NCBI RefSeq assembly: GCF_018448495.1 | Contig: NZ_CP049902.1 | Span: forward strand, 3,348,001 to 3,412,000 | DNA from: Psychrobacter sp. WY6 | GTDB lineage: Bacteria; Pseudomonadota; Gammaproteobacteria; Pseudomonadales; Moraxellaceae | Direction: 5' to 3' | DNA length: 64,000 bases | Made by a program: the position numbers and the translations under genes | The notes under the pieces: model-generated | What the model was told of the DNA's origin: nothing | What the model saw: only the letters and a program-made list of their open reading frames with translations | Databases searched by the model: none | Shown: piece by piece, positions 1 to 64,000 of the stretch | Position numbering within the stretch: the first letter of the stretch is position 1 | Layout of the letters: every line of letters begins with the position of its first letter

Positions 1-1206
1 TAACGATATACATTGAACCTTTACGTGAATTTGATAGCGCATTTTTACCTTAAGGTCATTGAGCGTTAATAGTGGTGTAATCAAGCCATCCATCAAGCCT
101 TCAAATATTGTTCTTGACCATCACCCAAGTCGACCAATATTGCAGGGTTTTGCATGAGGTGACCGACGTTACGAATCAGCAATAACGAACGACCTGGCAG
201 GATCAGCTTGCCACCATCTGGTGTGGTGTATTCACGATCTGGATTTTGCTGACGTGTGCGGGTTTTGCCACCTTTTTCAAAGGTTTCTTGCAAGTCACCA
301 TTCATGAGACCAAGCCAATTGCGATACACTTCCACTTTTTCTTCTGCATCGACGGCACGATTGATCTTCACAATCTTGAATTGCCGTAATAGCTGACTCT
401 AGCAGCACATCTTTGATATGTGCAGGGTCGTCTTTACCGACTGGATGGTTGGCATCTATTTGAATTTCTGCATGCAAACCGTTGTTTTTTAATAAAATAC
501 CCGTTGGGCTTTCTGCATCACCGACGAAACCAACGAATTTTTCGGCATCTTTTAGCTCAGTACTGCTATCACCTTGGACAATTTCAAGCTTACCATCGAC
601 CACTTTAAAGCCGGTCGCATCGTTATATGAACCTGACGCCAATGCAAAGTTTTCATCTAGGAATTGTTTGGCATAAGCAACGACAGCAGCACCGCGAGTT
701 GGGTTGTAACCACCTTTTGCTTCTTGACCATTTTCGTCACTGATAACATCAGTACCGTATAAAGCATCATACAAGCTGCCCCAACGAGCGTTGGTTGCGT
801 TCAATGCGTAGCGCGCATTACGTACTGGTACGACCAACTGCGGGCCTGCAATATGAGCAATCTCGTCATCGACATTTTCTGTGCTAACTTTAAAATCATC
901 GCCTTCTGGCAACAGATAGCCAATCTCTTGTAAGAATGCTTTGTAAGCAGGATAATCAATGTTGCCGTCTTTGGCAGGATGTTGCAGGTGCCACTGGTCA
1001 ATCTGCGCTTGAATCTTGTCACGAGTTGCAAGCAATGCTTTATTGCGCGGCGTAAACTCTTTAATGACCTTTTCAAAACCTGACCAATAACTGTCTGAAT
1101 CAACACCGACTTTCGGTAGCACTTCGTTTTCAATAAAGTCATACAATTGCTGGTCGATGGCAAGAATGCCTTTTTGAATACGATTGGCGTTAGAAGACTG
1201 GCTCAT
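1..1206 (-). CDS. glcB: malate synthase G, N-terminal part, frameshifted and cut by the window edge
   Basis: Condenses glyoxylate with acetyl-CoA to malate in the cytoplasm (glyoxylate bypass or glycolate/glyoxylate use). From the ATG at 1206 the first ~275 residues read as the N-terminal part of malate synthase G. The frame is lost near 370-390, where two bases seem missing before the [13 protein letters not shown] block. That second frame carries [10 protein letters not shown], which contains the catalytic Arg of the family (Arg338 in E. coli), and is lost again near 98-105. A third frame ([10 protein letters not shown], then [10 protein letters not shown] after another slip near 35) continues to the edge. 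The family is ~720 aa, so about half lies outside. Conservation in all frames makes sequencing errors likelier than decay. It may use glyoxylate from the urate genes at 41-46 kb (inference). Confidence 0.9.
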
Positions 1207-1431
1207 GTTTTATCCTTATCTGTTCGTGAGGGGTGTGAATACGAAGTTGCTACCGCAATGATTACACATTGTCGGTCTTAGGCATCTATTCCAAATTTAG
1301 ATGAAATACTAAGCAAACCTACTGATATATCATACAAGCTGGTGGTGATTAGCGAATTAACTATTTATGCTATGCTATTAACCTATATTTTTGCTGCATT
1401 AGCCATTAGCATGGTCAACGCATTTATAACG

Positions 1432-1495
1432 GATGATGGTATCAACCTTGCTTAATGTACTCAGTGTACGATTTGAGCTCGGTTGCCTTGCACCT
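1432..1495 (+). repeat. diverged copy of a short intergenic repeat
   Basis: Shares CTTAATGTAC and a TGTACTCAGTGTAC-like core with the copies at 12333-12398 (inverted) and 10519-10582, plus the tail CGGTTGCCTTG with the latter. The terminal GCTAC/GTAGC arms seen in the other two are not recognisable here. Confidence 0.4.
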
Positions 1496-1666
1496 ACTGT
1501 AAACGGTTTCAACTGCATAACATTGGCAAGCATCACCACTGCGACAACACAATATGGCGACACATCAATAGTAAGACAAAATAGCGCTTAAGCAAAATAT
1601 CATCCTACTATCAAATAAAGAAATAAACAAGAAAACATCATTCACTAGATAAATACTGGGGTTGTA

Positions 1667-1684
1667 TTATAATGATAATCTATA
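1667..1684. promoter_or_regulatory. possible Fur-type iron box upstream of miaE
   Basis: TTATAATGATAATCTATA resembles the 5' half of the Fur consensus, but the second half is poor. It lies about 150 bp before miaE, whose product is a di-iron enzyme. The rest of the gene-free stretch 1207-1830 holds only a diverged repeat (1432-1495) and A/T-rich DNA; I see no other gene there. Confidence 0.25.
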
Positions 1685-1830
1685 TGAGACAGGCGCTAAG
1701 AGGTTTTATTAGTGCTTATCCATCAATACTTGATATCGCATAGACAAACTGTCAGTAATCATTACCTCACGGATTTATGCTTAACTGTTATCTATTTAAT
1801 ATTAAAAAAAGACCTTTTAAACGTTCGATT

Positions 1831-2583
1831 ATGGCAAACACTATGAATAAAGAAGATATAAGAACCAAGAACAGTAACGACAAAGTTATGAACGACAGCA
1901 ATATAGAAGAACCTAGTATAGTAAAAGACGAGATAGATGAGGACGATGTTGATATCACAAAGCTACGCACCCCGATAAAGGTTGACCTATCTGCTGTTTA
2001 TAATTTTTTGGGTGCGCGCACAACACAAGCTTGGGTTGATGCGGCGATTGCGAATGTACCGCTGATCATTCAAGATCATGCCAATTGCGAAAAAAAGGCC
2101 GCTGGCACTGCCATGAATCTCATATTCCGCTATGAGTTTTCTTATGATTTGCAGCGTAAATTGGCACAATTGATACGTGAAGAAATGCTTCATTATGAGC
2201 AGGTTTTAGGTATTATGAATGACCGTGGTCAGGCGTGGAAATATCTAAGTGCTGGACGTTATGCCAAAGGCATGCTAAAACACAAACGTACTTATGAGCC
2301 AGCAGCGATGGTGGATGTGTTGATAATTGGCGCATTTATCGAAGCACGCTCTTGTGAACGTTTTGCCGCCCTTGCTGAAGTCATCGACGACGAACGCTTG
2401 GCAAAGTATTATCGCTACTTACTTAAGTCGGAGAGTCGTCACTTTGAGGATTATTTAGCCTTGGCTCAATCACTGTCTGAGGATAATATTGATGAGCGTG
2501 TCGCATTTTTCAAAGAAGTAGAAGCAGAACTGATTTCTAGCCCAGATCATGAGCTACGCTTTCATAGCGGTACACCTGCTTAA
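1831..2583 (+). CDS. miaE: tRNA-(ms2io6A) hydroxylase MiaE
   Basis: Oxygen-dependent di-iron enzyme that hydroxylates the isopentenyl group of ms2i6A37 in tRNAs reading UNN codons. The ferritin-like ligand motifs are visible in order: EEMLHYEQV, then EARSCERF, then ESRHFEDY, embedded in a helical core starting about 60 residues into the protein (DLSAVYNFLGART). The first ~55 residues are acidic and low in complexity (Asn/Asp/Glu/Lys-rich). The frame is open back to an ATG at 1777. I chose the ATG at 1831 (MANTMNKED) because the extra 18 residues look non-coding, but no strong ribosome binding site decides between 1777, 1831 and 1843. A bidirectional hairpin terminator follows. Stand-alone gene. 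Confidence 0.88.
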   Translation: MANTMNKEDIRTKNSNDKVMNDSNIEEPSIVKDEIDEDDVDITKLRTPIKVDLSAVYNFLGARTTQAWVDAAIANVPLIIQDHANCEKKAAGTAMNLIFRYEFSYDLQRKLAQLIREEMLHYEQVLGIMNDRGQAWKYLSAGRYAKGMLKHKRTYEPAAMVDVLIIGAFIEARSCERFAALAEVIDDERLAKYYRYLLKSESRHFEDYLALAQSLSEDNIDERVAFFKEVEAELISSPDHELRFHSGTPA

Positions 2584-2649
2584 ATACGTAATATTAGGTA
2601 TCATTTTAGATTAGATACCCTCTTATACAGTGAACGTTATACAGCAAAA

Positions 2650-2715
2650 AAGTGAAGTAACTAGCCAAGTTTAATGCTCTGGTCTGTTACCTCACTTATT
2701 AACATTTTTTTTAAA
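2650..2715. terminator. hairpin terminator between miaE and the small-ORF cluster
   Basis: AAGTGAAGTAAC (2650-2661) pairs with GTTACCTCACTT (2686-2697) at 11 of 12 positions. A run of T follows on the + strand and A residues precede it, so it can serve the convergent genes on both sides. Confidence 0.6.
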
Positions 2716-2738
2716 CTTCGTTATAGCAAAATGAATGG

Positions 2739-2945
2739 TTATTTATCATCTTTCATTAATGAGCTGTCATACTGTTTACTATCCTTCGCAACATGATGAG
2801 GATCGTGATTATCGGTTGCCCTTTCTGCCGCTGCTGGATTGACTTTTTGTAGCGCATCATCAGGTACGATGCCATGGTTATCGTTCGCATCTCTTAACTG
2901 ATGGTCTTCTTGGTTGACAGCCTTGTCATCTGGCGTATTCATCAT
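2739..2945 (-). CDS. small hydrophilic protein, unknown function (cluster member 4)
   Basis: A 68-residue protein beginning MNTPDDKAVNQED and ending SSLMKDDK. I do not recognise the family. It is almost free of hydrophobic residues, rich in Asp, Asn, His, Gln and Ala, with no signal peptide or membrane segment, so probably disordered. The ATG at 2945 is chosen because AAGGAG lies just upstream with good spacing; an open frame continues to 2975 but its residues look untranslated. It is the last of four similar-looking minus-strand genes (4037, 3791, 3411, 2945), each with its own Shine-Dalgarno sequence and 79-128 bp gaps, and ends at the shared terminator at 2650-2715. Confidence 0.65.
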   Translation of the reverse strand: MMNTPDDKAVNQEDHQLRDANDNHGIVPDDALQKVNPAAAERATDNHDPHHVAKDSKQYDSSLMKDDK

Positions 2946-3024
2946 TACTCCACTCCTTATTATCATAATAGTCATTCTATAAAGATAAAAAATCTGTATT
3001 TAATCAATTTTTTATAAAAAGCTA

Positions 3025-3411
3025 TTAATCTTTTTCATCAGGATTTAACACCCGTGTTTGAGCATTATCGATATTTGCATAACGATTCATGTTGTTAATA
3101 CCTTCGCTTTTGGATGTCTCGCTAACCATCGTATGCTCATTCACGCCATCATCAAAGGCGTTACCTTCTTGGTCTCGGCGATCAGGCTGACGTGCAGGGT
3201 TGTCATTATCATTGACATGCTCTGAGTTGACGACGCCTTCTTTAAAAGTATCCGTTCCTTTATTTTCAGTGATGTTCTTTTCAATACCACTATCACTATG
3301 CTCATTAGAAGTAGGACTACTAGGTAGGCTATTAGCAGAATCATGACTATTGATTGAGTCATCATTTTCACTGATGCGTGTCTTGGTAAGTGCTGGATCA
3401 TTGGTTTGCAT
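3025..3411 (-). CDS. small hydrophilic, predicted disordered protein (cluster member 3)
   Basis: A 128-residue protein, start MQTNDPALTKTR, end RVLNPDEKD. No known domain is visible. Composition is Asn/Asp/Ser/Glu-rich with long polar stretches and no hydrophobic core, membrane segment or cysteine. AAGGATAT precedes the ATG at 3411. It looks like the neighbours at 3540-3791 and 3867-4037 in size class and composition rather than in alignable sequence. Function unknown; a stress-related, hydrophilin-like role is only a guess from composition. Confidence 0.6.
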   Translation of the reverse strand: MQTNDPALTKTRISENDDSINSHDSANSLPSSPTSNEHSDSGIEKNITENKGTDTFKEGVVNSEHVNDNDNPARQPDRRDQEGNAFDDGVNEHTMVSETSKSEGINNMNRYANIDNAQTRVLNPDEKD

Positions 3412-3539
3412 GGCTATATCCTTATTATTGTTATTCGTGTTTTAGCAATTGCTTAATGTGCTTAGATTTTTTATGGCGGTTTAGCAAATGGTGAGCCTAA
3501 CTTAATACCCAACTCAACCTAGCTAGCTAGCAATTCATA

Positions 3540-3791
3540 CTATTCATTGCCTTCTTGGCTCAAATCATAAGCATTCAAATCTGCGACGTTCTTGCCACCA
3601 GCGGGTAAATTCTCTTCTTTACGAGGGTCAACATATATCTCGTCGGTTTCTTGCGACTCTTGTTGTGGACCATCGATATTAGGTTCGTGCTTACGACCTT
3701 CATAACTGTCTTGTACATTGTCTGGGTGTAAGGCGGCTGGATCACTAACTGGTACCGCTTCTTCATGGTTTGGATGAGTATTATTTGGCAT
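3540..3791 (-). CDS. small hydrophilic, predicted disordered protein (cluster member 2)
   Basis: An 83-residue acidic protein, start MPNNTHPNHEEAVPVSD, end NAYDLSQEGNE. Rich in Glu, Asp, Pro, Asn and Gln, without hydrophobic segments. GAGGGA precedes the ATG at 3791. The C-terminal half contains PRKEENLPAGGKNVADLNAYD, the only stretch in the four cluster proteins that looks like a possible conserved motif. Family not recognised. Confidence 0.62.
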   Translation of the reverse strand: MPNNTHPNHEEAVPVSDPAALHPDNVQDSYEGRKHEPNIDGPQQESQETDEIYVDPRKEENLPAGGKNVADLNAYDLSQEGNE

Positions 3792-3866
3792 TGCAGTTCC
3801 CTCGCATCAATATGTCATTCATAGATAAAATAAGTTAATCCAAATATTTATATCACAGCTTATTTA

Positions 3867-4037
3867 TCATTTATCCGTACGCAAATCATCTTCAATAAAA
3901 GAGGTTTGCTCGTCTTTACTTAATGCTTCAGGCGCATCGACCTCTTTATTGTCTTTGAGATTTCGCGCAATTTTCTGACTATCTGCTTGCTCAGCAGCTT
4001 TTTTGATATCTGATGTGTCATTATCGGTATTGCTCAT
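3867..4037 (-). CDS. very small hydrophilic protein (cluster member 1)
   Basis: A 56-residue frame from ATG at 4037 to TGA at 3867: starts MSNTDNDTSDIKKAAEQ, ends FIEDDLRTDK. Helix-prone and charged, with no membrane segment. An AGGAAAAATCTT-type ribosome binding region precedes the start. Proposed because its composition, strand and spacing match the three genes that follow. The upstream gap 4038-4310 should hold the promoter of the cluster but no clear -35/-10 pair stands out. Confidence 0.55.
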   Translation of the reverse strand: MSNTDNDTSDIKKAAEQADSQKIARNLKDNKEVDAPEALSKDEQTSFIEDDLRTDK

Positions 4038-4310
4038 AAGATTTTTCCTATTTTTATAATTCGTTGATTTAGGCAGTCCCTACTCTTTTTCGTAATACGA
4101 TCAATGATAGTAATACGAGCAATTTTGCATGAATTACTAGAGTGCTAATTGTTTATTAAACCATCAAACCCGTTTAATAATAGCGTGAGGGCTGATCTTG
4201 ATTATAAGGATGAGATAACGTACTGCACTAGTGTGCTGCCGTATCAATATGTGAATAAATGTGAGGTTACAAGACAGTTTGTAACTTAGACAAATCGTTT
4301 ATCCAAAAAA

Positions 4311-4347
4311 AAACCAAGCATAGAAAGTACTCTATACTTGGTTTTTT
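4311..4347. terminator. bidirectional hairpin terminator after ppk1
   Basis: CCAAGCATAGAAAGT (from 4314) pairs with ACTCTATACTTGG (to 4341) and is flanked by an A-run on the left and a T-run on the right, so it can end ppk1 transcription from the right and shield the small-ORF cluster. Confidence 0.75.
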
Positions 4348-4410
4348 GCTTGATATTTATTGATTGTAAAGACGTGTTTACCACTTTGAAGATGTCGTTG
4401 AAATATTAAG

Positions 4411-6618
4411 CTAGCTTGATGCGTCAACGCCATTAATCACTTTTAATAAATACTCTTGAGCGGTATGCGGCGTTTCACCTGCGGCTGATTGCAGCTGCTG
4501 CCAAACACCATCACCGCTAAGTATCCACGCTTGGGTATTGTCTTTCAGATAGTTAAGTAAACCGTCTTGATATACTTGTTGAAACAGTTTTTTGTCTTCG
4601 ATTGGAAACGCCACTTCGACGCGATGAAATAAATTACGATCCATCCAGTCTGCACTACCACAATATAAGCGCTCGTCGCCATTATTATAGAAATAATAAA
4701 CACGCGTATGCTCTAAAAAACGCCCGATAACAGAGCGTACGGTAATGTTTTCTGATAGACCTTTTACTTGCGGACGCAAACAACACATGGAGCGTAAGAT
4801 GAGCTCGATTTTGACGCCTGCTTGCGAGGCATCGTATAACTTGCTAATCAATCGACGTTCGGTTAAAGCATTAACCTTAACGATAATATGAGCGCGCTTG
4901 CCGGCTTTTGCATGAGCAATTTCATCATCGATAAAGCTTATCAACTTATCATGCAAGGTAAAAGGCGCATGCAGCAGCTTTTTGAGATTGGCAGGCTTGC
5001 CCATTCCCGTCAGCTCTTGAAATATATTATGTACATCCTCTGAGATATCAGGATCTGCGCTAAATAAACCATAATCGGTATAAACTTTAGCATTGGCGGC
5101 ATGATAGTTGCCCGTCCCTAAGTGCACATAGCGGCGGATTCGATCATCCTCACGGCGCACAATGAGCATCAGCTTGGCGTGGGTTTTATAGCCGACAATC
5201 CCGTACACGACGACCGCACCCGCTTCTTGCAAATAATTGGCGACGGCGATATTAGAGGCTTCATCGAAACGCGCACGCAGCTCGATGACGGCAGTGACTT
5301 CTTTGCCATTACGAGCAGCAGCAGCCAATGCTTTAACGATTTCTGAATTGGTGCCTGAGCGGTACAATGTCTGCTTAATCGCTAACACTTTTGGATCGCT
5401 CGCCGCTTGCCAAAGCAGATTGATAATCGGTGAAAATGCATGAAAAGGATGATGCACTAGCACATCGCTTTTACGCATGGCGGCAAACATACTGGTTGCT
5501 TTGTCCAGCTTATCCATCTCACGGCGGAACTCTTTTGGCACTACATGGGTAAAGGGCTGATAGCGCAGCGCTGGAATATTGAAATCAAACAATAAGCGCG
5601 TTAAGTTGACAGGACCATTGACGCGGTACAGCTGATTGTCATGCAGCTCAAACTCATTGAGCAAATAATCACTGATAGGCGTTGGACAATCGGTGGTGAC
5701 TTCTAGCCGCACTTTATCACCGAAGCGGCGGTTTTCTAGCTCGCCCTCCAGAGCCTTAGCAATATCTTCAACATCATCAGCCAAATCTAAATCGGCATTG
5801 CGCGTCAGTCTAAACTGATGGCAGCCCGTCACACTCATACCAGGGAACAGCTCACCGATATGCTCATGAATAATAGCTGAGAGCATGACGTGATGTTCTT
5901 TGCCACCTGTCAGCTCATCAGGCAGGCGAATCACGCGTGGCAAACTGCGCGGTGCGGGCACAATCGCTAGATTGATATCACGACCAAAGGCATCTTTACC
6001 TTCTAAAGTGGCGATAAAGTTTAAGCTCTTATTGACCAAACGCGGAAACGGATGCGCCGGATCGATGCTAATCGGTGTCAACACTGGCGATACTTGCTCA
6101 GTGAAGTAGCGCTTCATCCATGCCGACTGCTCAGCATTTAGCTCATCGCGTTTTAGATAACGAATATCCTCAAGCGCCAGTGCTGGTAAGATATCTTCAT
6201 TGAGAATACGATACTGCTCAGCGATGGCATCGTGCATTACGGTGGATATCTCATTCAGCACTTCACTGGGACGCATGCCATGAACACTGGTCGAGACATC
6301 ACCCATATTTAGCTTTTGCATAATGCCTGCGACACGAATCTCAAAAAACTCATCGATATTCGATGAGAAAATAATCAAGAAAAACAAGCGCTCAAGTAGC
6401 GGATGACGAGGACTTGCCGCCTGCGCTAAGACACGTAAATGAAACTGTAATAAAGACAAGTCGCGATTGATATAACTGCTGGGTGAATAGCTGCCGTCTT
6501 CTGAACGCTGCCATGCAACCTCAGTTAAATGGTCATTGCGACTCTCTGTATGGCTTTTATTATCAACTGCTATCACCGTATTATTGCTATCAGTGTCCTG
6601 CTTATTATTCACATCCAT
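4411..6618 (-). CDS. ppk1: polyphosphate kinase 1
   Basis: Makes polyphosphate reversibly from ATP. About 735 residues, close to the family's usual ~690-740, with no frameshift. Domains in order: N-terminal helical domain starting at [15 protein letters not shown], head domain, then two phospholipase-D-like catalytic domains. The autophosphorylated histidine motif [12 protein letters not shown] and the second essential histidine in [17 protein letters not shown] are present. The first ~40 residues are a polar Asn/Asp/Thr-rich tail not found in enteric enzymes. AAGGAG sits upstream of adjacent GTG (6621) and ATG (6618) codons; either could start. Monocistronic, ended by the hairpin at 4311-4347. 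No exopolyphosphatase gene lies beside it. Confidence 0.95.
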
Positions 6619-6829
6619 CACGTCACTACTCCTTTGCGTTATCGATACGCCATCATCTTCAATACCAATTGTCTTTTATAATCGCTTTTCCACTAAGAAA
6701 TTTATCAGGGTTCTTTCTTCATCCATTACTACTCGAAACTGCCATTCAAAACTATCGCTTAAAACCATCACTTGAAACTATCATTCAAAAACACAGCGCT
6801 ATTTATTAAATGGTCATAGGTACAATCCA

Positions 6830-7516
6830 TTAAGCCGATTGTGGTAACACCGCATTGCTCATGCGCTTTTTGATAATACGTTGTTTATTGCGTAAACGTC
6901 TATCACCCTGATTGTCTTCGTAGTATTTTGGATTGGTCAACATAGCGATAAGTAAGGCTGATTCATCACGGTTCAGCTTGGCCGCAGATTTATCAAAGTA
7001 ATGCTGAGCTGCTGCTTCGATACCATAAATACCATTGCCAAACTCTGCCACATTAAGATAAGCGGTCAAGATACGCTGCTTATCCCATAATGTCTCAATC
7101 ATGACAGTGATAATCGCTTCCTCAATTTTACGAACATACGAGCGATGCGAGGTCAAAAATAAGTTTTTTGCTAGCTGCTGGGTAATCGTCGAGCCACCAG
7201 CGGACATCTTACCCGTCTCTTCATTTTTCTTACGTGCCGCCTCAATGCCTTTGAAATCAAAACCATTGTGCTGACTAAATGTCGAATCCTCACTCACTAT
7301 CGCGGCTTGTTTGGCAGATTTTGCGATGGCATCGTATTCAGCCCAAGTTTGGGTGACAGTACCGCCCGTCAAACGATGAGTCAGCATAAACATGCTGTTA
7401 TTAATCGGCTGCGTTTTCCAAATTAATAGTAGCCCAGCGACTAATATATGGAATGCGACGACCAATAGCATGATTGCCATCAATAATCGTTTGAAAAATT
7501 TGCCAAAACTTGCCAT
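6830..7516 (-). CDS. mtgA: monofunctional peptidoglycan transglycosylase
   Basis: Family 51 glycosyltransferase that polymerises lipid II into glycan strands at the periplasmic face of the inner membrane. 228 residues. One N-terminal membrane anchor (about residues 12-33), then the GT51 motifs: EDSTFSQHNGFDFKGI with the catalytic Glu, GGSTITQQLAKNLFL, RKIEEAI, and YLNVAEFGNGIYGIEAAAQ. There is no transpeptidase domain, which separates it from bifunctional penicillin-binding proteins. Intact. The 211-bp gap to ppk1 (6619-6829) is A/T-rich and holds nothing I can name. Confidence 0.94.
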   Translation of the reverse strand: MASFGKFFKRLLMAIMLLVVAFHILVAGLLLIWKTQPINNSMFMLTHRLTGGTVTQTWAEYDAIAKSAKQAAIVSEDSTFSQHNGFDFKGIEAARKKNEETGKMSAGGSTITQQLAKNLFLTSHRSYVRKIEEAIITVMIETLWDKQRILTAYLNVAEFGNGIYGIEAAAQHYFDKSAAKLNRDESALLIAMLTNPKYYEDNQGDRRLRNKQRIIKKRMSNAVLPQSA

Positions 7517-7781
7517 GCGCGATATCCAAGTGACTGAAAAGGTAATAAGATAAGATGAGCTGAAGAGCCAGTAATTAAAAACAGCAGGTCATCTTACCTA
7601 ATCTCACAATCGCTGTCATTACTTACCCCACTTCTTTATCATGCCATACAGCCTACGTAAAAAAGATCAGGTAGTATTTATACTGGCAATCGAAGTCCTA
7701 AAAACCGAAACTTTGTGACAAGTATTAAGACAAGAGAATAAATATGTACGATGATAATAATATAAAGCCTTACGGGAACGT

Positions 7782-8060
7782 ATGGTTGCTGCAAACCCCG
7801 ATCTTGGTCATGCTGAAAATAAAGATAAATGGTGGTTACTTGGAACGTCTGGCTGTCATTTGTGCGACATCGCGAAGCAAGTACTGACTCAATTTCAAGC
7901 CGTACAGCCGATTGCCTATCAACAGGTCGATATCGCTCATTTCGATGAACCATTGATGATGGAGTTTGCCACCACTATTCCGGTGATTTTGACACCATCA
8001 ACACGATTAAATTATCCATTTTCAGTCATGGATTTACAGCAACTTTTCATACAATCATAG
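7782..8060 (+). CDS. glutaredoxin-like (DUF836-type) protein
   Basis: A 92-residue thioredoxin-fold protein. The redox motif is GTSGCHLCDIAKQVL (CxxC), followed by the cis-Pro region FATTIPVILTPS. This pattern fits the glutaredoxin-like DUF836/YjbD group, usually annotated only as glutaredoxin family. The ATG at 7782 is the first in frame. It lies 36 bp before lldD on the same strand and is probably cotranscribed with it. No substrate can be inferred. Confidence 0.78.
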   Translation: MVAANPDLGHAENKDKWWLLGTSGCHLCDIAKQVLTQFQAVQPIAYQQVDIAHFDEPLMMEFATTIPVILTPSTRLNYPFSVMDLQQLFIQS

Positions 8061-8096
8061 CAATCCTACAATAAAAAACGATGTAGCGAGAACATA

Positions 8097-9285
8097 ATGA
8101 AAAATTTGAGCAAAATTACTGAAATTGAAGACCTGCGCCGCGTTGCCGAACGTAAAGTACCGCGTATGTTTTATGATTATGTGGATTCAGGCTCATGGAC
8201 TGAGACGACTTATCGTAGCAATGAAACCGACTTTGACCGTATCAAGTTACGCCAGCGGGTATTGGTAGATATGGACAATCGCAGTCTAGCAACCCACATG
8301 ATTGGCGAAGAAGTAAAAATGCCCGTCGCCATCGCGCCCACTGGCTTTACCGGTATGATGTGGGCGGATGGCGAGATTCATGCAGCGCAGGCAGCAGAAA
8401 AATTCGGCATACCGTTTTCGCTATCGACCATGAGTATCTGCTCTATCGAAGATATCGCCACTCATACCAGCAAGCCCTTTTGGTTTCAGCTATATGTGAT
8501 GCGCGATCATGACTATGTGGCCAATTTAATTCAGCGGGCGAAAGATGCCAATTGTTCGGCATTGATCCTCACCGCGGATTTACAAGTGCTGGGACAGCGC
8601 CATAAGGACATCAAAAATGGCTTGTCTGCACCGCCTAGACCTACACTTGCCAATATCGTCAACTTGATGACCAAGCCTCAGTGGTGTATGAATATGCTGG
8701 GCACCAAACGTCATAGCTTTGGCAACATCGTCGGTCATGCAAAAGGCGTCGACGACTTATCTTCTCTCACCGCTTGGACGGAGAGAGCAGTTTGATCCGC
8801 GCTTGAGCTGGGATGACGTGGCGCGCATCAAAGATATGTGGGGCGGCAAATTAATTATTAAAGGCATCATGGAACCTGAAGATGCCATTATGGCTGCTCG
8901 TAGCGGTGCCGATGCACTGGTCGTCTCAAACCACGGTGGTCGTCAATTAGATGGCGCCCTCTCTTCCATATCTGCCCTATCCGATATCGTACAAACGGTG
9001 CAGGCTGAAAATAGCGATATCGAGGTGTGGTTAGACAGCGGCATTCGCTCGGGTCAGGATGTACTAAAAGCGCGCGCATTGGGTGCAAAAGGCACGATGA
9101 TTGGTCGCGCTTTTCTTTACGGTTTGGGCGCTTATGGTGAAGATGGCGTGCGCCGTGCGCTGGAAATCATTCATAAAGAATGCGATCTATCGATGGCGTT
9201 CTGTGGTCATACTGATATCAATAAGGTTACCACTGATATATTGGTAAAAGGCACTTATGAGAACCTCAAAGTTGCTAATCGTTAA
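8097..9285 (+). CDS. lldD: FMN-dependent L-lactate dehydrogenase, one frameshift
   Basis: Membrane-associated alpha-hydroxy-acid dehydrogenase oxidising L-lactate to pyruvate and passing electrons to the respiratory chain. Reading across the break gives ~396 residues, the normal family size. Motifs: RVPRMFYDYVDSGSW-like start, FMN-binding APTGFTGMMW, WFQLYVMRDHDYV, TADLQVLGQRHKDIKNG, and SNHGGRQLDGA with the catalytic His. At about 8781-8790 one extra base breaks the frame inside the stretch expected to read WTEEQFDPRLSWDD. Both halves are well conserved, so this is probably a sequencing error. No lactate permease or LldR regulator is adjacent. Confidence 0.9.
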
Positions 9286-9317
9286 ACATGTCGTTAAAAC
9301 GATCCACTATTAAGGGC

Positions 9318-9351
9318 ACTAATCGTTTAAGAGTACTAATCGTTTAAGAGT
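9318..9351 (+). repeat. 17-bp tandem duplication
   Basis: ACTAATCGTTTAAGAGT occurs twice head to tail at 9318-9334 and 9335-9351, followed by ACT of a third start, in the gap between lldD and the rhomboid gene. Confidence 0.85.
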
Positions 9352-9447
9352 ACTACTCATCAAATCATAATGTCATGCAGATGTATGACATTATTTGACC
9401 ATACCCTTTATACTCTATTTATAACATTCTAATGATATCTCACCTTT

Positions 9448-10418
9448 ATGACCATTCAACAATTATTAAAAACAGCCCCTGTCACCACGCTGTTACTAGC
9501 CAGCTTTATCGGGTTATTCATCATGCAGGTACTGACAGGCGTCGATGCCAATAATCCATCGACTGAGGCGCTCTTAAAATGGGGTGCCAATGCATTGCCA
9601 TTTACCATGGGTGATGAGCCGTGGCGCTTGGTCAGCAGTGCCTTTTTACACATCGGCTTGATGCATTTATTGTTTAATGGATTTGCCATGTATTTCTTTG
9701 GGCAGATTGCCGAGCCGATGTTTGGCTCAGCCAAGTTTTTGGCATTGTTTTACTGGCGGCGATTGGGGGCAACTTACTGAATAACTATGTCACGTGGCAC
9801 AGTATCGTAGAAGGAACTGGTCAACCGGGTCTATCGGCTGGGGCGTCAGGTGGCATCATGGGTATCGGCGCAGCACTATTAATAGCCGCACTGTTTAAAA
9901 TATCGGTCAATGGCATGGTGCTCAATCTTAAAAGCTTGATATTTATCATGGGCATTAACCTTGTTTATGGTTTTGCCGTACCGGGTATCGACAATGCGGG
10001 GCATATCGGCGGCGCGGTGACTGGCTTAGTGATTGCACTGGCATTCGCAATCGCCTACCGTCAGCGTATGACAATAGCGTTACAGAATATACCTAATCCC
10101 GCTACTTATGAAGACCGTTATCGAACGACTTATATCAATTTTCCAGCAAGCAGCGATACTGACTCTTCTGCTAATAACGAGCACTTTAATAATGTTGATT
10201 TTGACAATAACAGCAGTTTCCACCCCGACTCTGCTGTAAACTCACACTTAAATACTCATGCTAATCGCAGCCTCCTTAGTGAACAAGAAACAGCGACCAA
10301 ATCTATCCTTATTTGGCAATTACTACCATGGCTAATGATGCTACTGATTAGCATTGGCTTTATTTGGTGGTGGCAAGATATTCATAATCAAATACAAGTA
10401 TTAAAAACCATTGAGTAA
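9448..10418 (+). CDS. rhomboid family intramembrane serine protease, one frameshift
   Basis: Cleaves membrane-protein segments within the bilayer. Multiple hydrophobic segments are seen. The N-terminal part has the loop motif HIGLMHLLFNGFAMYFFG. After a one-base deletion near 9755-9760 (expected ALFYLAAIGGNLLNN) the second frame carries the catalytic serine motif AGASGGIMGIGAAL and the catalytic histidine in IDNAGHIGGAVTG. After the rhomboid core a polar Asn/Ser-rich linker of ~70 residues (from about 10105) is followed by one more hydrophobic segment (LLPWLMMLLISIGFIWWW) near the C-terminus. Total ~323 residues. The substrate is unknown. Confidence 0.88.
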
Positions 10419-10518
10419 ACCTTCATAGTTATTTATCATTGCTAAATAATTCATGATAACAGCTTACTGGTTAGGTTTTCCTTACTCGCTTCTTGCTACA
10501 GTCAGAGCACTTTTAAAC

Positions 10519-10582
10519 CGCTACGGTGTTACCCGCCCTAGATGTACTCAGTTTACTATCTGCGGTCGGTCGCCTTGTAGCG
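10519..10582 (+). repeat. 64-bp intergenic repeat with CGCTAC/GTAGCG ends
   Basis: Begins CGCTACGGTGT and ends TTGTAGCG, so the ends are inverted repeats. The interior has ATGTACTCAGTTTAC. It is related to 12333-12398 (inverted) and, more weakly, 1432-1495. It sits in the gap before the MipA-type gene and may supply a hairpin. Confidence 0.6.
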
Positions 10583-10647
10583 ATTCTAAAATTTCTTGAC
10601 TATACACGATTGCCCCCAATTATTTCATCCATTCACGAGACTCTATT

Positions 10648-11460
10648 ATGTTTAAACCTGTAGCGCTACCTCATATTTCTACGCGCGTCATGCTTAGCGC
10701 ATTAACGGCTACCGCGTTATTTAGTGTCGCCAGTATGTCCAATGCTGCACTTTTTAAGGACAATTTACCTACTGACCAAGACGCTGTATTAAGCGTAGGC
10801 GTCAACGTCATAGCCGTCAACTCAGCCTACGATATGGAAGACAGCCTCGATGTACGTGTGTTACCGGGCGCGTTTTATGACAACAATAGATTCTATGTGC
10901 GCGGTGCTCAAGCGGGTGCTTATATCATTAATGATGGCAAAAATCAGCTGTCGGCTTATGCTCAGCTCGCTGGCAACGATTTCGATCCTGATGATGCTAG
11001 AGGCGCATTACAAGGTCTTGATGAGCGTGAAGCATCAGTCGCTGCTGGCCTGACTTATTTGCGCCGCACGCCCGTTGGTGGTTTCCGTGCTCAAATCGCG
11101 ACTGATGTTTTAGATCGTAGTGGTGGCAATACTGCCCGCTTGACCTATCTTGCTAGAATTACGAAAGACAAGCTAACGGTCTATCCAAGCATTGGCTTTG
11201 AATACAACGATGCTGACTATAATGAATACTATTATGGCGTCAGTGAAAAAGAGTCAGCGGAAACAGGCGTCGCCGCTTATAAGTCCAATTCGAGCTTGAA
11301 CCCTTACGTTAACATTAGTGCCAACTATGATTTCAATGAACGTTGGGCATTGTTTGCCAATCAAAGCTTAAGCTATTTGCCGAATGAGCAATATGATAGT
11401 CCTATGGTTGATTCGCGTACTGAGTCAACCTCAACGCTTGGTTTGCTTTATAAGTTTTAA
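10648..11460 (+). CDS. MipA/OmpV family outer membrane protein
   Basis: A 270-residue predicted outer-membrane beta-barrel with an N-terminal signal peptide cleaved near SMSNA-ALF. Family signs are the alternating strand pattern, the YYYGVSEKESAETGVAAYK stretch typical of MipA/OmpV proteins, and the C-terminal aromatic ending GLLYKF suited to BAM insertion. E. coli MipA scaffolds murein hydrolase MltA and PBP1B, but most homologues have no proven role. Intact. A strong terminator follows at once, shared with the convergent MliC-like gene. Confidence 0.82.
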   Translation: MFKPVALPHISTRVMLSALTATALFSVASMSNAALFKDNLPTDQDAVLSVGVNVIAVNSAYDMEDSLDVRVLPGAFYDNNRFYVRGAQAGAYIINDGKNQLSAYAQLAGNDFDPDDARGALQGLDEREASVAAGLTYLRRTPVGGFRAQIATDVLDRSGGNTARLTYLARITKDKLTVYPSIGFEYNDADYNEYYYGVSEKESAETGVAAYKSNSSLNPYVNISANYDFNERWALFANQSLSYLPNEQYDSPMVDSRTESTSTLGLLYKF

Positions 11461-11483
11461 TTCAGCTTAGATTTTCGATAATA

Positions 11484-11518
11484 AAAAGACCTTGTCGTAT
11501 TATGTGACAAGGTCTTTT
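11484..11518. terminator. bidirectional terminator between mipA-like and MliC-like genes
   Basis: AAAAGACCTTGTC and GACAAGGTCTTTT-type arms around a short A/T loop form a perfect-looking stem flanked by A and T runs. Confidence 0.85.
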
Positions 11519-11549
11519 AATTTCTCTAAATCTATAAGTCTGCTAGAAA

Positions 11550-11981
11550 CTAGCCTTTAAGCTTTTTGATAGAAGCAACATTACAACCTTTATAAAGGAT
11601 TTCACTCTTAGCGTTTTGTATATTAGCCGATGATTTATGATAGTTATTTAAACGCAGTGCGCCCGTCATAATACTAAAGTTGTCTTCATCACCAAACACG
11701 GTACCAACATTGTCAGAACGACCTAAGTTAATCGGTAAAAATCTTTTTTTGCCGTTCAGATTGGCTTCTGCAAAGGTCGGTAAATACTCTTTATTAAAGC
11801 CATAAGTCACGCTTACTTTCTTGTTGCTTTGGCAAGTATAGTTGACTTGTCTAATTTTAACAGCGGTGTCATAGCTTTCGCTTGGTTCCATTACTTGGTC
11901 CGAGTAAGCCATGGCAGAACCAGAACCTAATATTGCCATCAAAATACCAGCTGATGATAGAGCGGTCATTAACTTTTTCAT
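11550..11981 (-). CDS. secreted MliC-like (lysozyme inhibitor/ACP-type) protein
   Basis: A 143-residue protein with a signal peptide cleaved near GSAMA-YSD. The mature part has VNYTCQSNKKVSVTYGFN, reminiscent of the MliC C-type lysozyme inhibitor and Neisseria ACP folds, which start with a conserved YxC and end with a pairing Cys (here ILYKGCNVA). The middle NGKKRFLPINLGRSD is a pattern I associate with uncharacterised Moraxellaceae proteins. Inhibition of lysozyme is therefore an inference, not shown. It is convergent with the MipA-type gene and shares its terminator. Confidence 0.55.
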   Translation of the reverse strand: MKKLMTALSSAGILMAILGSGSAMAYSDQVMEPSESYDTAVKIRQVNYTCQSNKKVSVTYGFNKEYLPTFAEANLNGKKRFLPINLGRSDNVGTVFGDEDNFSIMTGALRLNNYHKSSANIQNAKSEILYKGCNVASIKKLKG

Positions 11982-12261
11982 AAATTACCTCAATGATATA
12001 ATTAGAATGGTCATAGATAAGAGAATACAAACAGGGACGTTAGCGGCGAACTATTTTTAGTTAGTCTAATCGTTCGCTCTTATTGTGCATGTGTTGATTT
12101 ACTATGATAATTTAAAAAATATTTTTCATCATCACTTACCTATGTGCCTATTCTAGCCAAAGTTTTAGTTTTTCTCGTTATAAATATTAGTTGGCTTGTT
12201 GTTTGAGGGTAAGACATTGTTTCTCTCGATGTATGTGCTTCAATTGATAGATAAAAAAAAG

Positions 12262-12300
12262 ACCCTGCACATCCGTTTATAAAGGATGACAAGGTTTTTT
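12262..12300. terminator. imperfect hairpin with A/T-run flanks
   Basis: ACCCTGCACATCC and GGATGACAAGGTT can pair imperfectly (about 9 of 13) around GTTTATAAA, with an A-run before and a T-run after. On the minus strand it would end fumC transcripts. Confidence 0.5.
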
Positions 12301-12332
12301 ATTTATAAATTCTAAGTGGAACAAATATGACG

Positions 12333-12398
12333 CTGCTACCAGAAAGACGAATGCGAATTGTACTTATCGTACATTAAGCGAGTCTGACACCGTAGCAG
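12333..12398 (-). repeat. 66-bp intergenic repeat with CTGCTAC/GTAGCAG ends
   Basis: CTGCTAC (12333-12339) and GTAGCAG (12392-12398) are perfect inverted repeats. Read on the minus strand it begins CTGCTACGGTGT and contains CTTAATGTAC, matching the + strand copy at 10519-10582. It lies between the fumC stop and its terminator. Confidence 0.65.
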
Positions 12399-12418
12399 GT
12401 CATTATTTGGTCTACTAC

Positions 12419-13821
12419 TTACTTAGGATTGACCATATCAGCAGGAATAACCCACTCATCAAACTGTGCTTCAGTTAATAGCTCTAACTCAACTGCAACT
12501 TGCTTCAAGGTTTTGTTTTCTTTATATGCCGTCTTAGCGATTTTCGCAGCATTCTCATAACCAACATGACGGTTAAGCGCAGTGACCAGCATCAATGAAT
12601 TGTGCAAGAAGTCATCGATTTTATCTTTTACTGGCTCGATACCAACCGCACAGTTTTCGTTGAAGCTGTTGCACGCATCACCAAGTAGTTTGACAGATTG
12701 CAACAAGTTAAAGGCAATTACTGGCTTATAAACGTTAAGCTCAAAGTTACCTGACGCGCCTGCCATGCTGATAGTGACATCGTTACCCATCACTTGCGCG
12801 ACAACCATAGTCATCGCTTCTGACTGAGTTGGGTTCACTTTGCCCGGCATGATAGAAGAGCCTGGCTCGTTCTCAGGAATCGTCAATTCGCCTAGACCAC
12901 AACGAGGACCTGACGCTAACCAGCGTATGTCATTAGCGATTTTATTTAAGCTACCTGCTAGCGTTTTTAATGCGCCAGAAGCAAACACTTCAGCATCACG
13001 AGCCGCTAGTGCTTCAAATTTATTCGGTGAGGTGACAAATGGCAGACCAGTCAAGGTTGATAACTGTTCAGCTGCTTTTACCGCATAATCAGGATGGGCG
13101 TTTAGACCAGTACCAACCGCGGTGCCGCCTAGTGGCAATTCATATAGACCTTGTAGCGCGTTATCGATACGAGTCAATGAATGGTCAAGTTGGCTCACAT
13201 AACCGCTAAATTCTTGACCCAAAGTCAAAGGCGTGGCGTCTTGTAAATGCGTACGACCAATTTTGACGATACTATCGAATTCTTTGGCTTTTGCAGCTAG
13301 TGTATCGCGTAGTGCTTTACCGCTGGAATCAATAGGCTATTAATCTGACGAGCAGCCGCCACACGAATCGCGGTTGGGAAGCTGTCGTTGGTAGACTGTG
13401 CATGGTTGACATGATCATTTGGGTGAATTGGCGTGTAGCTGCCGCGCGCGTTCCCTGCGATTTCGTTAGCACGGTTGGCTAATACTTCGTTCATGTTCAT
13501 ATTTGACTGGGTACCAGAACCCGTCTGCCATACAACCAATGGGAACTGATCGGTTAGACCACCGTTGATGACTTCGTCAGCGGCTTGCACGATTAAATCG
13601 CGCTTATCGCCTTCGATACGCTCAAGGCTGGCATTGGTAATCGCAGCGGCTTTTTTCACTAGCGCCATTGCTTCAATCATTGGACGTGGCAACGTCTCGC
13701 CACCGATTTTAAAGTTCTCACGGCTACGCTGAGTTTGCGCACCCCAATAAGCGTCAGCTGGGACTTCCACATTGCCCATGGTATCTTTTTCGGTACGAGT
13801 TGCCTGATTCTGTGTCGACAT
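12419..13821 (-). CDS. fumC: class II fumarate hydratase, one frameshift
   Basis: Iron-independent fumarase that interconverts fumarate and malate in the TCA cycle. Read across the break it is ~466 residues, the normal size. The N-terminal part has the substrate motif [12 protein letters not shown] and [13 protein letters not shown]; the C-terminal part has the superfamily signature [13 protein letters not shown]. The frame breaks at about 13315, where a run of four A (coding strand) expected in PAVKALRD has three; the reading then resumes as [26 protein letters not shown] homopolymer miscall explains it fully. No iron-dependent FumA/B is in the window. Confidence 0.93.
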
Positions 13822-14016
13822 AACTACCCTCTTTGATGGTTTGTTGTATAGCTGCTTCGAAAAAAGTGCAACACACGCTGCACATAAAGGAAAATACGCT
13901 GTAAAGTGGCGTTATGATAGCATGACTAAGGCGTGTTGAATATTCACAAATCGCCATTGCTGCTCTCTAAAAACAACAGCCATCATCAATTTAATACATT
14001 ATTGGATAGTATATCT

Positions 14017-14667
14017 ATGCATCCTGAGTTAAAAAATGCTGAGTCGAATACATCTACCTTTAGCAATCCGCCCAGACGGCTATTTACCCGCCAGCGCCGC
14101 CAATTAAGTGATGGCACACGCAGACAATATGCTCAGTCTGCAAGCTTGCATTTAATCAAGTTGCAACAGCGCTTACCTCCGCGTGCGCGTATTGGCTTAT
14201 ATTACGATGGCTTTGGTGAGCTACCTACTCAGCCAATATTAGACTGGTGTCAACGCTTAGGCTATTTACCTTATCTGCCTGTGGTTGGTTCGCTCGGTCG
14301 TACTAGCAATGGCAACGAGGATAAACACCTGCGCTTTGTGCCTGTTTATCATTCAAAGCTACTTAACATACCGACACGGATTCATCATTTAGGGATGAAG
14401 CAAAACCATCATCGCCGTTTACTTTGGGCGCAAGAATTGGATGTGATTATCTGTCCATTAGTAGCGGTAGACCTCAACGGCAATCGTATGGGTATGGGTG
14501 GCGGCTTTTATGATACGACCCTTAACAAAAGCTATCGGTCAGGCGCTAAAAAGCCATTAAAAATTGGCTGGTGTTATGATTTTCAAGTGGTTGAACAATT
14601 ACAGCGGCAACCGTGGGATGTGCCACTAGATGGCTTAATTACGCCAAGCGGCATAAGGTGGTTTTGA
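14017..14667 (+). CDS. 5-formyltetrahydrofolate cyclo-ligase
   Basis: Converts 5-formyl-THF plus ATP to 5,10-methenyl-THF. Family signs are the basic N-terminal helix FTRQRRQLSDGTRRQYAQ, the mid-region GLYYDGFGELPTQP, and the nucleotide-binding GNRMGMGGGFYDTTL near the C-terminus. The frame is open back to an ATG at 13933; I prefer 14017 (MHPELKNAES) because family length is then ~216 residues, but the start is uncertain. I looked for 6S RNA, which often neighbours this gene, but the 110-bp gap to fumC is too short. Its stop overlaps the ATG of the next small gene (TGATG), implying translational coupling. Confidence 0.88.
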   Translation: MHPELKNAESNTSTFSNPPRRLFTRQRRQLSDGTRRQYAQSASLHLIKLQQRLPPRARIGLYYDGFGELPTQPILDWCQRLGYLPYLPVVGSLGRTSNGNEDKHLRFVPVYHSKLLNIPTRIHHLGMKQNHHRRLLWAQELDVIICPLVAVDLNGNRMGMGGGFYDTTLNKSYRSGAKKPLKIGWCYDFQVVEQLQRQPWDVPLDGLITPSGIRWF

Positions 14668-14831
14668 TGAAAGATGATAAGCAAGCAATGGATACTAACT
14701 CTAGCGCTGATAATGTGGATGAGTATTTGCAAACGTTAGGTAACGAGGACGCTAGAGAGTTGCGTTACTACAGTCAAGAACAGTCCTTCGACTCCGATGA
14801 ATTAGCAAAGGTGGTTAATGAGAACGCTTAA
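14667..14831 (+). CDS. 54-residue acidic protein coupled to the cyclo-ligase gene
   Basis: Begins MKDDKQAMDTNSSADN, ends DELAKVVNENA. The ATG overlaps the preceding stop codon. The sequence is hydrophilic, with a helix-prone VDEYLQTLGNEDARELRYYS core. I do not recognise a family. The overlap and coding-like composition support reality; function is unknown. Confidence 0.55.
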   Translation: MKDDKQAMDTNSSADNVDEYLQTLGNEDARELRYYSQEQSFDSDELAKVVNENA

Positions 14832-15051
14832 ATGAATTACTGGCGCAAAGTGATGTTTTTGAGTAATTTGAATGGTGAGTTGAAAGATTTGTAAAAGTAC
14901 AGATAACTAAGAAATCACCAACTGGTCAATTGAAGAGCTACTATATTAGTAACCTCTTGATATATTACATGATATGGACTATTGTTTATTTTTAAATTAT
15001 GAAATACAATTACTGTAAATAATTATCATTACAACACTGGTTCAATCTACC

Positions 15052-15485
15052 ATGAATAAAGCAAAAAAAGAGTTCATGTCACCCGCTTCATTACAAGTCT
15101 GCTTTTACTTTTGGGTAATTATGTTGTTTCTCCACCAGCTGCTTATATTTATGATTACAATGATTTTGATATTGCCGAGCTGAGAAGTTTTTCTTTTGCG
15201 TTAGTTGCATTTTTTACCTTTGCATTGACAACTATATTGAAATAAAACGAATAAGGCAGCCTAATAATATATTTTTTCACCGCTTTATTGCCATAATTTC
15301 TCCTATAGTCTTATTATTTGCTAGTTTTATTTGGTTTATCAATCATAGACTACAGTAATGGCAATCTAAAACTAGAGCGGATTTATGATCCTGTGATTGA
15401 GTTATTTTTTCTATACCTTCTATCTAAAGGGATAAGAGACTTTAAACAAGGCTCACACAATGAAGAGATAACATTGGTTTCTTAA
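15052..15485 (+). pseudogene. small membrane protein, broken by three indels (as assembled)
   Basis: No single frame is long, but stitching frames gives a coherent ~145-residue protein. It starts MNKAKKRVHVTRFITSLLLLLG if an A-run at 15063-15069 is restored from 7 to 8. It continues through AELRSFSFALVAFFTFALT, then (after a slip near 15240) HRFIAIISPIVLLFASFIWF, then (after a slip near 15350) LERIYDPVIELFFLYLLSKG, and ends at a stop at 15485. Three hydrophobic segments suggest an inner-membrane protein. I do not recognise the family. It is followed at once by a terminator, which supports a real gene end. Confidence 0.5.
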
Positions 15486-15520
15486 GATTTTTCCTAATTA
15501 AATGATTTTTTGAAAACCAA

Positions 15521-15548
15521 AAACGCTTAGAAAAGCGTCTTTTTTTCA
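15521..15548. terminator. bidirectional terminator
   Basis: ACGCTT-AGAA-AAGCGT stem with A residues before and a T-run after, between the convergent broken membrane gene and the antiporter gene. Confidence 0.75.
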
Positions 15549-15577
15549 TTATCTTATAACTTAGGTATTTTACAACC

Positions 15578-16949
15578 TTACAACACCATCGCCGCAATCC
15601 AACCAAATATCAATAATGGAATATTGTAATGCAAGAATGTCGGCACTACGCTGTCCTTGATATGGTCATGCTGACCGTCGATGTTTAGACCAGAAGTGGG
15701 TCCAAGAGTCGAATCTGACGCTGGAGAACCTGCATCGCCCAACGCGCCAGCCGTACCAATAATCGCCACGGTTGCTAAAGGCGAAAACCCTAAAGAGATA
15801 CATAGCGGCACATAAATCGCGGCCAAGATAGGAATGGTCGAGAATGACGAACCAATACCCATCGTCACAATTAAACCAATTAATAGCATAATAAATGCGG
15901 CTATCGCTTTATTACCTGCGAATAATGACGCGGCACCATCAACTAATGGCTGAATCTGCTCAGTTGCTTTCATCACTTCTGCAAAGCCTTGCGCGGTAAT
16001 CATAATAAAGCCAATCATCGCCATCAATTTGATACCGTCATTAAAGACTGTATCGGCTTCACTCCATTTAACGACGCCCGTTGCCATAAAGACGCCAAAG
16101 CCAAACATTGAACCAAGCAAAAGTGAGTCGGTATACATCTGCACCACAAATGCCGTCACAATTGCGGCGAGCGCAACCAGCGTTTTCATCTTGCTTTGTG
16201 TTTGCGCACTAGCTGCAGTTTTGCTTAAAGCGTCACCCTCTAACACTTCATCATGCGCAGCTTTATCAATTGCTAGCTGCTGATACTGGCGCGGTTTACG
16301 GTAGCTGATAAATACGGCGACGAGTAAGCCTACAAACATACCCAAAGCCGGAATTGCCATGGCTTTGGTGACTGAGATGTTACTGATATCAATGCCTGCT
16401 TCGCCGACGTTTTTCAGCATGATTTGATTGAGATAAATATCACCAAAGCCATACGGAATAAACATATAAGTAGTCACGAGACCAAAAGTCAGTAGAAAGC
16501 AATTAAACGTCTATCAATGTGCATGCGATTGAAGGCGAGTAATAATGGCGGTACTAGCAATGGAATAAAGGCAATATGAATAGGGATTAAGTTTTGGCTA
16601 AAGCAGCTCATGGTGATTAAACCTGCAAACAGCATGTATTTAATCATGCCACCTGCCCCTATACCTGCGCCGCCAGCATCAATGCGTTTGATCACCGCCC
16701 CTGCCAGTGACTGTGGCAAGCCAGAATGCGCGATTGCCACCGCAAACGCCCCAAGCAGCGCATAAGACAGCGCGATTTGCGCGCCATTACGGATACCTTC
16801 TTGAAAGGCATTCAAAGTATCAGTCATACCCAAACCAGCGATGAGTCCGCCTGCAGCGCCCCGATTAATAAGCTGAGTACCACGTGTACACGCGCCAAAG
16901 ACAGCCCTAGCATGATGATGACTGCCAGCAGTACCGCATTGATGGTCAT
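15578..16949 (-). CDS. YuiF/NhaC-type Na+/H+ antiporter family transporter, two frameshifts
   Basis: Inner-membrane transporter of the NhaC superfamily, nearest by pattern to the YuiF group, sometimes called putative histidine transporters. Starts at ATG 16949 (MTINAVLLAVIIMLGLSLA). One missing base near 16855 breaks the expected LLIGA-AGGLIAGLGMTDTL; another near 16490 breaks the stretch before LLTFGLVTTYMFIP. About 455 residues and 10 or more hydrophobic segments result. Conserved-looking motifs are CFSQNLIPIHIAFIPLL, MGIGSSFSTIPILAAIYVPL and GALGDAGSPASDSTLGPTSG. A cytoplasmic linker near 16200-16290 is Ala/Ser/Gln-rich. The substrate is not decided by sequence. Confidence 0.83.
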
Positions 16950-17343
16950 ATATTGCCTCTTATTCTGTCTGCTATAGCCTGATGAAGACCTATTAATATC
17001 TCATGGATGATGGATATCATCCTCGCCTCTAAACCGCTTGACGCTAAAACCACCGTTTAACACGCGCGTCAGTTTACCTTATTTTGCACACAAATCCTAC
17101 GCACAGAACCCAATAGGTGTTAGCTATGCACTTATTACCCATGCTCTGTATACATTAAATTTCAGCTAATATTTAAAATTATAAATAACAATATGACTCG
17201 CAGTCTTTAGATAGATATAACTATTTTGCGCAGATAAGCGTGTGACTTTGCCCACAAGCCTTGCAATTTTATCGGTGAGCACCATTTATCTAAACATGAA
17301 CCACGAACTTGACTTTACAAGTCTGGTGAACGAGGAAGAATAT
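16950..17343. other. gene-free stretch upstream of lon
   Basis: 394 bp of A/T-rich DNA between divergent genes, so it must carry promoters for both the antiporter gene and lon. I see a good ribosome binding site (GAGGAAG) before lon but no convincing heat-shock (sigma-32) promoter or other structure. Confidence 0.4.
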
Positions 17344-19993
17344 ATGAGTGAACATAAAATTGCCCAAGACAATATCGACATCGATGTCGACGTTTCATCT
17401 ACTGTTGCTAATGATCAGGAGCGAGACAGCGCGCCTGACGATACGACAGGTGATGTAGCTGCAACAGCTGATCGCGTTGAAGATAGTGATAGCAAAGATA
17501 GTGATGATAAAGATAATGAAGACAAGGACAACACTATTGAAGACGATGACGCGAAAGACGATAGTATAAAAGGTGACGGTACAGAAAACTATTTACCACT
17601 ACTGACTGGCATTGCGCGATGTTGTCGTTTATCCGCACATGCAGATTGCCTTGTTCGTCGGTCGTGAGCCATCGGTAAAAGCCGTTGAATTGGCACAGAC
17701 TGAGTATGGCAATAAAGTCTTGGTCGTGGCACAAAAAGACTCGCTGACTGAAGACATTGATCAAGACAACTTGTATCAATACGGGACGGTTTGCCGCATC
17801 GTCAGTACCATGCCGCATGACAGTGATGAGAACTGCATCAAAGTATTGATCGAAGGTCAATATCGTGCGCGCGTTGATAATATAGAAAATCACGATACAT
17901 TATTAATGGCAAGCTTTGAGCGTGCTGACCTTGATGTCAGTATGGATGAGAGCCAGCAGAAAAACACGATTCAAGCATTAACCACATTATTTGAAAGCTA
18001 TGCGGATGCGCGTCTGCGTAATGCTCGCGAGCTGACTCGTGTGGCAAAACGTATCGATGACTTGCTTGAGTTGGTATATTTCATCTCGACCCGTGTGTCG
18101 ATGGATTTAGATATTAAGCAATCATTCTTAGAAAATGATGATCTTAAAACCCATATCAATACCTTAACCGAATATTTGGTTAAGCAGAGTGCTGAACAAA
18201 ATATCGAACAAGATATCCAAGAAGCTGTCCGTCAGCAAATGGAAGACAATCAGCGCGAATACTTCTTAAATGAGAAGAAAGCCATTAAAAATGAGCTGTC
18301 AGATATGAATGACGGCGCGTTCGATGGCGAAGATGATGTGGCTGAGCTAGAGCAGCGTCTAGAAGATGCCGACTTGCCAGAAGATGTGCGCAAAAAAGCG
18401 GATCAGGAGCTGAAAAAGCTCAAAATGATGCCACCTGCCTCATCAGAGTCTTCCGTGGTGCGCAACTATATTGAATGGATTTTGGACACACCGTGGAATG
18501 CCACAACCAAGGTTTCCATCAATTTAGAAAAAGCAAAAACGGTATTGGACGAAGATCATTACGGCTTGCAAGATGTGAAAGATCGCATCTTAGAATACCT
18601 CGCCGTACAGTCACGAGTGAAAAAACTTCGCGGTCCGATTCTTTGTTTAGTCGGTCCTCCAGGTGTTGGTAAAACCTCATTAGGCGAGTCGATTGCCCGT
18701 GCGACTGGTCGTAAGTTTGTACGTATGGCACTAGGCGGAGTGCGTGATGAAGCAGAGATTCGTGGTCACCGCCGTACCTATATCGGCGCGATGCCAGGTA
18801 AAATCGTTCAGTCACTGGCTAAAGTCGAAGTTAAAAACCCGCTATTCTTATTAGATGAAATCGATAAGATGGCGCAAGACTTCCGCGGTGATCCAGCATC
18901 AGCGTTGCTTGAAGTGTTAGATCCATCACAGAACGATACTTTAACGACCATTATTTAGATATGGACTTAGATTTATCGCAAGTGATGTATCTGTACTGCC
19001 AACAGCATGGATATCCCGCCTGCCCTGCTTGACCGGATGGAAGTCATTCGTCTGCCGGGCTATACCGAAGAAGAAAAGGTCAATATCGCGCAGAAGTATC
19101 TTGTGCCAAAAGCGATCAAGAATAACGGTCTCAAAGAAGGCGAGATTGAGATTGTTGAAGCGGCATTGCATAGCATCGTGCGAAGCTATACGCGTGAAGC
19201 TGGTGTGCGTAACCTTGAGCGTGAAGTGAATAAAATCTGCCGTAAAGTGGTTCGCGGTTCGGTTGAAACTCATGGTGCACGTGCTCCGAAGAAAGCAGAA
19301 CGTCAGCTAATTGTGGTCGATGACAAAAACATCGATGACTATCTCGGCGTCCATCAGTATGACTATGGTCTGGCTGAAGAAGAGCCTGAGATTGGTCGTA
19401 TCACTGGTCTTGCTTGGACACAAGTCGGTGGTGAGTTATTAACCATCGAAGCGGTGGCGATGAAAGGTAAAGGCGAGCTCAGCTTTACGGGTTCACTCGG
19501 CGATGTGATGAAATCGATTCGCGCTGCCATGAGCGTGGTACGTGCTCGCGGTGATAGCTTAGGTATCGATTATGAGACCTTTAAAACCACGGATGTCCAC
19601 GTGCATATGCCAGAAGGTGCGACCCCGAAAGACGGTCCCTCTGCTGGTGGTGCTCTTACCACAGCGCTAGTCTCTGCATTGACGGGCATTGCTATTCGTC
19701 CAGATATCGCCATGACAGGTGAGATTACACTGCGCGGTAAAATCCTGCGTATCGGTGGTCTAAAAGAGAAGCTATTGGCCGCCCATCGCGGTGGTATCAA
19801 GCATGTGTTGATTCCAGCGACTAATGAGCGTGACTTGGCCGATATTCCTGATAACGTGAAAGCTGGTCTGACCATTCAGCCAGTGGCAACGATTGATGAG
19901 ATATTAAAAGTTGCTTTGGTCAGTATGCCAGTTCCGCTTAAGCCTGCGAAAGTGACGGTTGATAAAACCTCAAGCAAGGCGCTGCATAACTAA
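17344..19993 (+). CDS. lon: ATP-dependent protease Lon with acidic N-terminal extension, three frameshifts
   Basis: AAA+ serine protease degrading misfolded and regulatory proteins in the cytoplasm. The start at 17344 (MSEHKIAQDN) follows GAGGAAG. About 80 residues of Asp/Lys/Glu/Ser-rich sequence precede the Lon core, which normally starts within ~10 residues of the N-terminus. The core begins LPLL... RDVVVYPHMQIALFVGREPS after a slip near 17612. AAA+ Walker A GPPGVGKTS is at about 18653, Walker B LFLLDEIDKM near 18850. Two more slips (near 18944, a T-run; and 18988) fall before SMDIPPALLDRMEVIRL. Protease motifs are PKDGPSAGG with catalytic Ser (codon 19639) and GGLKEKLLAAHRGG with catalytic Lys. 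Terminator follows. Confidence 0.93.
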
Positions 19994-20028
19994 TCTGATT
20001 AGTTATTAATCCAGTCTTATAAATCAGA

Positions 20029-20062
20029 AAGCCGCTCATCATAACGATGGGCGGCTTCTTTT
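20029..20062 (+). terminator. lon terminator
   Basis: AAGCCGCTCATC (20029-20040) pairs with GATGGGCGGCTT (20046-20057) around ATAAC, followed by CTTTT. Confidence 0.85.
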
Positions 20063-20136
20063 GGTAATAATAAACAACAATCTGGTTAAGACCTTATGCT
20101 ATATTTTAGACAAATGTTTATTTGGTAATAGCTATA

Positions 20137-21282
20137 ATGTTAAACCACCTGATTTTAAACCGCTTAACGCTATCTTTATTGCTCGCTATCTCTTTTCCAG
20201 CAGCGCTAATAGGTTGTCAGTCTAATCTTGCAAAAGATAATTCTACACCTGCTAACTCAATAGTGACTGGCTCTAGCACTTCTGCTCCAATATCATATCA
20301 GCCCATCATAAAAACTGAAAAGCTGGAAGAAAAAATTGTAGTGGTAGCTGATGAAACAGCTAATGAAGTTACGACGCTGCAATGGGCAAGTAATTATTAT
20401 TGGCAGTTAACACAAGTTAAAGACAAAAAAAGTACGCTATTAATATAACACTGACGCGCCGATTACTTTAGAAATTGCGCCCAGTTCGTTAAGCTTGTTT
20501 CAAGGCTGCCAACATTTTGATATCAAATTCGTATGGATGTCCGCACCGCCTTTTGAGTATGGTAGCGAGCTCAGAGAAAGACCCTCAACCTGCAAAAATG
20601 CTCCTGAAAATAAAGTAAGTAATACAAATATCAAAAAGTTATTTCCTAACGATAATAATTAAAGTTAGATGTTGAGCTATTACCAGTCGCAAAAAGCAAA
20701 CTCGTTAATACTCAAATGGCATCGAAAAGCTTGTTCATTAAAATCGAAAATGGCAATACGTTAACATTTGATGGTACGCCTAGGACATTTAAAGAACCGA
20801 CTGGACTCCCTATTGATAAGGCATTATTAGAGCACTATGACTGGCGGCTGGTTAGCGCCGTTCGTAATACTTTTAATGACAAAGGGCAGGTAATATCTCG
20901 AGAGTCTATTGGTCATTTTTATCATCCAGAGTTTCCAGTGTCGCTAAAATTTAGAGGGTATGACGATAGTCAATACGCATTTTTTAGTTCTAGCTGCAAT
21001 GGTATCGGTGGTCCTTATATTTTGATGAAAGATTATACATTGCTAGTTGGCTCGGGGCCACAAACGCTCATGGGCTGCGGTGTTACTGGTAATAGAATTG
21101 AGGGCGAGCTTGCTAAGCTTATAAGTAATAGCCAGAGCACTCTTAGTTTGAGTTTGCAACCTTCACAATCAATATCGCCAACAGCAGACGATCAGACTGA
21201 TATGCCTCGCTATAATTTATTGCAAACGATGGAGACTGGCGAAACTCTAGTATGGCAAAACGAAGTAAAGAAAATACCGTAA
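20137..21282 (+). CDS. META-domain lipoprotein, two frameshifts
   Basis: Starts MLNHLILNRLTLSLLLAIS with a lipobox LIGC, so a lipid-anchored envelope protein. A domain starting WASNYYWQLTQVKD is broken near 20445; a second frame reads ITLEIAPSSLSLFQGCQHFDI; after another slip near 20660 the last part contains a META-type pattern, YDWRLVSAV ... FFSSSCNGIGGPYILMKDYTLLVG ... QTLMGC. HslJ-like META proteins in E. coli are linked to novobiocin resistance and envelope stress, but nothing here shows a role. Total ~380 residues. A TTG at 20122 is an alternative start. Confidence 0.65.
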
Positions 21283-21453
21283 ACAATTTTCAAACCCATA
21301 CGATACTTACATTTATTAACCGATTGTTGCGCATTTGATGAATAACTATATCTAACGCTTGGCTATACTGGTTGCGGTATTAGGCAATATTTGAATATCT
21401 TAACCAAAACTATAGAAACTCATCATAATGATTAAATATAAATGGAGATAATA

Positions 21454-22011
21454 ATGAATAAGACGATTCTTGCAAGCGCGCTATTATGTGGTTCAGCGTT
21501 AGTAATGACGGGTTGCCAAACGGTCGAAGGTCAAATGCAAACTGGCAATCCACTTAGCCAACCTGCCTTAAAATCTACTATCAATGCAGTCGCTGGCAAT
21601 AAAAATGAAGTGGGTCAAGTATTCTTACGTCCAGTTGATGGCGGCGTACAAGTCTACGGTAAGCTGATGAATTTGCAGCCGGGCAAAACAGTATCATTAC
21701 ATATTCATGAAACGGGTAGCTGTGCTGATATGGGTAAAGCGGCAGGTGGTCACTTTAATCCAGACAATAAGCCTCACTCTAACCCTGACGACATGAATGG
21801 TCATGCTGGCGACTTACCTAACCTGACTGCCAATGCAGATGGCGTGGCTACTATTAACTATGTGAATAAGAAAATCTCTGTCGCGGATGCAGGTAAATAT
21901 AGCGTTAATCGTCTAGCCTTTATCGTGCATAGCGGTGCTGATGACTATACTAGCCAACCAGCTGGTAATGCAGGCGACCGCGTTGCTTGCGGTATCATCG
22001 AAAAGAACTAA
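21454..22011 (+). CDS. sodC: Cu/Zn superoxide dismutase, lipoprotein form
   Basis: Periplasmic dismutation of superoxide. 185 residues. A signal ending in the lipobox VMTGC predicts lipid anchoring. Metal ligands are visible: SLHIHETGSC (two His plus the disulphide Cys), GGHFNPDNKPHS, NGHAGDLPNL, and FIVHSGADDY; the second Cys is in GDRVACGIIEK. The ATG at 21454 is chosen over 21442 because GGAGATAATA lies directly upstream. Intact and monocistronic, with a strong terminator. Its METAL loop HSNPDDMNGHAGD matches the bacterial SodC type. Confidence 0.93.
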   Translation: MNKTILASALLCGSALVMTGCQTVEGQMQTGNPLSQPALKSTINAVAGNKNEVGQVFLRPVDGGVQVYGKLMNLQPGKTVSLHIHETGSCADMGKAAGGHFNPDNKPHSNPDDMNGHAGDLPNLTANADGVATINYVNKKISVADAGKYSVNRLAFIVHSGADDYTSQPAGNAGDRVACGIIEKN

Positions 22012-22056
22012 TAGCATCTGAACTTAGCTGTTATTGATAGCACAACTATGAATAGC

Positions 22057-22096
22057 ACAAAAAAACCTCTTAGATTATCTAAGAGGTTTTTTTTTT
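22057..22096. terminator. bidirectional terminator between sodC and topA
   Basis: AACCTCTTAGAT and ATCTAAGAGGTT arms flanked by an A-run and a T-run; serves both convergent genes. Confidence 0.9.
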
Positions 22097-22126
22097 AAAG
22101 CGATTGATGGTAAAAGTAAGACAGAC

Positions 22127-24793
22127 TTACTCCTCTACCCATTTGCCATTACGCCAATACACACCCCAACGTGTGGCCTTGCCATTTTTCTCAGAGCCGA
22201 TATATTGCTCTTTCTTCTTACGTGACCAGCGTAAAATGGTGGGATTACCATCTGGATCTTCATCTGGACCTTCAAACAGATACTGAAATTTATCTTCCAT
22301 TTTATCTTTGATTTGGCGTAGCTCAGCCAACTTTGGTGCGCGTGTCTCGCGTACTTTCGGGAATTTAGACGCCGCCAAGAACATCCCAGCTGCCCCTTCA
22401 CGCAAGATAAAGTAATCATCGTGCTTGGTTGATTTCAGCTCTGGCAGATGAATAGGATCCATGCGCGGCGGTGCGGCTTCGCCTGTTTTTAGCACTTTAC
22501 GCGTATTATCACATTGCTGACAAGCGAAGTAAGGACCAAAACGTCCCGTCTTTAGCTCCATTTGTCCATCGCACTTATTACAGTCAATGGTTGGAGAATC
22601 AGAGCCAGGCACTTCAAACTTGCCTTCTTCTAAGACATAACCATCACAATCAGGATTGTTACCACACACATGCAGTTTCAAACCGCCATCGACGATATAG
22701 CCATTCATTGCCGTGCTACATTTCGGGCAACGCTTTTTCTCCATCAAATCTCGAACTTCTGCCGCTTCATCATCGCCTTCTGCCTCATCAAGATTGGCAA
22801 AAGCTTCGACGGGCATTAAATTCTTAGTGCCTTTACAGCGCTCTTTTGGCGGTAAATTATAGCCAGTACACCCTAAGAATACACCCGTTGAGCCAGTACG
22901 TAATTGCATTGGACGATCGCAAAGATCGCAATGCACGTCTGGTACGTCAGTTGGATCATTTGGACGCATACCGTCTTTTTCTTTGGCGCGATCAAGCGTT
23001 GTTTTAAAGTCGCCATAGAAATTATCAAGGACATCTTTCCAATCTGTATCACCTTCTGCTACATGGTCAAGCTTGTCCTCTAGCGCGGCGGTAAAGGTAT
23101 AATCCATCAAATCTGGGAAGCTTTCGGTTAGTCTGTCGGTGACGATATCACCCATTTTTTCAGCAAACAGGCGCTTGTTCTCAAGCTTCACATAGCCGCG
23201 ATCTTGAATGGTCGAGATGATAGACGCATACGTCGATGGACGACCGATACCTTTTTTCTCAAGCTCTTTCACCAAACTTGCCTCGGTATAGCGCGGTGGC
23301 GGCTTGGTGAAATGCTGACTCGGATCGAGCTTATCTAGTATTAGTTTATCGCCTTTTTTGACATCCGGAAGCAAAGTATCGTCAGTCTTCGCTGGTGGCA
23401 TAACCTTGGTGTAACCATCAAATACTAACGTACGACCACGTGCTTTTAACTCGACATCATTGGCAGCGACGAATAGATTCACTGACAAGTATTTTGCTGG
23501 CAGCATCTGACAAGCGACAAACTGACGCCAAATCAGCTCGTACAAGCGGATGGCATCACGCTCAACCCCTTTAAGCTGCGTTGACTTCATATTGACGTTA
23601 GAAGGACGAATCGCCTCATGCGCCTCTTGTGCGCCTTGTTTGTTGCCGTAAAAATTTGGCTTTTCTGGTACGTATTTTGCGCCATAGCTGTCTTCGATAT
23701 AGCCACGTACCGCAGCAAGTGCATCACCAGATAAGAAAGTCGAGTCGGTACGCATATAAGTAATATGACCCGCTTCATATAAGCGCTGTGCCAAAATCAT
23801 GGTTTTCTTAACCGAAAAACCCAAGCGCGTGCTGGCGGCTTGCTGTAATGTCGAGGTGATAAATGGCGCACTCGGACGCGATTGCGTTGGCTTCTCTTCG
23901 CGCTCTTTGACGATAAAGTCACTTGAGTTAAGAATTTCTAAGACTTTATCTGTTTGCTCTTTATTAACGAGCTTAAGCGTTTTGCCGCCTTGCTTGGTCG
24001 CCTCTAAGCGAATCGCAATTTGCTCAGCGTCCTTTTTGCTACTGGCAACGTGAGTATCGGCATGAATTTGCCAATACTCTTCTGGTATAAAGGCGCGAAT
24101 TTCATGTTCTCTTTCTACGACCAAACGCATAGCAACTGACTGGACGCGACCTGCAGAGAGACCGCGAGCAACCTTTTGCCACAGCAGCGGCGATACCATA
24201 AAGCCAACGACACGGTCTAAAAAGCGCCGCGCTTGTTGGGCATTGACACGATCGATATCAAGTTTGGAGGGCTGCTTAAAGGCATTTTGAATGGCGGATT
24301 TGGTAATCTCGTTAAAAACCACGCGCTCATACTTACTGTCAGCGCCGCCGATGACTTCTTTTAGGTGCCACGCAATCGCTTCCCCTTCTCTATCCATATC
24401 CGTCGCCAGATAGATTTTGTCAGCGTCTTTGGCTAAAGCTTTTAGCTCTTTGATAACCTTAGTCTTGTTAGGTAATACTTCATAAACTGCTGCCCAATCA
24501 TGTTCTGGATCGACGCCCATGCGCCGCACCAAGGCTTGCTGGGTTTTTTCTTCTTTGCTTAGACTGTCATCTTTTTTGGTCGTTGTTGGTTTTTTTGCAC
24601 TTTTGCTTGCGCCAACCGGTAGATCACGGACATGACCAATACTGGAGCGCACGATAAAGTCATCGCCAAGGTATTTATTGATTGTTTTTGCCTTGGCAGG
24701 TGATTCTACGATCACCAAAGACTTGCCCTTTGGACTGCCTTTGGGATTAACAGCAGCGGGTGCTGGACTTTTTTTGGTTGCGGTTTTTGCCAT
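22127..24793 (-). CDS. topA: DNA topoisomerase I
   Basis: Type IA topoisomerase relaxing negative supercoils. 888 residues from the ATG at 24793 ([14 protein letters not shown]). A basic, Ala/Pro/Lys-rich leader of ~25 residues precedes the TOPRIM start [20 protein letters not shown]. The active-site tyrosine lies in [10 protein letters not shown], and [21 protein letters not shown] is a further family block. The C-terminus has three four-cysteine zinc motifs ([32 protein letters not shown]...[28 protein letters not shown]), then a basic tail ending RNGKWVEE. A Lys/Thr-rich insert ([19 protein letters not shown]) follows the TOPRIM start. No frameshift in 2.7 kb. Confidence 0.96.
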
Positions 24794-25076
24794 ATGTGAC
24801 GACACCATTATTATATGAGTAAATTAAGAGTAAGAATAAATACAGCATGGCAATTTATAATTGTGAGTTATAGTAGCGCGGTGAATCATTATAGTAATAG
24901 CTGCTTAAAAAAACGTTTATAAAACAAACAATAACCATAAGATAAAGAGTCAGTTATAAAGACGTTACACTGCTAAGCGTTACACTGTCAACTGTAAATG
25001 ACTGAGAGTTTGCCAAAAGTGCTTGCATATTGCTTATAAATGGAGATTAAAAATTATTTTCTACCTTGTAGCCGTT

Positions 25077-25673
25077 TTATAGGCGCTTTTGCATCTCTGA
25101 CGCCCATTGTTCAAGCTGTTTTTTGAGCACCAACAAATCTGCTTCAATCAATTTTTGCTGATAAGCAGGATTGGATGAAGGACGCACATAAGCGATATCT
25201 TCCCAATAAATCACGATACTATTGGCCTTAGTCAGCAAACCTTTAACAAATGGCTCAATACTGACTGGCAAGTCTAGGGGCGCTTTATCCAAGCTAAAAT
25301 TGGTCTTCTTGATAATCGTATTATTAGGGCTGTTATTAGCACGAATCGCACTTGGAATCGTGAGCTTAACATCATCTTTGCTTGTATCGACGAAACTACT
25401 ATCTGGTCGCCATTGCCCATCAATCACTTGATAGCGCGTGTGCGGCAGCTGCACATCATCTAACACTAAACAGTATTGACCTAACATTCCACGCCCATAT
25501 TCGTTGTCTTTACCTTTGATCCAATCAGGGCAGCTCACCAGCTTTGGATTCAATTGCAAACGACGCGCAGTCATGCGCAGCTTATCCAAACGCTGATCGA
25601 TACCGTTAGGTTTGAGCGCCATCATACTCCCTAATACAAATAGTACAATGATAACGCCAATGAATGTTCCCAT
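25077..25673 (-). CDS. single-pass membrane protein of unknown function
   Basis: 198 residues. One N-terminal membrane segment (MGTFIGVIIVLFVLGSMMAL), then a polar domain probably on one side of the membrane with two cysteines (LVSCPDWIKG and GQYCLVLDD). The C-terminus is helical and charged (KKQLEQWASEMQKRL). I do not recognise the family. It lies 283 bp upstream of topA on the same strand but is likely a separate unit. The gap 24794-25076 is A/T-rich and contains no gene I can support. Confidence 0.65.
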   Translation of the reverse strand: MGTFIGVIIVLFVLGSMMALKPNGIDQRLDKLRMTARRLQLNPKLVSCPDWIKGKDNEYGRGMLGQYCLVLDDVQLPHTRYQVIDGQWRPDSSFVDTSKDDVKLTIPSAIRANNSPNNTIIKKTNFSLDKAPLDLPVSIEPFVKGLLTKANSIVIYWEDIAYVRPSSNPAYQQKLIEADLLVLKKQLEQWASEMQKRL

Positions 25674-26106
25674 GATGGTCCGGCCTTTTGGATAAATGAA
25701 AATGTACTAAAAATAAAACCGCTACTATCTATACAACAGGCTACAACAAAGACAGTGATTGCCCAACTAACTATAAAAAAGCAATCATTGATTGTTTGAG
25801 CAGTAACTTTTTAACCAGTAATTTTCTAACCAGTAGCATCCTGATAAGCGACTGTTTAATAAATGATTGTCTGAATACTGGCTACTATATAGATGCTTAT
25901 AATGAGCACGAACCGTTAAAAATCAAGCATGATGAGTTGATAACCATCAACCACTCGCGTTTTCGAATCTCGATGGTTTGGCTATATGTGCTAATAGATC
26001 AAACACTTAACTCGAATAAAAAACAGCATAATAACGAGATACAAAAAGTTGTCAGCATCAAAAAGTGCTATGATAAACCATAATTTTAAACGCGCGCAGG
26101 TTTATT
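25674..26106. other. gene-poor stretch with a weak open frame
   Basis: A/T-rich DNA between divergent genes. It holds a 95-codon frame (25796-26083) whose translation starts with repeated SNFLTSNFLTSS from imperfect AACCAGTA repeats; I judge it non-coding. It must hold the promoter of the lipoprotein gene at 26107. Confidence 0.4.
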
Positions 26107-26646
26107 ATGAATTATCTTCTTAAGCGAAACTCATCGACCGCTTCACTAGCGAGCAAATGTGTCCATAAACTCATGAGTAAAACTGGGCTTACCCTCTCGC
26201 TAGTAAGCGCTGCCTTATTTACCCTATCAGGCTGTGCAACGACGCAAAGTCTCACCCCGCAGCAATGTCAGGAAAGCAACTGGCAAGAAGTCGGCTACGC
26301 TGATGGCTTACAAGGGCGTTCAGGTGCTTATTTTGGTCATTACGCTGATAGCTGCGCAAAGGTAGGTGGTCCCCTGCCCAACCGCATACAATGGGAGCAA
26401 GGGCGACAGCAAGGTCTCAAAAGCTACTGCACCGAGCTCAATGCTTATAAACTTGGTCGCGAAGGCTACGACTGGCAGCCCGTTTGTCCGCTCGAAGGCA
26501 TCGAAAAGCTAGAAGAAGCTTACGCGCAAGGACGTTACTACTATATCCGTCAACGTGATCTCGATTACTTACGTTCGCCTTATCCGTTTGGCTACGGGCC
26601 TGGGCGCTTCGGTTACGGCTATCATCCCTTTGGCTATGGCTGGTAA
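26107..26646 (+). CDS. DUF2799-type lipoprotein
   Basis: 179 residues. A long N-terminal region ends in the lipobox LSGCATTQ, predicting a lipid-anchored envelope protein. The mature part has repeated GxxxGxxG-type helices typical of DUF2799: WQEVGYADGLQGRSGAYFGHYADSC, EQGRQQGLKSYCTELNAYKLGREG and YAQGRYYYIRQ. The last 25 residues are Gly/Tyr/Pro/Phe-rich (YGPGRFGYGYHPFGYGW). Four to five cysteines in the mature protein may form disulphides. Function unknown. Monocistronic with its own hairpin. Confidence 0.75.
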   Translation: MNYLLKRNSSTASLASKCVHKLMSKTGLTLSLVSAALFTLSGCATTQSLTPQQCQESNWQEVGYADGLQGRSGAYFGHYADSCAKVGGPLPNRIQWEQGRQQGLKSYCTELNAYKLGREGYDWQPVCPLEGIEKLEEAYAQGRYYYIRQRDLDYLRSPYPFGYGPGRFGYGYHPFGYGW

Positions 26647-26654
26647 AAAGAAAA

Positions 26655-26696
26655 CCCCAATGAGTACTTAATTTGAGGTTTAAGTACTCATTGAGG
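26655..26696. terminator. long hairpin after the DUF2799 lipoprotein gene
   Basis: CCCCAATGAGTACTTA (26655-26670) pairs with TAAGTACTCATTGAGG (26681-26696) at 15 of 16 positions. The T-run comes a little downstream. Confidence 0.6.
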
Positions 26697-26801
26697 CTGG
26701 AGAAAAGTTTATTATTTTTGTTTTATTAATATTAGCTACCTTTTTGATGGTTGGCTATCTAGCAAACATCATATGATAATCACGTTTTTTATAGACTCGC
26801 C

Positions 26802-27203
26802 TTATTCATTGACAAAGGCTATCTTCGTAAGTCCTGCTTGACTGGCAGCGGCTAGCACTTGAGCGACCGTGTCATACTTACTGTCTTTGTCAGCACGCAA
26901 TTGTACAGAGGGGTCTTTACCTCCAGCACTTTGCTGTTGTAACCGTGCCTCTAACTCCTCCATGCTAATCGCATCGCTGTCCCAAAATATCCCTGCGTCT
27001 TTATCGATGCTAATTTGAATAGCCTCTGGTGGCGCCTCATTTAACGCAGCACTGGTCTTCGGCAACTCTAGTGGCACTGTCGGATTCAGTACGGTCGCCG
27101 TCAATAGAAATATAATCATCAATACCAGCATGATGTCGATAAGCGGAATGAGGTTCATCTCACTCATACTTTGACTGTCATCATCACCCAATTGAAATGC
27201 CAT
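26802..27203 (-). CDS. exbD: ExbD-type TonB energiser
   Basis: Inner-membrane partner of ExbB that harnesses the proton gradient for TonB. 133 residues from the ATG at 27203 (MAFQLGDDDSQSMSEMN). One membrane helix (LIPLIDIMLVLMIIFLLTATVL) carries the conserved Asp in PLIDIMLV, followed by a periplasmic domain ending AGLTKIAFVNE. Third gene of the tonB-exbB-exbD group, with an 82-bp gap to exbB. Intact. Confidence 0.9.
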   Translation of the reverse strand: MAFQLGDDDSQSMSEMNLIPLIDIMLVLMIIFLLTATVLNPTVPLELPKTSAALNEAPPEAIQISIDKDAGIFWDSDAISMEELEARLQQQSAGGKDPSVQLRADKDSKYDTVAQVLAAASQAGLTKIAFVNE

Positions 27204-27285
27204 AATCACTCTCAATACATTTGGTTATTCGCAATATAGCTCGCTTGACTATCGCCTAACGAACTGCCCCATCAATGGATAGTCG

Positions 27286-27974
27286 TTAAGGCTGCGACGC
27301 GGCTGAACTGTGATAATGAGTCACTCGCTGAGCATCTGCTGTGTTTGAGTGCATACCCTTTGCTAACGAATCTTGGGTAACAGTCGATTTGCTGTCCGTT
27401 AACGTCTGCTGGGTAACGACCATTTCGGCAGAACGTGCCAATAAGTCATGCGCTCTATCGTTGGCGTGATACATCACACGGCGATTGATACGCACTGCAA
27501 GGTTATAAAACACCACGGCTGGAATCGCCACGGCGATCCCCAAACCTGTCATGATAAGTGCCTCACCGACTGGCCCTGCTACTTGTCCCAAGCCTGCTTG
27601 CCCACTCATGCCAATGTTATGTAACGCATGAAAATACCCCATACCGTCCCAAACAAACCAATAAATGGCGCAATTGCGGCCGTCGTCCCAAGAATAGGTA
27701 AGCCGCGCTCACTAGCAAAACGGTAACGACCAATATGCTTGAGCAAGATCTGCTCAGTAACCAAACGGCGAGTAGTGGCATCTGCTGCTATCATCTCAGC
27801 CTGCTTTACTTGAATCTGTTGACTCAAATCATCTGCAACATTGGCGGCCAATTTGCGGCTTTGTAGCACACGAATGATGCCTGTCACCCAAGAAAGAATA
27901 GATAAAGCAAGCAACAAAAAGAACAAGGTTTTTGTCACCATGTCGCTGATTTGCCAGTATTGCATAAAGTCCAT
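27286..27974 (-). CDS. exbB: ExbB-type proton channel subunit, one frameshift
   Basis: MotA/TolQ/ExbB family channel protein that works with ExbD. The start at 27974 (MDFMQYWQISDMV) follows AAGGAGTC. First membrane helix TLFFLLLALSILSWVTGIIRVL; the conserved core GLPILGTTAAIAPFIGLFGTVWGI is followed by a break at 27631-27634, where a run of five T (coding strand) reads as four; the frame resumes as HALHNIGMSGQAGLGQVAGPVGEALIMTGLGIAVAIPAVVFYN. Total ~229 residues with a Ser/Thr/Gln-rich tail. Separated from tonB by a MITE-like insertion. Confidence 0.9.
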
Positions 27975-28080
27975 GTCAGACTCCTTAGTGTTTAATGCCA
28001 TTACATGATAATGCTGTGCAGAGCGCCGCCAGCCTCATCATGACAGTTATGAATGAGTATTTTTTGAAAAAATTATTTGA

Positions 28081-28262
28081 ATACTAGGGCGTGTCATCAA
28101 TTAGCACATTAGTACGTTTAGTGGTCTTAAAATGGCTAAATTTTGCTAAACATCGTCAGCAATTTTGTCAATATGTTCATATTAACGGCAATTACTTCCT
28201 TGTTTATCTACAATTTTTCTCATTTTAAGCCTCACAATCTAATTGATGACACGCCCTAGTAT
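28081..28262. mobile_element. 182-bp MITE-like element with perfect 24-bp terminal inverted repeats
   Basis: ATACTAGGGCGTGTCATCAATTAG-type arms at 28081-28104 and 28239-28262 are exact reverse complements. The ~134-bp interior is A/T-rich with no open frame or transposase remnant. Its right end touches the tonB stop codon (28262-28264). The outermost TA or ATA bases may be target duplications. It lies inside the tonB-exbB gap of 288 bp. Probably a non-autonomous element mobilised by an IS elsewhere in the genome; I do not name the IS family. Confidence 0.85.
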
Positions 28263-29238
28263 TAGTCTACGACATGGCTTACTGGTAGAGTCACAACACC
28301 TACCACGGGCACGCCATTTTTAATAAAAGGTCTGAACCTAGCAGAGTGCATCTTCTTTACCGCCTCTTTGTCTACTATACTATTGCCTGATTTTCCAACT
28401 AAAAGCACATCACTAACCCGGCCCTGTTTATCCACCGTCACTTTCAATAGTACATTAAAAGTATCACCCGTCTTGGCCCTTCTTAGAACAGAATCAGGAA
28501 CACTAAATCGTGGTGTCTTTATCATCTCCGCATCACCAGCAGTAAAGCTCACGGGTTCATTGCTTGCAGTGGCTGCTGCTTTTTGCGCGGCATCGCACTT
28601 TAGCCGCTTCTTTCCGCTGCTTTTCTGGCATTCGCTTCGGCTTGAGCCTCTCGGGCAGCCTTGGCATCGGCTATTTTCTTAGCGTCTTGCACTGCTCTAT
28701 CATGGGCTTCTTGAGCGGCCTTTTGTGATTCTGCTGCTAGAATTTTACGTCGTTCTTCAGCTTCACGTTGACTATCAGCCATTGAGGTATCCACTTTCGA
28801 TTCTACTATTGGCTTTTTCGATACCTCTTTTTTAATAATATCCGGCTTCTTTTTTTCTACTTTTACGACAGGTGCTATATCAGCCTTTTTGGCTTTTACC
28901 ACTGGTTTTTCTGGTGTATTTTGCTTAGCCTTCACTACTGGAGCTACTTTAGGTTTTGACGGTGCTTGTTTTTTAGGTTCAGGTTTTGACTCTGTTTTAG
29001 GTACTGCTTTTTTGGGCGTTACTTCCTGAACTTCTTCTACTTCGGGGATGGCTGTTTTGACAGGTAACGTCACCATCTCTATCTCGATAGGTGGTGTGTC
29101 TTTTTTTGGTTCAACTTTTATCTCAGGCGTCTTGATCGCCACCAATGCAACTGCCGTCAGCACGTGCAAGCCCACAACTATAATAAGAGCTGCGAGTATC
29201 AATTTAAGTGGTGGCGCGTCTAAATCCGTTGAACTCAT
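28262..29238 (-). CDS. tonB: TonB energy transducer, one frameshift
   Basis: Couples the ExbBD motor to outer-membrane receptors. The N-terminal anchor LILAALIIVVGLHVLTAVAL carries the SxxxH-like His. A long Pro/Lys/Glu/Val-rich periplasmic spacer (~150 residues, repeats of KPEPKK and VVKAKK) is followed by an Ala/Glu/Arg helix. The frame breaks near 28605 (AAER...), resuming as KRLKCDAAQKAA and continuing into the TonB C-terminal domain: FSVPDSVLRRAKTGDTFNVLLKVTVDKQGRVSDVLLV ... FRPFIKNGVPVVGVVTLPV. About 325 residues in all. A Fur-like box lies upstream (29292-29310). The stop codon abuts the MITE-like element. Confidence 0.9.
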
Positions 29239-29291
29239 AACATCCTAATATTCATTAACTGCGGTAGAATGGCGTAGATAATAATGCAAAC

Positions 29292-29310
29292 GATAATTAT
29301 TATCAATAAT
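29292..29310. promoter_or_regulatory. Fur-box-like site upstream of tonB-exbB-exbD
   Basis: GATAATTATTATCAATAAT, close to the Fur consensus half-sites GATAAT/ATTATC, 54 bp before the tonB start codon on the minus strand. Confidence 0.55.
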
Positions 29311-29477
29311 AAATTTATAATAATTTTGCTTATCAGGTAAATGATCGGCCTATCATTTAGCGTTATTAATAAGCAAAACCTAATTAATCATTCGACCACC
29401 CTTTCTCAAATATCGCTATGCATGCTTATTGTGCCAAGGCAGTCAAACCCCATGTAATAAAGTGACGTATAAAAAAC

Positions 29478-29500
29478 CATTATCATTTGTATTGATAATG
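29478..29500. promoter_or_regulatory. Fur-box-like site upstream of the siderophore ABC operon
   Basis: CATTATC-ATTTGTATT-GATAATG is an inverted repeat with perfect 7-bp arms. It lies ~250 bp before the substrate-binding gene at 29753; the stretch 29239-29752 is otherwise A/T-rich and gene-free. Confidence 0.55.
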
Positions 29501-29752
29501 AGTCTCAATTAATTTATCATAGCCCCTAATCGACTGCGAATCTTTAAGATTACAAAATCTCAAGATATTAAGGCATGTTGAACATCTCAATAGCTAAGCG
29601 TAAAAAAAACCCATAAAAAATCATAACGTCAAAAGTAATACCGTCGAGCATTGTATGGTGTGAAGCATCACATCGATGAAGTTCTTTTTACTTTTATATG
29701 ACCGATTATTTGATACATCCTTTGTCCAACCAGCTGATATACCGAGTTATTT

Positions 29753-30804
29753 ATGTCTATTACTTTATTGCCTAACCGCTCTACTCCTTTTTTCAACGCC
29801 GCCCTTTACTGACTGCCATGGTGACCGCTCTGGTTGCTACGATCAGTGTGACAGGTTGTAGCTCACCTGAATCTAACGACTCCGAGCCCGCAGACGCTAA
29901 GACTGAAAACCAAACAGCAGATCATGCCTCGAATGTCGCTAATAACGATGCGGTCTCTGTTGAAAAAATCACGGTCGACACAGTAAAAGGCAATGTCGAC
30001 TTGGCAATGAATCCATCGCCGTTGGTGGTCTATGATATGACGTTGATGCAGGATTTGGCCGCGCTTGATGTTGCTGTCGATGGTATGCCAAGCGGTCTAA
30101 AATTAGACAATTTACAGTCTAAGACACAGCCTGAACCAAAAACCGTCGGCACTGTATTTGAGCCAGATCTTGAGGCGTTGAACGCGATGCAGCCGCAAGC
30201 TATCTTAGTCGGCTCACGCATGGCAGAAAAATATGATGCGCTGTCCAGTATTGCGCCAACGCTCGACATGACGATTGATACTGCAAATATCTATGAATCG
30301 AGCAAGCAGCGTTTGCATGATTTGGGTGCATTGTTCGGTAAAAGTGCTCAAGCAGCGGAACTGCAAGGCAATATCGACGGGCTCATTGATGAGACTAAAA
30401 CATTAACCAAAGATAAAGGTAAAGGCTTAGTGGTCATGGTCAATGGCAATAAGCTATCTGCCTACGGCGACAAATCACGCTACGGTTTTATCCATACCGT
30501 GCTGGATATTCCAATGGCAGATGACCAAATCGCCGATGCGCGCCACGGTCAGCCAATCTCGTTTGAATACATACAAAAAACCAATCCAGACTGGTTATTC
30601 GTCGTCGATCGCAGTGCCGCCATTGGTGAAGATGGTGCTGGTGCCAAAGCCGTATTAGACAATCCATTGGTCGCGCAAACCAACGCATGGAGTAACAATC
30701 AAGTGGTTTACCTTAGCCCAGACTCATATCTTGCCTTTGGCGGTTATTATCAATGGATGCAGGATTTGACGACCATTAAAGAGGCTTTTGCTAACGCTAA
30801 ATAA
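29753..30804 (+). CDS. siderophore ABC transporter substrate-binding lipoprotein, one frameshift
   Basis: Periplasmic iron-siderophore binding protein of the FatB/CeuE/YclQ type. The true start is probably ATG 29753 (MSITLLPNRSTPFF); one missing base near 29810 separates it from LTAMVTALVATISVTGC, which completes a lipoprotein signal. After an acidic linker come the family blocks: MNPSPLVVYDMTLMQDLAALDV, VGTVFEPDLEALNAMQPQAILVGSRM, SAYGDKSRYGFIHTVLDI, PDWLFVVDRSAAIGEDG and YLSPDSYLAFGGYYQW. First gene of a four-gene transporter (binding protein, two permeases, ATPase). The ligand cannot be read from sequence; catecholate or petrobactin types are possible. Confidence 0.85.
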
Positions 30805-30921
30805 ATGATGCGTTAAATAAGTAATATGCTAAAAAAGCAACATGTTAAATAAGCGTCATTCGTTTTTAGGCAACTGTCATCACTGTCAGTTGCCAACCCT
30901 CACTTTAAGCCAGTAGCTGAT

Positions 30922-32052
30922 ATGCCGTTATTTTCCTCTCGTGCGCAGACCAGCGTTAAAGCCCGCCCTACTTTACCAGCCGCATCAACGAGTTGGCAAA
31001 AAAGCGCAAGCCGTGGTCTAAGCTCTAAAAATCGCCGTGCTTCTATACCACCGTGGGTCATCAACACGGGCAGCCTCATTATTATGGGGCTTTTGGTGTT
31101 ATTAAGCTTATCAATTGGTGTGGCTGATTTTTCGTGGTCAGGTATATTTCACAGCCTTATCAACCATAGCGCCAACTCCGACAGCTCACTGCTACTGGTC
31201 AGTCGCCTACCGCGTACCATCGCTATTATCTTGACCGGTGTTTCCATGGCAGTTGCTGGGATGATTATTCAAGTGGTGCTCAAAAACCGCTTCGTTGAGC
31301 CATCGATGGTCGGTGCAACTCAAAGCGCTGCACTGGGATTATTGATGGTTAGCCTGCTATTTCCAGCCAGTGCGCTCATTGTCAAAATGGGTGTCGCAAC
31401 CATCGCCGCGGTATTTGGCATGATGCTGTTTATGCTACTGATCCACCGCATTCCGCCAACGGATTTTTTGATGATCCCGCTAATTGGTATCGTCTTTGGA
31501 GGTATCATTGAGGCAGTGACGACCTTTATCGCCTATCAAACAGAATCGTTACAGATGCTCAGCGTTTGGCAGTTTGGTGATTTCTCTGGCGTCTTAGCAG
31601 GTCGTTACGAGCTGCTATGGCTGACGGGCGGATTGTGCGTGCTGGCGTATATCATTGCTGACAAGCTGACCATCGTCGGTTTGGGTGACAATATCGCGCT
31701 CAATTTAGGCATCAGCAAACGACAAGTAACATGGGTTGGCGTTGGTATGGTGGCGATGATGAGTGCAGTTGTCGTTGTAACCGTTGGCATGATTCCTTTT
31801 ATTGGTTTGGTCGTGCCTAATATCGTCAGCCGACTGATGGGGGATAAATTGCGCCGTAGCTTACCAGCGGTGGCATTATTGGGCGCTTCGGCAGTGCTAT
31901 TGTGCGATATTATTGGACGCTCGATTCGCTATCCATTTGAAGTGCCTGTGGCAACGGTTTTTGGAGTCGTTGGTACGGTACTGTTTTTATGGCTATTATT
32001 ACGTGCGCCTGCTGAGCAAAAAATAACTCGCCATAAAGTTTTTTATTCATAA
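30922..32052 (+). CDS. siderophore ABC transporter permease 1 (FecCD family)
   Basis: 376 residues, intact. A basic Ser/Pro/Arg-rich N-terminal tail of ~45 residues precedes the first membrane helix (LIIMGLLVLLSLSIGVA). Family motifs are SRLPRTIAIILTGVSMAVAGMIIQ, NRFVEPSMVGATQSAALGLLM and GMIPFIGLVVPNIVSRLMGDKLR, the last being the coupling region that contacts the ATPase. About nine or ten hydrophobic segments. Resembles FatD/CeuB/YclN. It lies 117 bp after the binding-protein gene. Confidence 0.9.
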   Translation: MPLFSSRAQTSVKARPTLPAASTSWQKSASRGLSSKNRRASIPPWVINTGSLIIMGLLVLLSLSIGVADFSWSGIFHSLINHSANSDSSLLLVSRLPRTIAIILTGVSMAVAGMIIQVVLKNRFVEPSMVGATQSAALGLLMVSLLFPASALIVKMGVATIAAVFGMMLFMLLIHRIPPTDFLMIPLIGIVFGGIIEAVTTFIAYQTESLQMLSVWQFGDFSGVLAGRYELLWLTGGLCVLAYIIADKLTIVGLGDNIALNLGISKRQVTWVGVGMVAMMSAVVVVTVGMIPFIGLVVPNIVSRLMGDKLRRSLPAVALLGASAVLLCDIIGRSIRYPFEVPVATVFGVVGTVLFLWLLLRAPAEQKITRHKVFYS

Positions 32053-32137
32053 CGACTGATCAAACCTCTTTGCCTCTTCTCTCTCTTTTATCGTTGTTTT
32101 GTCTGATTAGATAAGCCTAGCACTATAGGATTTACGC

Positions 32138-33183
32138 ATGTTTTCACCGTCTAAGCCTAGCGCCACAGCCAATAACACTCTAGATGACAGTGCTTCAGAA
32201 AATAACGGCAAAACTACTTTTGGACAAAGTTGTGTTGCGCGACTCTGGACATTTATAGTCAATCATCCAAAATCTATTGCCGCTATCATATTGCTGATCT
32301 CAACCATCCTATTTTTGACAGTCAACGTCAACGGCCATTGGGACTTTACGCTACCACTGCGAGGTAAAAAGTTACTGGCGTTAATGGTCGTCGGTTATGC
32401 GATTGGCGTATCGACTTTATTGTTTCAAACCTTGACGCACAACCCTATCTTGACGCCGTCATTGCTGGGCTTTGACTCGCTATATTTTTATTACAAAGCC
32501 TGTTGGTTTTCTTTTTGGGCGCAATAAGTTTTACCAGTATCAATCCTCTTGCCAAATTCACCCTTGAAATTGTTTTAATGTTTGGCGCGTCATTATTGTT
32601 ATTTAAGCTGCTGTTTTCAAAAAGCAGTCAGGATCTGACGCGACTGATATTGGTCGGCGTTATCTTTGGGGTCTTGTTTCGTAGCTTATCAGCCCTGATT
32701 GCCAGATTGATCAATCCTGATGATTTCGTCGTCGTGCAATCTGCCAGTTACGCGCAATTTAATACGGTCAATCCGCAGCTGCTTGGTATCAGCATTGTTA
32801 TCTGTGCCATTAGCGCACTGTTTATCTGGCGCTGGCGTTATCAATGTGACGTATTGATGCTTGGCAAATCACAAGCCATTAACCTCGGTATTAACTATCA
32901 ACGCTTGGCATTTGGGCTATTAACGGTCATTGCGGTATTGGTCGCCACGGCAACCTCATTGGTCGGTCCAGTGACTTTCTTTGGGCTGTTGGTTTGTGCG
33001 CTAACCAATCGTATCGCTCGCCATATGTATCACAGCGAGCGTCTGATATTGGTCAGTTTGGTGGCGATGATTTGCTTGGTACTCGGTCAGACGATATTTG
33101 AGCAACTATTGGGCATGGCAGGTGTGCTATCGGTGGTGATTGAATTGGCTGGTGGTTTGGTATTCTTAATATTGATTTTGTGA
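32138..33183 (+). CDS. siderophore ABC transporter permease 2 (FecCD family), one frameshift
   Basis: Second membrane subunit (FatC/CeuC/YclO type). Begins MFSPSKPSATANN, first helix AAIILLISTILFLTVNV, then GKKLLALMVVGYAIGVSTLLFQTLTHNPILTPSLLGFDSLY. One base is missing near 32485; the other frame continues LLVFFLGAISF and later SLVGPVTFFGLLVCALTNRIARH, the coupling region. Total ~348 residues. Homopolymer-rich DNA (TATTTTTATT) at the break suggests a miscall. Confidence 0.87.
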
Positions 33184-33297
33184 CTCAGCGTCGTTAATAT
33201 CGTGCTTATTTAATAGTCATTGACCTAGTAGCCAATCATCTAAAAACCATTGATATAGTAATGAAAAATCAGATCCTTTGTAAAAGTAAGAACCACT

Positions 33298-34068
33298 ATG
33301 ATTAAACTCAATAACATCTCGTACCATATTGGCAAACAGCAAATTCTTCATAACATTACGTTGTCGTTACCAAGCGCACAGGTGATTGCCCTGATTGGTC
33401 CCAATGGCGCGGGTAAATCTACTTTATTTTCGGTCATGGCGCGCTTGCAACCGCTACAGTCGGGACAAGTCAGTTTCGCTGTAGATAATGAGGAACGTGA
33501 TATTGTTAGCTGTCATGCGCGAACCTTGTCCAAAACTGTGGCGATGCTTGGACAAGACAACCAAGTACAAGGACGACTTCGCGTGCATGAGCTGCTGATG
33601 TTTGGTCGTTACCCTTATCACCAAGGGCAACCGACGGCGGACGATCAGCAAAAAGTGCAAGAAATTATCGAACGTTTTGAGCTTGCGCCGTTAGCCGAGC
33701 GTTTTTTATCGACACTATCGGGTGGTCAGCGTCAGCGGGTGTTAATTGCGATGATTGTTTGCCAAGATACGCCGTATTTATTGCTCGATGAGCCGCTGAA
33801 TAATTTGGATATGTACCATGCTGGTCGCCTGATGCGTGAGCTGCGTGAGTTAAGCCATACTCAGCAAAAAACCGTGGTCATCGTGCTGCACGATATCAAT
33901 CAAGCTGCGCAGTTTGCTGATACCGTGGTCACCATGAAAGAGGGTCAGGTGATGGCTGTTGGTCAACCTGCAGAGGTCATCACCCAAACAACCATGAAGG
34001 ATCTGTATAACGTCGATGTTACCGTGCTCAGTCATCAAGGTCGCCCAGTGATTGTCGATGCGGTTTAA
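33298..34068 (+). CDS. siderophore ABC transporter ATP-binding protein
   Basis: 256 residues, intact. Walker A GPNGAGKST, Q-loop region VAMLGQDNQ, signature LSGGQRQRVLIAM, Walker B TPYLLLDEPLNNLD and switch histidine VVIVLHDINQAAQF, all in the FepC/FatE arrangement. It drives the two FecCD permeases just upstream (115-bp gap). Confidence 0.93.
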   Translation: MIKLNNISYHIGKQQILHNITLSLPSAQVIALIGPNGAGKSTLFSVMARLQPLQSGQVSFAVDNEERDIVSCHARTLSKTVAMLGQDNQVQGRLRVHELLMFGRYPYHQGQPTADDQQKVQEIIERFELAPLAERFLSTLSGGQRQRVLIAMIVCQDTPYLLLDEPLNNLDMYHAGRLMRELRELSHTQQKTVVIVLHDINQAAQFADTVVTMKEGQVMAVGQPAEVITQTTMKDLYNVDVTVLSHQGRPVIVDAV

Positions 34069-34101
34069 GTACAGAGCTTTGCAAACTAAAAGGAATTGTT
34101 G

Positions 34102-34419
34102 ATGCATAAAATCCTATTGAATCATCGATGGATAAATTACAAAAACTTATCCCTATTAATTTTAATCATTAGCTTTTGTCTATGCATTTATTACGCTGTG
34201 AATAAAAAGATAGCAGATACCCTGTTTTGGTTAGGCATGACTTTGTATGTTCTAAGGTTGGTGGTTATTCCGATGGATTTTACTCAAAATATTGCTGCAG
34301 TAGATTATACAAAAAACTTTGACGAAAACAACAGATGGCATAGATGGGTAATGTTGGGTGAAAAATTTGCTTTTTTGATATTTACCGTTGGGATAGCCTA
34401 CAGTATATTTTGCAATTAA
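34102..34419 (+). CDS. small membrane protein of unknown function
   Basis: 105 residues from ATG 34102 (MHKILLNHRWINYK), preceded by AAAAGGA. Three hydrophobic segments: LSLLILIISFCLCIYYAV, ADTLFWLGMTLYVLRLVVI and FAFLIFTVGIAYSIF. Family not recognised. It lies 33 bp after the ATPase gene, so it is probably cotranscribed with the iron transporter, but a role in iron uptake is only inferred from position. Confidence 0.6.
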   Translation: MHKILLNHRWINYKNLSLLILIISFCLCIYYAVNKKIADTLFWLGMTLYVLRLVVIPMDFTQNIAAVDYTKNFDENNRWHRWVMLGEKFAFLIFTVGIAYSIFCN

Positions 34420-34558
34420 AGCTTTAGTTAGCGACCTTAATAAATACTATCAAAGATAGCTGTACTCTGTAATATTGACGTGATCACCTTGACCTCTGAA
34501 GGTTGCATCATCATTATTATGGATATGGTTTAAGTACAGCATATCTTATAGTTGCTCT

Positions 34559-35931
34559 TTAATGGCTGGTTTCGCGTAATCGCTTCAAGGAGTTGTCTTT
34601 AACCGTCAATTTTTGCCTTTGCTTTAACCGACTTTGACGCCCTTTGACCCATAAATACACACCTGTGCCAGATAAGACCGCCACGGCTAACCCCGTCAAT
34701 GCTAAAAATATTTGATACAACAAATGAACTACGCCATGGCTGATATGTCCCATGTGTAGCGTTGCCATCCATTGATCAGCTTGATTACCAAATGAGCTTT
34801 GATACCCAAAATTAATACGCTCGACATTGCCTGTTGCGGCGTCAACCGTGATAGATGACGCACCGCCTTTTTTACCGATATCTTTATTGGTTTTAAAGCG
34901 CATTTGCCATTGATTGTCCTCTTCTACCCAACGCACTCCCAATAGCTGCTGGACGTCGACGCCATTTTTTGTGCGGCTATCTCTGCCTGCCTGCTTAAAT
35001 AAGCAATACTATTAGCCTTGTCTACCTTATTAGTACTGTTCATATTAGTGCCAATAGTAGTCGCCTCATCACTACTAGATTCAGTGTTTATCGCAGGCTT
35101 ATTTTGTTTCTTTCCTTTGCCTTCATCTCTACCTTCAAGTCCTACCAGCGCTTGCATTACAGGCTGATATACCAATTTTAAATTAAAACCAACACTCGAC
35201 CACGCAATGACAAACAGCATCAACCACAGCCATAAGCCAAACGCATGATGCAAATCATAATTAAGCTTAAAAGTATTGGTTTTTCGGCGGATTTTCCAAG
35301 CAGGTAGCCAGCGTTTAAAAAATGAAGCGCGGGGTTTGCCAGATGGTTTTCTCAATGCGGTTTGTTGAGATTTATTGGCACTAACTGCTCTTGGAAAGGT
35401 TAAATAAAAGCCGATGAAACAATTAATCGTCCAAATTAAAGACACGATACCCAGTATTAATTTGCCGATATCACCTAGCAATAAATCTCGGTGCAACCAA
35501 AATACCTTGTACATCGTATTGCGCCATGCCCACACCTCTTTATCACGTGTACCGATGATTTCACTAGTAAAGGGATTGACATATACCTCTTGAAATGGCG
35601 CTTTGGGCTGATTTTTGGCGCTTTCACCTCGGACTCTATCTACCGAAAAAACCGCTGATTTGTTCAGCGCTACTGACGTTGGCATACTAGAAAATTGATA
35701 CTGTGGATAAGCGCTGATAACAGCATCATGCAGTGTGGCGATCGGTAGTGGCGGCTTGTGTTGCGACTCAATATTTGCCAGCTTGTGATTGAACACATCA
35801 TCTAACTCATCATGAAACGCCAATAGCGTGCCCGTGATACCAGCAATGATCAAAAAAGCTGCCATCGCAAGCCCAGTATAACGATGAATCCATAAACAGC
35901 TCTGACGTAACGTAGGGGGAAATGAAGTCAT
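34559..35931 (-). CDS. PepSY-associated membrane protein (iron-uptake type), one frameshift
   Basis: Membrane protein of the PepSY_TM / PiuB-like family often found beside TonB-dependent receptors, some members acting as siderophore-linked ferric reductases. Starts MTSFPPTLRQSCLWIHRYTG; family blocks are IHRYTGLAMAAFLIIAGITGTLLAF, VFWLHRDLLLGDIGKLILG, NYDLHHAFGLWLWLMLFVIAWSSVGF and LHMGHISHGVVHLLYQIFLALTG. Conserved histidines could bind heme. A run of seven A expected at 34965-34970 reads as six, shifting the frame before the stretch GVRWVEEDNQW. About 458 residues in all. Lies 162 bp downstream of the receptor gene on the same strand. Confidence 0.82.
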
Positions 35932-36092
35932 TAGTATTGGTTTTTATTCATCGTTTCTTTATTCATTGGTTGTTTTGATTGGTATTTAAAAAAAGTTGTA
36001 ATTGCTATCACATGCTTCATCATTTACTGACCAAAAAAGCCAGCTCTCATACAAAGACAGCTAGCTTTTAGATATTACCAATAACAGTTAGA

Positions 36093-38166
36093 TTAGAATT
36101 GATAGGTCAAAGAGGTTTTGATATTACGACCCATCTCAAAATCTGTAGCCGTAGCATTAGCTGGATTTAAGCGCGAACCGTGGCTAGCATAAGTTTCATC
36201 AAACAGGTTATAAACCCCAACTGTGGCTTTCAAGCCATCTACTTGAGCTGGAGAGTAGCTCATAAAGATATCATGGACATCATAGCTCGGTTTCTTAAGC
36301 TCCGTAACGTCACCTCGAAGATAAAGGTTTGCGTAACAGGGGCTACATAGGTACTGCGCCAGCCAAGCTCAGTGGTATCAGTTGGCTGATACGCTAGATT
36401 GACCATGTATTTATCACCTGCATCTGATCCTGACCCTGTTTGTGAATAAAAACTATAACCCGTATCTTCACCTTTACTACGCGCATGAGCATAGCTTAAA
36501 CCCATGCTAAAGTTATTCATTTTATAATCAGCGGCCAGCTCAACACCTTTTATTTATAATCTTCGTCCTTATTGACCGCACCTTGGCAATCATTCCCAAG
36601 GTTTGGTCCACAGCTTAGACCTGAGCGTATAAATTCAATATAGTTTTCGATATTGGTTCAAAGTATTTACCGCTTAGTTGTAGCGAATCATTAGCCGTAG
36701 TGAGATCACGCAAGGTGGTTACGACACCCACTTCAGCGTTATCACCCTCTTCTGCTTTTAGGTCGTTGTTAACCACTGTGCCAGCACCATCTCGATTGAA
36801 GATAGCTTGGCCTAAATCTGGGCCATTGAACAGCTGAGTATAGCTAGCAAAAACCTGCGTACTCGGCGCAATCTCATAGCTTGCGGCAAGTGCACCGACA
36901 ACATTATCGTAAGTTTTGCCACCAGCAATAAAATCAGGTGCTTCATAGCGGTCATAACGCACGCCTGGCGTTAGGCTAAATTTACCCATTTGCCATTGGT
37001 CTTCTAAATAAACTGAGGTATTTTTAGCACTATCTTCCCTGATGCGGGCAGTTTTGTTGCACGTCTTTAGCGGTGTAAAAATCTGACTGTTTTTATAGTG
37101 CTCTAATCCTGCGATCAGTTTATGGGTCCTGACGTTGCATCAATTACACTGGTGTTTTCGATCTTACCACAGTACATTTCACTTTTGCATCCCAATCATA
37201 GCCTGGCGATGTTTTCGGGTCATTATCACGTGAAATTTGGGTCTCGGTTTGATAAATGGTGGTATCAACGTCAACCAGCGAGCTTGCTGGGTTAAAGTTA
37301 TAATCAAGCGTATAGGTATCACGCTTTACTTTTTGCGGGATTGGATCATCGCCGAGGCTTGGAAAATCCGGACGGAATGGGAAAGTCCCTTCTTTATCAG
37401 TACGGCTAAAGCTTGCGCCTACATGATGGTCATTACCAACATAGGCGCCGGCTTTTAATAAGAAGCTCTCGCTCTCACTGTCTTCAAACAACTCACGGCC
37501 TTCACCGTCTTCACCCGAGCTGGTATCACGCTTGCCATAATAAGCCAATAAATCGACATTATCAGATGGTGCGCCAAAAACTGTGGCTGACGTCAGTAGC
37601 TCATCATTATTACTGGCATAACCTGCTTTTAGCTTGGCACCAATCTTTTGACCAGGTTTAAGTAAGTCAGCGGCATCGACCGTTTTAAAAGCAACCGCGC
37701 CGCCAAGTGCATCATTACCGAGCGTGACAGAATTGTTGCCCACTGCCACATCCGCTTGTTTGAGCAAATCAGGATCAATGGTGATATCGCCCATATGATA
37801 GAACAGCTTGCCTTCTTGGCGCGCGCCATCAATGGTGACTTTTAGGTTGCTGTCTTCAAGACCGCGAATACGAATGCGCTGGTTGACCGATGACGTACCG
37901 CCTATGGTCACGCCTGGCACCACATTTAAGAAATCGCTTAAATGGCTTGCTTGCTGTGCAGGCGTATAGTCTTCTATGTAAACAGAATCGGTTTGCACTT
38001 TATCACGTACTGAGCTATTGGCTGTCACCGTAATGGTCTGCAACGTGGTGCTTGGCATGTCTTCTGCAGGTGCTGCACTGACTGCTTGTGACCATAATAC
38101 CGCTGCCACGCCCATGGACAATACCGTCATTTGACTAGATAGTTTTGATAACTTTACTTCACGCAT
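36093..38166 (-). pseudogene. TonB-dependent heme/hemoglobin-type receptor, at least four frameshifts (as assembled)
   Basis: Outer-membrane gated channel energised by TonB-ExbBD. Signal peptide ends VSAAPA; TonB box-like TLQTITVTA; plug domain DFLNVVPGVTIGGTSSVNQRIRIRG ... HMGDITIDPDLLKQADVAVGNNSVTLGNDALGGAVAF. The barrel is split by slips near 37165, 37125, 36640, 36545 and 36290, but each piece is conserved: KFSLTPGVRYDRYEAPDF, GVELAADYKMNNFSMGLSYAHARSKG, DVHDIFMSYSPAQVDGLK, ending KTSLTYQF. Total ~690 residues. The RGLEDSN...IDGARQEG block suggests the hemoglobin/transferrin/lactoferrin receptor group rather than catecholate siderophore receptors, but the ligand is not certain. Errors or a real pseudogene cannot be separated from sequence alone. 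Confidence 0.82.
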
Positions 38167-38324
38167 AACACACTCACCTTATTGACTATCACAAATTAGA
38201 ATTTTTAAAAGCTATTTACTGTTGAGCACAGCTTGTGGCAGTTGCACCGCTTATTGTTGAAAACCATTTTTTAGACGATTGCAGTCTTGACAAAGCCAAA
38301 GTCTTTCATACGAATAACAATGTT

Positions 38325-38343
38325 AATGATAATTGTTAGCATT
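38325..38343. promoter_or_regulatory. Fur-box-like site upstream of the TonB-dependent receptor
   Basis: AATGATAATTGTTAGCATT is an AATGnTAA-TTAnCATT inverted repeat, ~160 bp upstream of the receptor start on the minus strand. Confidence 0.5.
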
Positions 38344-38603
38344 TTAATATTGAGAGGCATAATAACGAAGTACTAACAATTTGGCAATAATTAATGCGAG
38401 AAATCTAATATTAAAAAATAGCGCTAAATCTGGCTGACTTATTCCGTTTTGTTGCTTACTGTTTTTAGACGAGTAGAAATAGCCAGCAAACCAAATCTGC
38501 TGCGCTATGTTCGTCTAATAGACTGTTATTATTTAAGAAATAAAGCCATCAACATGAAAAAAAACGTTGCAATAGCCAACCCTTTCACTATACCCTTAGA
38601 TAG

Positions 38604-38619
38604 TTGACCAATTAGTCAG
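38604..38619. promoter_or_regulatory. RutR-type operator upstream of the NCS2 permease
   Basis: TTGACCAATTAGTCAG, followed by GTTTAA. It matches the E. coli RutR consensus TTGACCA-N2-TGGTCAA except in the right half, and is near-identical to 41158-41173. The gene-free stretch 38167-38822 also holds the receptor's Fur-like box; nothing else is evident. Confidence 0.65.
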
Positions 38620-38822
38620 GTTTAAACCTACGACTATTAGTCATATTGATAAATAATAGCTAGCTGCTGATATTTATTAGCACAAGGATAAGTGCGACTC
38701 TTTGTAAGACAACTAAGCAATATGAAGATAAACGGTGTGTCGATATCCATCTCTAAACTCATCACAATGCTTAGCTCTCTCCACAGAGCTTGGACTAAAA
38801 GTCACTTTAGGAGGAAGCCAAG

Positions 38823-40175
38823 ATGAGCGAACACATTCAAGGAAACCCCGATTTACTATACGGATTGCATGACCGCCCTACCCCTACAAAAGCCTTTTTG
38901 GGCGCAGTACAACACGTACTTGCCAGCTTTGTCGGTATCATCACCCCCTCATTAATCATAGGCGGCGTCTTGGGTTTGGGGGAACATATCCCTTATCTCA
39001 TCAGCATGTCATTGATGGTATCAGGGGTCGCTACCTTTATTCAGACCCATAAAGTTGGACCAGTAGGTTCCGGTCTTATGGCATTACAAGGAACCAGTTT
39101 TGGCTTCTTGGCCGCGGTATTGGCGGCAGGTTTTGTGGTAAAAAACAAAGGCGGGAGTCCGGAGGAGATTCTCTCTGTTATCTTTGGCGTCTCCTTTCTT
39201 GGTGCCTTCGTTGAGATTTTCTTAAGTCAATTCATCACCAGACTCAAATCTCTGATGAGCCCTATCGTGACGGGTTGTGTGATTGTGACTATCGGTCTGT
39301 CATTAACCAAGGTTGGTCTGACGGATTTGGCAGGCGGCGTGGGCGCTGAAGATTTCGGGAGTATACAGAATCTGCTGCTCGGTGGCGGGGTCTTGGTTAG
39401 TGTGGTATTGATTAGTATTGTTAATAATAAAGTCATTCGCTCCAGTGCTATTTTTATAGGGCTGAGTCTGGTCTGATCGCAGCCATTCTTATGGGACGTA
39501 TTGATTTCTCTTTGGTCTCTGATGCCCCTATCTTTACGCTACCTGTGCCATTCAAGTTTGGTTTTGGGTTTGATTGGCAGGCTTTTATTCCTATCGCCTT
39601 TATGTATGTCATTACCAGTATTGAAACCTCTGGTGATTTGACGGCGACTTCGATGATATCGGGCGAACCCATCAAGGACCTTTATACGAGAAACGCATTA
39701 AAGGTGGCGTATTAGGTGATGGTGTCAACTCATTAATTGCGGCGGTGTTTAATACCTTCCCAGTGACGACTTTTAGCCAAAAAACGGCGTGATTCAGATG
39801 ACTGGTATTGCCAGTCGCTATGTGGGCTTTTTGTTGGGGCTATCTTGTTCACTATGGGGCTATTTCCTATTTTGGGTGCTATCTTTACCCAGTTGCCAAA
39901 ACCAGTCGTTGGCGGCGTGACGTTATTGATGTTTGCAACGGTAGCGACCGCTGGTATTCGCATCTATCAACGGTCAACTTTACCCATCGCAATATCTTAA
40001 TCATGCCACTTCGCTAGGTCTGTCCATGGGCGTGGCTTTGTTCCTGATGTATTCGCACAGGCGCCGCAGCTTTTCCGTAAATCTTTGGTTCGCAGTTTAC
40101 TATGTCAGGTATTGTGGCCATTACTCTCGATATGATTTGCCCAAAAACTACGGTGTCGAATTTGATACGGAGTAG
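38823..40175 (+). pseudogene. NCS2 purine permease (urate/xanthine type), about nine frameshifts (as assembled)
   Basis: Nucleobase:cation symporter-2 family. Start MSEHIQGNPDLLYGLHDRP after AGGAGGAAG. The first 217 residues are intact: AVQHVLASFVGIITPSLIIGG, GTSFGFLAAVLAAG, SPIVTGCVIVTIGLSLTKVG. After a slip near 39470 the pieces are all recognisable: [87 protein letters not shown], then LPKNYGVEFDTE at the stop. Slips near 39685, 39784, 39827, 39966, 40012, 40035, 40087 and 40138 are mostly single-base losses. Two RutR-type sites and the urate genes next door suggest urate or xanthine transport (inference). Dense errors or true decay are both possible. Confidence 0.85.
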
Positions 40176-40371
40176 AACAACATCTGGATGACGGTCTAAA
40201 GCCTCTTAGACAAAAGGCTCTTAAACGTACGTTAGAATAGTCAAATTCTTTACCAATCAGCATTGCTGTTCTGGTTTGCACATTGACTCTTTTAGCGCGC
40301 CTTAATACGAAAACATTTAAAGTGCTTTCGTATTAATGGCATGTTATAGACGTAAAATAATAATAAAAGCA

Positions 40372-41037
40372 TTACTCAAGACCACAGCCACGCAAAATAA
40401 ACGGCACTAAAAAGTCTGCCGCCCGCGCTTCATCCTGCTGATCGTACTCACTCTTTTTCCATCAAACCGACAATTCTGTCTCAAATTCTGCATATCGCTG
40501 CGTCGTTGCCCAAATCAAAATCAATAGCTGTAAAGGTCAGCGATGCCAATCTTACCTTGCTCATGCCAAGTTTTCATCACTTGTGCTTTGTCTAGCGCCC
40601 ACGCCTTCATGGTCGCCGACATAAATTCATGCAGGTGCGGGGCACCGCCAATGACTTCCAGCGCAAATAATTTATGGCGATTGGGGATGAGCAAACGCTT
40701 GATGCAATTTGGTACGGACAAACTTTTCGATGACCGTTTTAGGGTCACTATCGACTGTCATGGTGACTAAGCCATCGTTCCACTCTTGAATAATAGAATG
40801 CAGCACTGCTTGGTACAGATTTTTTTTATTCTTAAAGTAGTAATGCACGTTGGCTTTTGGCAGCTCAGCTCTATCGGCAATACCTTGCATCGTCGCACCG
40901 CGGAAACCTTGCAGCACGAACTCCTCTTCTGCCGCCGCCAAAATGACGGTTTGATTGTGGGCGCGGATATCTTGCTGATTGCGCTGTACAGGCGCGTCAG
41001 ACGCGGCTTGTGGTTCTATATCGTTATGTTGAGCCAT
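40372..41037 (-). CDS. TetR-family regulator, RutR-like, three frameshifts
   Basis: Probable repressor of the purine genes on both sides. Starts MAQHNDIEPQAASDAPVQ. Helix-turn-helix: ILAAAEEEFVLQGFRGATMQGIADRAELPKANVHYYFKNKKNLYQAVLH. Breaks near 40690, 40530 and 40458; the pieces then read NRHKLFALEVIGGAPHLHEFM, WATTQRYAEFETELS and EARAADFLVPFILRGCGLE, which match the RutR-type C-terminal domain. About 220 residues. It is divergent from uraD, and a TTGACCA-AA-TGGTCAG palindrome sits between them, as for autoregulated TetR proteins. The effector is unknown; E. coli RutR binds uracil, so a purine intermediate here is inference. Confidence 0.83.
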
Positions 41038-41157
41038 GATAAATGTTACCTGTCATTATTGTGATGAATAAAGAGCCATATCCCAGCCAATAACTGGATT
41101 TATATGCTAATTTTTATGAAATATCACCAGTCTAAATAAAATATTTACACAAAGTAG

Positions 41158-41173
41158 TTGACCAAATGGTCAG
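41158..41173. promoter_or_regulatory. RutR-type operator between the regulator gene and uraD
   Basis: TTGACCAAATGGTCAG, an almost perfect match to the RutR palindrome TTGACCA-N2-TGGTCAA, followed by GTTTAA exactly as at 38604. Placed to control both divergent promoters. Confidence 0.75.
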
Positions 41174-41291
41174 GTTTAAGCAGAATAGCTCATAGTAAAC
41201 CAATTATTATTCGATAAATACTACTTTAGCATGAGATGTTATCGAGAAATGTTACTCCACCGCTTTTGTCAGAAAAGAAAAGGATGTCATC

Positions 41292-41813
41292 GTGAAATTA
41301 TCTTTACAGCAGTTTAATGAGCTCTCAACAACTGAGGCAATTTCACATCTATTGACCTGCTGTACCAGCACCCATTGGGCGCAGGCTTTAGAAAAAAAAC
41401 GTCCTTTCGCTGATATATCTACATTACTTGCTCATAGTGATGATGCTTGGGCACAAGCGCAGACAGCAGAAGCCCAGTTACTAGAGGCTTTTGATGGTCA
41501 TCCACAAATCGGCAACGTCGACTCGTTAAAAGAAAAATACCGCAATACTCAAGACAGTGCTGCCCATGAGCAGTCGGGTGCCAATGATGCCAATGACGAG
41601 GTGATTGAAGCTTTGGCACAAGGCAATCAAGACTACCTTGATAAATTTGGCTTTATCTTTATCGTATTTGCCACTGGTAAGAGCGCGCAGCAAATGCTCG
41701 ATTTATTGTTAGCACGTCTGCCCAATGATCGCACTACTGAGCTGGTCAATGCGGCGGCTGAGCAAAATAAAATCACCCGCTTACGTTTACAGAAACTGCT
41801 GAGTGACGCTTAA
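41292..41813 (+). CDS. uraD: OHCU decarboxylase
   Basis: Converts 2-oxo-4-hydroxy-4-carboxy-5-ureidoimidazoline to S-allantoin, third step of urate breakdown. 173 residues. GTG start at 41292 after AAAAGGATGTC. Family motifs: the catalytic His region FDGHPQIGNVD, the linker LKEKYRNTQDSAAHEQSGA, and the core GNQDYLDKFGFIFIVFATGKSAQQML, then RLPNDRTTELVNAAAEQNKITRLRLQKLL. First gene of uraD-uraH-puuD-puuE-allE-allA, 40 bp before uraH. Confidence 0.94.
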   Translation: MKLSLQQFNELSTTEAISHLLTCCTSTHWAQALEKKRPFADISTLLAHSDDAWAQAQTAEAQLLEAFDGHPQIGNVDSLKEKYRNTQDSAAHEQSGANDANDEVIEALAQGNQDYLDKFGFIFIVFATGKSAQQMLDLLLARLPNDRTTELVNAAAEQNKITRLRLQKLLSDA

Positions 41814-41853
41814 CGCATTCAGCAGCATCTGACTCATTTATAAAAGGATTATT

Positions 41854-42222
41854 ATGTCAGGTACTCTCTCATCACACATTTTAGATACCCATTTGGGCAA
41901 ACCAGCTGCTGGTATTGCCGTGACGCTAGATCGCGTAAGCGCAACTGGCGAGGCATCTCTATTAGCCAATGGCGTCACCAACGCGGATGGACGCGTGACA
42001 CCAGACAGCTGGTCGTTTGACCCAACGATTGATATTGCTGAATATCACTTAGATGTTGGTCGTTATACCTTAACCTTTGATACCCAGTCTTATTTCGATG
42101 CACAAAATCTCACGGCTTTTTATCCACAAGTAGTCATTGATTTTATGATAAGTGATAACGGTCACTATCATGTACCGCTACTGCTTAGCGCACATGGCTA
42201 CAGCACATATCGCGGCTCTTAG
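41854..42222 (+). CDS. uraH: 5-hydroxyisourate hydrolase (transthyretin-like)
   Basis: Hydrolyses 5-hydroxyisourate to OHCU. 122 residues. Starts MSGTLSSHILDTHLGKPAAG, the conserved HILDTHLGKPA segment with a catalytic His, and ends HGYSTYRGS, the YRGS signature that distinguishes the enzyme from transthyretin. AAAAGGA precedes the ATG. Intact. Confidence 0.96.
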   Translation: MSGTLSSHILDTHLGKPAAGIAVTLDRVSATGEASLLANGVTNADGRVTPDSWSFDPTIDIAEYHLDVGRYTLTFDTQSYFDAQNLTAFYPQVVIDFMISDNGHYHVPLLLSAHGYSTYRGS

Positions 42223-42344
42223 TTATGTAGTTATATAGCATCACCATATAAAAGAACCTCATAAAAGAACGTCGCCATAGCAAAACGCGTCGAAAGATTG
42301 AAAAAAGCTGAACAAAAGAAAATTGTAAAAAGGACATTTGCAAC

Positions 42345-43665
42345 ATGGGCGCTTATTATCTCGATTGGTTTAACTTATTTTTTCGCTGGTTCCACGTCAT
42401 CGCTGGCGTGGCATGGATTGGTGCGTCTTTTTACTTTGTTTGGCTAGATCTTAGTTTACGTAAACCACCACAGTGGAAGGCTGACAAAGGCATTTCAGGC
42501 GACTTATGGGCGGTACATGGTGGCGGCTTTTATGAAATTGCCAAATACAAGCTTGAACCCGAAGAGATGCCAAAGACCCTGCACTGGTTTAAATGGGAAG
42601 CTTATACCACTTGGCTGACGGGTATGGCGATGCTCTCTAGTCTACTATGCCAATGCGACTGCCTACTTGATTGATCCCAGCAAAGTCGACTTTGGTAGTA
42701 GTATCGGTGCCATCTCGACCAGTTTGTTATTTTTATTCGGCAGTTATTTCATTTATGAAGTGATTGTCCGCAGCCATTTGGGCAAAAACTCCTTCATTTT
42801 TAGCACCATTATTTTTATCCTATTAATCATCGCCTGCTGGGGTTCTTATCAGCTATTTAGTGACCGTGCTTCGTTCATTCATATCGGTGCTATCTTAGGT
42901 ACTGTGATGGCAGGTAATGTGTTCTTTGGTATCATGCCCGCTCAACGAGCGCTGGTAGAATGCGTGAGGCGTGGTGAAAAACCAGGCAAAGAAGTAGCGG
43001 ACTTGGCACTACAAGCAAAAAACCGCTCGCTGATGAACAACTATTTTACCTTACCGCTGATCTTCACCATGATTAGCAACCATTATCCGATGATGTATTC
43101 TCATGCTCACGGCTGGTTGGTATTGGTATTTGTGGGTATCATCACGGCTATTGTACGTCACTATTTTAACCAAAAGCATTTAGACAATCATAAGCCGCGT
43201 TATTTGGTCATCCCTGCTGTAACTGTATTATTAATTATTTGGATGCGCCCAGAACCAATTGAGCCATTACCTGTTGTCAATGCTGCAGTCGCTGCTGAAA
43301 CGGCGACACCAAATAGTATGCCACCAACAACTACTGATAGTGCAGTCGACGGTTCTACTATAAGCACTGATGCCGCCTCAAATGAAAATATCACTGCCGA
43401 CGTCGTGCCAGTAACTGCCTCTGCTGATGATGCCATTATGGATGTCGTGCACACGCGCTGTAGCACGTGCCATGCCGCTCAGCCTACTCAGCAAGGATTT
43501 GCCGCGCCGCCAGCTGGTATCATCTTGCAAACACCGACCGACATGAAAACTCATAAAGCAAAAATCGTCACTGCTGTACAAACAGGCTATATGCCACTGG
43601 GTAATCTCACAAAATTGACGGATGAAGAACGTCAGCAAATGGTGGCTTACGCATCGGGATTATAG
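42345..43665 (+). CDS. puuD: membrane urate oxidase PuuD with cytochrome c domain, one frameshift
   Basis: Oxidises urate to 5-hydroxyisourate and passes electrons to the respiratory chain instead of making H2O2. The N-terminal membrane domain begins WFNLFFRWFHVIAGVAWIGASFYFVW and includes HWFKWEAYTTWLTGMAML. A base is lost near 42645 (expected MLSL-YYANATAYLIDPSKVDF). Later helices include LGTVMAGNVFFGIMPAQRA and NNYFTLPLIFTMISNHYPMMY. An Ala/Thr/Ser-rich linker of ~70 residues leads to a C-terminal class I cytochrome c with CSTCH and a MPLGN methionine ligand. About 440 residues. The cytosolic urate oxidases UOX and HpxO are absent here. Confidence 0.92.
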
Positions 43666-43762
43666 ATAAAGGTCGCAGATAAATATTATATAGATCCAAA
43701 GTTACGCCTTATTTTGCTTTAGTTGACTTAAGTTGCTTTAAAATATTTAGGATATATTGACA

Positions 43763-44743
43763 ATGAGTAAAAAAATAATCAGCGATTTCAATCAAGACGC
43801 CTACCCTCGCGACTTAAAAGGCTATGCTGATAAGCCGCCAAAAGCCAACTGGCCAGGCGGCGCTAAAATCGCTGTACAGTTCGTCCTCAATATCGAAGAA
43901 GGCGCAGAAAATAGCGTGATTCATGGTGACGGTCAATCAGAGCGGTTTTTATCGGATGTCTTGGGGACACCAGAATTTAACAATCGTCATCAGTCGATTG
44001 AGTCGGCATTTGAGTATGGTAGCCGTGTGGGTGTTTGGCGCGTATTGGACACTTTTAAAGAATACGGTTTGCCTATTACGACCTTCACTTGCGCTGCTGC
44101 TGCTGAAAAAACGCCGCATATTATCGAGCGAGTATTAGAAGATGGACACGAAATCGCCAGTCACGGTCTACGCTGGATTACTTATCAAAATATGTACCGC
44201 GAAACCGAGCGCGAGCATGTGCGCCGTGCCACTGAAATATTCGAGAGCATGATCGGCGGTCAGCCGCTCGGTTGGTACACGGGACGAGATAGCCCGAATA
44301 CTCGTGAGTTGGTCGCCGAGCAAGGTGGCTATATTTATGACTCAGACTCTTACGCGGATGAGCTCCCTTACTGGCTCAATGTCAAAGTAGAAGACGGTAA
44401 CAAAATCGCTCGTAAGCCGCATTTGGTCATTCCCTATACCTTAGAGACCAATGACATGCGGTTTGCCTCAAGCCCAGGCTTTACCAACGCCGAGCCTTTT
44501 TATCAATACTTAAAAGACAGCTTCGATACCTTATACGAAGAAGGCGCGCACACACCCAAGATGCTGACCATCGGTTTGCACTGCCGCATCATTGGTCGCG
44601 CCGGTCGCATCATCGCCCTCAAAAAGTTTTTGCAATATATCACCAGCAAGCCCGATGTGTGGGTATGCCGCCGTGATGACATTGCCAAACACTGGTATAA
44701 AAACCATCCAGCCACTGCCGATAACACTGCAAACTGGATGTAA
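43763..44743 (+). CDS. puuE: PuuE-type allantoinase
   Basis: Metal-independent allantoinase of the polysaccharide-deacetylase fold, opening S-allantoin to allantoate. 326 residues from ATG 43763 (MSKKIISDFNQDAYPRD). Family blocks: YPRDLKGYADKPPKANWPGGAKIAVQFVLNIEEGAENS, the nearby RHQSIESAFEYGSRVGVWRVL, EIASHGLRWITYQNM and GWYTGRDSPNTRELV. Near the C-terminus GLHCRIIGRAGRIIALKKFLQYI is typical. Unrelated to AllB amidohydrolases. Intact, ~98 bp after puuD. Confidence 0.93.
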   Translation: MSKKIISDFNQDAYPRDLKGYADKPPKANWPGGAKIAVQFVLNIEEGAENSVIHGDGQSERFLSDVLGTPEFNNRHQSIESAFEYGSRVGVWRVLDTFKEYGLPITTFTCAAAAEKTPHIIERVLEDGHEIASHGLRWITYQNMYRETEREHVRRATEIFESMIGGQPLGWYTGRDSPNTRELVAEQGGYIYDSDSYADELPYWLNVKVEDGNKIARKPHLVIPYTLETNDMRFASSPGFTNAEPFYQYLKDSFDTLYEEGAHTPKMLTIGLHCRIIGRAGRIIALKKFLQYITSKPDVWVCRRDDIAKHWYKNHPATADNTANWM

Positions 44744-44798
44744 CCATACGTTTAGACACAAATTTATTGCGGCACAACACCACTAAGGAACATCAACA

Positions 44799-45635
44799 AT
44801 GTCAACAAAGAGTACTTATTACGCACCCACTGGCGGCTTGCCTCCACAAACACAACTGCTATCTGATCGCGCTATCTTCACCGAAGCTTATGCCATTATT
44901 CCCAAACGTGTACTGACCGACATTGTTATTAGCTATCTGCCGTTTTGGACAGGTATGCGCATGTGGGTGCTTGCACGCCCACTTTCAGGTTTCTCTGAGA
45001 CTTTTTCACAGTATATCGTCGAAGTTGAGCCTAATGGCGGCTCAGAAAAGCCTGAGCTAGATGCAAACGCTGAAGGGGTTATATTCATCGTTGAAGGTGA
45101 AATGGACATGACTATCGAAGGCGTGTCGCATCATCTTGAAGCGGGCGGTTATGCATTCTTACCACCCGGCTGCAAATGGACGATAAAAAACAATAGCGAC
45201 AAGCACGTTAAATTCCATTGGATTCGTAAAGCTTATCAACACTGTGAAGGTATTGAAGTGCCTGAAGCCTTTGTAACCAGCGATCATGATGTTGCAGCGA
45301 TTGAGATGCCGGGTACTGATGGCGTATGGGCAACCACCAGATTTACCGAGCAGTCTGATATGCGTCACGACATGCATGTGAATATCGTGACTTTCCAACC
45401 AGGTGGCGTGATTCCATTTGATGAAACGCATGTGATGGAACATGGTTTGTATGTCCTAGAAGGTAAAGCGGTCTATCACTTAAATGGTGAATGGGTAGAA
45501 GTTGAGGCGGGTGACTTTATGTGGTTACGCGCATTCTGTCCACAATCTTGTTACGCCGGCGGACCCGGTCCATTTAGATACTTACTATACAAAGACGTGA
45601 ATCGTCATATGCCGTTTATTCGCCCAGCACGATAA
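44799..45635 (+). CDS. allE: (S)-ureidoglycine aminohydrolase
   Basis: Bicupin Mn-dependent enzyme converting S-ureidoglycine to S-ureidoglycolate and ammonia. 278 residues. Two cupin repeats: GVIFIVEGEMDMTIEGVSHHLEAGGYAFLPPG and, catalytic, GVIPFDETHVMEHGLYVLEGKAVYHLNGEWVEVEAGDFMWLRAFCPQSCYAGG, with the Glu/His/His/Gln metal set E-T-H-x3-H and Q visible. Intact, 55 bp after puuE. Confidence 0.93.
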   Translation: MSTKSTYYAPTGGLPPQTQLLSDRAIFTEAYAIIPKRVLTDIVISYLPFWTGMRMWVLARPLSGFSETFSQYIVEVEPNGGSEKPELDANAEGVIFIVEGEMDMTIEGVSHHLEAGGYAFLPPGCKWTIKNNSDKHVKFHWIRKAYQHCEGIEVPEAFVTSDHDVAAIEMPGTDGVWATTRFTEQSDMRHDMHVNIVTFQPGGVIPFDETHVMEHGLYVLEGKAVYHLNGEWVEVEAGDFMWLRAFCPQSCYAGGPGPFRYLLYKDVNRHMPFIRPAR

Positions 45636-45819
45636 GCCCTGCGCAATAACAAGAATAATCAGAACAACAAAGCATTCAGAACGATGAGCAATATAGCGGC
45701 ATAATCGTTCATTCGAATATGTCATTTATTCCCAGATGTTGATTTAATTCGCGTACGGGCTTATGGCAAAGTGGCTCATAGCAATTATAAACAGTGATCA
45801 CCAAAAGTAAGGCAAAGTC

Positions 45820-46368
45820 ATGAGTACTCTTATGAAGACTACGATCGTTGCAAGACCTTTAACCAAAGCTGAGTTTGCGCCCTACGGCACCGTAATCGAA
45901 CCCTATGACAAGGCAGCACAGACGCCTGAAAATAGCTACCATATCAATAAAGGCTATGCCTGCCGCCATCACGCCATCGCTGAAGCCAAACTTGACGGCG
46001 GCGATGTCGGCATGAGTATCTTCCGCGCCAAAAAGCGTGAATTTCCTATTGCCTTATCGGTCATGGAATATCATCCGTTTGGCACGCAAGCGTTTTTTTC
46101 GATGAATGGTCAGGATTATATCGTCATCGTTGCGCCTGCTGGTGCGCCGCCACAGTCTGCGGATGATTTGACCGTGTTTTATGTCCAATCTCATCAAGGT
46201 GTGCAATACGATGCCAATGTCTGGCATCACCCGCTACTTGCCCTCGGTTGTGACTCTGATTTTTTGGTGATAGATCGCATCAATGGCGAAGGCAAAAACT
46301 GTTATGAGCTGGATATAGAGGATTGGCAGGTGCAAATTGAACTTGCCAGTGAGCACTCTTCCGTTTAA
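45820..46368 (+). CDS. allA: ureidoglycolate lyase
   Basis: Splits S-ureidoglycolate into glyoxylate and urea. 182 residues. Starts [23 protein letters not shown]; the family has the ending-strand blocks [52 protein letters not shown] and [14 protein letters not shown]. Last gene of the urate operon; a large hairpin follows. The gap from allE is 184 bp, and the step between allantoate and ureidoglycine has no gene in this cluster. Confidence 0.93.
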
Positions 46369-46394
46369 TTAGGGTCTGTAAACGAGCTGTTAGC

Positions 46395-46450
46395 CATTTA
46401 TAAAGATAAAGCCAGTTAATAAAAATTAGCTGGCTTTATCTTTATAAATG
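46395..46450. terminator. very long hairpin after the urate operon
   Basis: 26-bp arms at 46395-46420 and 46425-46450 (CATTTATAAAGATAAAGCCAG and its complement) match at 25 of 26 positions around AAAA. A strong structure although the T-run is inside the arm. Confidence 0.8.
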
Positions 46451-46541
46451 TAGGATCCATCCTATATAAATAATCATCTTCCAAAACACAGTGCCTATTT
46501 AACAGCAGTAGCAAAACATCTACATAGGCTACTTGCCTTTT

Positions 46542-46563
46542 ATGTACTATCGTACTAGAATAC
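46542..46563. promoter_or_regulatory. possible TrpR operator upstream of trpR
   Basis: TGTACTATCGTACTAGAATACT carries GTACTAG, a half-site of the TrpR consensus, with a second GTACTA just before. About 40 bp before the trpR start, as autoregulation would require. The symmetry is imperfect. Confidence 0.3.
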
Positions 46564-46600
46564 TGAAACGAAGTAAGCTTTCCTTTTCTTTTCCATTAAG

Positions 46601-46885
46601 ATGAATGTTATGAGCACAGACCCTTATCACAGCTTATTAAGCCATTTAGCCAGTTGTCATGACAGCACGGCTATCGACCTGCTATTCAGTGCGCTATTGA
46701 CGGAAAAAGAGCAGCAGGAAATCGCCAATCGTATCCGCATTTTTGACTTGCTTGAGCGCGGTGTCACCCAGCGCGAGATATCCGAACAGCTAGGTGTCGG
46801 TATCGCTACCGTCTCGCGCGGCGCCAAAGCCATGCAAGTTCATGATGTGAGTGCCTTACTAATTACTCATAGACATGACTCATAG
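46601..46885 (+). CDS. trpR: Trp operon repressor
   Basis: Tryptophan-dependent helix-turn-helix repressor. 94 residues. The family blocks are LLTEKEQQEIANRIRIFDLLERGVTQREISEQLGVGIATVSRGAKAM, close to enteric TrpR (the GVTQREISEQLGVGIATVSRG helix-turn-helix). Starts at ATG 46601 or 46610. It sits 113 bp upstream of trpE, an unusual linkage since enteric trpR is far from trpE; probable cotranscription and autoregulation (inference). Confidence 0.9.
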   Translation: MNVMSTDPYHSLLSHLASCHDSTAIDLLFSALLTEKEQQEIANRIRIFDLLERGVTQREISEQLGVGIATVSRGAKAMQVHDVSALLITHRHDS

Positions 46886-46997
46886 AAAACATTCATAAAA
46901 GACACAGCTAAAAAGGCCGCCTAATTAATTAGAAACTAGAATTTTAATTTGTCTTACTTTTTATTTGATCAATCATTGAACCAATTTGGATATTGTT

Positions 46998-48416
46998 ATG
47001 ACCTCTCCTAATTCAAAACCTAACCAACCTGCTGCTATTGATATCCCTAGTAAACCACAGCGCATTAAACTCACGCAGGATATTGATTTCTTTGCGTTGT
47101 TTAAACGTATTGAGCGCGCTTTTGAGACCTGTTATCTGCTCGAATCATTGGGCGAAGATGGACATATGGCGCGTCATCATGCGATTGGTTTTGATCCAGT
47201 GATGACCATTGCTGCCATCGATCGTACAACCCTCGCGATTACTGATAATAAAACCGCTGAAACTAGCCGTTATCAAACGGATAATCCTTACGAGCTACTG
47301 CGCAAAATTACGCCGCAGCACGTCATTGCTCGCGACCAAAGCGGTGGTCTTGTCGGTTATTTGGGTTACGACAGTGTCAATTTCTTTGAACCCAGTCTCA
47401 ATGCTAAAGCGAGCGATGACTTTGAACCGTTTAAATTTGGCGTATATTTGGATGGTTTGACGCTCGATAAGATGACCGGTGAGATTTTCTACTTTTACTA
47501 TCCAACTGCGCAGCAAGAAAACCGCATCGAGCAAATCAAAGCGCTACTTGATGAGCAAATTCCAAGCTATGAGCCGCCTACAGTTGAGTTTTTGGGTGAC
47601 GGCATGAGTCCAGAAGAGCACGCTAAAGCCGTCATGCAAGTCAAAGAAGACATCATCTCAGGGCGTATCTTTCAGTGTGAGGTAGGTTTTAAATCCAAAT
47701 ACCGTATTGCCGGCGATAAAATGCCCATTTATGAAAAATTACGGTCGGTCAATCCGTCGCCGCACATGTATTTTATGAAATTTGCCCAGCAATGCATCAT
47801 TGGTGCCTCACCAGAGCTGCTATTTCGCTTGCGTCAAGGTGAGATGGAAACCTATCCACTGGCAGGTACTGCCAAGCGCGGTGTCGATGTCATCGAAGAC
47901 CGACAGCTTGCCCGTGCATTGCTAAACGATGCCAAAGAGATTGCCGAGCACAATATGTTGGTCGATTTGCATCGCAATGACATTGGCCGTGTGGCACAAT
48001 TTGGCACTGTCAAAGTACGTAGTCTCATGGATATCAAACGCTTCTCTCACGTGCAACATATCTCGTCTGAAATCGTCGGAATCTTACACCCTAATGAAGA
48101 TATGTTTAGCGCCCTTGCCAGCAACTTCCCCGCTGGGACGTTGTCAGGCGCACCGAAAGTTGAAGCGATTAAAGTTATTAATGAGCTCGAACCCGATGGT
48201 CGAGGTGCTTATGGCGGTGCGCTTGGATCGTTTAACTTTAATGGTGACTGTATCTTTGCCATTCCTATTCGCAGCCTATTCATCAACGGCGAGTCTGCCT
48301 ATGCGCAAACCTGTGGCGGCAATGTCTATGACTCCAATCCTGCTGATGAATATCTAGAAATTCAGCGTAAATTGTCTGCCATGAAAGTAGTCTTAGACAG
48401 TTTTATGAACCCGTAA
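46998..48416 (+). CDS. trpE: anthranilate synthase component I
   Basis: Makes anthranilate from chorismate with the amidotransferase subunit. 472 residues from ATG 46998. The N-terminal feedback motif CYLLESLGEDG (LLES) is the tryptophan-binding signature. Catalytic core: GRIFQCEVGFKSKY, CIIGASPELLFRLRQG, TYPLAGTAKRGVD (PLAGT rather than the PIKGT lysine of aminodeoxychorismate synthase PabB), LVDLHRNDIGRVAQFG, FPAGTLSGAPKVEAIKVINELEPDGRGAYGGALG. Intact. trpG starts 33 bp later. Confidence 0.93.
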   Translation: MTSPNSKPNQPAAIDIPSKPQRIKLTQDIDFFALFKRIERAFETCYLLESLGEDGHMARHHAIGFDPVMTIAAIDRTTLAITDNKTAETSRYQTDNPYELLRKITPQHVIARDQSGGLVGYLGYDSVNFFEPSLNAKASDDFEPFKFGVYLDGLTLDKMTGEIFYFYYPTAQQENRIEQIKALLDEQIPSYEPPTVEFLGDGMSPEEHAKAVMQVKEDIISGRIFQCEVGFKSKYRIAGDKMPIYEKLRSVNPSPHMYFMKFAQQCIIGASPELLFRLRQGEMETYPLAGTAKRGVDVIEDRQLARALLNDAKEIAEHNMLVDLHRNDIGRVAQFGTVKVRSLMDIKRFSHVQHISSEIVGILHPNEDMFSALASNFPAGTLSGAPKVEAIKVINELEPDGRGAYGGALGSFNFNGDCIFAIPIRSLFINGESAYAQTCGGNVYDSNPADEYLEIQRKLSAMKVVLDSFMNP

Positions 48417-48449
48417 ATTGCTTATATTTTGCCAAAGAGTGGATAACCC

Positions 48450-49097
48450 ATGAATGTTTTAATTATAGATAACTACGACTCCTTTACCTTTAATCTTTAC
48501 CAATATATCGGTGAGATTTTGCAGACGATGGACGGCGATAAAGCCGCGAACGTCATTGTTAAACGCAATAATGAGATAACGTTAGCAGATGTACAGGCCA
48601 TGAATCTTGACCGCATTATCATCTCACCGGGCCCTGGCGCACCCGATGATCCTTCCTACTTCGGTATTTGTGCCGAAGTGATTGAAGTCATGGGTAAGAC
48701 GACGCCGCTATTGGGTGTGTGCCTCGGCATGCAAGGGATTGCGCATGTGTTCGGCGGCGATGTGGTACGGGCAAGCGTGCCGATGCATGGTAAGGTCTCA
48801 TCGATTCGCCATGATGGCGCGGGTGTCTATCAAGGCTTGCCACAAGAGATTGAAATCATGCGTTACCACTCATTGATGGTAAAAGCAGACACCTTACCAG
48901 ATTGCTTGTCTGTCACAGCTGTCGTCGCCAATAATGCTCATGCTGAGTTCAGCCTAACCGAATCTGCGCTAGCAGGTGAGGAGATTATGGGACTACAGCA
49001 TAAAGACTATCCCATTCAAGGTGTGCAGTTTCACCCAGAGTCATTTGCGACCGAAGGTGCCAAACGCTTGCTGACGAATTTTTTACTACAGTTGTAA
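48450..49097 (+). CDS. trpG: anthranilate synthase component II (glutamine amidotransferase)
   Basis: 215 residues. Starts MNVLIIDNYDSFTFNLYQYIGE; class I amidotransferase motifs SPGPGAPDDPSY, nucleophile GVCLGMQGIAHVFGG, and catalytic His-Glu in GVQFHPESFATEGAK. PabA cannot be ruled out because one amidotransferase often serves both TrpE and PabB. No trpDC follow. Intact. Confidence 0.92.
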   Translation: MNVLIIDNYDSFTFNLYQYIGEILQTMDGDKAANVIVKRNNEITLADVQAMNLDRIIISPGPGAPDDPSYFGICAEVIEVMGKTTPLLGVCLGMQGIAHVFGGDVVRASVPMHGKVSSIRHDGAGVYQGLPQEIEIMRYHSLMVKADTLPDCLSVTAVVANNAHAEFSLTESALAGEEIMGLQHKDYPIQGVQFHPESFATEGAKRLLTNFLLQL

Positions 49098-49140
49098 GTC
49101 ATGATGCTTAAGTTTGGGGATATAGCACCAAAGGGTGATC

Positions 49141-49255
49141 AGCTAAAGACATAAGCTAAAGACATAAGCTAAAGACATAAGCTAAAGACATAAGCTAAAG
49201 ACATAAGCTAAAGACATAAGCTAAAGACATAAGCTAAAGACATAAGCTAAAGACA
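49141..49255 (+). repeat. 13-bp tandem repeat (8 full copies plus one partial)
   Basis: AGCTAAAGACATA repeated without mismatch from 49141 to 49244, then AGCTAAAGACA to 49255. It lies 43 bp after the trpG stop, within the 384-bp gap 49098-49481, which otherwise holds only the terminator at 49351-49381. Confidence 0.97.
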
Positions 49256-49350
49256 AGCGTACCTCTAACTCAAATAAATTGAATTTTATGTCTGACTAAC
49301 TTGCGTTCGAACTTAATTAACGCTTTAATGATAGACTGAAAACAACAAAC

Positions 49351-49381
49351 AAAAGACCCCTTACTCGGGTTGTCTTTTTCT
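49351..49381 (+). terminator. hairpin terminator after the trpG repeat
   Basis: AAAAGACC-CC and GG-GTTGTCTTTT-type arms around TTACTC, ending in a T-run; stem with one bulge. Confidence 0.55.
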
Positions 49382-49481
49382 TATTTCAGTATTGTATGAT
49401 GCCATTAGCCAAAAGGCTTGGACTGTTTCAGGTTTTGATTTTGGGCATAGGTTTTGATATCACATAAAAATAGAGAGCGAT

Positions 49482-50429
49482 ATGGCAAATACCGATGGCG
49501 TAATGTCAGCACGGCAGTCATGGATAGGCACCATTCAAATCATCACAGCCGCTGTCTGCTGGGGTACCTTGGGGATATTCTCGACCTACCTCAATCAAAT
49601 CGGCTTTAGTGGCTGGCAAATTACGATCTTACGTATCGTGACCGCGGCTTTTCTTATTCTTGTCATGCTACCAAAACTATGGCCGCATCTTATCAAGCTT
49701 CGTCGAAAGCAGTGGCTTGGACTGGCATTGCAGTCTTTGATTGGCGTACTTGGTATGTCGGTATGCTACTTTTTTGCTGTAATCTATGTCAGTGCTGGCC
49801 CTGCGGTTGCCTTGCTTTATACTGCGCCTGTGTTTAGCTTATTGTTTTCGGCATTCTTGCTTGATGAATCTATCACTCGCCAGTCGGCATTACTGGCGCT
49901 CATGGCGGTATTTGGTGTTGGATTGACGATGCTTGGTGAGCAAGCGCAAGTCAACTGGGGCATCCTATTAGGACTGCTAGCAGGCGTCTGTTATTCCTTA
50001 TACGGGGTACTGGGCAAGCGCGCGATGCACGATGCTCACCCTGCGCCTTTGGTGTTTTTTACCTCTATTATCATCAGCGCTGGTGTACTGCTATTATTAC
50101 CTGAAACCTATCAAACCTATGGGCGGTTATTGAGCTTACCTTTACATACTTGGGGCTATGCCTTGGGGTTGTCTTTGATTGGAACCGTCGTGCCCTTTGC
50201 CCTTTATATGAAAGCATTAGAGAAATTACCTGCCACTCGTGCATCAGTATTTACGATTTTTGAGCCATTGACTGCCATTGCCCTTGCCATACTATTGCTG
50301 CATCAATCCTTATCTTGGATTCAATATGTGGGCGTGGTATTAATCTTACTGGCAGCTTTATTTAATGCCATATTAAACGGCACTGCCACTCGCGTACCAC
50401 GTTGGCTAAAAAGACGGCAAAGAATTTAG
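49482..50429 (+). CDS. EamA/DMT family transporter
   Basis: 315 residues, intact, with ten hydrophobic segments in two EamA repeats: the first starts IQIITAAVCWGTLGIFSTYLNQIGFSGWQITILRI, the second GILLGLLAGVCYSLYGVLGKRAMHD. Ends FTIFEPLTAIALAILLLHQSLSW and a basic tail. Such exporters carry metabolites or amino acids; this one could export an aromatic amino acid given the nearby trp genes, but that is weak inference. The substrate is not readable. Confidence 0.86.
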   Translation: MANTDGVMSARQSWIGTIQIITAAVCWGTLGIFSTYLNQIGFSGWQITILRIVTAAFLILVMLPKLWPHLIKLRRKQWLGLALQSLIGVLGMSVCYFFAVIYVSAGPAVALLYTAPVFSLLFSAFLLDESITRQSALLALMAVFGVGLTMLGEQAQVNWGILLGLLAGVCYSLYGVLGKRAMHDAHPAPLVFFTSIIISAGVLLLLPETYQTYGRLLSLPLHTWGYALGLSLIGTVVPFALYMKALEKLPATRASVFTIFEPLTAIALAILLLHQSLSWIQYVGVVLILLAALFNAILNGTATRVPRWLKRRQRI

Positions 50430-50481
50430 TCTGTACTTTTTAAGAAGTTTGAATAGCCTTGGCACCATTGCTATTAGACGA

Positions 50482-50520
50482 AAAAAGCCCCAACTATATC
50501 GATATAGTCAGGGCTTTATT
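50482..50520. terminator. bidirectional terminator
   Basis: AAAGCCCCAACTATAT and ATATAGTCAGGGCTTT form a long stem around CG with A- and T-runs outside, between the convergent EamA and ABC genes. Confidence 0.85.
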
Positions 50521-50597
50521 GTGCTTGACACTTTGCTTTAGAGGTAAGTATTTATGCCATAGACAGTTGCTAAATAACTTGGACTGTCTTGATGATA

Positions 50598-51341
50598 TTA
50601 CTGTTCAATACGCTGCAAAAAGGCCTGCGTACGTGGATGAGTAGACACTTCGAACATCTGCTTAGCGCTACCTTCTTCGACCACATGACCATCCTCAATT
50701 AACACCACATGATCTGCCACATCACGAGCAAATTTAATCTCATGAGTCACAACGACCATCGTCCAGCCTTCAGATGCCAGTTGCTTCATCGTGCCCAGTA
50801 CATCTTGTACCAATTCAGGATCGAGCGCAGACGTTGGCTCATCAAATAATAATAATGACGGCTCGATAGCCAGTGCACGAGCAATGCCGATACGCTGCTG
50901 CTGACCACCAGATAGCTGGAACGGATACAGATCTGCCTTATCCGATAAGCCCACTTTATCAAGTAATGCCAGTGCCTGTTCGCGGGCTTGCGCCTTAGTT
51001 TGCCCTTGCACTACCGTCGGCCCAAGCATTAGGTTTTCAATCGCGGTCTTATGTGGAAACAAGTTATAAGATTGAAATACCATGCCTGATTTACGCTGCA
51101 GCGCCAGCAATGTTTTTTTCTTAGGCTTGGTAGCGAAGTCAACCGTTAAGCTACCATCATCAAAAGCAATGATGCCTTGGTCAGGAATTTCCAGCGCATT
51201 CAAACAACGTAAAAAAGTGGTTTTACCAGACCCTGACGGCCCTAATATCACCACTACCTTGCCTTTTTCGATGGTCAAGTCGATGCCTTTAAGCACTTGA
51301 TTGCCACCAAAGGCTTTGTGAATATTAGTGACTTGAATCAT
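50598..51341 (-). CDS. polar amino acid (cystine-type) ABC transporter ATP-binding protein
   Basis: 247 residues, intact. Walker A LGPSGSGKTTFLRC, Q-loop VFQSYNLFPHKT, signature LSGGQQQRIGIARALA, Walker B LLLFDEPTSALDPE, switch VVVTHEIKFARDV. This is the GlnQ/TcyC-type amino-acid ABC ATPase. Third in the binding protein-permease-ATPase operon; 66 bp after the permease gene. Confidence 0.93.
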   Translation of the reverse strand: MIQVTNIHKAFGGNQVLKGIDLTIEKGKVVVILGPSGSGKTTFLRCLNALEIPDQGIIAFDDGSLTVDFATKPKKKTLLALQRKSGMVFQSYNLFPHKTAIENLMLGPTVVQGQTKAQAREQALALLDKVGLSDKADLYPFQLSGGQQQRIGIARALAIEPSLLLFDEPTSALDPELVQDVLGTMKQLASEGWTMVVVTHEIKFARDVADHVVLIEDGHVVEEGSAKQMFEVSTHPRTQAFLQRIEQ

Positions 51342-51407
51342 AAAGCTTCCTGTTGTACTGATATCTGTTTGCTAATAACACACGCTTATCGACGCGGTAT
51401 TACCATC

Positions 51408-52169
51408 CTATACTGCCCCAATTATCAAGGGTTTATTTCGCACATAACGATCGAGTCTGGTTTCAAGCTTACCTTGAATAAAGGTCAAGAACAGACAAAT
51501 ACCCCAATAAATAATCGCCGCTTCAGTATAGACCAACATAAATTCGTAGTTACGTGCCGTGATGATTTGCGCCTGCTTAAATAGCTCGGTCACCAATACC
51601 AATGACGCCAAAGACGTGTCTTTTACTAGGCTAATAAAGGTATTGGATAACGGGGGTACTGACACCCGAAGTGCTTGCGGCAAAATGACATGACGAAAGG
51701 TTTGTAGATACGTCAAGCCTACCGTCGAGCCTGCTTCCCACTGTCCTTTTGGAATGGACAAAATAGAGGCACGCACCGTCTCCGATGCATAAGCGCCAAT
51801 ATTGAGTGAAAAGGCAATAATCGCTGAGGGAAAAGGATCAAGCTTTACCCCGATACTTGGCAAGCCATAGAAAATAATAAATAGCTGAACCAGCATTGGT
51901 GTCCCGCGAATGGCAGACACATAAATACGCGCAAATCTGTATATGATTTCATGGAACCAGCCAGCACGCGGTACGATACGAATCAGCGCTACTGTCAGCG
52001 CAATAGCCATACCAATCGCAAATGAGATCAACGCCAGCGGTATCGAATAATAAATCCCGCCTTTAAGCATTGGCCAAAATGAATTGATGACAATTTGCGC
52101 CCGCGCAGGATCCATAAATGGTAGTAGTGCCAGTAACTCAGCTAGCATTGACGTGATAGACGCTAGCAT
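51408..52169 (-). CDS. polar amino acid (cystine-type) ABC transporter permease
   Basis: 253 residues. HisM/GlnP family with about five membrane helices, including [28 protein letters not shown], and the EAA-loop [30 protein letters not shown]. Its ATG overlaps the stop of the binding-protein gene by one base (TAATG), indicating translational coupling. Intact. Confidence 0.92.
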
Positions 52170-53005
52170 TATTTTTGTTGACTTATATCAGCACCAAAGA
52201 ACTCTTCGCTAAGCTTGGTCAGCGTCCCATCGGCTGCTAATGCGGCCATTGCTTCATTCAATTTTGCCACCACAGCGTCATCCCCTTTGATGAGTACTAA
52301 ACCTGAACCAGTCTGCTCACTCGCAGGCGCTGTCAGTTTGATCTCAAGTGCTGCATCTGGGAATTTTTTGAGATAATCCAACACTGCCAGATTGTCATTC
52401 ATTGTGAAGTCAGCACGGTCTTGCTTAACCAGTTGAATCGCTTGCGCCATACCATCGACAGGGACGATTTCTGCGCCGTAGCGTTCTGCAAGCTCACCAT
52501 AGTTGCTGCTCAGTGATTGCGCAGTACGCAGACCTTTTAAACCTTCCCACGAGCTATAACGATTGTCATCAGTCGGTGCTAGTACAACTGCGCCCGACCA
52601 GCTATACGGCATGGCTTTGTCATACTTAGCCAAACGCTCAGGCGTGGTCAAGCTTACTTGATTGGCCACCATATCGAAGCGTTTTGAGTCAAGACCTGCC
52701 AGCATAGCATCCCACTGGGTCTCTTTAAATTCAACGTCTACGCCCAGTTTATCCGCAACCGCACGTGTCACTTCGACATCATAGCCAGTTAGCTTGCCAC
52801 TCTCATCATGATAAGTGAATGGCGGATAAGTACCCTCTGTACCGACGTTGATGGTGCCACCATTATTGATACGTTGCAGCAAATCAGAGCCACCCGTCGC
52901 GGCACTGTCTGTCGCATTGGTTTCTGCTTCATTGGTAGTAGACTGACCACAAGCGGCAAGTAGCATAGTACTGGCGGCAAGTGCTAAAAGAGTACGACGT
53001 TTCAT
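52169..53005 (-). CDS. cystine-type amino acid ABC transporter substrate-binding lipoprotein
   Basis: 278 residues. Lipobox LLAACGQS gives a lipid-anchored periplasmic protein; a Thr/Asn/Ala linker follows. The family-3 solute-binding blocks are [63 protein letters not shown] and [21 protein letters not shown], closest by pattern to TcyA/TcyJ L-cystine binding proteins. Cystine specificity is inferred. Intact. The upstream gap 53006-53317 is A/T-rich with nothing else recognisable. Confidence 0.88.
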
Positions 53006-53317
53006 AAGACGTCCTTATAAGAGTGAATGAATAATGCAAAAAAGTATCGTGCCAATAAAACCATAGCAACAAATAAGGATAAGACCAGCACAGGCAAAGA
53101 CTATAATAAAGTATTTGCGCCGCATTATTTAGCTTTGGCTGCTCGATTTGAGGATGCTCAGCATATTTTTCAATATTTTCTATATTATCTTTGAATTTTT
53201 GGACATTTTTTAGGCAGATCTTAACGTTATTATTGCCAATTAAATAGCCATTTATTCATATACTAGCGCACTTCAGAAAGAATAAACGTACAAAAACAGT
53301 GAGCATGCGTAAGACTA

Positions 53318-54115
53318 TTATAATTCACCAGAGAATTGATAGCGATCGCCTGCATGCCACATCTTCACAAAGGTCAATACTCGACCTGCTGAATACGTCT
53401 GACGACGCAATACCAATGTCGGCGACTGCGGCGCAATTTGCAGTAGCGCAGCTATCTCATCTGGTGCCGCCAGTGCACGAATGGTATAGCTACCACGCTC
53501 TAGTGGACTTTTGGCAATGAGATAATCACTGGTATTGACCACACTAAAATCCTGCTCAATAAATTCTGGCACCTTTTGCGCATCCACCCAGCGCTCTTCG
53601 AACTGTATGGGCTGACCATCCGCAAAGTGAATGATTTTTACCTCGTATAAAACAGCAACGTCGCTGCTACTATCTGCGCCAGTACTGTCATCCATTACGG
53701 TTGTATCAGCGTTTGTACTAGCGCTTGTATTAGAAGACACAGCTACTTTATTAATATCAAATTTACGCCGTAATTCATCGTCTAACATCGCAGCCGTAAG
53801 TATGCGTTTACTCACCACTTGCGCCTGATAATCACGGTTGGCAGATTTTAAATCCTGCGCGATATTGCGCACTTCTACAAAGGTATGATTGAACTGCTGC
53901 TGGGCGACAAACGTCCCCGACCCTTGCCGGCGCTCTAGCACTCGCTCTTCGCTCAGCTCTTTTAGGGCGCGATTGACCGTCATACGCGATACGCCAAACT
54001 CTTTTGCCAACGCCATTTCTGTAGAAATTGCATTGCCCGCTTGCCATTTACCCGAGTGAATATTGTCTAATATGGCGTTTTTAATCCGCTGATATGCCGG
54101 GATTGTCTTTGTCAT
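53318..54115 (-). CDS. hutC: histidine utilisation repressor HutC (GntR family)
   Basis: 265 residues. N-terminal winged helix (IKNAILDNIHSGKWQAGNAISTEMALAKEFGVSRMTVNRALKELSEERVLERRQGSGTFVAQ) and the UTRA effector domain (FEERWVDAQKVPEFIEQDFS, LQIAPQSPTLVLRRQTYSAGRVLTFVKMWHAGDRYQ). Urocanate is the usual inducer. A Ser/Thr/Asp-rich insert of ~25 residues (near residues 125-150) sits at the start of UTRA and is unusual. Divergent from hutU with a palindromic operator between. Intact. Confidence 0.92.
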   Translation of the reverse strand: MTKTIPAYQRIKNAILDNIHSGKWQAGNAISTEMALAKEFGVSRMTVNRALKELSEERVLERRQGSGTFVAQQQFNHTFVEVRNIAQDLKSANRDYQAQVVSKRILTAAMLDDELRRKFDINKVAVSSNTSASTNADTTVMDDSTGADSSSDVAVLYEVKIIHFADGQPIQFEERWVDAQKVPEFIEQDFSVVNTSDYLIAKSPLERGSYTIRALAAPDEIAALLQIAPQSPTLVLRRQTYSAGRVLTFVKMWHAGDRYQFSGEL

Positions 54116-54286
54116 GTCCGTGTTTAACCGTTAATTTCACCAATAATAGTAGTGCCATAATATCACGAGATAACGTCATGAACCTTGTCAAAACACTGTG
54201 ACATTTATCTATCTACCAAAATCCTCATAAAAATAATTGAGTCATTTATAAAAAATTGCTTGCATGAAAAAAGTATCTTTGATAAT

Positions 54287-54298
54287 TTGTATATACAA
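54287..54298. promoter_or_regulatory. HutC-type operator
   Basis: TTGTATATACAA is a perfect 12-bp palindrome, matching the TTGTATA-type core of known HutC operators. It lies in the 305-bp hutC-hutU gap, 123 bp before hutU; nothing else stands out in that gap. Confidence 0.7.
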
Positions 54299-54420
54299 CT
54301 TTACGACAGTGCTAAAAAATCTGTGTAATCTAATCGATGTTTCGCTGAATTTATAGACTGACTGTAAAACACTTACTTTGATTACTTTATCGTCTTAACA
54401 GATATCACAAGGATATGATA

Positions 54421-56136
54421 ATGACTACTAACCATGGAACCAATAAAGAGACTAAGCTGACTCGTCGTGATGAGAGCCGCGAAATCGCCGCACCCACTGG
54501 CAGTACTCTACATTGTAAAAGCTGGCTAACCGAAGCACCGTATCGCATGCTGCAAAACAATTTGCATCCTGATGTGGCCGAAAACCCAAAAAGCCTCGTG
54601 GTCTACGGTGGTATCGGACGCGCAGCCCGCAATTGGGAAAGCTACGATCAAATCCTAGCGTCATTAAAAGAATTGGAAGACGATGAGACGTTGCTCGTGC
54701 AATCAGGCAAGCCAGTTGGCGTGTTTCAAACGCACGAAAATGCCCCGCGTGTATTGATTGCAAACTCTAACCTTGTACCACGCTGGGCCACGTGGGAGCA
54801 CTTTAACGAGCTCGATCGCAAAGACTTGATGATTATGGTCAAATGACAGCTGGTAGCTGGATCTATATTGGCACGCAAGGCATCGTGCAAGGTACATATG
54901 AGACCTTTGTAGAAGCAGGTCGTCAGCATTATGACGGTAGCTGGGCGGGACGTTGGATTTTGACCGCGGGTCTTGGCGGCATGGGCGGTGCGCAGCCATT
55001 AGCCGCGACTTTTGCAGGTGCAACCTCACTGAACATCGAGTGTCAGCAATCTAGTATCGATTTCCGCTTGCGTACTGGTTATGTCGATAAGCAAGCCGAT
55101 GATCTCGACCATGCTTACGAGCTCATCAAACAGCATACCGACGCAGGTGAAGCGGTCTCTATTGCCCTACTTGGTAATGCAGCAGACATCTTACCTGAGA
55201 TGGTCAAGCGTGCGCACGATGGTGGCATGAAGCCTGATTTGGTCACCGATCAAACCTCAGCCCATGACTTGATCAATGGCTATCTGCCAAGCGGCTGGAC
55301 GGTTGAAGAATGGAAAGCTGCACAAGAGGATTCAGAGCAACATGCAGCATTAACCAAAGCTGCCGCTCAGTCTTGTGCCGTACACGTACAGGCGATGCTA
55401 GACTTGCAGGCAATGGATATCCCAACGACTGATTATGGTAATAATATCCGTCAGGTGGCTTTTGATGAAGGCGTTAAAGATGCCTTTAATTTCCCAGGTT
55501 TTGTCCCCGCGTATATTCGTCCGCTGTTCTGCCAAGGCAAAGGCCCCTTCCGCTGGGTGGCGCTGTCAGGTGATCCAGAAGATATATAAGACCGATCAAA
55601 AAATCAAAGAGCTGTTCCCTGAAAACACCCATATCCATCGCTGGTTAGATATGGCAAAAGAGCGTATTCAGTTTCAGGGTTTGCCTGCCCGTATCTGCTG
55701 GTTAGGATTGGGTGAGCGTGACAAAGCAGGTTTAGCCTTTAATGAAATGGTCAAAAACGGCGAGCTAAAAGGCCCTATTGTCATCGGTCGTGACCACTTG
55801 GATACGGGTTCTGTTGCCAGCCCAAACCGCGAAACTGAAAGCATGAAAGATGGCTCAGATGCGGTATCTGACTGGGCATTATTGAATGGTATGCTCAATG
55901 TCGCAGGCGGTGCCACTTGGGTATCACTACATCATGGCGGCGGCGTTGGCATGGGCTACTCGCAGCACTCAGGTATGGTCATTGTCGCAGATGGCACTGA
56001 TGCCGCTGCCAAACGCTTGGCACGAGTACTTGTCAACGATTGCGGCTCAGGGGTTATGCGTCATGCCGATGCAGGCTATGAGCTGGCGATCAAAACAGCG
56101 AAAGATTATGGTCTAAATCTGCCGATGGTTAAGTAG
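54421..56136 (+). CDS. hutU: urocanate hydratase, two frameshifts
   Basis: NAD+-dependent hydration of urocanate to imidazolonepropionate. Starts [17 protein letters not shown] after AAGGA. Blocks: [27 protein letters not shown]; a slip at ~54834 (expected YGQMTAGSW); then [42 protein letters not shown] (the NAD site); [20 protein letters not shown]; a slip at ~55585; then [24 protein letters not shown] and [24 protein letters not shown]. Total ~571 residues, close to the usual ~555. First gene of the hut operon. Confidence 0.94.
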
Positions 56137-56206
56137 CATACCCTTTATCCTTATAAGTGATTACTTGACATAAGGATATCATCGACATTTTATCAAGGAG
56201 GATAAT

Positions 56207-57565
56207 GTGATTGAGCAAAATACGACACTAAATCTCAAGGATGCAGCAGCGACACCAACTGAATCACTACTGTCTAAACCTGTAGCGTTACTGCAACTGA
56301 TAGTCTTTAGTGCTATCGGTTTGGTCATGTTTTTTGTGCCATTTACCATTGGTGAGAAAAGCACGATTTTGTTCGATCATGGGGCAACTTATCTGGTCAA
56401 TCAGCAGCATACATTGTCTGTGACGTTATTGTTTTTACTGATGATCTTTGGGGTAAGCAAGCCATTTATAGACGGCTCATGGCGTAAAAACATTACCCAC
56501 ATGATTATGACTGCTTTTAAAATCATTGGTCTGATACTGGCAGTGATGTATGTTGCTGACGTAGCGCCTGCCTTTATGATGGAAAAGGACATGCTGCCGT
56601 TTTTGTTTGAAAAACTGGCATTACCCGTCGGTATGATTGTACCGCTTGGGGCATTAATTTTAGCATTTTTGGTGGGTTTTGGTTTGCTCGAGATGGTCGG
56701 TGTGCTCATGCAGATTATGAAACCTATCTGGAAAACCCCAGGTTCATCAGCGATTGATGCGGTCGCATCCTTTGTTGGTAGCTACTCTATCGGGCTGCTC
56801 ATTACTAATCGTGTCTACTTGCAAAAGCAATATTCAGCGCGCGAAGCCATTATCATTGCGACTGGCTTTTCGACCGTATCAGCGGCATTTATGGTCATTG
56901 TTGCCAAAACGCTTGGTCTGATGGAGTTTTGGAACCTGTTTTTTTGGTCTACGCTAGTGATTACCTTTATCGTCACTGCGATTACTGCTCGTATTCCACC
57001 CATTAGTCTTGTTGATGATAGCGTTGAACGTCCCGCTTTAGACCATAAAGGTGGTACACGTCTGGCGGCAGCATTTGATTTGGGTTTGTCCACTTCACGC
57101 CGTGCCACTGACCTAAAAAAAATCTTATGGTCTAACTTTCGCGATGGGCTGACGATGGCAGCGGCGATTGTGCCTTCTATCATCGCGGTTGGCTTGACAG
57201 GATTGATATTAGCAAAATATACGCCTGTATTCGATGCTTTAGGCTTGCTTCTTTATCCATTTACATTGCTTAGCGGCTTACCAGAGCCTCTGGTTGCCGC
57301 CAAAGGCATGTCAGCGGGATTGGCTGAAATGTTCTTGCCAGCACTACTCCTCAGTGAGGCTGATATATTGACTCGCTATGTTGCAGGGGTCATCTCTATT
57401 AGCAGCGTGTTGTTTTTCTCTGCCATGATTCCTTGTGTGCTTGCCACTGAAATACCATTATCTGTCGGAAAAATGGTCATTATCTGGTTTGAGCGTGTGG
57501 TACTCAGTATTTTATTGGCTGCTGCATTCGGACATCTAGCCATGTACTTCAACTGGATTGGCTAA
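56207..57565 (+). CDS. YjiH-type membrane transporter in the hut operon
   Basis: 452 residues, intact, about ten hydrophobic segments. Nucleoside-recognition (Gate) domain signs are VASFVGSYSIGLLITNRVY, AIIIATGFSTVSAAFMVIVAKTLGL and LPEPLVAAKGMSAGLAEMFLPALLL, as in YjiH proteins. The GTG start follows a near-perfect AAGGAGG. Between hutU and hutH, in the place usually held by a HutT permease, so histidine or urocanate uptake is a reasonable inference. Confidence 0.8.
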   Translation: MIEQNTTLNLKDAAATPTESLLSKPVALLQLIVFSAIGLVMFFVPFTIGEKSTILFDHGATYLVNQQHTLSVTLLFLLMIFGVSKPFIDGSWRKNITHMIMTAFKIIGLILAVMYVADVAPAFMMEKDMLPFLFEKLALPVGMIVPLGALILAFLVGFGLLEMVGVLMQIMKPIWKTPGSSAIDAVASFVGSYSIGLLITNRVYLQKQYSAREAIIIATGFSTVSAAFMVIVAKTLGLMEFWNLFFWSTLVITFIVTAITARIPPISLVDDSVERPALDHKGGTRLAAAFDLGLSTSRRATDLKKILWSNFRDGLTMAAAIVPSIIAVGLTGLILAKYTPVFDALGLLLYPFTLLSGLPEPLVAAKGMSAGLAEMFLPALLLSEADILTRYVAGVISISSVLFFSAMIPCVLATEIPLSVGKMVIIWFERVVLSILLAAAFGHLAMYFNWIG

Positions 57566-57684
57566 AAAAACAAATTTAATAACAAGTATCATGTTAACTA
57601 AAAACATTCAAAAAACGTCATTTCAACAAAGACATGAATCAAAAATAATATAATCCATATGTCTTACAATACTAGGATCACCCT

Positions 57685-59242
57685 ATGAACGATATCAAAC
57701 AATTAACGCTACACCCTCGCCAGCTTAGCTTTAAGATGCTACGTGATATCTATGAGCAGCCTGTCATATTGACATTACCTGAGAGTGCTTATAAAGCCAT
57801 CGATGCCTCACACGAAGATGTACGCACCATCATTGCACGCGACAAAAGCGCTTATGGCATCAATACTGGTTTTGGTCTGTTAGCAAAGACCCGTATCAGT
57901 GATGATCAGCTTGAGCTACTTCAACGTAACCTGATTGTTTCTCACTCAGTGGGTACTGGTGAAGCACTTTCTGCCGGCGTAGTACGACTGATTATGGTCA
58001 TGAAAGTTGCTAGTTTGGCTCAAGGTGTCTCTGGCGTACGTCGTGAGGTGGTAGACAGTTTACTGGCCTTAATCAATAATCAAATCACGCCAAACATTCC
58101 GGCAAAAGGCTCAGTTGGTGCTTCTGGTGATTTAGCACCTTTATCACACATGACGCTTGCAATGATGGGTGAAGGTGACGTGTTTGTCGCTGGCGAAAAA
58201 GTGCCTGCAGCAGACGCGCTAGCACAGCATGGACTTGAGCCAATTACCCTAGCAGCCAAAGAAGGCCTCGCACTTATCAACGGTACTCAAGTCTCAACCG
58301 CATTGGCATTACGGGGTTATTTCTTAGCGCGTGATTTGCTTGAGACCGCCACCATTGTAGGCTCACTGTCGATTGATGCTGCCAAAGGCTCGGATTCACC
58401 ATTTGATGCGCGTATTCACGAAGTACGTGGGCATCATGGTCAAATTGAAATCGCCAAAGCGCACCGTCAATTAATCAAAGGCAGTGCTATTCGTGCCTCA
58501 CACGATGGTGAGCAAGACGATAGAGTTCAAGACCCTTACTGCCTGCGTTGTCAGCCGCAAGTCATGGGTGCCTGCCTTGATATCATTAACCAAGCAGGAA
58601 AAACGCTACTAATCGAATCCAATGCGGTGACAGACAACCCACTTATTTTTAATAATGAAGATGGCCCAGTCGCTATTTCAGGTGGTAACTTCCATGCTGA
58701 GCCAGTCGCTTTTGCCGCTGATATTCTGGCCTTGGCAATCGCCGAGATTGGCTCTATGTCTGAGCGCCGTGTCGCTTTGCTAATCGATGCGACGCTGTCA
58801 GGTGGTCTGCCGCCGTTCTTGGTCGACAATGCTGGGGTAAACTCAGGCTTTATGATCGCCCATGTGACCGCAGCCGCGCTTGCCTCAGAAAACAAATCGC
58901 TCATCCGGGTAGCGTTGACAGTATCCCGACATCTGCTAACCAGAAGACCATGTATCCATGGCCACCTACTGCGCACGCCGCCTATACGAGATGGCACAGA
59001 ATACTGCCACCATTATCGGTATTGAGCTATTGGCTGCCGGTCAAGGGATTGATTTTCATCGCGGATTAGAGACTTCAGAGCCTTTAACAGTGGCACATAA
59101 GAAACTGCGCGAGAAAGTGACTTTCTATGACAAAGATCGCTACCTAGCGCCTGATATTGAAGCGGCCAAGCAATTGGTATTAGACGGTACGCTTGCTGAG
59201 CACTGGCAGTCATTACGTAGCAACTGGTACGAGTCTAAATAA
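57685..59242 (+). CDS. hutH: histidine ammonia-lyase, two frameshifts
   Basis: Deaminates histidine to urocanate. The MIO cofactor motif Ala-Ser-Gly lies in [19 protein letters not shown]. Other blocks: [64 protein letters not shown] and [20 protein letters not shown]. Two slips fall at ~58905 and ~58945 (expected [23 protein letters not shown]); the third piece reads [20 protein letters not shown] and ends LRSNWYESK. About 519 residues, normal size. Confidence 0.94.
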
Positions 59243-59269
59243 GCGTTAGATAATTGAAGGGAATGAGCA

Positions 59270-60318
59270 ATGTCCATGACGAAAATTAGCACAACCGTGA
59301 GTCACACCGGCTGACATGATGCTGTGGACCGGCCGTGCAGAGCCATTTGAGACGGCACGTGCCCGCTACTGGTATCAGCTCGCAAAGCCTTACGAGGATC
59401 AAAATATTGGGCTAATCGGCTTTGCATGTGATCAAGGGGTAGGGCAATCAAGGCCGCGTGGGTGCACGAGCTGCCCCGCCGCTGATTCGCCGAGCGTTTG
59501 CGACACTGCCGGTCATTGCGCCATTGCAAACACGCTATGATAATCAACTGGCGACATTGTTGGGTGATGCAGGCGATATCTATTGTCACGACGATGATGA
59601 CTTTGCTGCGCACACTCTTGAGCAAGCTCAGCTCAAATATGCGGATAAAGTGAGCGCTATCGTCAAACAAGGCGGCTTGCCCATTGGTCTTGGTGGTGGT
59701 CATGCCATCGCCTATGGTAGTTTTTTGGGACTATGGCAGGCATTAGAAAATAAAAGCGAAGCAAATGCCATGCCTACCATCGGCATCATTAATTTTGACG
59801 CCCATCTTGATATTCGTCAATCTGATGTGGCGACTTCTGGTACACCGTTTCGCCAAATTGCCGAGCATCTTGACGCACATGGTCAGCCTTTTCACTATTG
59901 CTGTATTGGCGTCAGTCGCTTCTCTAACACGACGGCGCTTTTCGATCGCGCTGAGCAATTGGGTGTGCATGTTATCAGTGATGAAGACTGTCACTATCAT
60001 CTTTGGGACACACTTTTTGAACAAGTGAAAAGCTTTATAGATCAGGTCGATGTGGTTTATCTGACCATCGATATGGACTGCTTGCCTGCCAGTGTTGTGC
60101 CCGGTGTGAGTGCCCCAGCGGCTTATGGTATTGGGCTTGGTTTTGTTGAACGCATGGTAAAAACCATTATGGCTACTGGTAAAGTAAAAATGGCCGACAT
60201 TGCCGAGATTAATCCCACCTTTGATATTGATGCACGTAGCTGCAAAGTTGCGGCAAGACTATTAGCGACTATTATAGAGCAGCATTTACTGACTCTACAA
60301 ATAAAGACTTATGAATAA
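59270..60318 (+). CDS. hutG: formimidoylglutamase, two frameshifts
   Basis: Mn-dependent ureohydrolase splitting N-formimino-glutamate into glutamate and formamide. The N-terminus reads MSMTKISTTVSHT, then (after a slip near 59312) ADMMLWTGRAEPFETARARYWYQLAKP, then (after a slip near 59447) NQGRVGARAAPPLIRRAF. Ureohydrolase motifs: GLPIGLGGGHAIAYGSF, IGIINFDAHLDIRQS and VYLTIDMDCLPASVVPGVSAPAAYG. About 348 residues. GAAGGGA precedes the start. Confidence 0.9.
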
Positions 60319-60376
60319 AACTTTAAAGATGAATTTTATATATTCACCTGACTATAGTATTAAGCAGGAGCTTATT

Positions 60377-61703
60377 ATGAACAACTCTAGCGCACAGATA
60401 CTCGAAAAATCTATCAATACTACAGATGATAAAGACATCCTAACATCGTTTGACCACATCATTATCAATGCCAATCTTGCGACTTTTTCGGCGCAGTATG
60501 GTTTTGGCATGTATACAGATGAATATACAAATAGCATCCCATATGGCCAATTAAACAATGCTGCTATCGGTATTAAAAATGGCAGCATTGCTTGGATTGG
60601 TGAGCACAATCAAATCACTGCTCATCTGACTCACTATCAAGACCACCAAATCACAGACGTAGAGTAAATGGATAACTCCTGGACTTATCGACTGTCACAC
60701 TCACATCGTTTATGGTGGCAATCGCAGTAACGAGTTCGAGGCACGTTTGCAAGGTGCTAGTTATCAAGACATTGCTGCACAAGGTGGCGGCATTGTCTCA
60801 ACCGTCACCGCTACCCGCGCTGCCAGTATCGAATCGCTATTTGCACAAAGTGAAAAACGTTTAATAGCACTCATGAAAGAAGGCGTGACCAGTATCGAAA
60901 TCAAATCGGGCTACGGCTTAGATTTAGATACTGAACGCAAGATGCTCACGGTTGCTCGCCAGCTTGGTCAAAACACAACATTCATGTCAGTACCACATAT
61001 CTAGCGGCTCATGCCTTGCCACCTGAATACAAGTCTCACATGCAGGACCGCTCGGATGACTATATCGAGCAAGTCTGTACATGGTTACCGATACTATTCA
61101 GAAGGCTTGGTCGATGCGGTCGATGGCTTTTGTGAAAACATAGCCTTTAGCACTGAGCAAATCAGACGGGTTTTTGAAGTAGCACGTGTGTTAGGCCTAC
61201 CAGTCAAACTACATTCTGAGCAATTATCTGACATAGGTGGCAGCGCCTTGGTTGCTGAATATAAGGGGCTATCAAGCGACCATTAGATTTATCAGACGAT
61301 ATCAAAAAAATGGCGGCCAGTAATACGGTTGCAGTTCTATTGCCCGGCGCATTTTATACCCTGCGGGATACCAAGTTGCCACCCATTGAGGCATTACTCA
61401 GGCACCAAGTACCTATGGCTATTTCTACTGATTGTAACTGGCACCTCACCACTTACCTCGTTATTGCTTGCGATGAACATGGGCTGTACGCTATTTTACT
61501 TAACGACTGAAGAAGTTTGGCAGGGGTGACTGTCAACGCAGCACAGGGCTTTAGGACTGTCTAATAAGGGTAAAATAGAAGTTGGCTGTGATGCAGATTT
61601 GGTCTTATGGGATATCGCCCGACCTGCGGATTTGGCTTATCAGATGGGGCTAAACCCTATTAACGGCATTATGGTTCAAGGCAAGTGGCGTGAGACGGTA
61701 TAG
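60377..61703 (+). pseudogene. hutI: imidazolonepropionase, six or more frameshifts (as assembled)
   Basis: Hydrolyses imidazolonepropionate to N-formimino-glutamate. Starts MNNSSAQILEKSINTTDD after AGGAG. Pieces in order: [221 protein letters not shown], and an end KWRETV. The zinc-binding HTH and HSEQL are present. Slips fall near 60665, 61002, 61075, 61275, 61435 and 61530. Confidence 0.9.
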
Positions 61704-61727
61704 CGAACTTATCTAACTACTAAGATT

Positions 61728-61765
61728 AAAAAAGCCCCAGTCATTCAATGACTGGGGCTTTTTTA
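61728..61765 (+). terminator. hut operon terminator
   Basis: AAAAAGCCCCAGTCATT and AATGACTGGGGCTTTTT form a nearly perfect stem around a C, with A- and T-runs outside. Confidence 0.95.
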
Positions 61766-61841
61766 ATAATAAACACGCGGCTTTGGTATCTCATTTTCAA
61801 AAAACTAAGTAGCAAGAAAAACGACTATTAGCGATACCTAC

Positions 61842-61868
61842 CTATCTATCTATCTATCTATCTATCTA
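61842..61868. repeat. CTAT tetranucleotide repeat
   Basis: Six perfect CTAT units (61842-61865) followed by CTA, just 11 bp beyond the 3' end of the PepSY gene on the minus strand. Confidence 0.9.
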
Positions 61869-61878
61869 ACTTACTTAG

Positions 61879-62463
61879 CTATTTCTTAAACTTATTGTTG
61901 AATACACTGCCAGTATTGGCATCAACATTTAGCCAAACGATACTATTACCTTTGAGGATATCAGCTTCATAATAGGACGCATGATCACTATAATCTCGGT
62001 CGTTTTTAAACTCAATCTCGATAACACGGCCGCCCGATTGTTTTTCAGCAATTTTCATTGCCTGTTTAACATCAATCTTCGCTTGTTTAAGTGCCTTATA
62101 ATCTACCAGATCATCACTGTCTAATCGTTCCACATCCGTACTGATCACTCTACCATTCATGGCGTCGACTTTGATTTCATAGTTTCGGCTACTGGTTACA
62201 AATTCCATCTCATACACACCGCCTTGCGCTTTATCATCATCGTGATCAAAGCTGGCGCTCATCAATAGACCAGATGACTTTTTCGCCGCAATATTTATTG
62301 CTTGTTGTAAGCTTATTCTGCTGGCTTTGGCGGCTTGCACCTCATTTGCTAGCGGTTGCTGTGTAGATGCATAGATTGTCGTAGTCAACATAGCCGCACC
62401 CACTACTACTGCAGCACGAGTACCCAAAGTCGTTAGCGAAAATGGCTTGAAAATCTTGCTCAT
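61879..62463 (-). CDS. exported PepSY-domain protein
   Basis: 194 residues from ATG 62463 (MSKIFKPFSLTTLGTRA). A signal peptide ends near TTTIYASTQQ. Two PepSY domains follow: ISLQQAINIAAKKSSGLLMSASFDHDDDKAQGGVYEMEF, and IDVKQAMKIAEKQSGGRVIEIEFKNDRDY ... NSIVWLNVDANTGSV. PepSY proteins are periplasmic and often linked to metal or protease regulation; no specific role is supported. TGGAGA precedes the start. Confidence 0.82.
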   Translation of the reverse strand: MSKIFKPFSLTTLGTRAAVVVGAAMLTTTIYASTQQPLANEVQAAKASRISLQQAINIAAKKSSGLLMSASFDHDDDKAQGGVYEMEFVTSSRNYEIKVDAMNGRVISTDVERLDSDDLVDYKALKQAKIDVKQAMKIAEKQSGGRVIEIEFKNDRDYSDHASYYEADILKGNSIVWLNVDANTGSVFNNKFKK

Positions 62464-62593
62464 AACGGTCTCCACAAAATTAATCTTATTGAGTGTTCTA
62501 AAATTATTATCTTTTAAAAAACACATATTATCAATAGGTCAATCGTATCGCTTTATAAAAACTACTTTGACTGTTCACGGTAGGTTTAATCCA

Positions 62594-62627
62594 TAAAAAA
62601 CGCGCCTATCGTTAAAACAGACGCGTT
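62594..62627 (-). terminator. gdhA terminator
   Basis: On the minus strand AACGCGTCTGTT...AGGCGCGTTTTTT forms a stem (AACGCG/CGCGTT) followed by a T-run. Confidence 0.75.
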
Positions 62628-62658
62628 ATTCGTTAATAGGTGGCTATGATAAAAGTGC

Positions 62659-64000
62659 TTAGTTTAAAATACCGTAAGCAACCAATGCATCGGCAACTCG
62701 TTTAAAGCCAACGATATTTGCACCAGCCATATAGTTGATATAGCCATTATCCGTTTGACCATACTGTTCTGAGGCATCGGCTGCGCAGTCATGGATATTT
62801 CTCATGATATTTTTGAGGCGCAAGTCGATTTGCTCAAAGCTCTTATACTGACGTACTGAGTTTTGTGACATCTCAAGCGCAGAGACTGCTACACCGCCCG
62901 CGTTGGCGGCTTTACCTGGGGCATAATGCACCCGGTGCAAACGAATATAGTCGATGGCTTCAGCAGTCAATGGCATGTTGGCACCTTCGACAACGTATGT
63001 GATGCCATTTTCAACCATGAGCTTGGCATCTTCTTCATTGACTTCATTTTGCGTCGCTGATGGAATCGCGATATCGCCTTTGAATTGCCACGGCTTTTGC
63101 TTCGCAAACCACTCTCCACCATAAACATCGACGTACTCAGCCAACGGTTTGCTTTTTGCTTTTTGCGCCTTGAGCCAATCAATTTTTTCTTGAGTTAGAC
63201 CCGCTTCATCATACAAAGTCCCTTGTGAGTCTGACACAGTGACGACGATGCCGCCCAGCATATGGGCTTTTTCAGCAGCATGTAATGAGACGTTACCAGC
63301 ACCTGAAACCAATACTCTCTTACCTTTGATATCGTCATTTTGCGCCGTAAGCATGTTTTCTAAGAAATACACCGCGCCATAACCTGTCGCCTCAGTACGC
63401 ATTAAACTGCCACCGAAGCCAACGCCTTTACCGGTCAAAACGCCGCCGTATTCGTGCGTTAAATTCTTATACATAGCAAACATATAGCTGACTTCACGCC
63501 CACCCACGCCAATGTCACCAGCGGGCACATCGATGTCTTTATTCACATAGTGATGTAGTTCACGCATAAAGGCATAGCAAAAACGGCGGATTTCACTATC
63601 TGTTTTGCCTTTGGGATCAAAATCAGAGCCACCTTTACCGCCGCCCATTGGCAATCCAGTCAAAGCGTTTTTGAATATTTGCTCAAAGCCTAAAAACTTC
63701 AAAACAGATTGGTTGACAGTCGGATGAAATCTCACGCCACCTTTATAAGGACCTAAGGCATTGCTGAACTGGACACGCCAGCCGCGGTTAACCTGAACTT
63801 CACCTTGGTCATTTTCCCAGTTAATACGAAAAGCAATAACACGGTCAGGCTCAACGAGGCGCTCAAATATTTTAAAAGTATCATATTCTGGGTGGGCGTC
63901 GTATAACGGCGCAATCGTAATTGCAACTTCCTTTACCGCTTGAACGAATTCAGGTTGATGGGCGTAACGCGCTTCGACTTTTTCGATGGCCTGACTGATA
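62659..64000 (-). CDS. gdhA: glutamate dehydrogenase, 5' end beyond the window
   Basis: Hexameric class I enzyme interconverting glutamate and 2-oxoglutarate plus ammonia, probably NADP-linked. The frame is open to the edge; the visible part is ~447 residues, nearly the full family length. Motifs: RVIAFRINWENDQGEVQVNRGWRVQFSNALGPYKGG, active-site GLPMGGGKGGSDFDPKGK, Rossmann VSGAGNVSLHAAEKA, EGANMPLTAEA and ending VADALVAYGILN. Intact. Its neighbour hut operon delivers glutamate, so a joint catabolic role is plausible. Confidence 0.95.
   Translation of the reverse strand, partial: ISQAIEKVEARYAHQPEFVQAVKEVAITIAPLYDAHPEYDTFKIFERLVEPDRVIAFRINWENDQGEVQVNRGWRVQFSNALGPYKGGVRFHPTVNQSVLKFLGFEQIFKNALTGLPMGGGKGGSDFDPKGKTDSEIRRFCYAFMRELHHYVNKDIDVPAGDIGVGGREVSYMFAMYKNLTHEYGGVLTGKGVGFGGSLMRTEATGYGAVYFLENMLTAQNDDIKGKRVLVSGAGNVSLHAAEKAHMLGGIVVTVSDSQGTLYDEAGLTQEKIDWLKAQKAKSKPLAEYVDVYGGEWFAKQKPWQFKGDIAIPSATQNEVNEEDAKLMVENGITYVVEGANMPLTAEAIDYIRLHRVHYAPGKAANAGGVAVSALEMSQNSVRQYKSFEQIDLRLKNIMRNIHDCAADASEQYGQTDNGYINYMAGANIVGFKRVADALVAYGILN

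Follow-up and report, generated by a model that had tools for sequence, protein, structure and literature searches.

Psychrobacter is known for cold adaptation, and Acinetobacter baumannii belongs to the same bacterial family. The LEA proteins and dehydrins are hydrophilic, disordered stress proteins. Hydrophilins are defined by a glycine content above 6% and a hydrophilicity above 1, as given in the available part of a review on yeast (PMC11277543). Induction by osmotic or water stress is a further trait of the group. DtpA and DtpB of A. baumannii are hydrophilins that support desiccation tolerance and are encoded in one gene cluster, according to the available text of PMC13232832. At the level of regulation, RstA of Escherichia coli binds direct repeats of TACA, as stated in the accessible portion of PMC9426598.

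The locus described here lies in a stretch of 64,000 nucleotides from Psychrobacter sp. WY6, referred to as the window. Four minus-strand open reading frames of 56, 83, 128 and 68 amino acids, proposed by the first-pass annotation as a tandem cluster of small, disordered, hydrophilic proteins, were recovered with the coordinates and lengths it had given. It had also ascribed a ribosome binding site to each gene, and a purine-rich site was present 5' of each of the four ORFs. The cluster and its surroundings comprise:

1834..2583, plus strand: miaE, tRNA hydroxylase, convergent downstream neighbour, assigned by Pfam/NCBIfam; start codon not settled
2646..2697, minus strand: hairpin (stem 2697-2650) with U run, terminating the cluster, -20.2 kcal/mol, z -3.4, between the ends of gene 4 and convergent miaE
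2739..2945, minus strand: gene 4 (family A4), 68 aa, core DADDN.GIVPDDALQK.NPAAAE
3025..3411, minus strand: gene 3 (family A3), 128 aa, N-terminal half variable, C-terminal half conserved, NKGTDTF..DNPARQPDRRDQ..
3540..3791, minus strand: gene 2 (family A2), 83 aa, core SYEGRK..IDGP..SQETDE.Y.DPRKEE.LP.GGKN
3867..4037, minus strand: gene 1 (family A1), 56 aa, conserved C-terminal block ..SFIEDDLRTDK
4308..4347, minus strand: terminator-like hairpin 3' of ppk1, -24.4 kcal/mol, z -7.6, separating ppk1 from the cluster
4411..6621, minus strand: ppk1, polyphosphate kinase, upstream neighbour of the cluster, profile match

Malate synthase G (window 93-1206, minus strand) was apparently split into two overlapping frames, a 303-aa ORF with malate synthase domains and a 92-aa ORF that had no Pfam match at 1e-5 and was taken as the continuation by eye. 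A frameshift from sequencing or assembly is the apparent cause of the split. An FMN-dependent dehydrogenase (window 8097-9285, plus strand) was likewise present as two overlapping frames, covering profile positions 1-214 and 198-348. This second split and the 85.6% completeness of the two-contig genome make indel errors likely.

The four ORFs are real genes. Unconserved frames or a dN/dS near 1 had been named beforehand as signs that they are not, and neither was observed. Median values lay at 0.07-0.15, with 0.148, 0.072, 0.132 and 0.118 for genes 1, 2, 3 and 4, and no usable pair was at or above 1. The neighbour miaE showed a median of 0.075 and the +1-frame control gave 1.1-1.4. Usable pairs had a dS of 0.1-1.5 and numbered 96, 94, 103 and 32 for genes 1-4 and 77 for miaE. 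These values and the alignments A1-A4, from which identical sequences were removed, are biased to close relatives, because they were drawn from the 30 best-scoring loci among 76 genomes with a gene 3 match, the window's own included. Genes 1, 2, 3 and 4 were recovered in 28, 30, 30 and 28 of these 30 loci. That the ORFs are spurious and the stretch is kept for another reason, for example as an antisense RNA, would agree with the lack of a Pfam match above the cut-off and of any NCBIfam match for the four proteins. It is contradicted by the dN/dS values and the +1-frame control, by the presence of ribosome binding sites and by single genes being lost while others stay in place, and no Rfam match was found in the window at the gathering threshold. 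This explanation can practically be set aside.

Within the window's genus, 76 of 80 genomes, the window's own among them, had gene 3. Conservation and synteny in Psychrobacter, the check proposed for the cluster, were followed in 68 loci from public genomes, all titled Psychrobacter and retrieved via gene 3. Families 1, 2, 3 and 4 were detected in 63, 66, 68 and 61 of the 68 loci, the value for family 3 following by construction from the retrieval. All four genes were found together in 56 loci, and the order and single strand of those present were kept in 68/68. Upstream ppk and convergent downstream miaE were each seen in 67/68; the exceptions, L115 and L112, were cut near contig ends.

A wider sample of the same bacterial family held 149 genomes in 16 genera, with 41 from the window's genus. 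Within the genus, families 1, 2, 3 and 4 were detected in 35, 39, 38 and 33 of the 41 genomes, one of the family 4 matches being weak (E 0.0015). Among the other 108 genomes, families 2 and 4 were found in none, and families 1 and 3 each in four, an identical set belonging to genus g7; family 1 had one further, marginal match in genus g15 (E 0.08). In the g7 genomes, families 1 and 3 lay within the miaE locus in all four cases (L133, L134, L135 and L138). The miaE loci of two more g7 genomes, G126 and G131 (L130 and L137), carried none of the four families. Across the class, with 229 genomes from 196 genera, only the window's own genome matched family 3, and a search for plasmid carriage of gene 3 gave no match. 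Within this sampling, only the window's genus therefore has families 2 and 4, and families 1 and 3 also occur in one other genus. By these counts across genus, family and class, Psychrobacter has the operon as a near-core trait, and g7 possesses part of it. In the three g7 loci whose ORFs were listed, a different gene lay between families 1 and 3, at 703-1053 (plus strand) in L134, 692-1054 (plus strand) in L135 and 2556-3179 (minus strand) in L138. It comprised 116, 120 and 207 codons, respectively, and had no match to A1-A4.

Reduced sets were found in several genomes. G005 retained genes 1 and 2 and had lost 3 and 4, and the miaE locus of G035 held gene 1 only. None of the four was present at the miaE locus of G061, where a ppk-like frame (by eye) was followed by miaE about 130 bp on. 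These losses indicate that the set is dispensable somewhere. In G056, neither miaE nor any of families 1-4 was matched. Rearranged forms were also observed. Genes 1 and 2 were fused in frame in G119 (L126 2921-3418, minus strand), producing one frame that spans 165 codons, or about 104 if counted from the probable start, with the conserved end of gene 1 dropped. A transposase-like ORF (by eye) was located between genes 1 and 2 in G044 (L008 2318-3070, minus strand). In five genomes (G012, G028, G030, G066 and G153), the N-terminal half of gene 3 was matched additional times within a single long frame, which suggests an internal duplication of the variable half.

The hairpin and U run 3' of gene 4 agree with the common terminator proposed for the cluster. 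This structure was missing from the simple terminator scan, probably because of its long loop. Within the cluster, the same scan listed no minus-strand terminator; a single transcript is thus likely, and genes 1-4 probably form a shared transcription unit. Shared transcription with ppk1 is unlikely, since the strong terminator-like hairpin at 4347-4308 intervenes. Promoter-like sites (10 versus 12.1 in shuffles) and terminator-like sites (2 versus 3.8) were not enriched in the region.

A feature new to the locus is a conserved element of about 60 bp 5' of gene 1, at a fixed distance from a TATAAT-like -10:

4226..4285, minus strand: conserved cis element, about 60 bp, AC steps phased at 10 bp, a single site found in the genome
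4201..4206, minus strand: TATAAT hexamer as -10, spaced 19 nt from the element

The strict element was detected in 60 of the 68 Psychrobacter loci and a TATAAT-like hexamer followed exactly 19 nt downstream in 60/60. The element was visibly degenerate in L106, L111 and L118, diverged in L116 and L117, and not seen in L114 within the part that was read; as for the remaining non-strict loci, only 101 bases were read in L119, and L115 was cut by the contig end. Four loci without a detected gene 1 retained the element 5' of gene 2 (L073, L075, L104 and L113). In the alignment A5, which holds 29 elements selected to be diverse and includes a few degenerate ones, the mean majority base was 0.94 over the first 59 columns and 0.49 over the next 19. 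Unrelated ATTGATAC sites matching the anchor were left out. The constant spacing to the -10, together with the variable sequence beyond, points to promoter DNA. The promoter scan listed no -35 partner for the -10 at 4201..4206. A diverged stretch 5' of gene 1, TCAACATAAATAAACACA..TACGTG-like, with AC steps apparently 10 bp apart (by eye), was observed in L116, L117, L139 and L173, and could represent an alternative version of the switch.

Scanning with at most 3 mismatches, and a second scan that scored 150 of 1457 first-look candidates, gave one site for the whole element in this genome. A genome-wide regulon of the full element was consequently rejected. Among 20 genomes, strong matches were obtained in four (G000, G029, G119 and G002). 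The next best match anywhere had an E of 0.014, so no element was assigned in these 20 to g7 or to the reduced genomes G005, G035, G056 and G061.

AC dinucleotides occupied element columns 4, 24, 34, 44 and 54, and others fell out of register at 8, 19 and 52. By a post hoc statistic, chosen after the sequence had been seen, this register was matched by 3 of 5000 dinucleotide shuffles, even with any dinucleotide and periods of 10 and 11 allowed, and the locus thus has tandem sites in 10-11 bp register beside a weak -35, a trait of OmpR/PhoB-type promoters. Phasing by 10 bp is typical of OmpR/PhoB-type regulators, and the AC steps suggest an activator of this type. BfmR is RstA-like. Control of the element by BfmR/RstA is a guess at a candidate. 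In support of BfmR, the available part of a source on A. baumannii is cited (PMC7315123).

The proteins are polar and hydrophilic, as the first-pass annotation had described them. The GRAVY of the window's four proteins was -1.38 to -1.41, compared with a median of -0.21 for the 57 non-overlapping window ORFs of at least 120 aa, among which gene 3 was the lowest. Values of -1.78 to -1.11 were obtained for all 116 members of the four families. The Uversky test was positive in 116/116 family members tested, with a net charge of -3 to -18, and the window's copies were devoid of Cys and Trp. Structure predictions with AlphaFold2 covered families 2 and 3, with a mean pLDDT of 59.4 and 57.2 and a pTM of 0.13 and 0.14, respectively, and neither contained a helix of at least 4 or a strand of at least 3 residues; low confidence is by itself no proof of disorder. 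Low hydropathy, high net charge and the lack of a predicted fold for these two families agree with the composition and with the disorder claimed earlier, and the four proteins are predicted to be acidic and disordered. A role as surface or biofilm-matrix proteins, a suggestion that originates solely in the first-pass annotation, would call for a signal peptide. No strongly hydrophobic stretch fit for one was found in a KD scan of the window's copies, where the highest 9-residue mean was 0.92; nothing points to secretion and this role is very remote.

The sequences are also strongly constrained. In the 30 best-scoring loci, 31 of 83 positions were invariant in family 2, 42 of 128 in family 3 and 22 in family 4, and the best 30-aa windows of these families reached a mean majority residue of 0.91-0.93. 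Disordered composition combined with nearly invariant blocks argues for contact motifs, beyond bulk composition. Acidic bulk proteins for charge or osmotic balancing, or as a nitrogen store, would need little sequence. All four families are acidic and hydrophilic, as such proteins would be, but the dN/dS values and the invariant blocks speak against this reading, which appears quite improbable. The same blocks are in keeping with partner-specific adaptors or regulators, in which each block would be a linear motif for one machine, such as RNA polymerase, the ribosome, Ppk or similar, altering its activity under stress. Against adaptors, no domain was found in the four proteins with Pfam or NCBIfam, no partner is known and four unrelated factors of this kind side by side would be unusual. 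They are possible, if doubtful.

A water- or cold-stress protectant operon is favoured over such adaptors. What was directly established are the genes, their order, the selection on them, their predicted disorder, and the conserved element with its spacing; the function is more tentative, in that the operon would be regulated and would encode disordered proteins that protect against stress in the way hydrophilins do, though they fit no known family. One sigma70-type promoter with a good -10, and without a recognisable -35, would be turned on when an activator occupies the 60-bp element immediately 5' of it. The activator would most likely be a response regulator of the OmpR/PhoB family on head-to-tail 10-bp sites, with BfmR/RstA as the first candidate. 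Four acidic disordered proteins would then accumulate under water or cold stress, that is drying, freezing or high salt, and would shield other proteins and membranes against aggregation in the manner of hydrophilins. Their conserved blocks may serve as contact motifs for clients or for one another. Several findings stand against this reading. Three of the four families fall below the glycine limit of hydrophilins, the blocks are more conserved than a protectant acting through composition alone seems to require, promoter-like and terminator-like sites are not enriched in the region, and genes were lost in some genomes of the genus. A whole element occurring once in the genome is also odd for a general stress regulator, although single sub-sites would be too degenerate to detect. 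A more specific version seems unlikely, in which the four unrelated proteins from one activator-dependent promoter would function solely as a set, for instance through co-condensation around clients in freezing or drying, the set having begun in a common ancestor of Psychrobacter and g7 and been completed in Psychrobacter.

The locus provides lineage-specific proteins, predicted to be disordered, as a small set that is deletable, nearly genus-wide and equipped with a defined candidate switch. It opens the question of how disordered protectants act when sequence is conserved beyond composition. It also raises that of which regulator governs water- or cold-stress protection in Psychrobacter.

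No convincing match to known families was obtained for the four proteins in Pfam, NCBIfam and PHROGs, for 28 members of A3 in Pfam, or for families 2 and 3 in the PDB. Weak matches to GPAT_C, IL1_propep and SWIB (E 0.03-0.1), to phrog_22537 (E 0.024) and to Flag1_repress (2 of 28 A3 members, best E 0.0039) were regarded as chance. No paralogy between the four families could be detected; six profile-profile comparisons gave probabilities of 0.08-2.63%, in line with the earlier remark that the sequences are not obviously paralogous. A description of the cluster was not found among the titles and opening lines of abstracts in open-licence literature on Psychrobacter hydrophilins, disordered proteins, cold transcriptomes and desiccation. 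The available part of PMC13163687, on cryoprotection by Antarctic extracts including one from Psychrobacter, names no such protein.

Likeness to hydrophilins, as initially suggested, held for composition and failed for the formal class. The hydrophilicity index was above 1 in 116/116 members, a property shared with strict hydrophilins such as Salmonella YciG (available text of PMC5437024). Glycine exceeded 6% in 0/28 members for gene 1, 23/30 for gene 2, 1/30 for gene 3 and 0/28 for gene 4. Unlike YciG, three of the four families are too low in glycine, and no convincing Pfam/NCBIfam match was found; the proteins are therefore not classed as hydrophilins despite their hydrophilin-like composition, and only the gene 2 family comes near the definition. 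With LEA proteins and dehydrins they share hydrophilicity and, by prediction, disorder, but the window's four proteins had no such Pfam match at E<=1. DtpA and DtpB resemble them in host family, gene clustering and hydrophilic character, whereas the DtpA/DtpB cluster, as reported in the available text, also holds katE, which the Psychrobacter cluster does not. In the 149 genomes, the four profiles were confined to the window's genus and g7, bar the match in g15. The element can be compared with the tandem-site promoters of the OmpR family, such as those with the RstA box of TACA direct repeats (accessible portion of PMC9426598), with which it shares AC-containing units in a 10-bp register directly 5' of the -35 region. 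In contrast to the RstA box, the units of the Psychrobacter element are CACA/TACA-like and extend over six steps, one of them degenerate (by eye).
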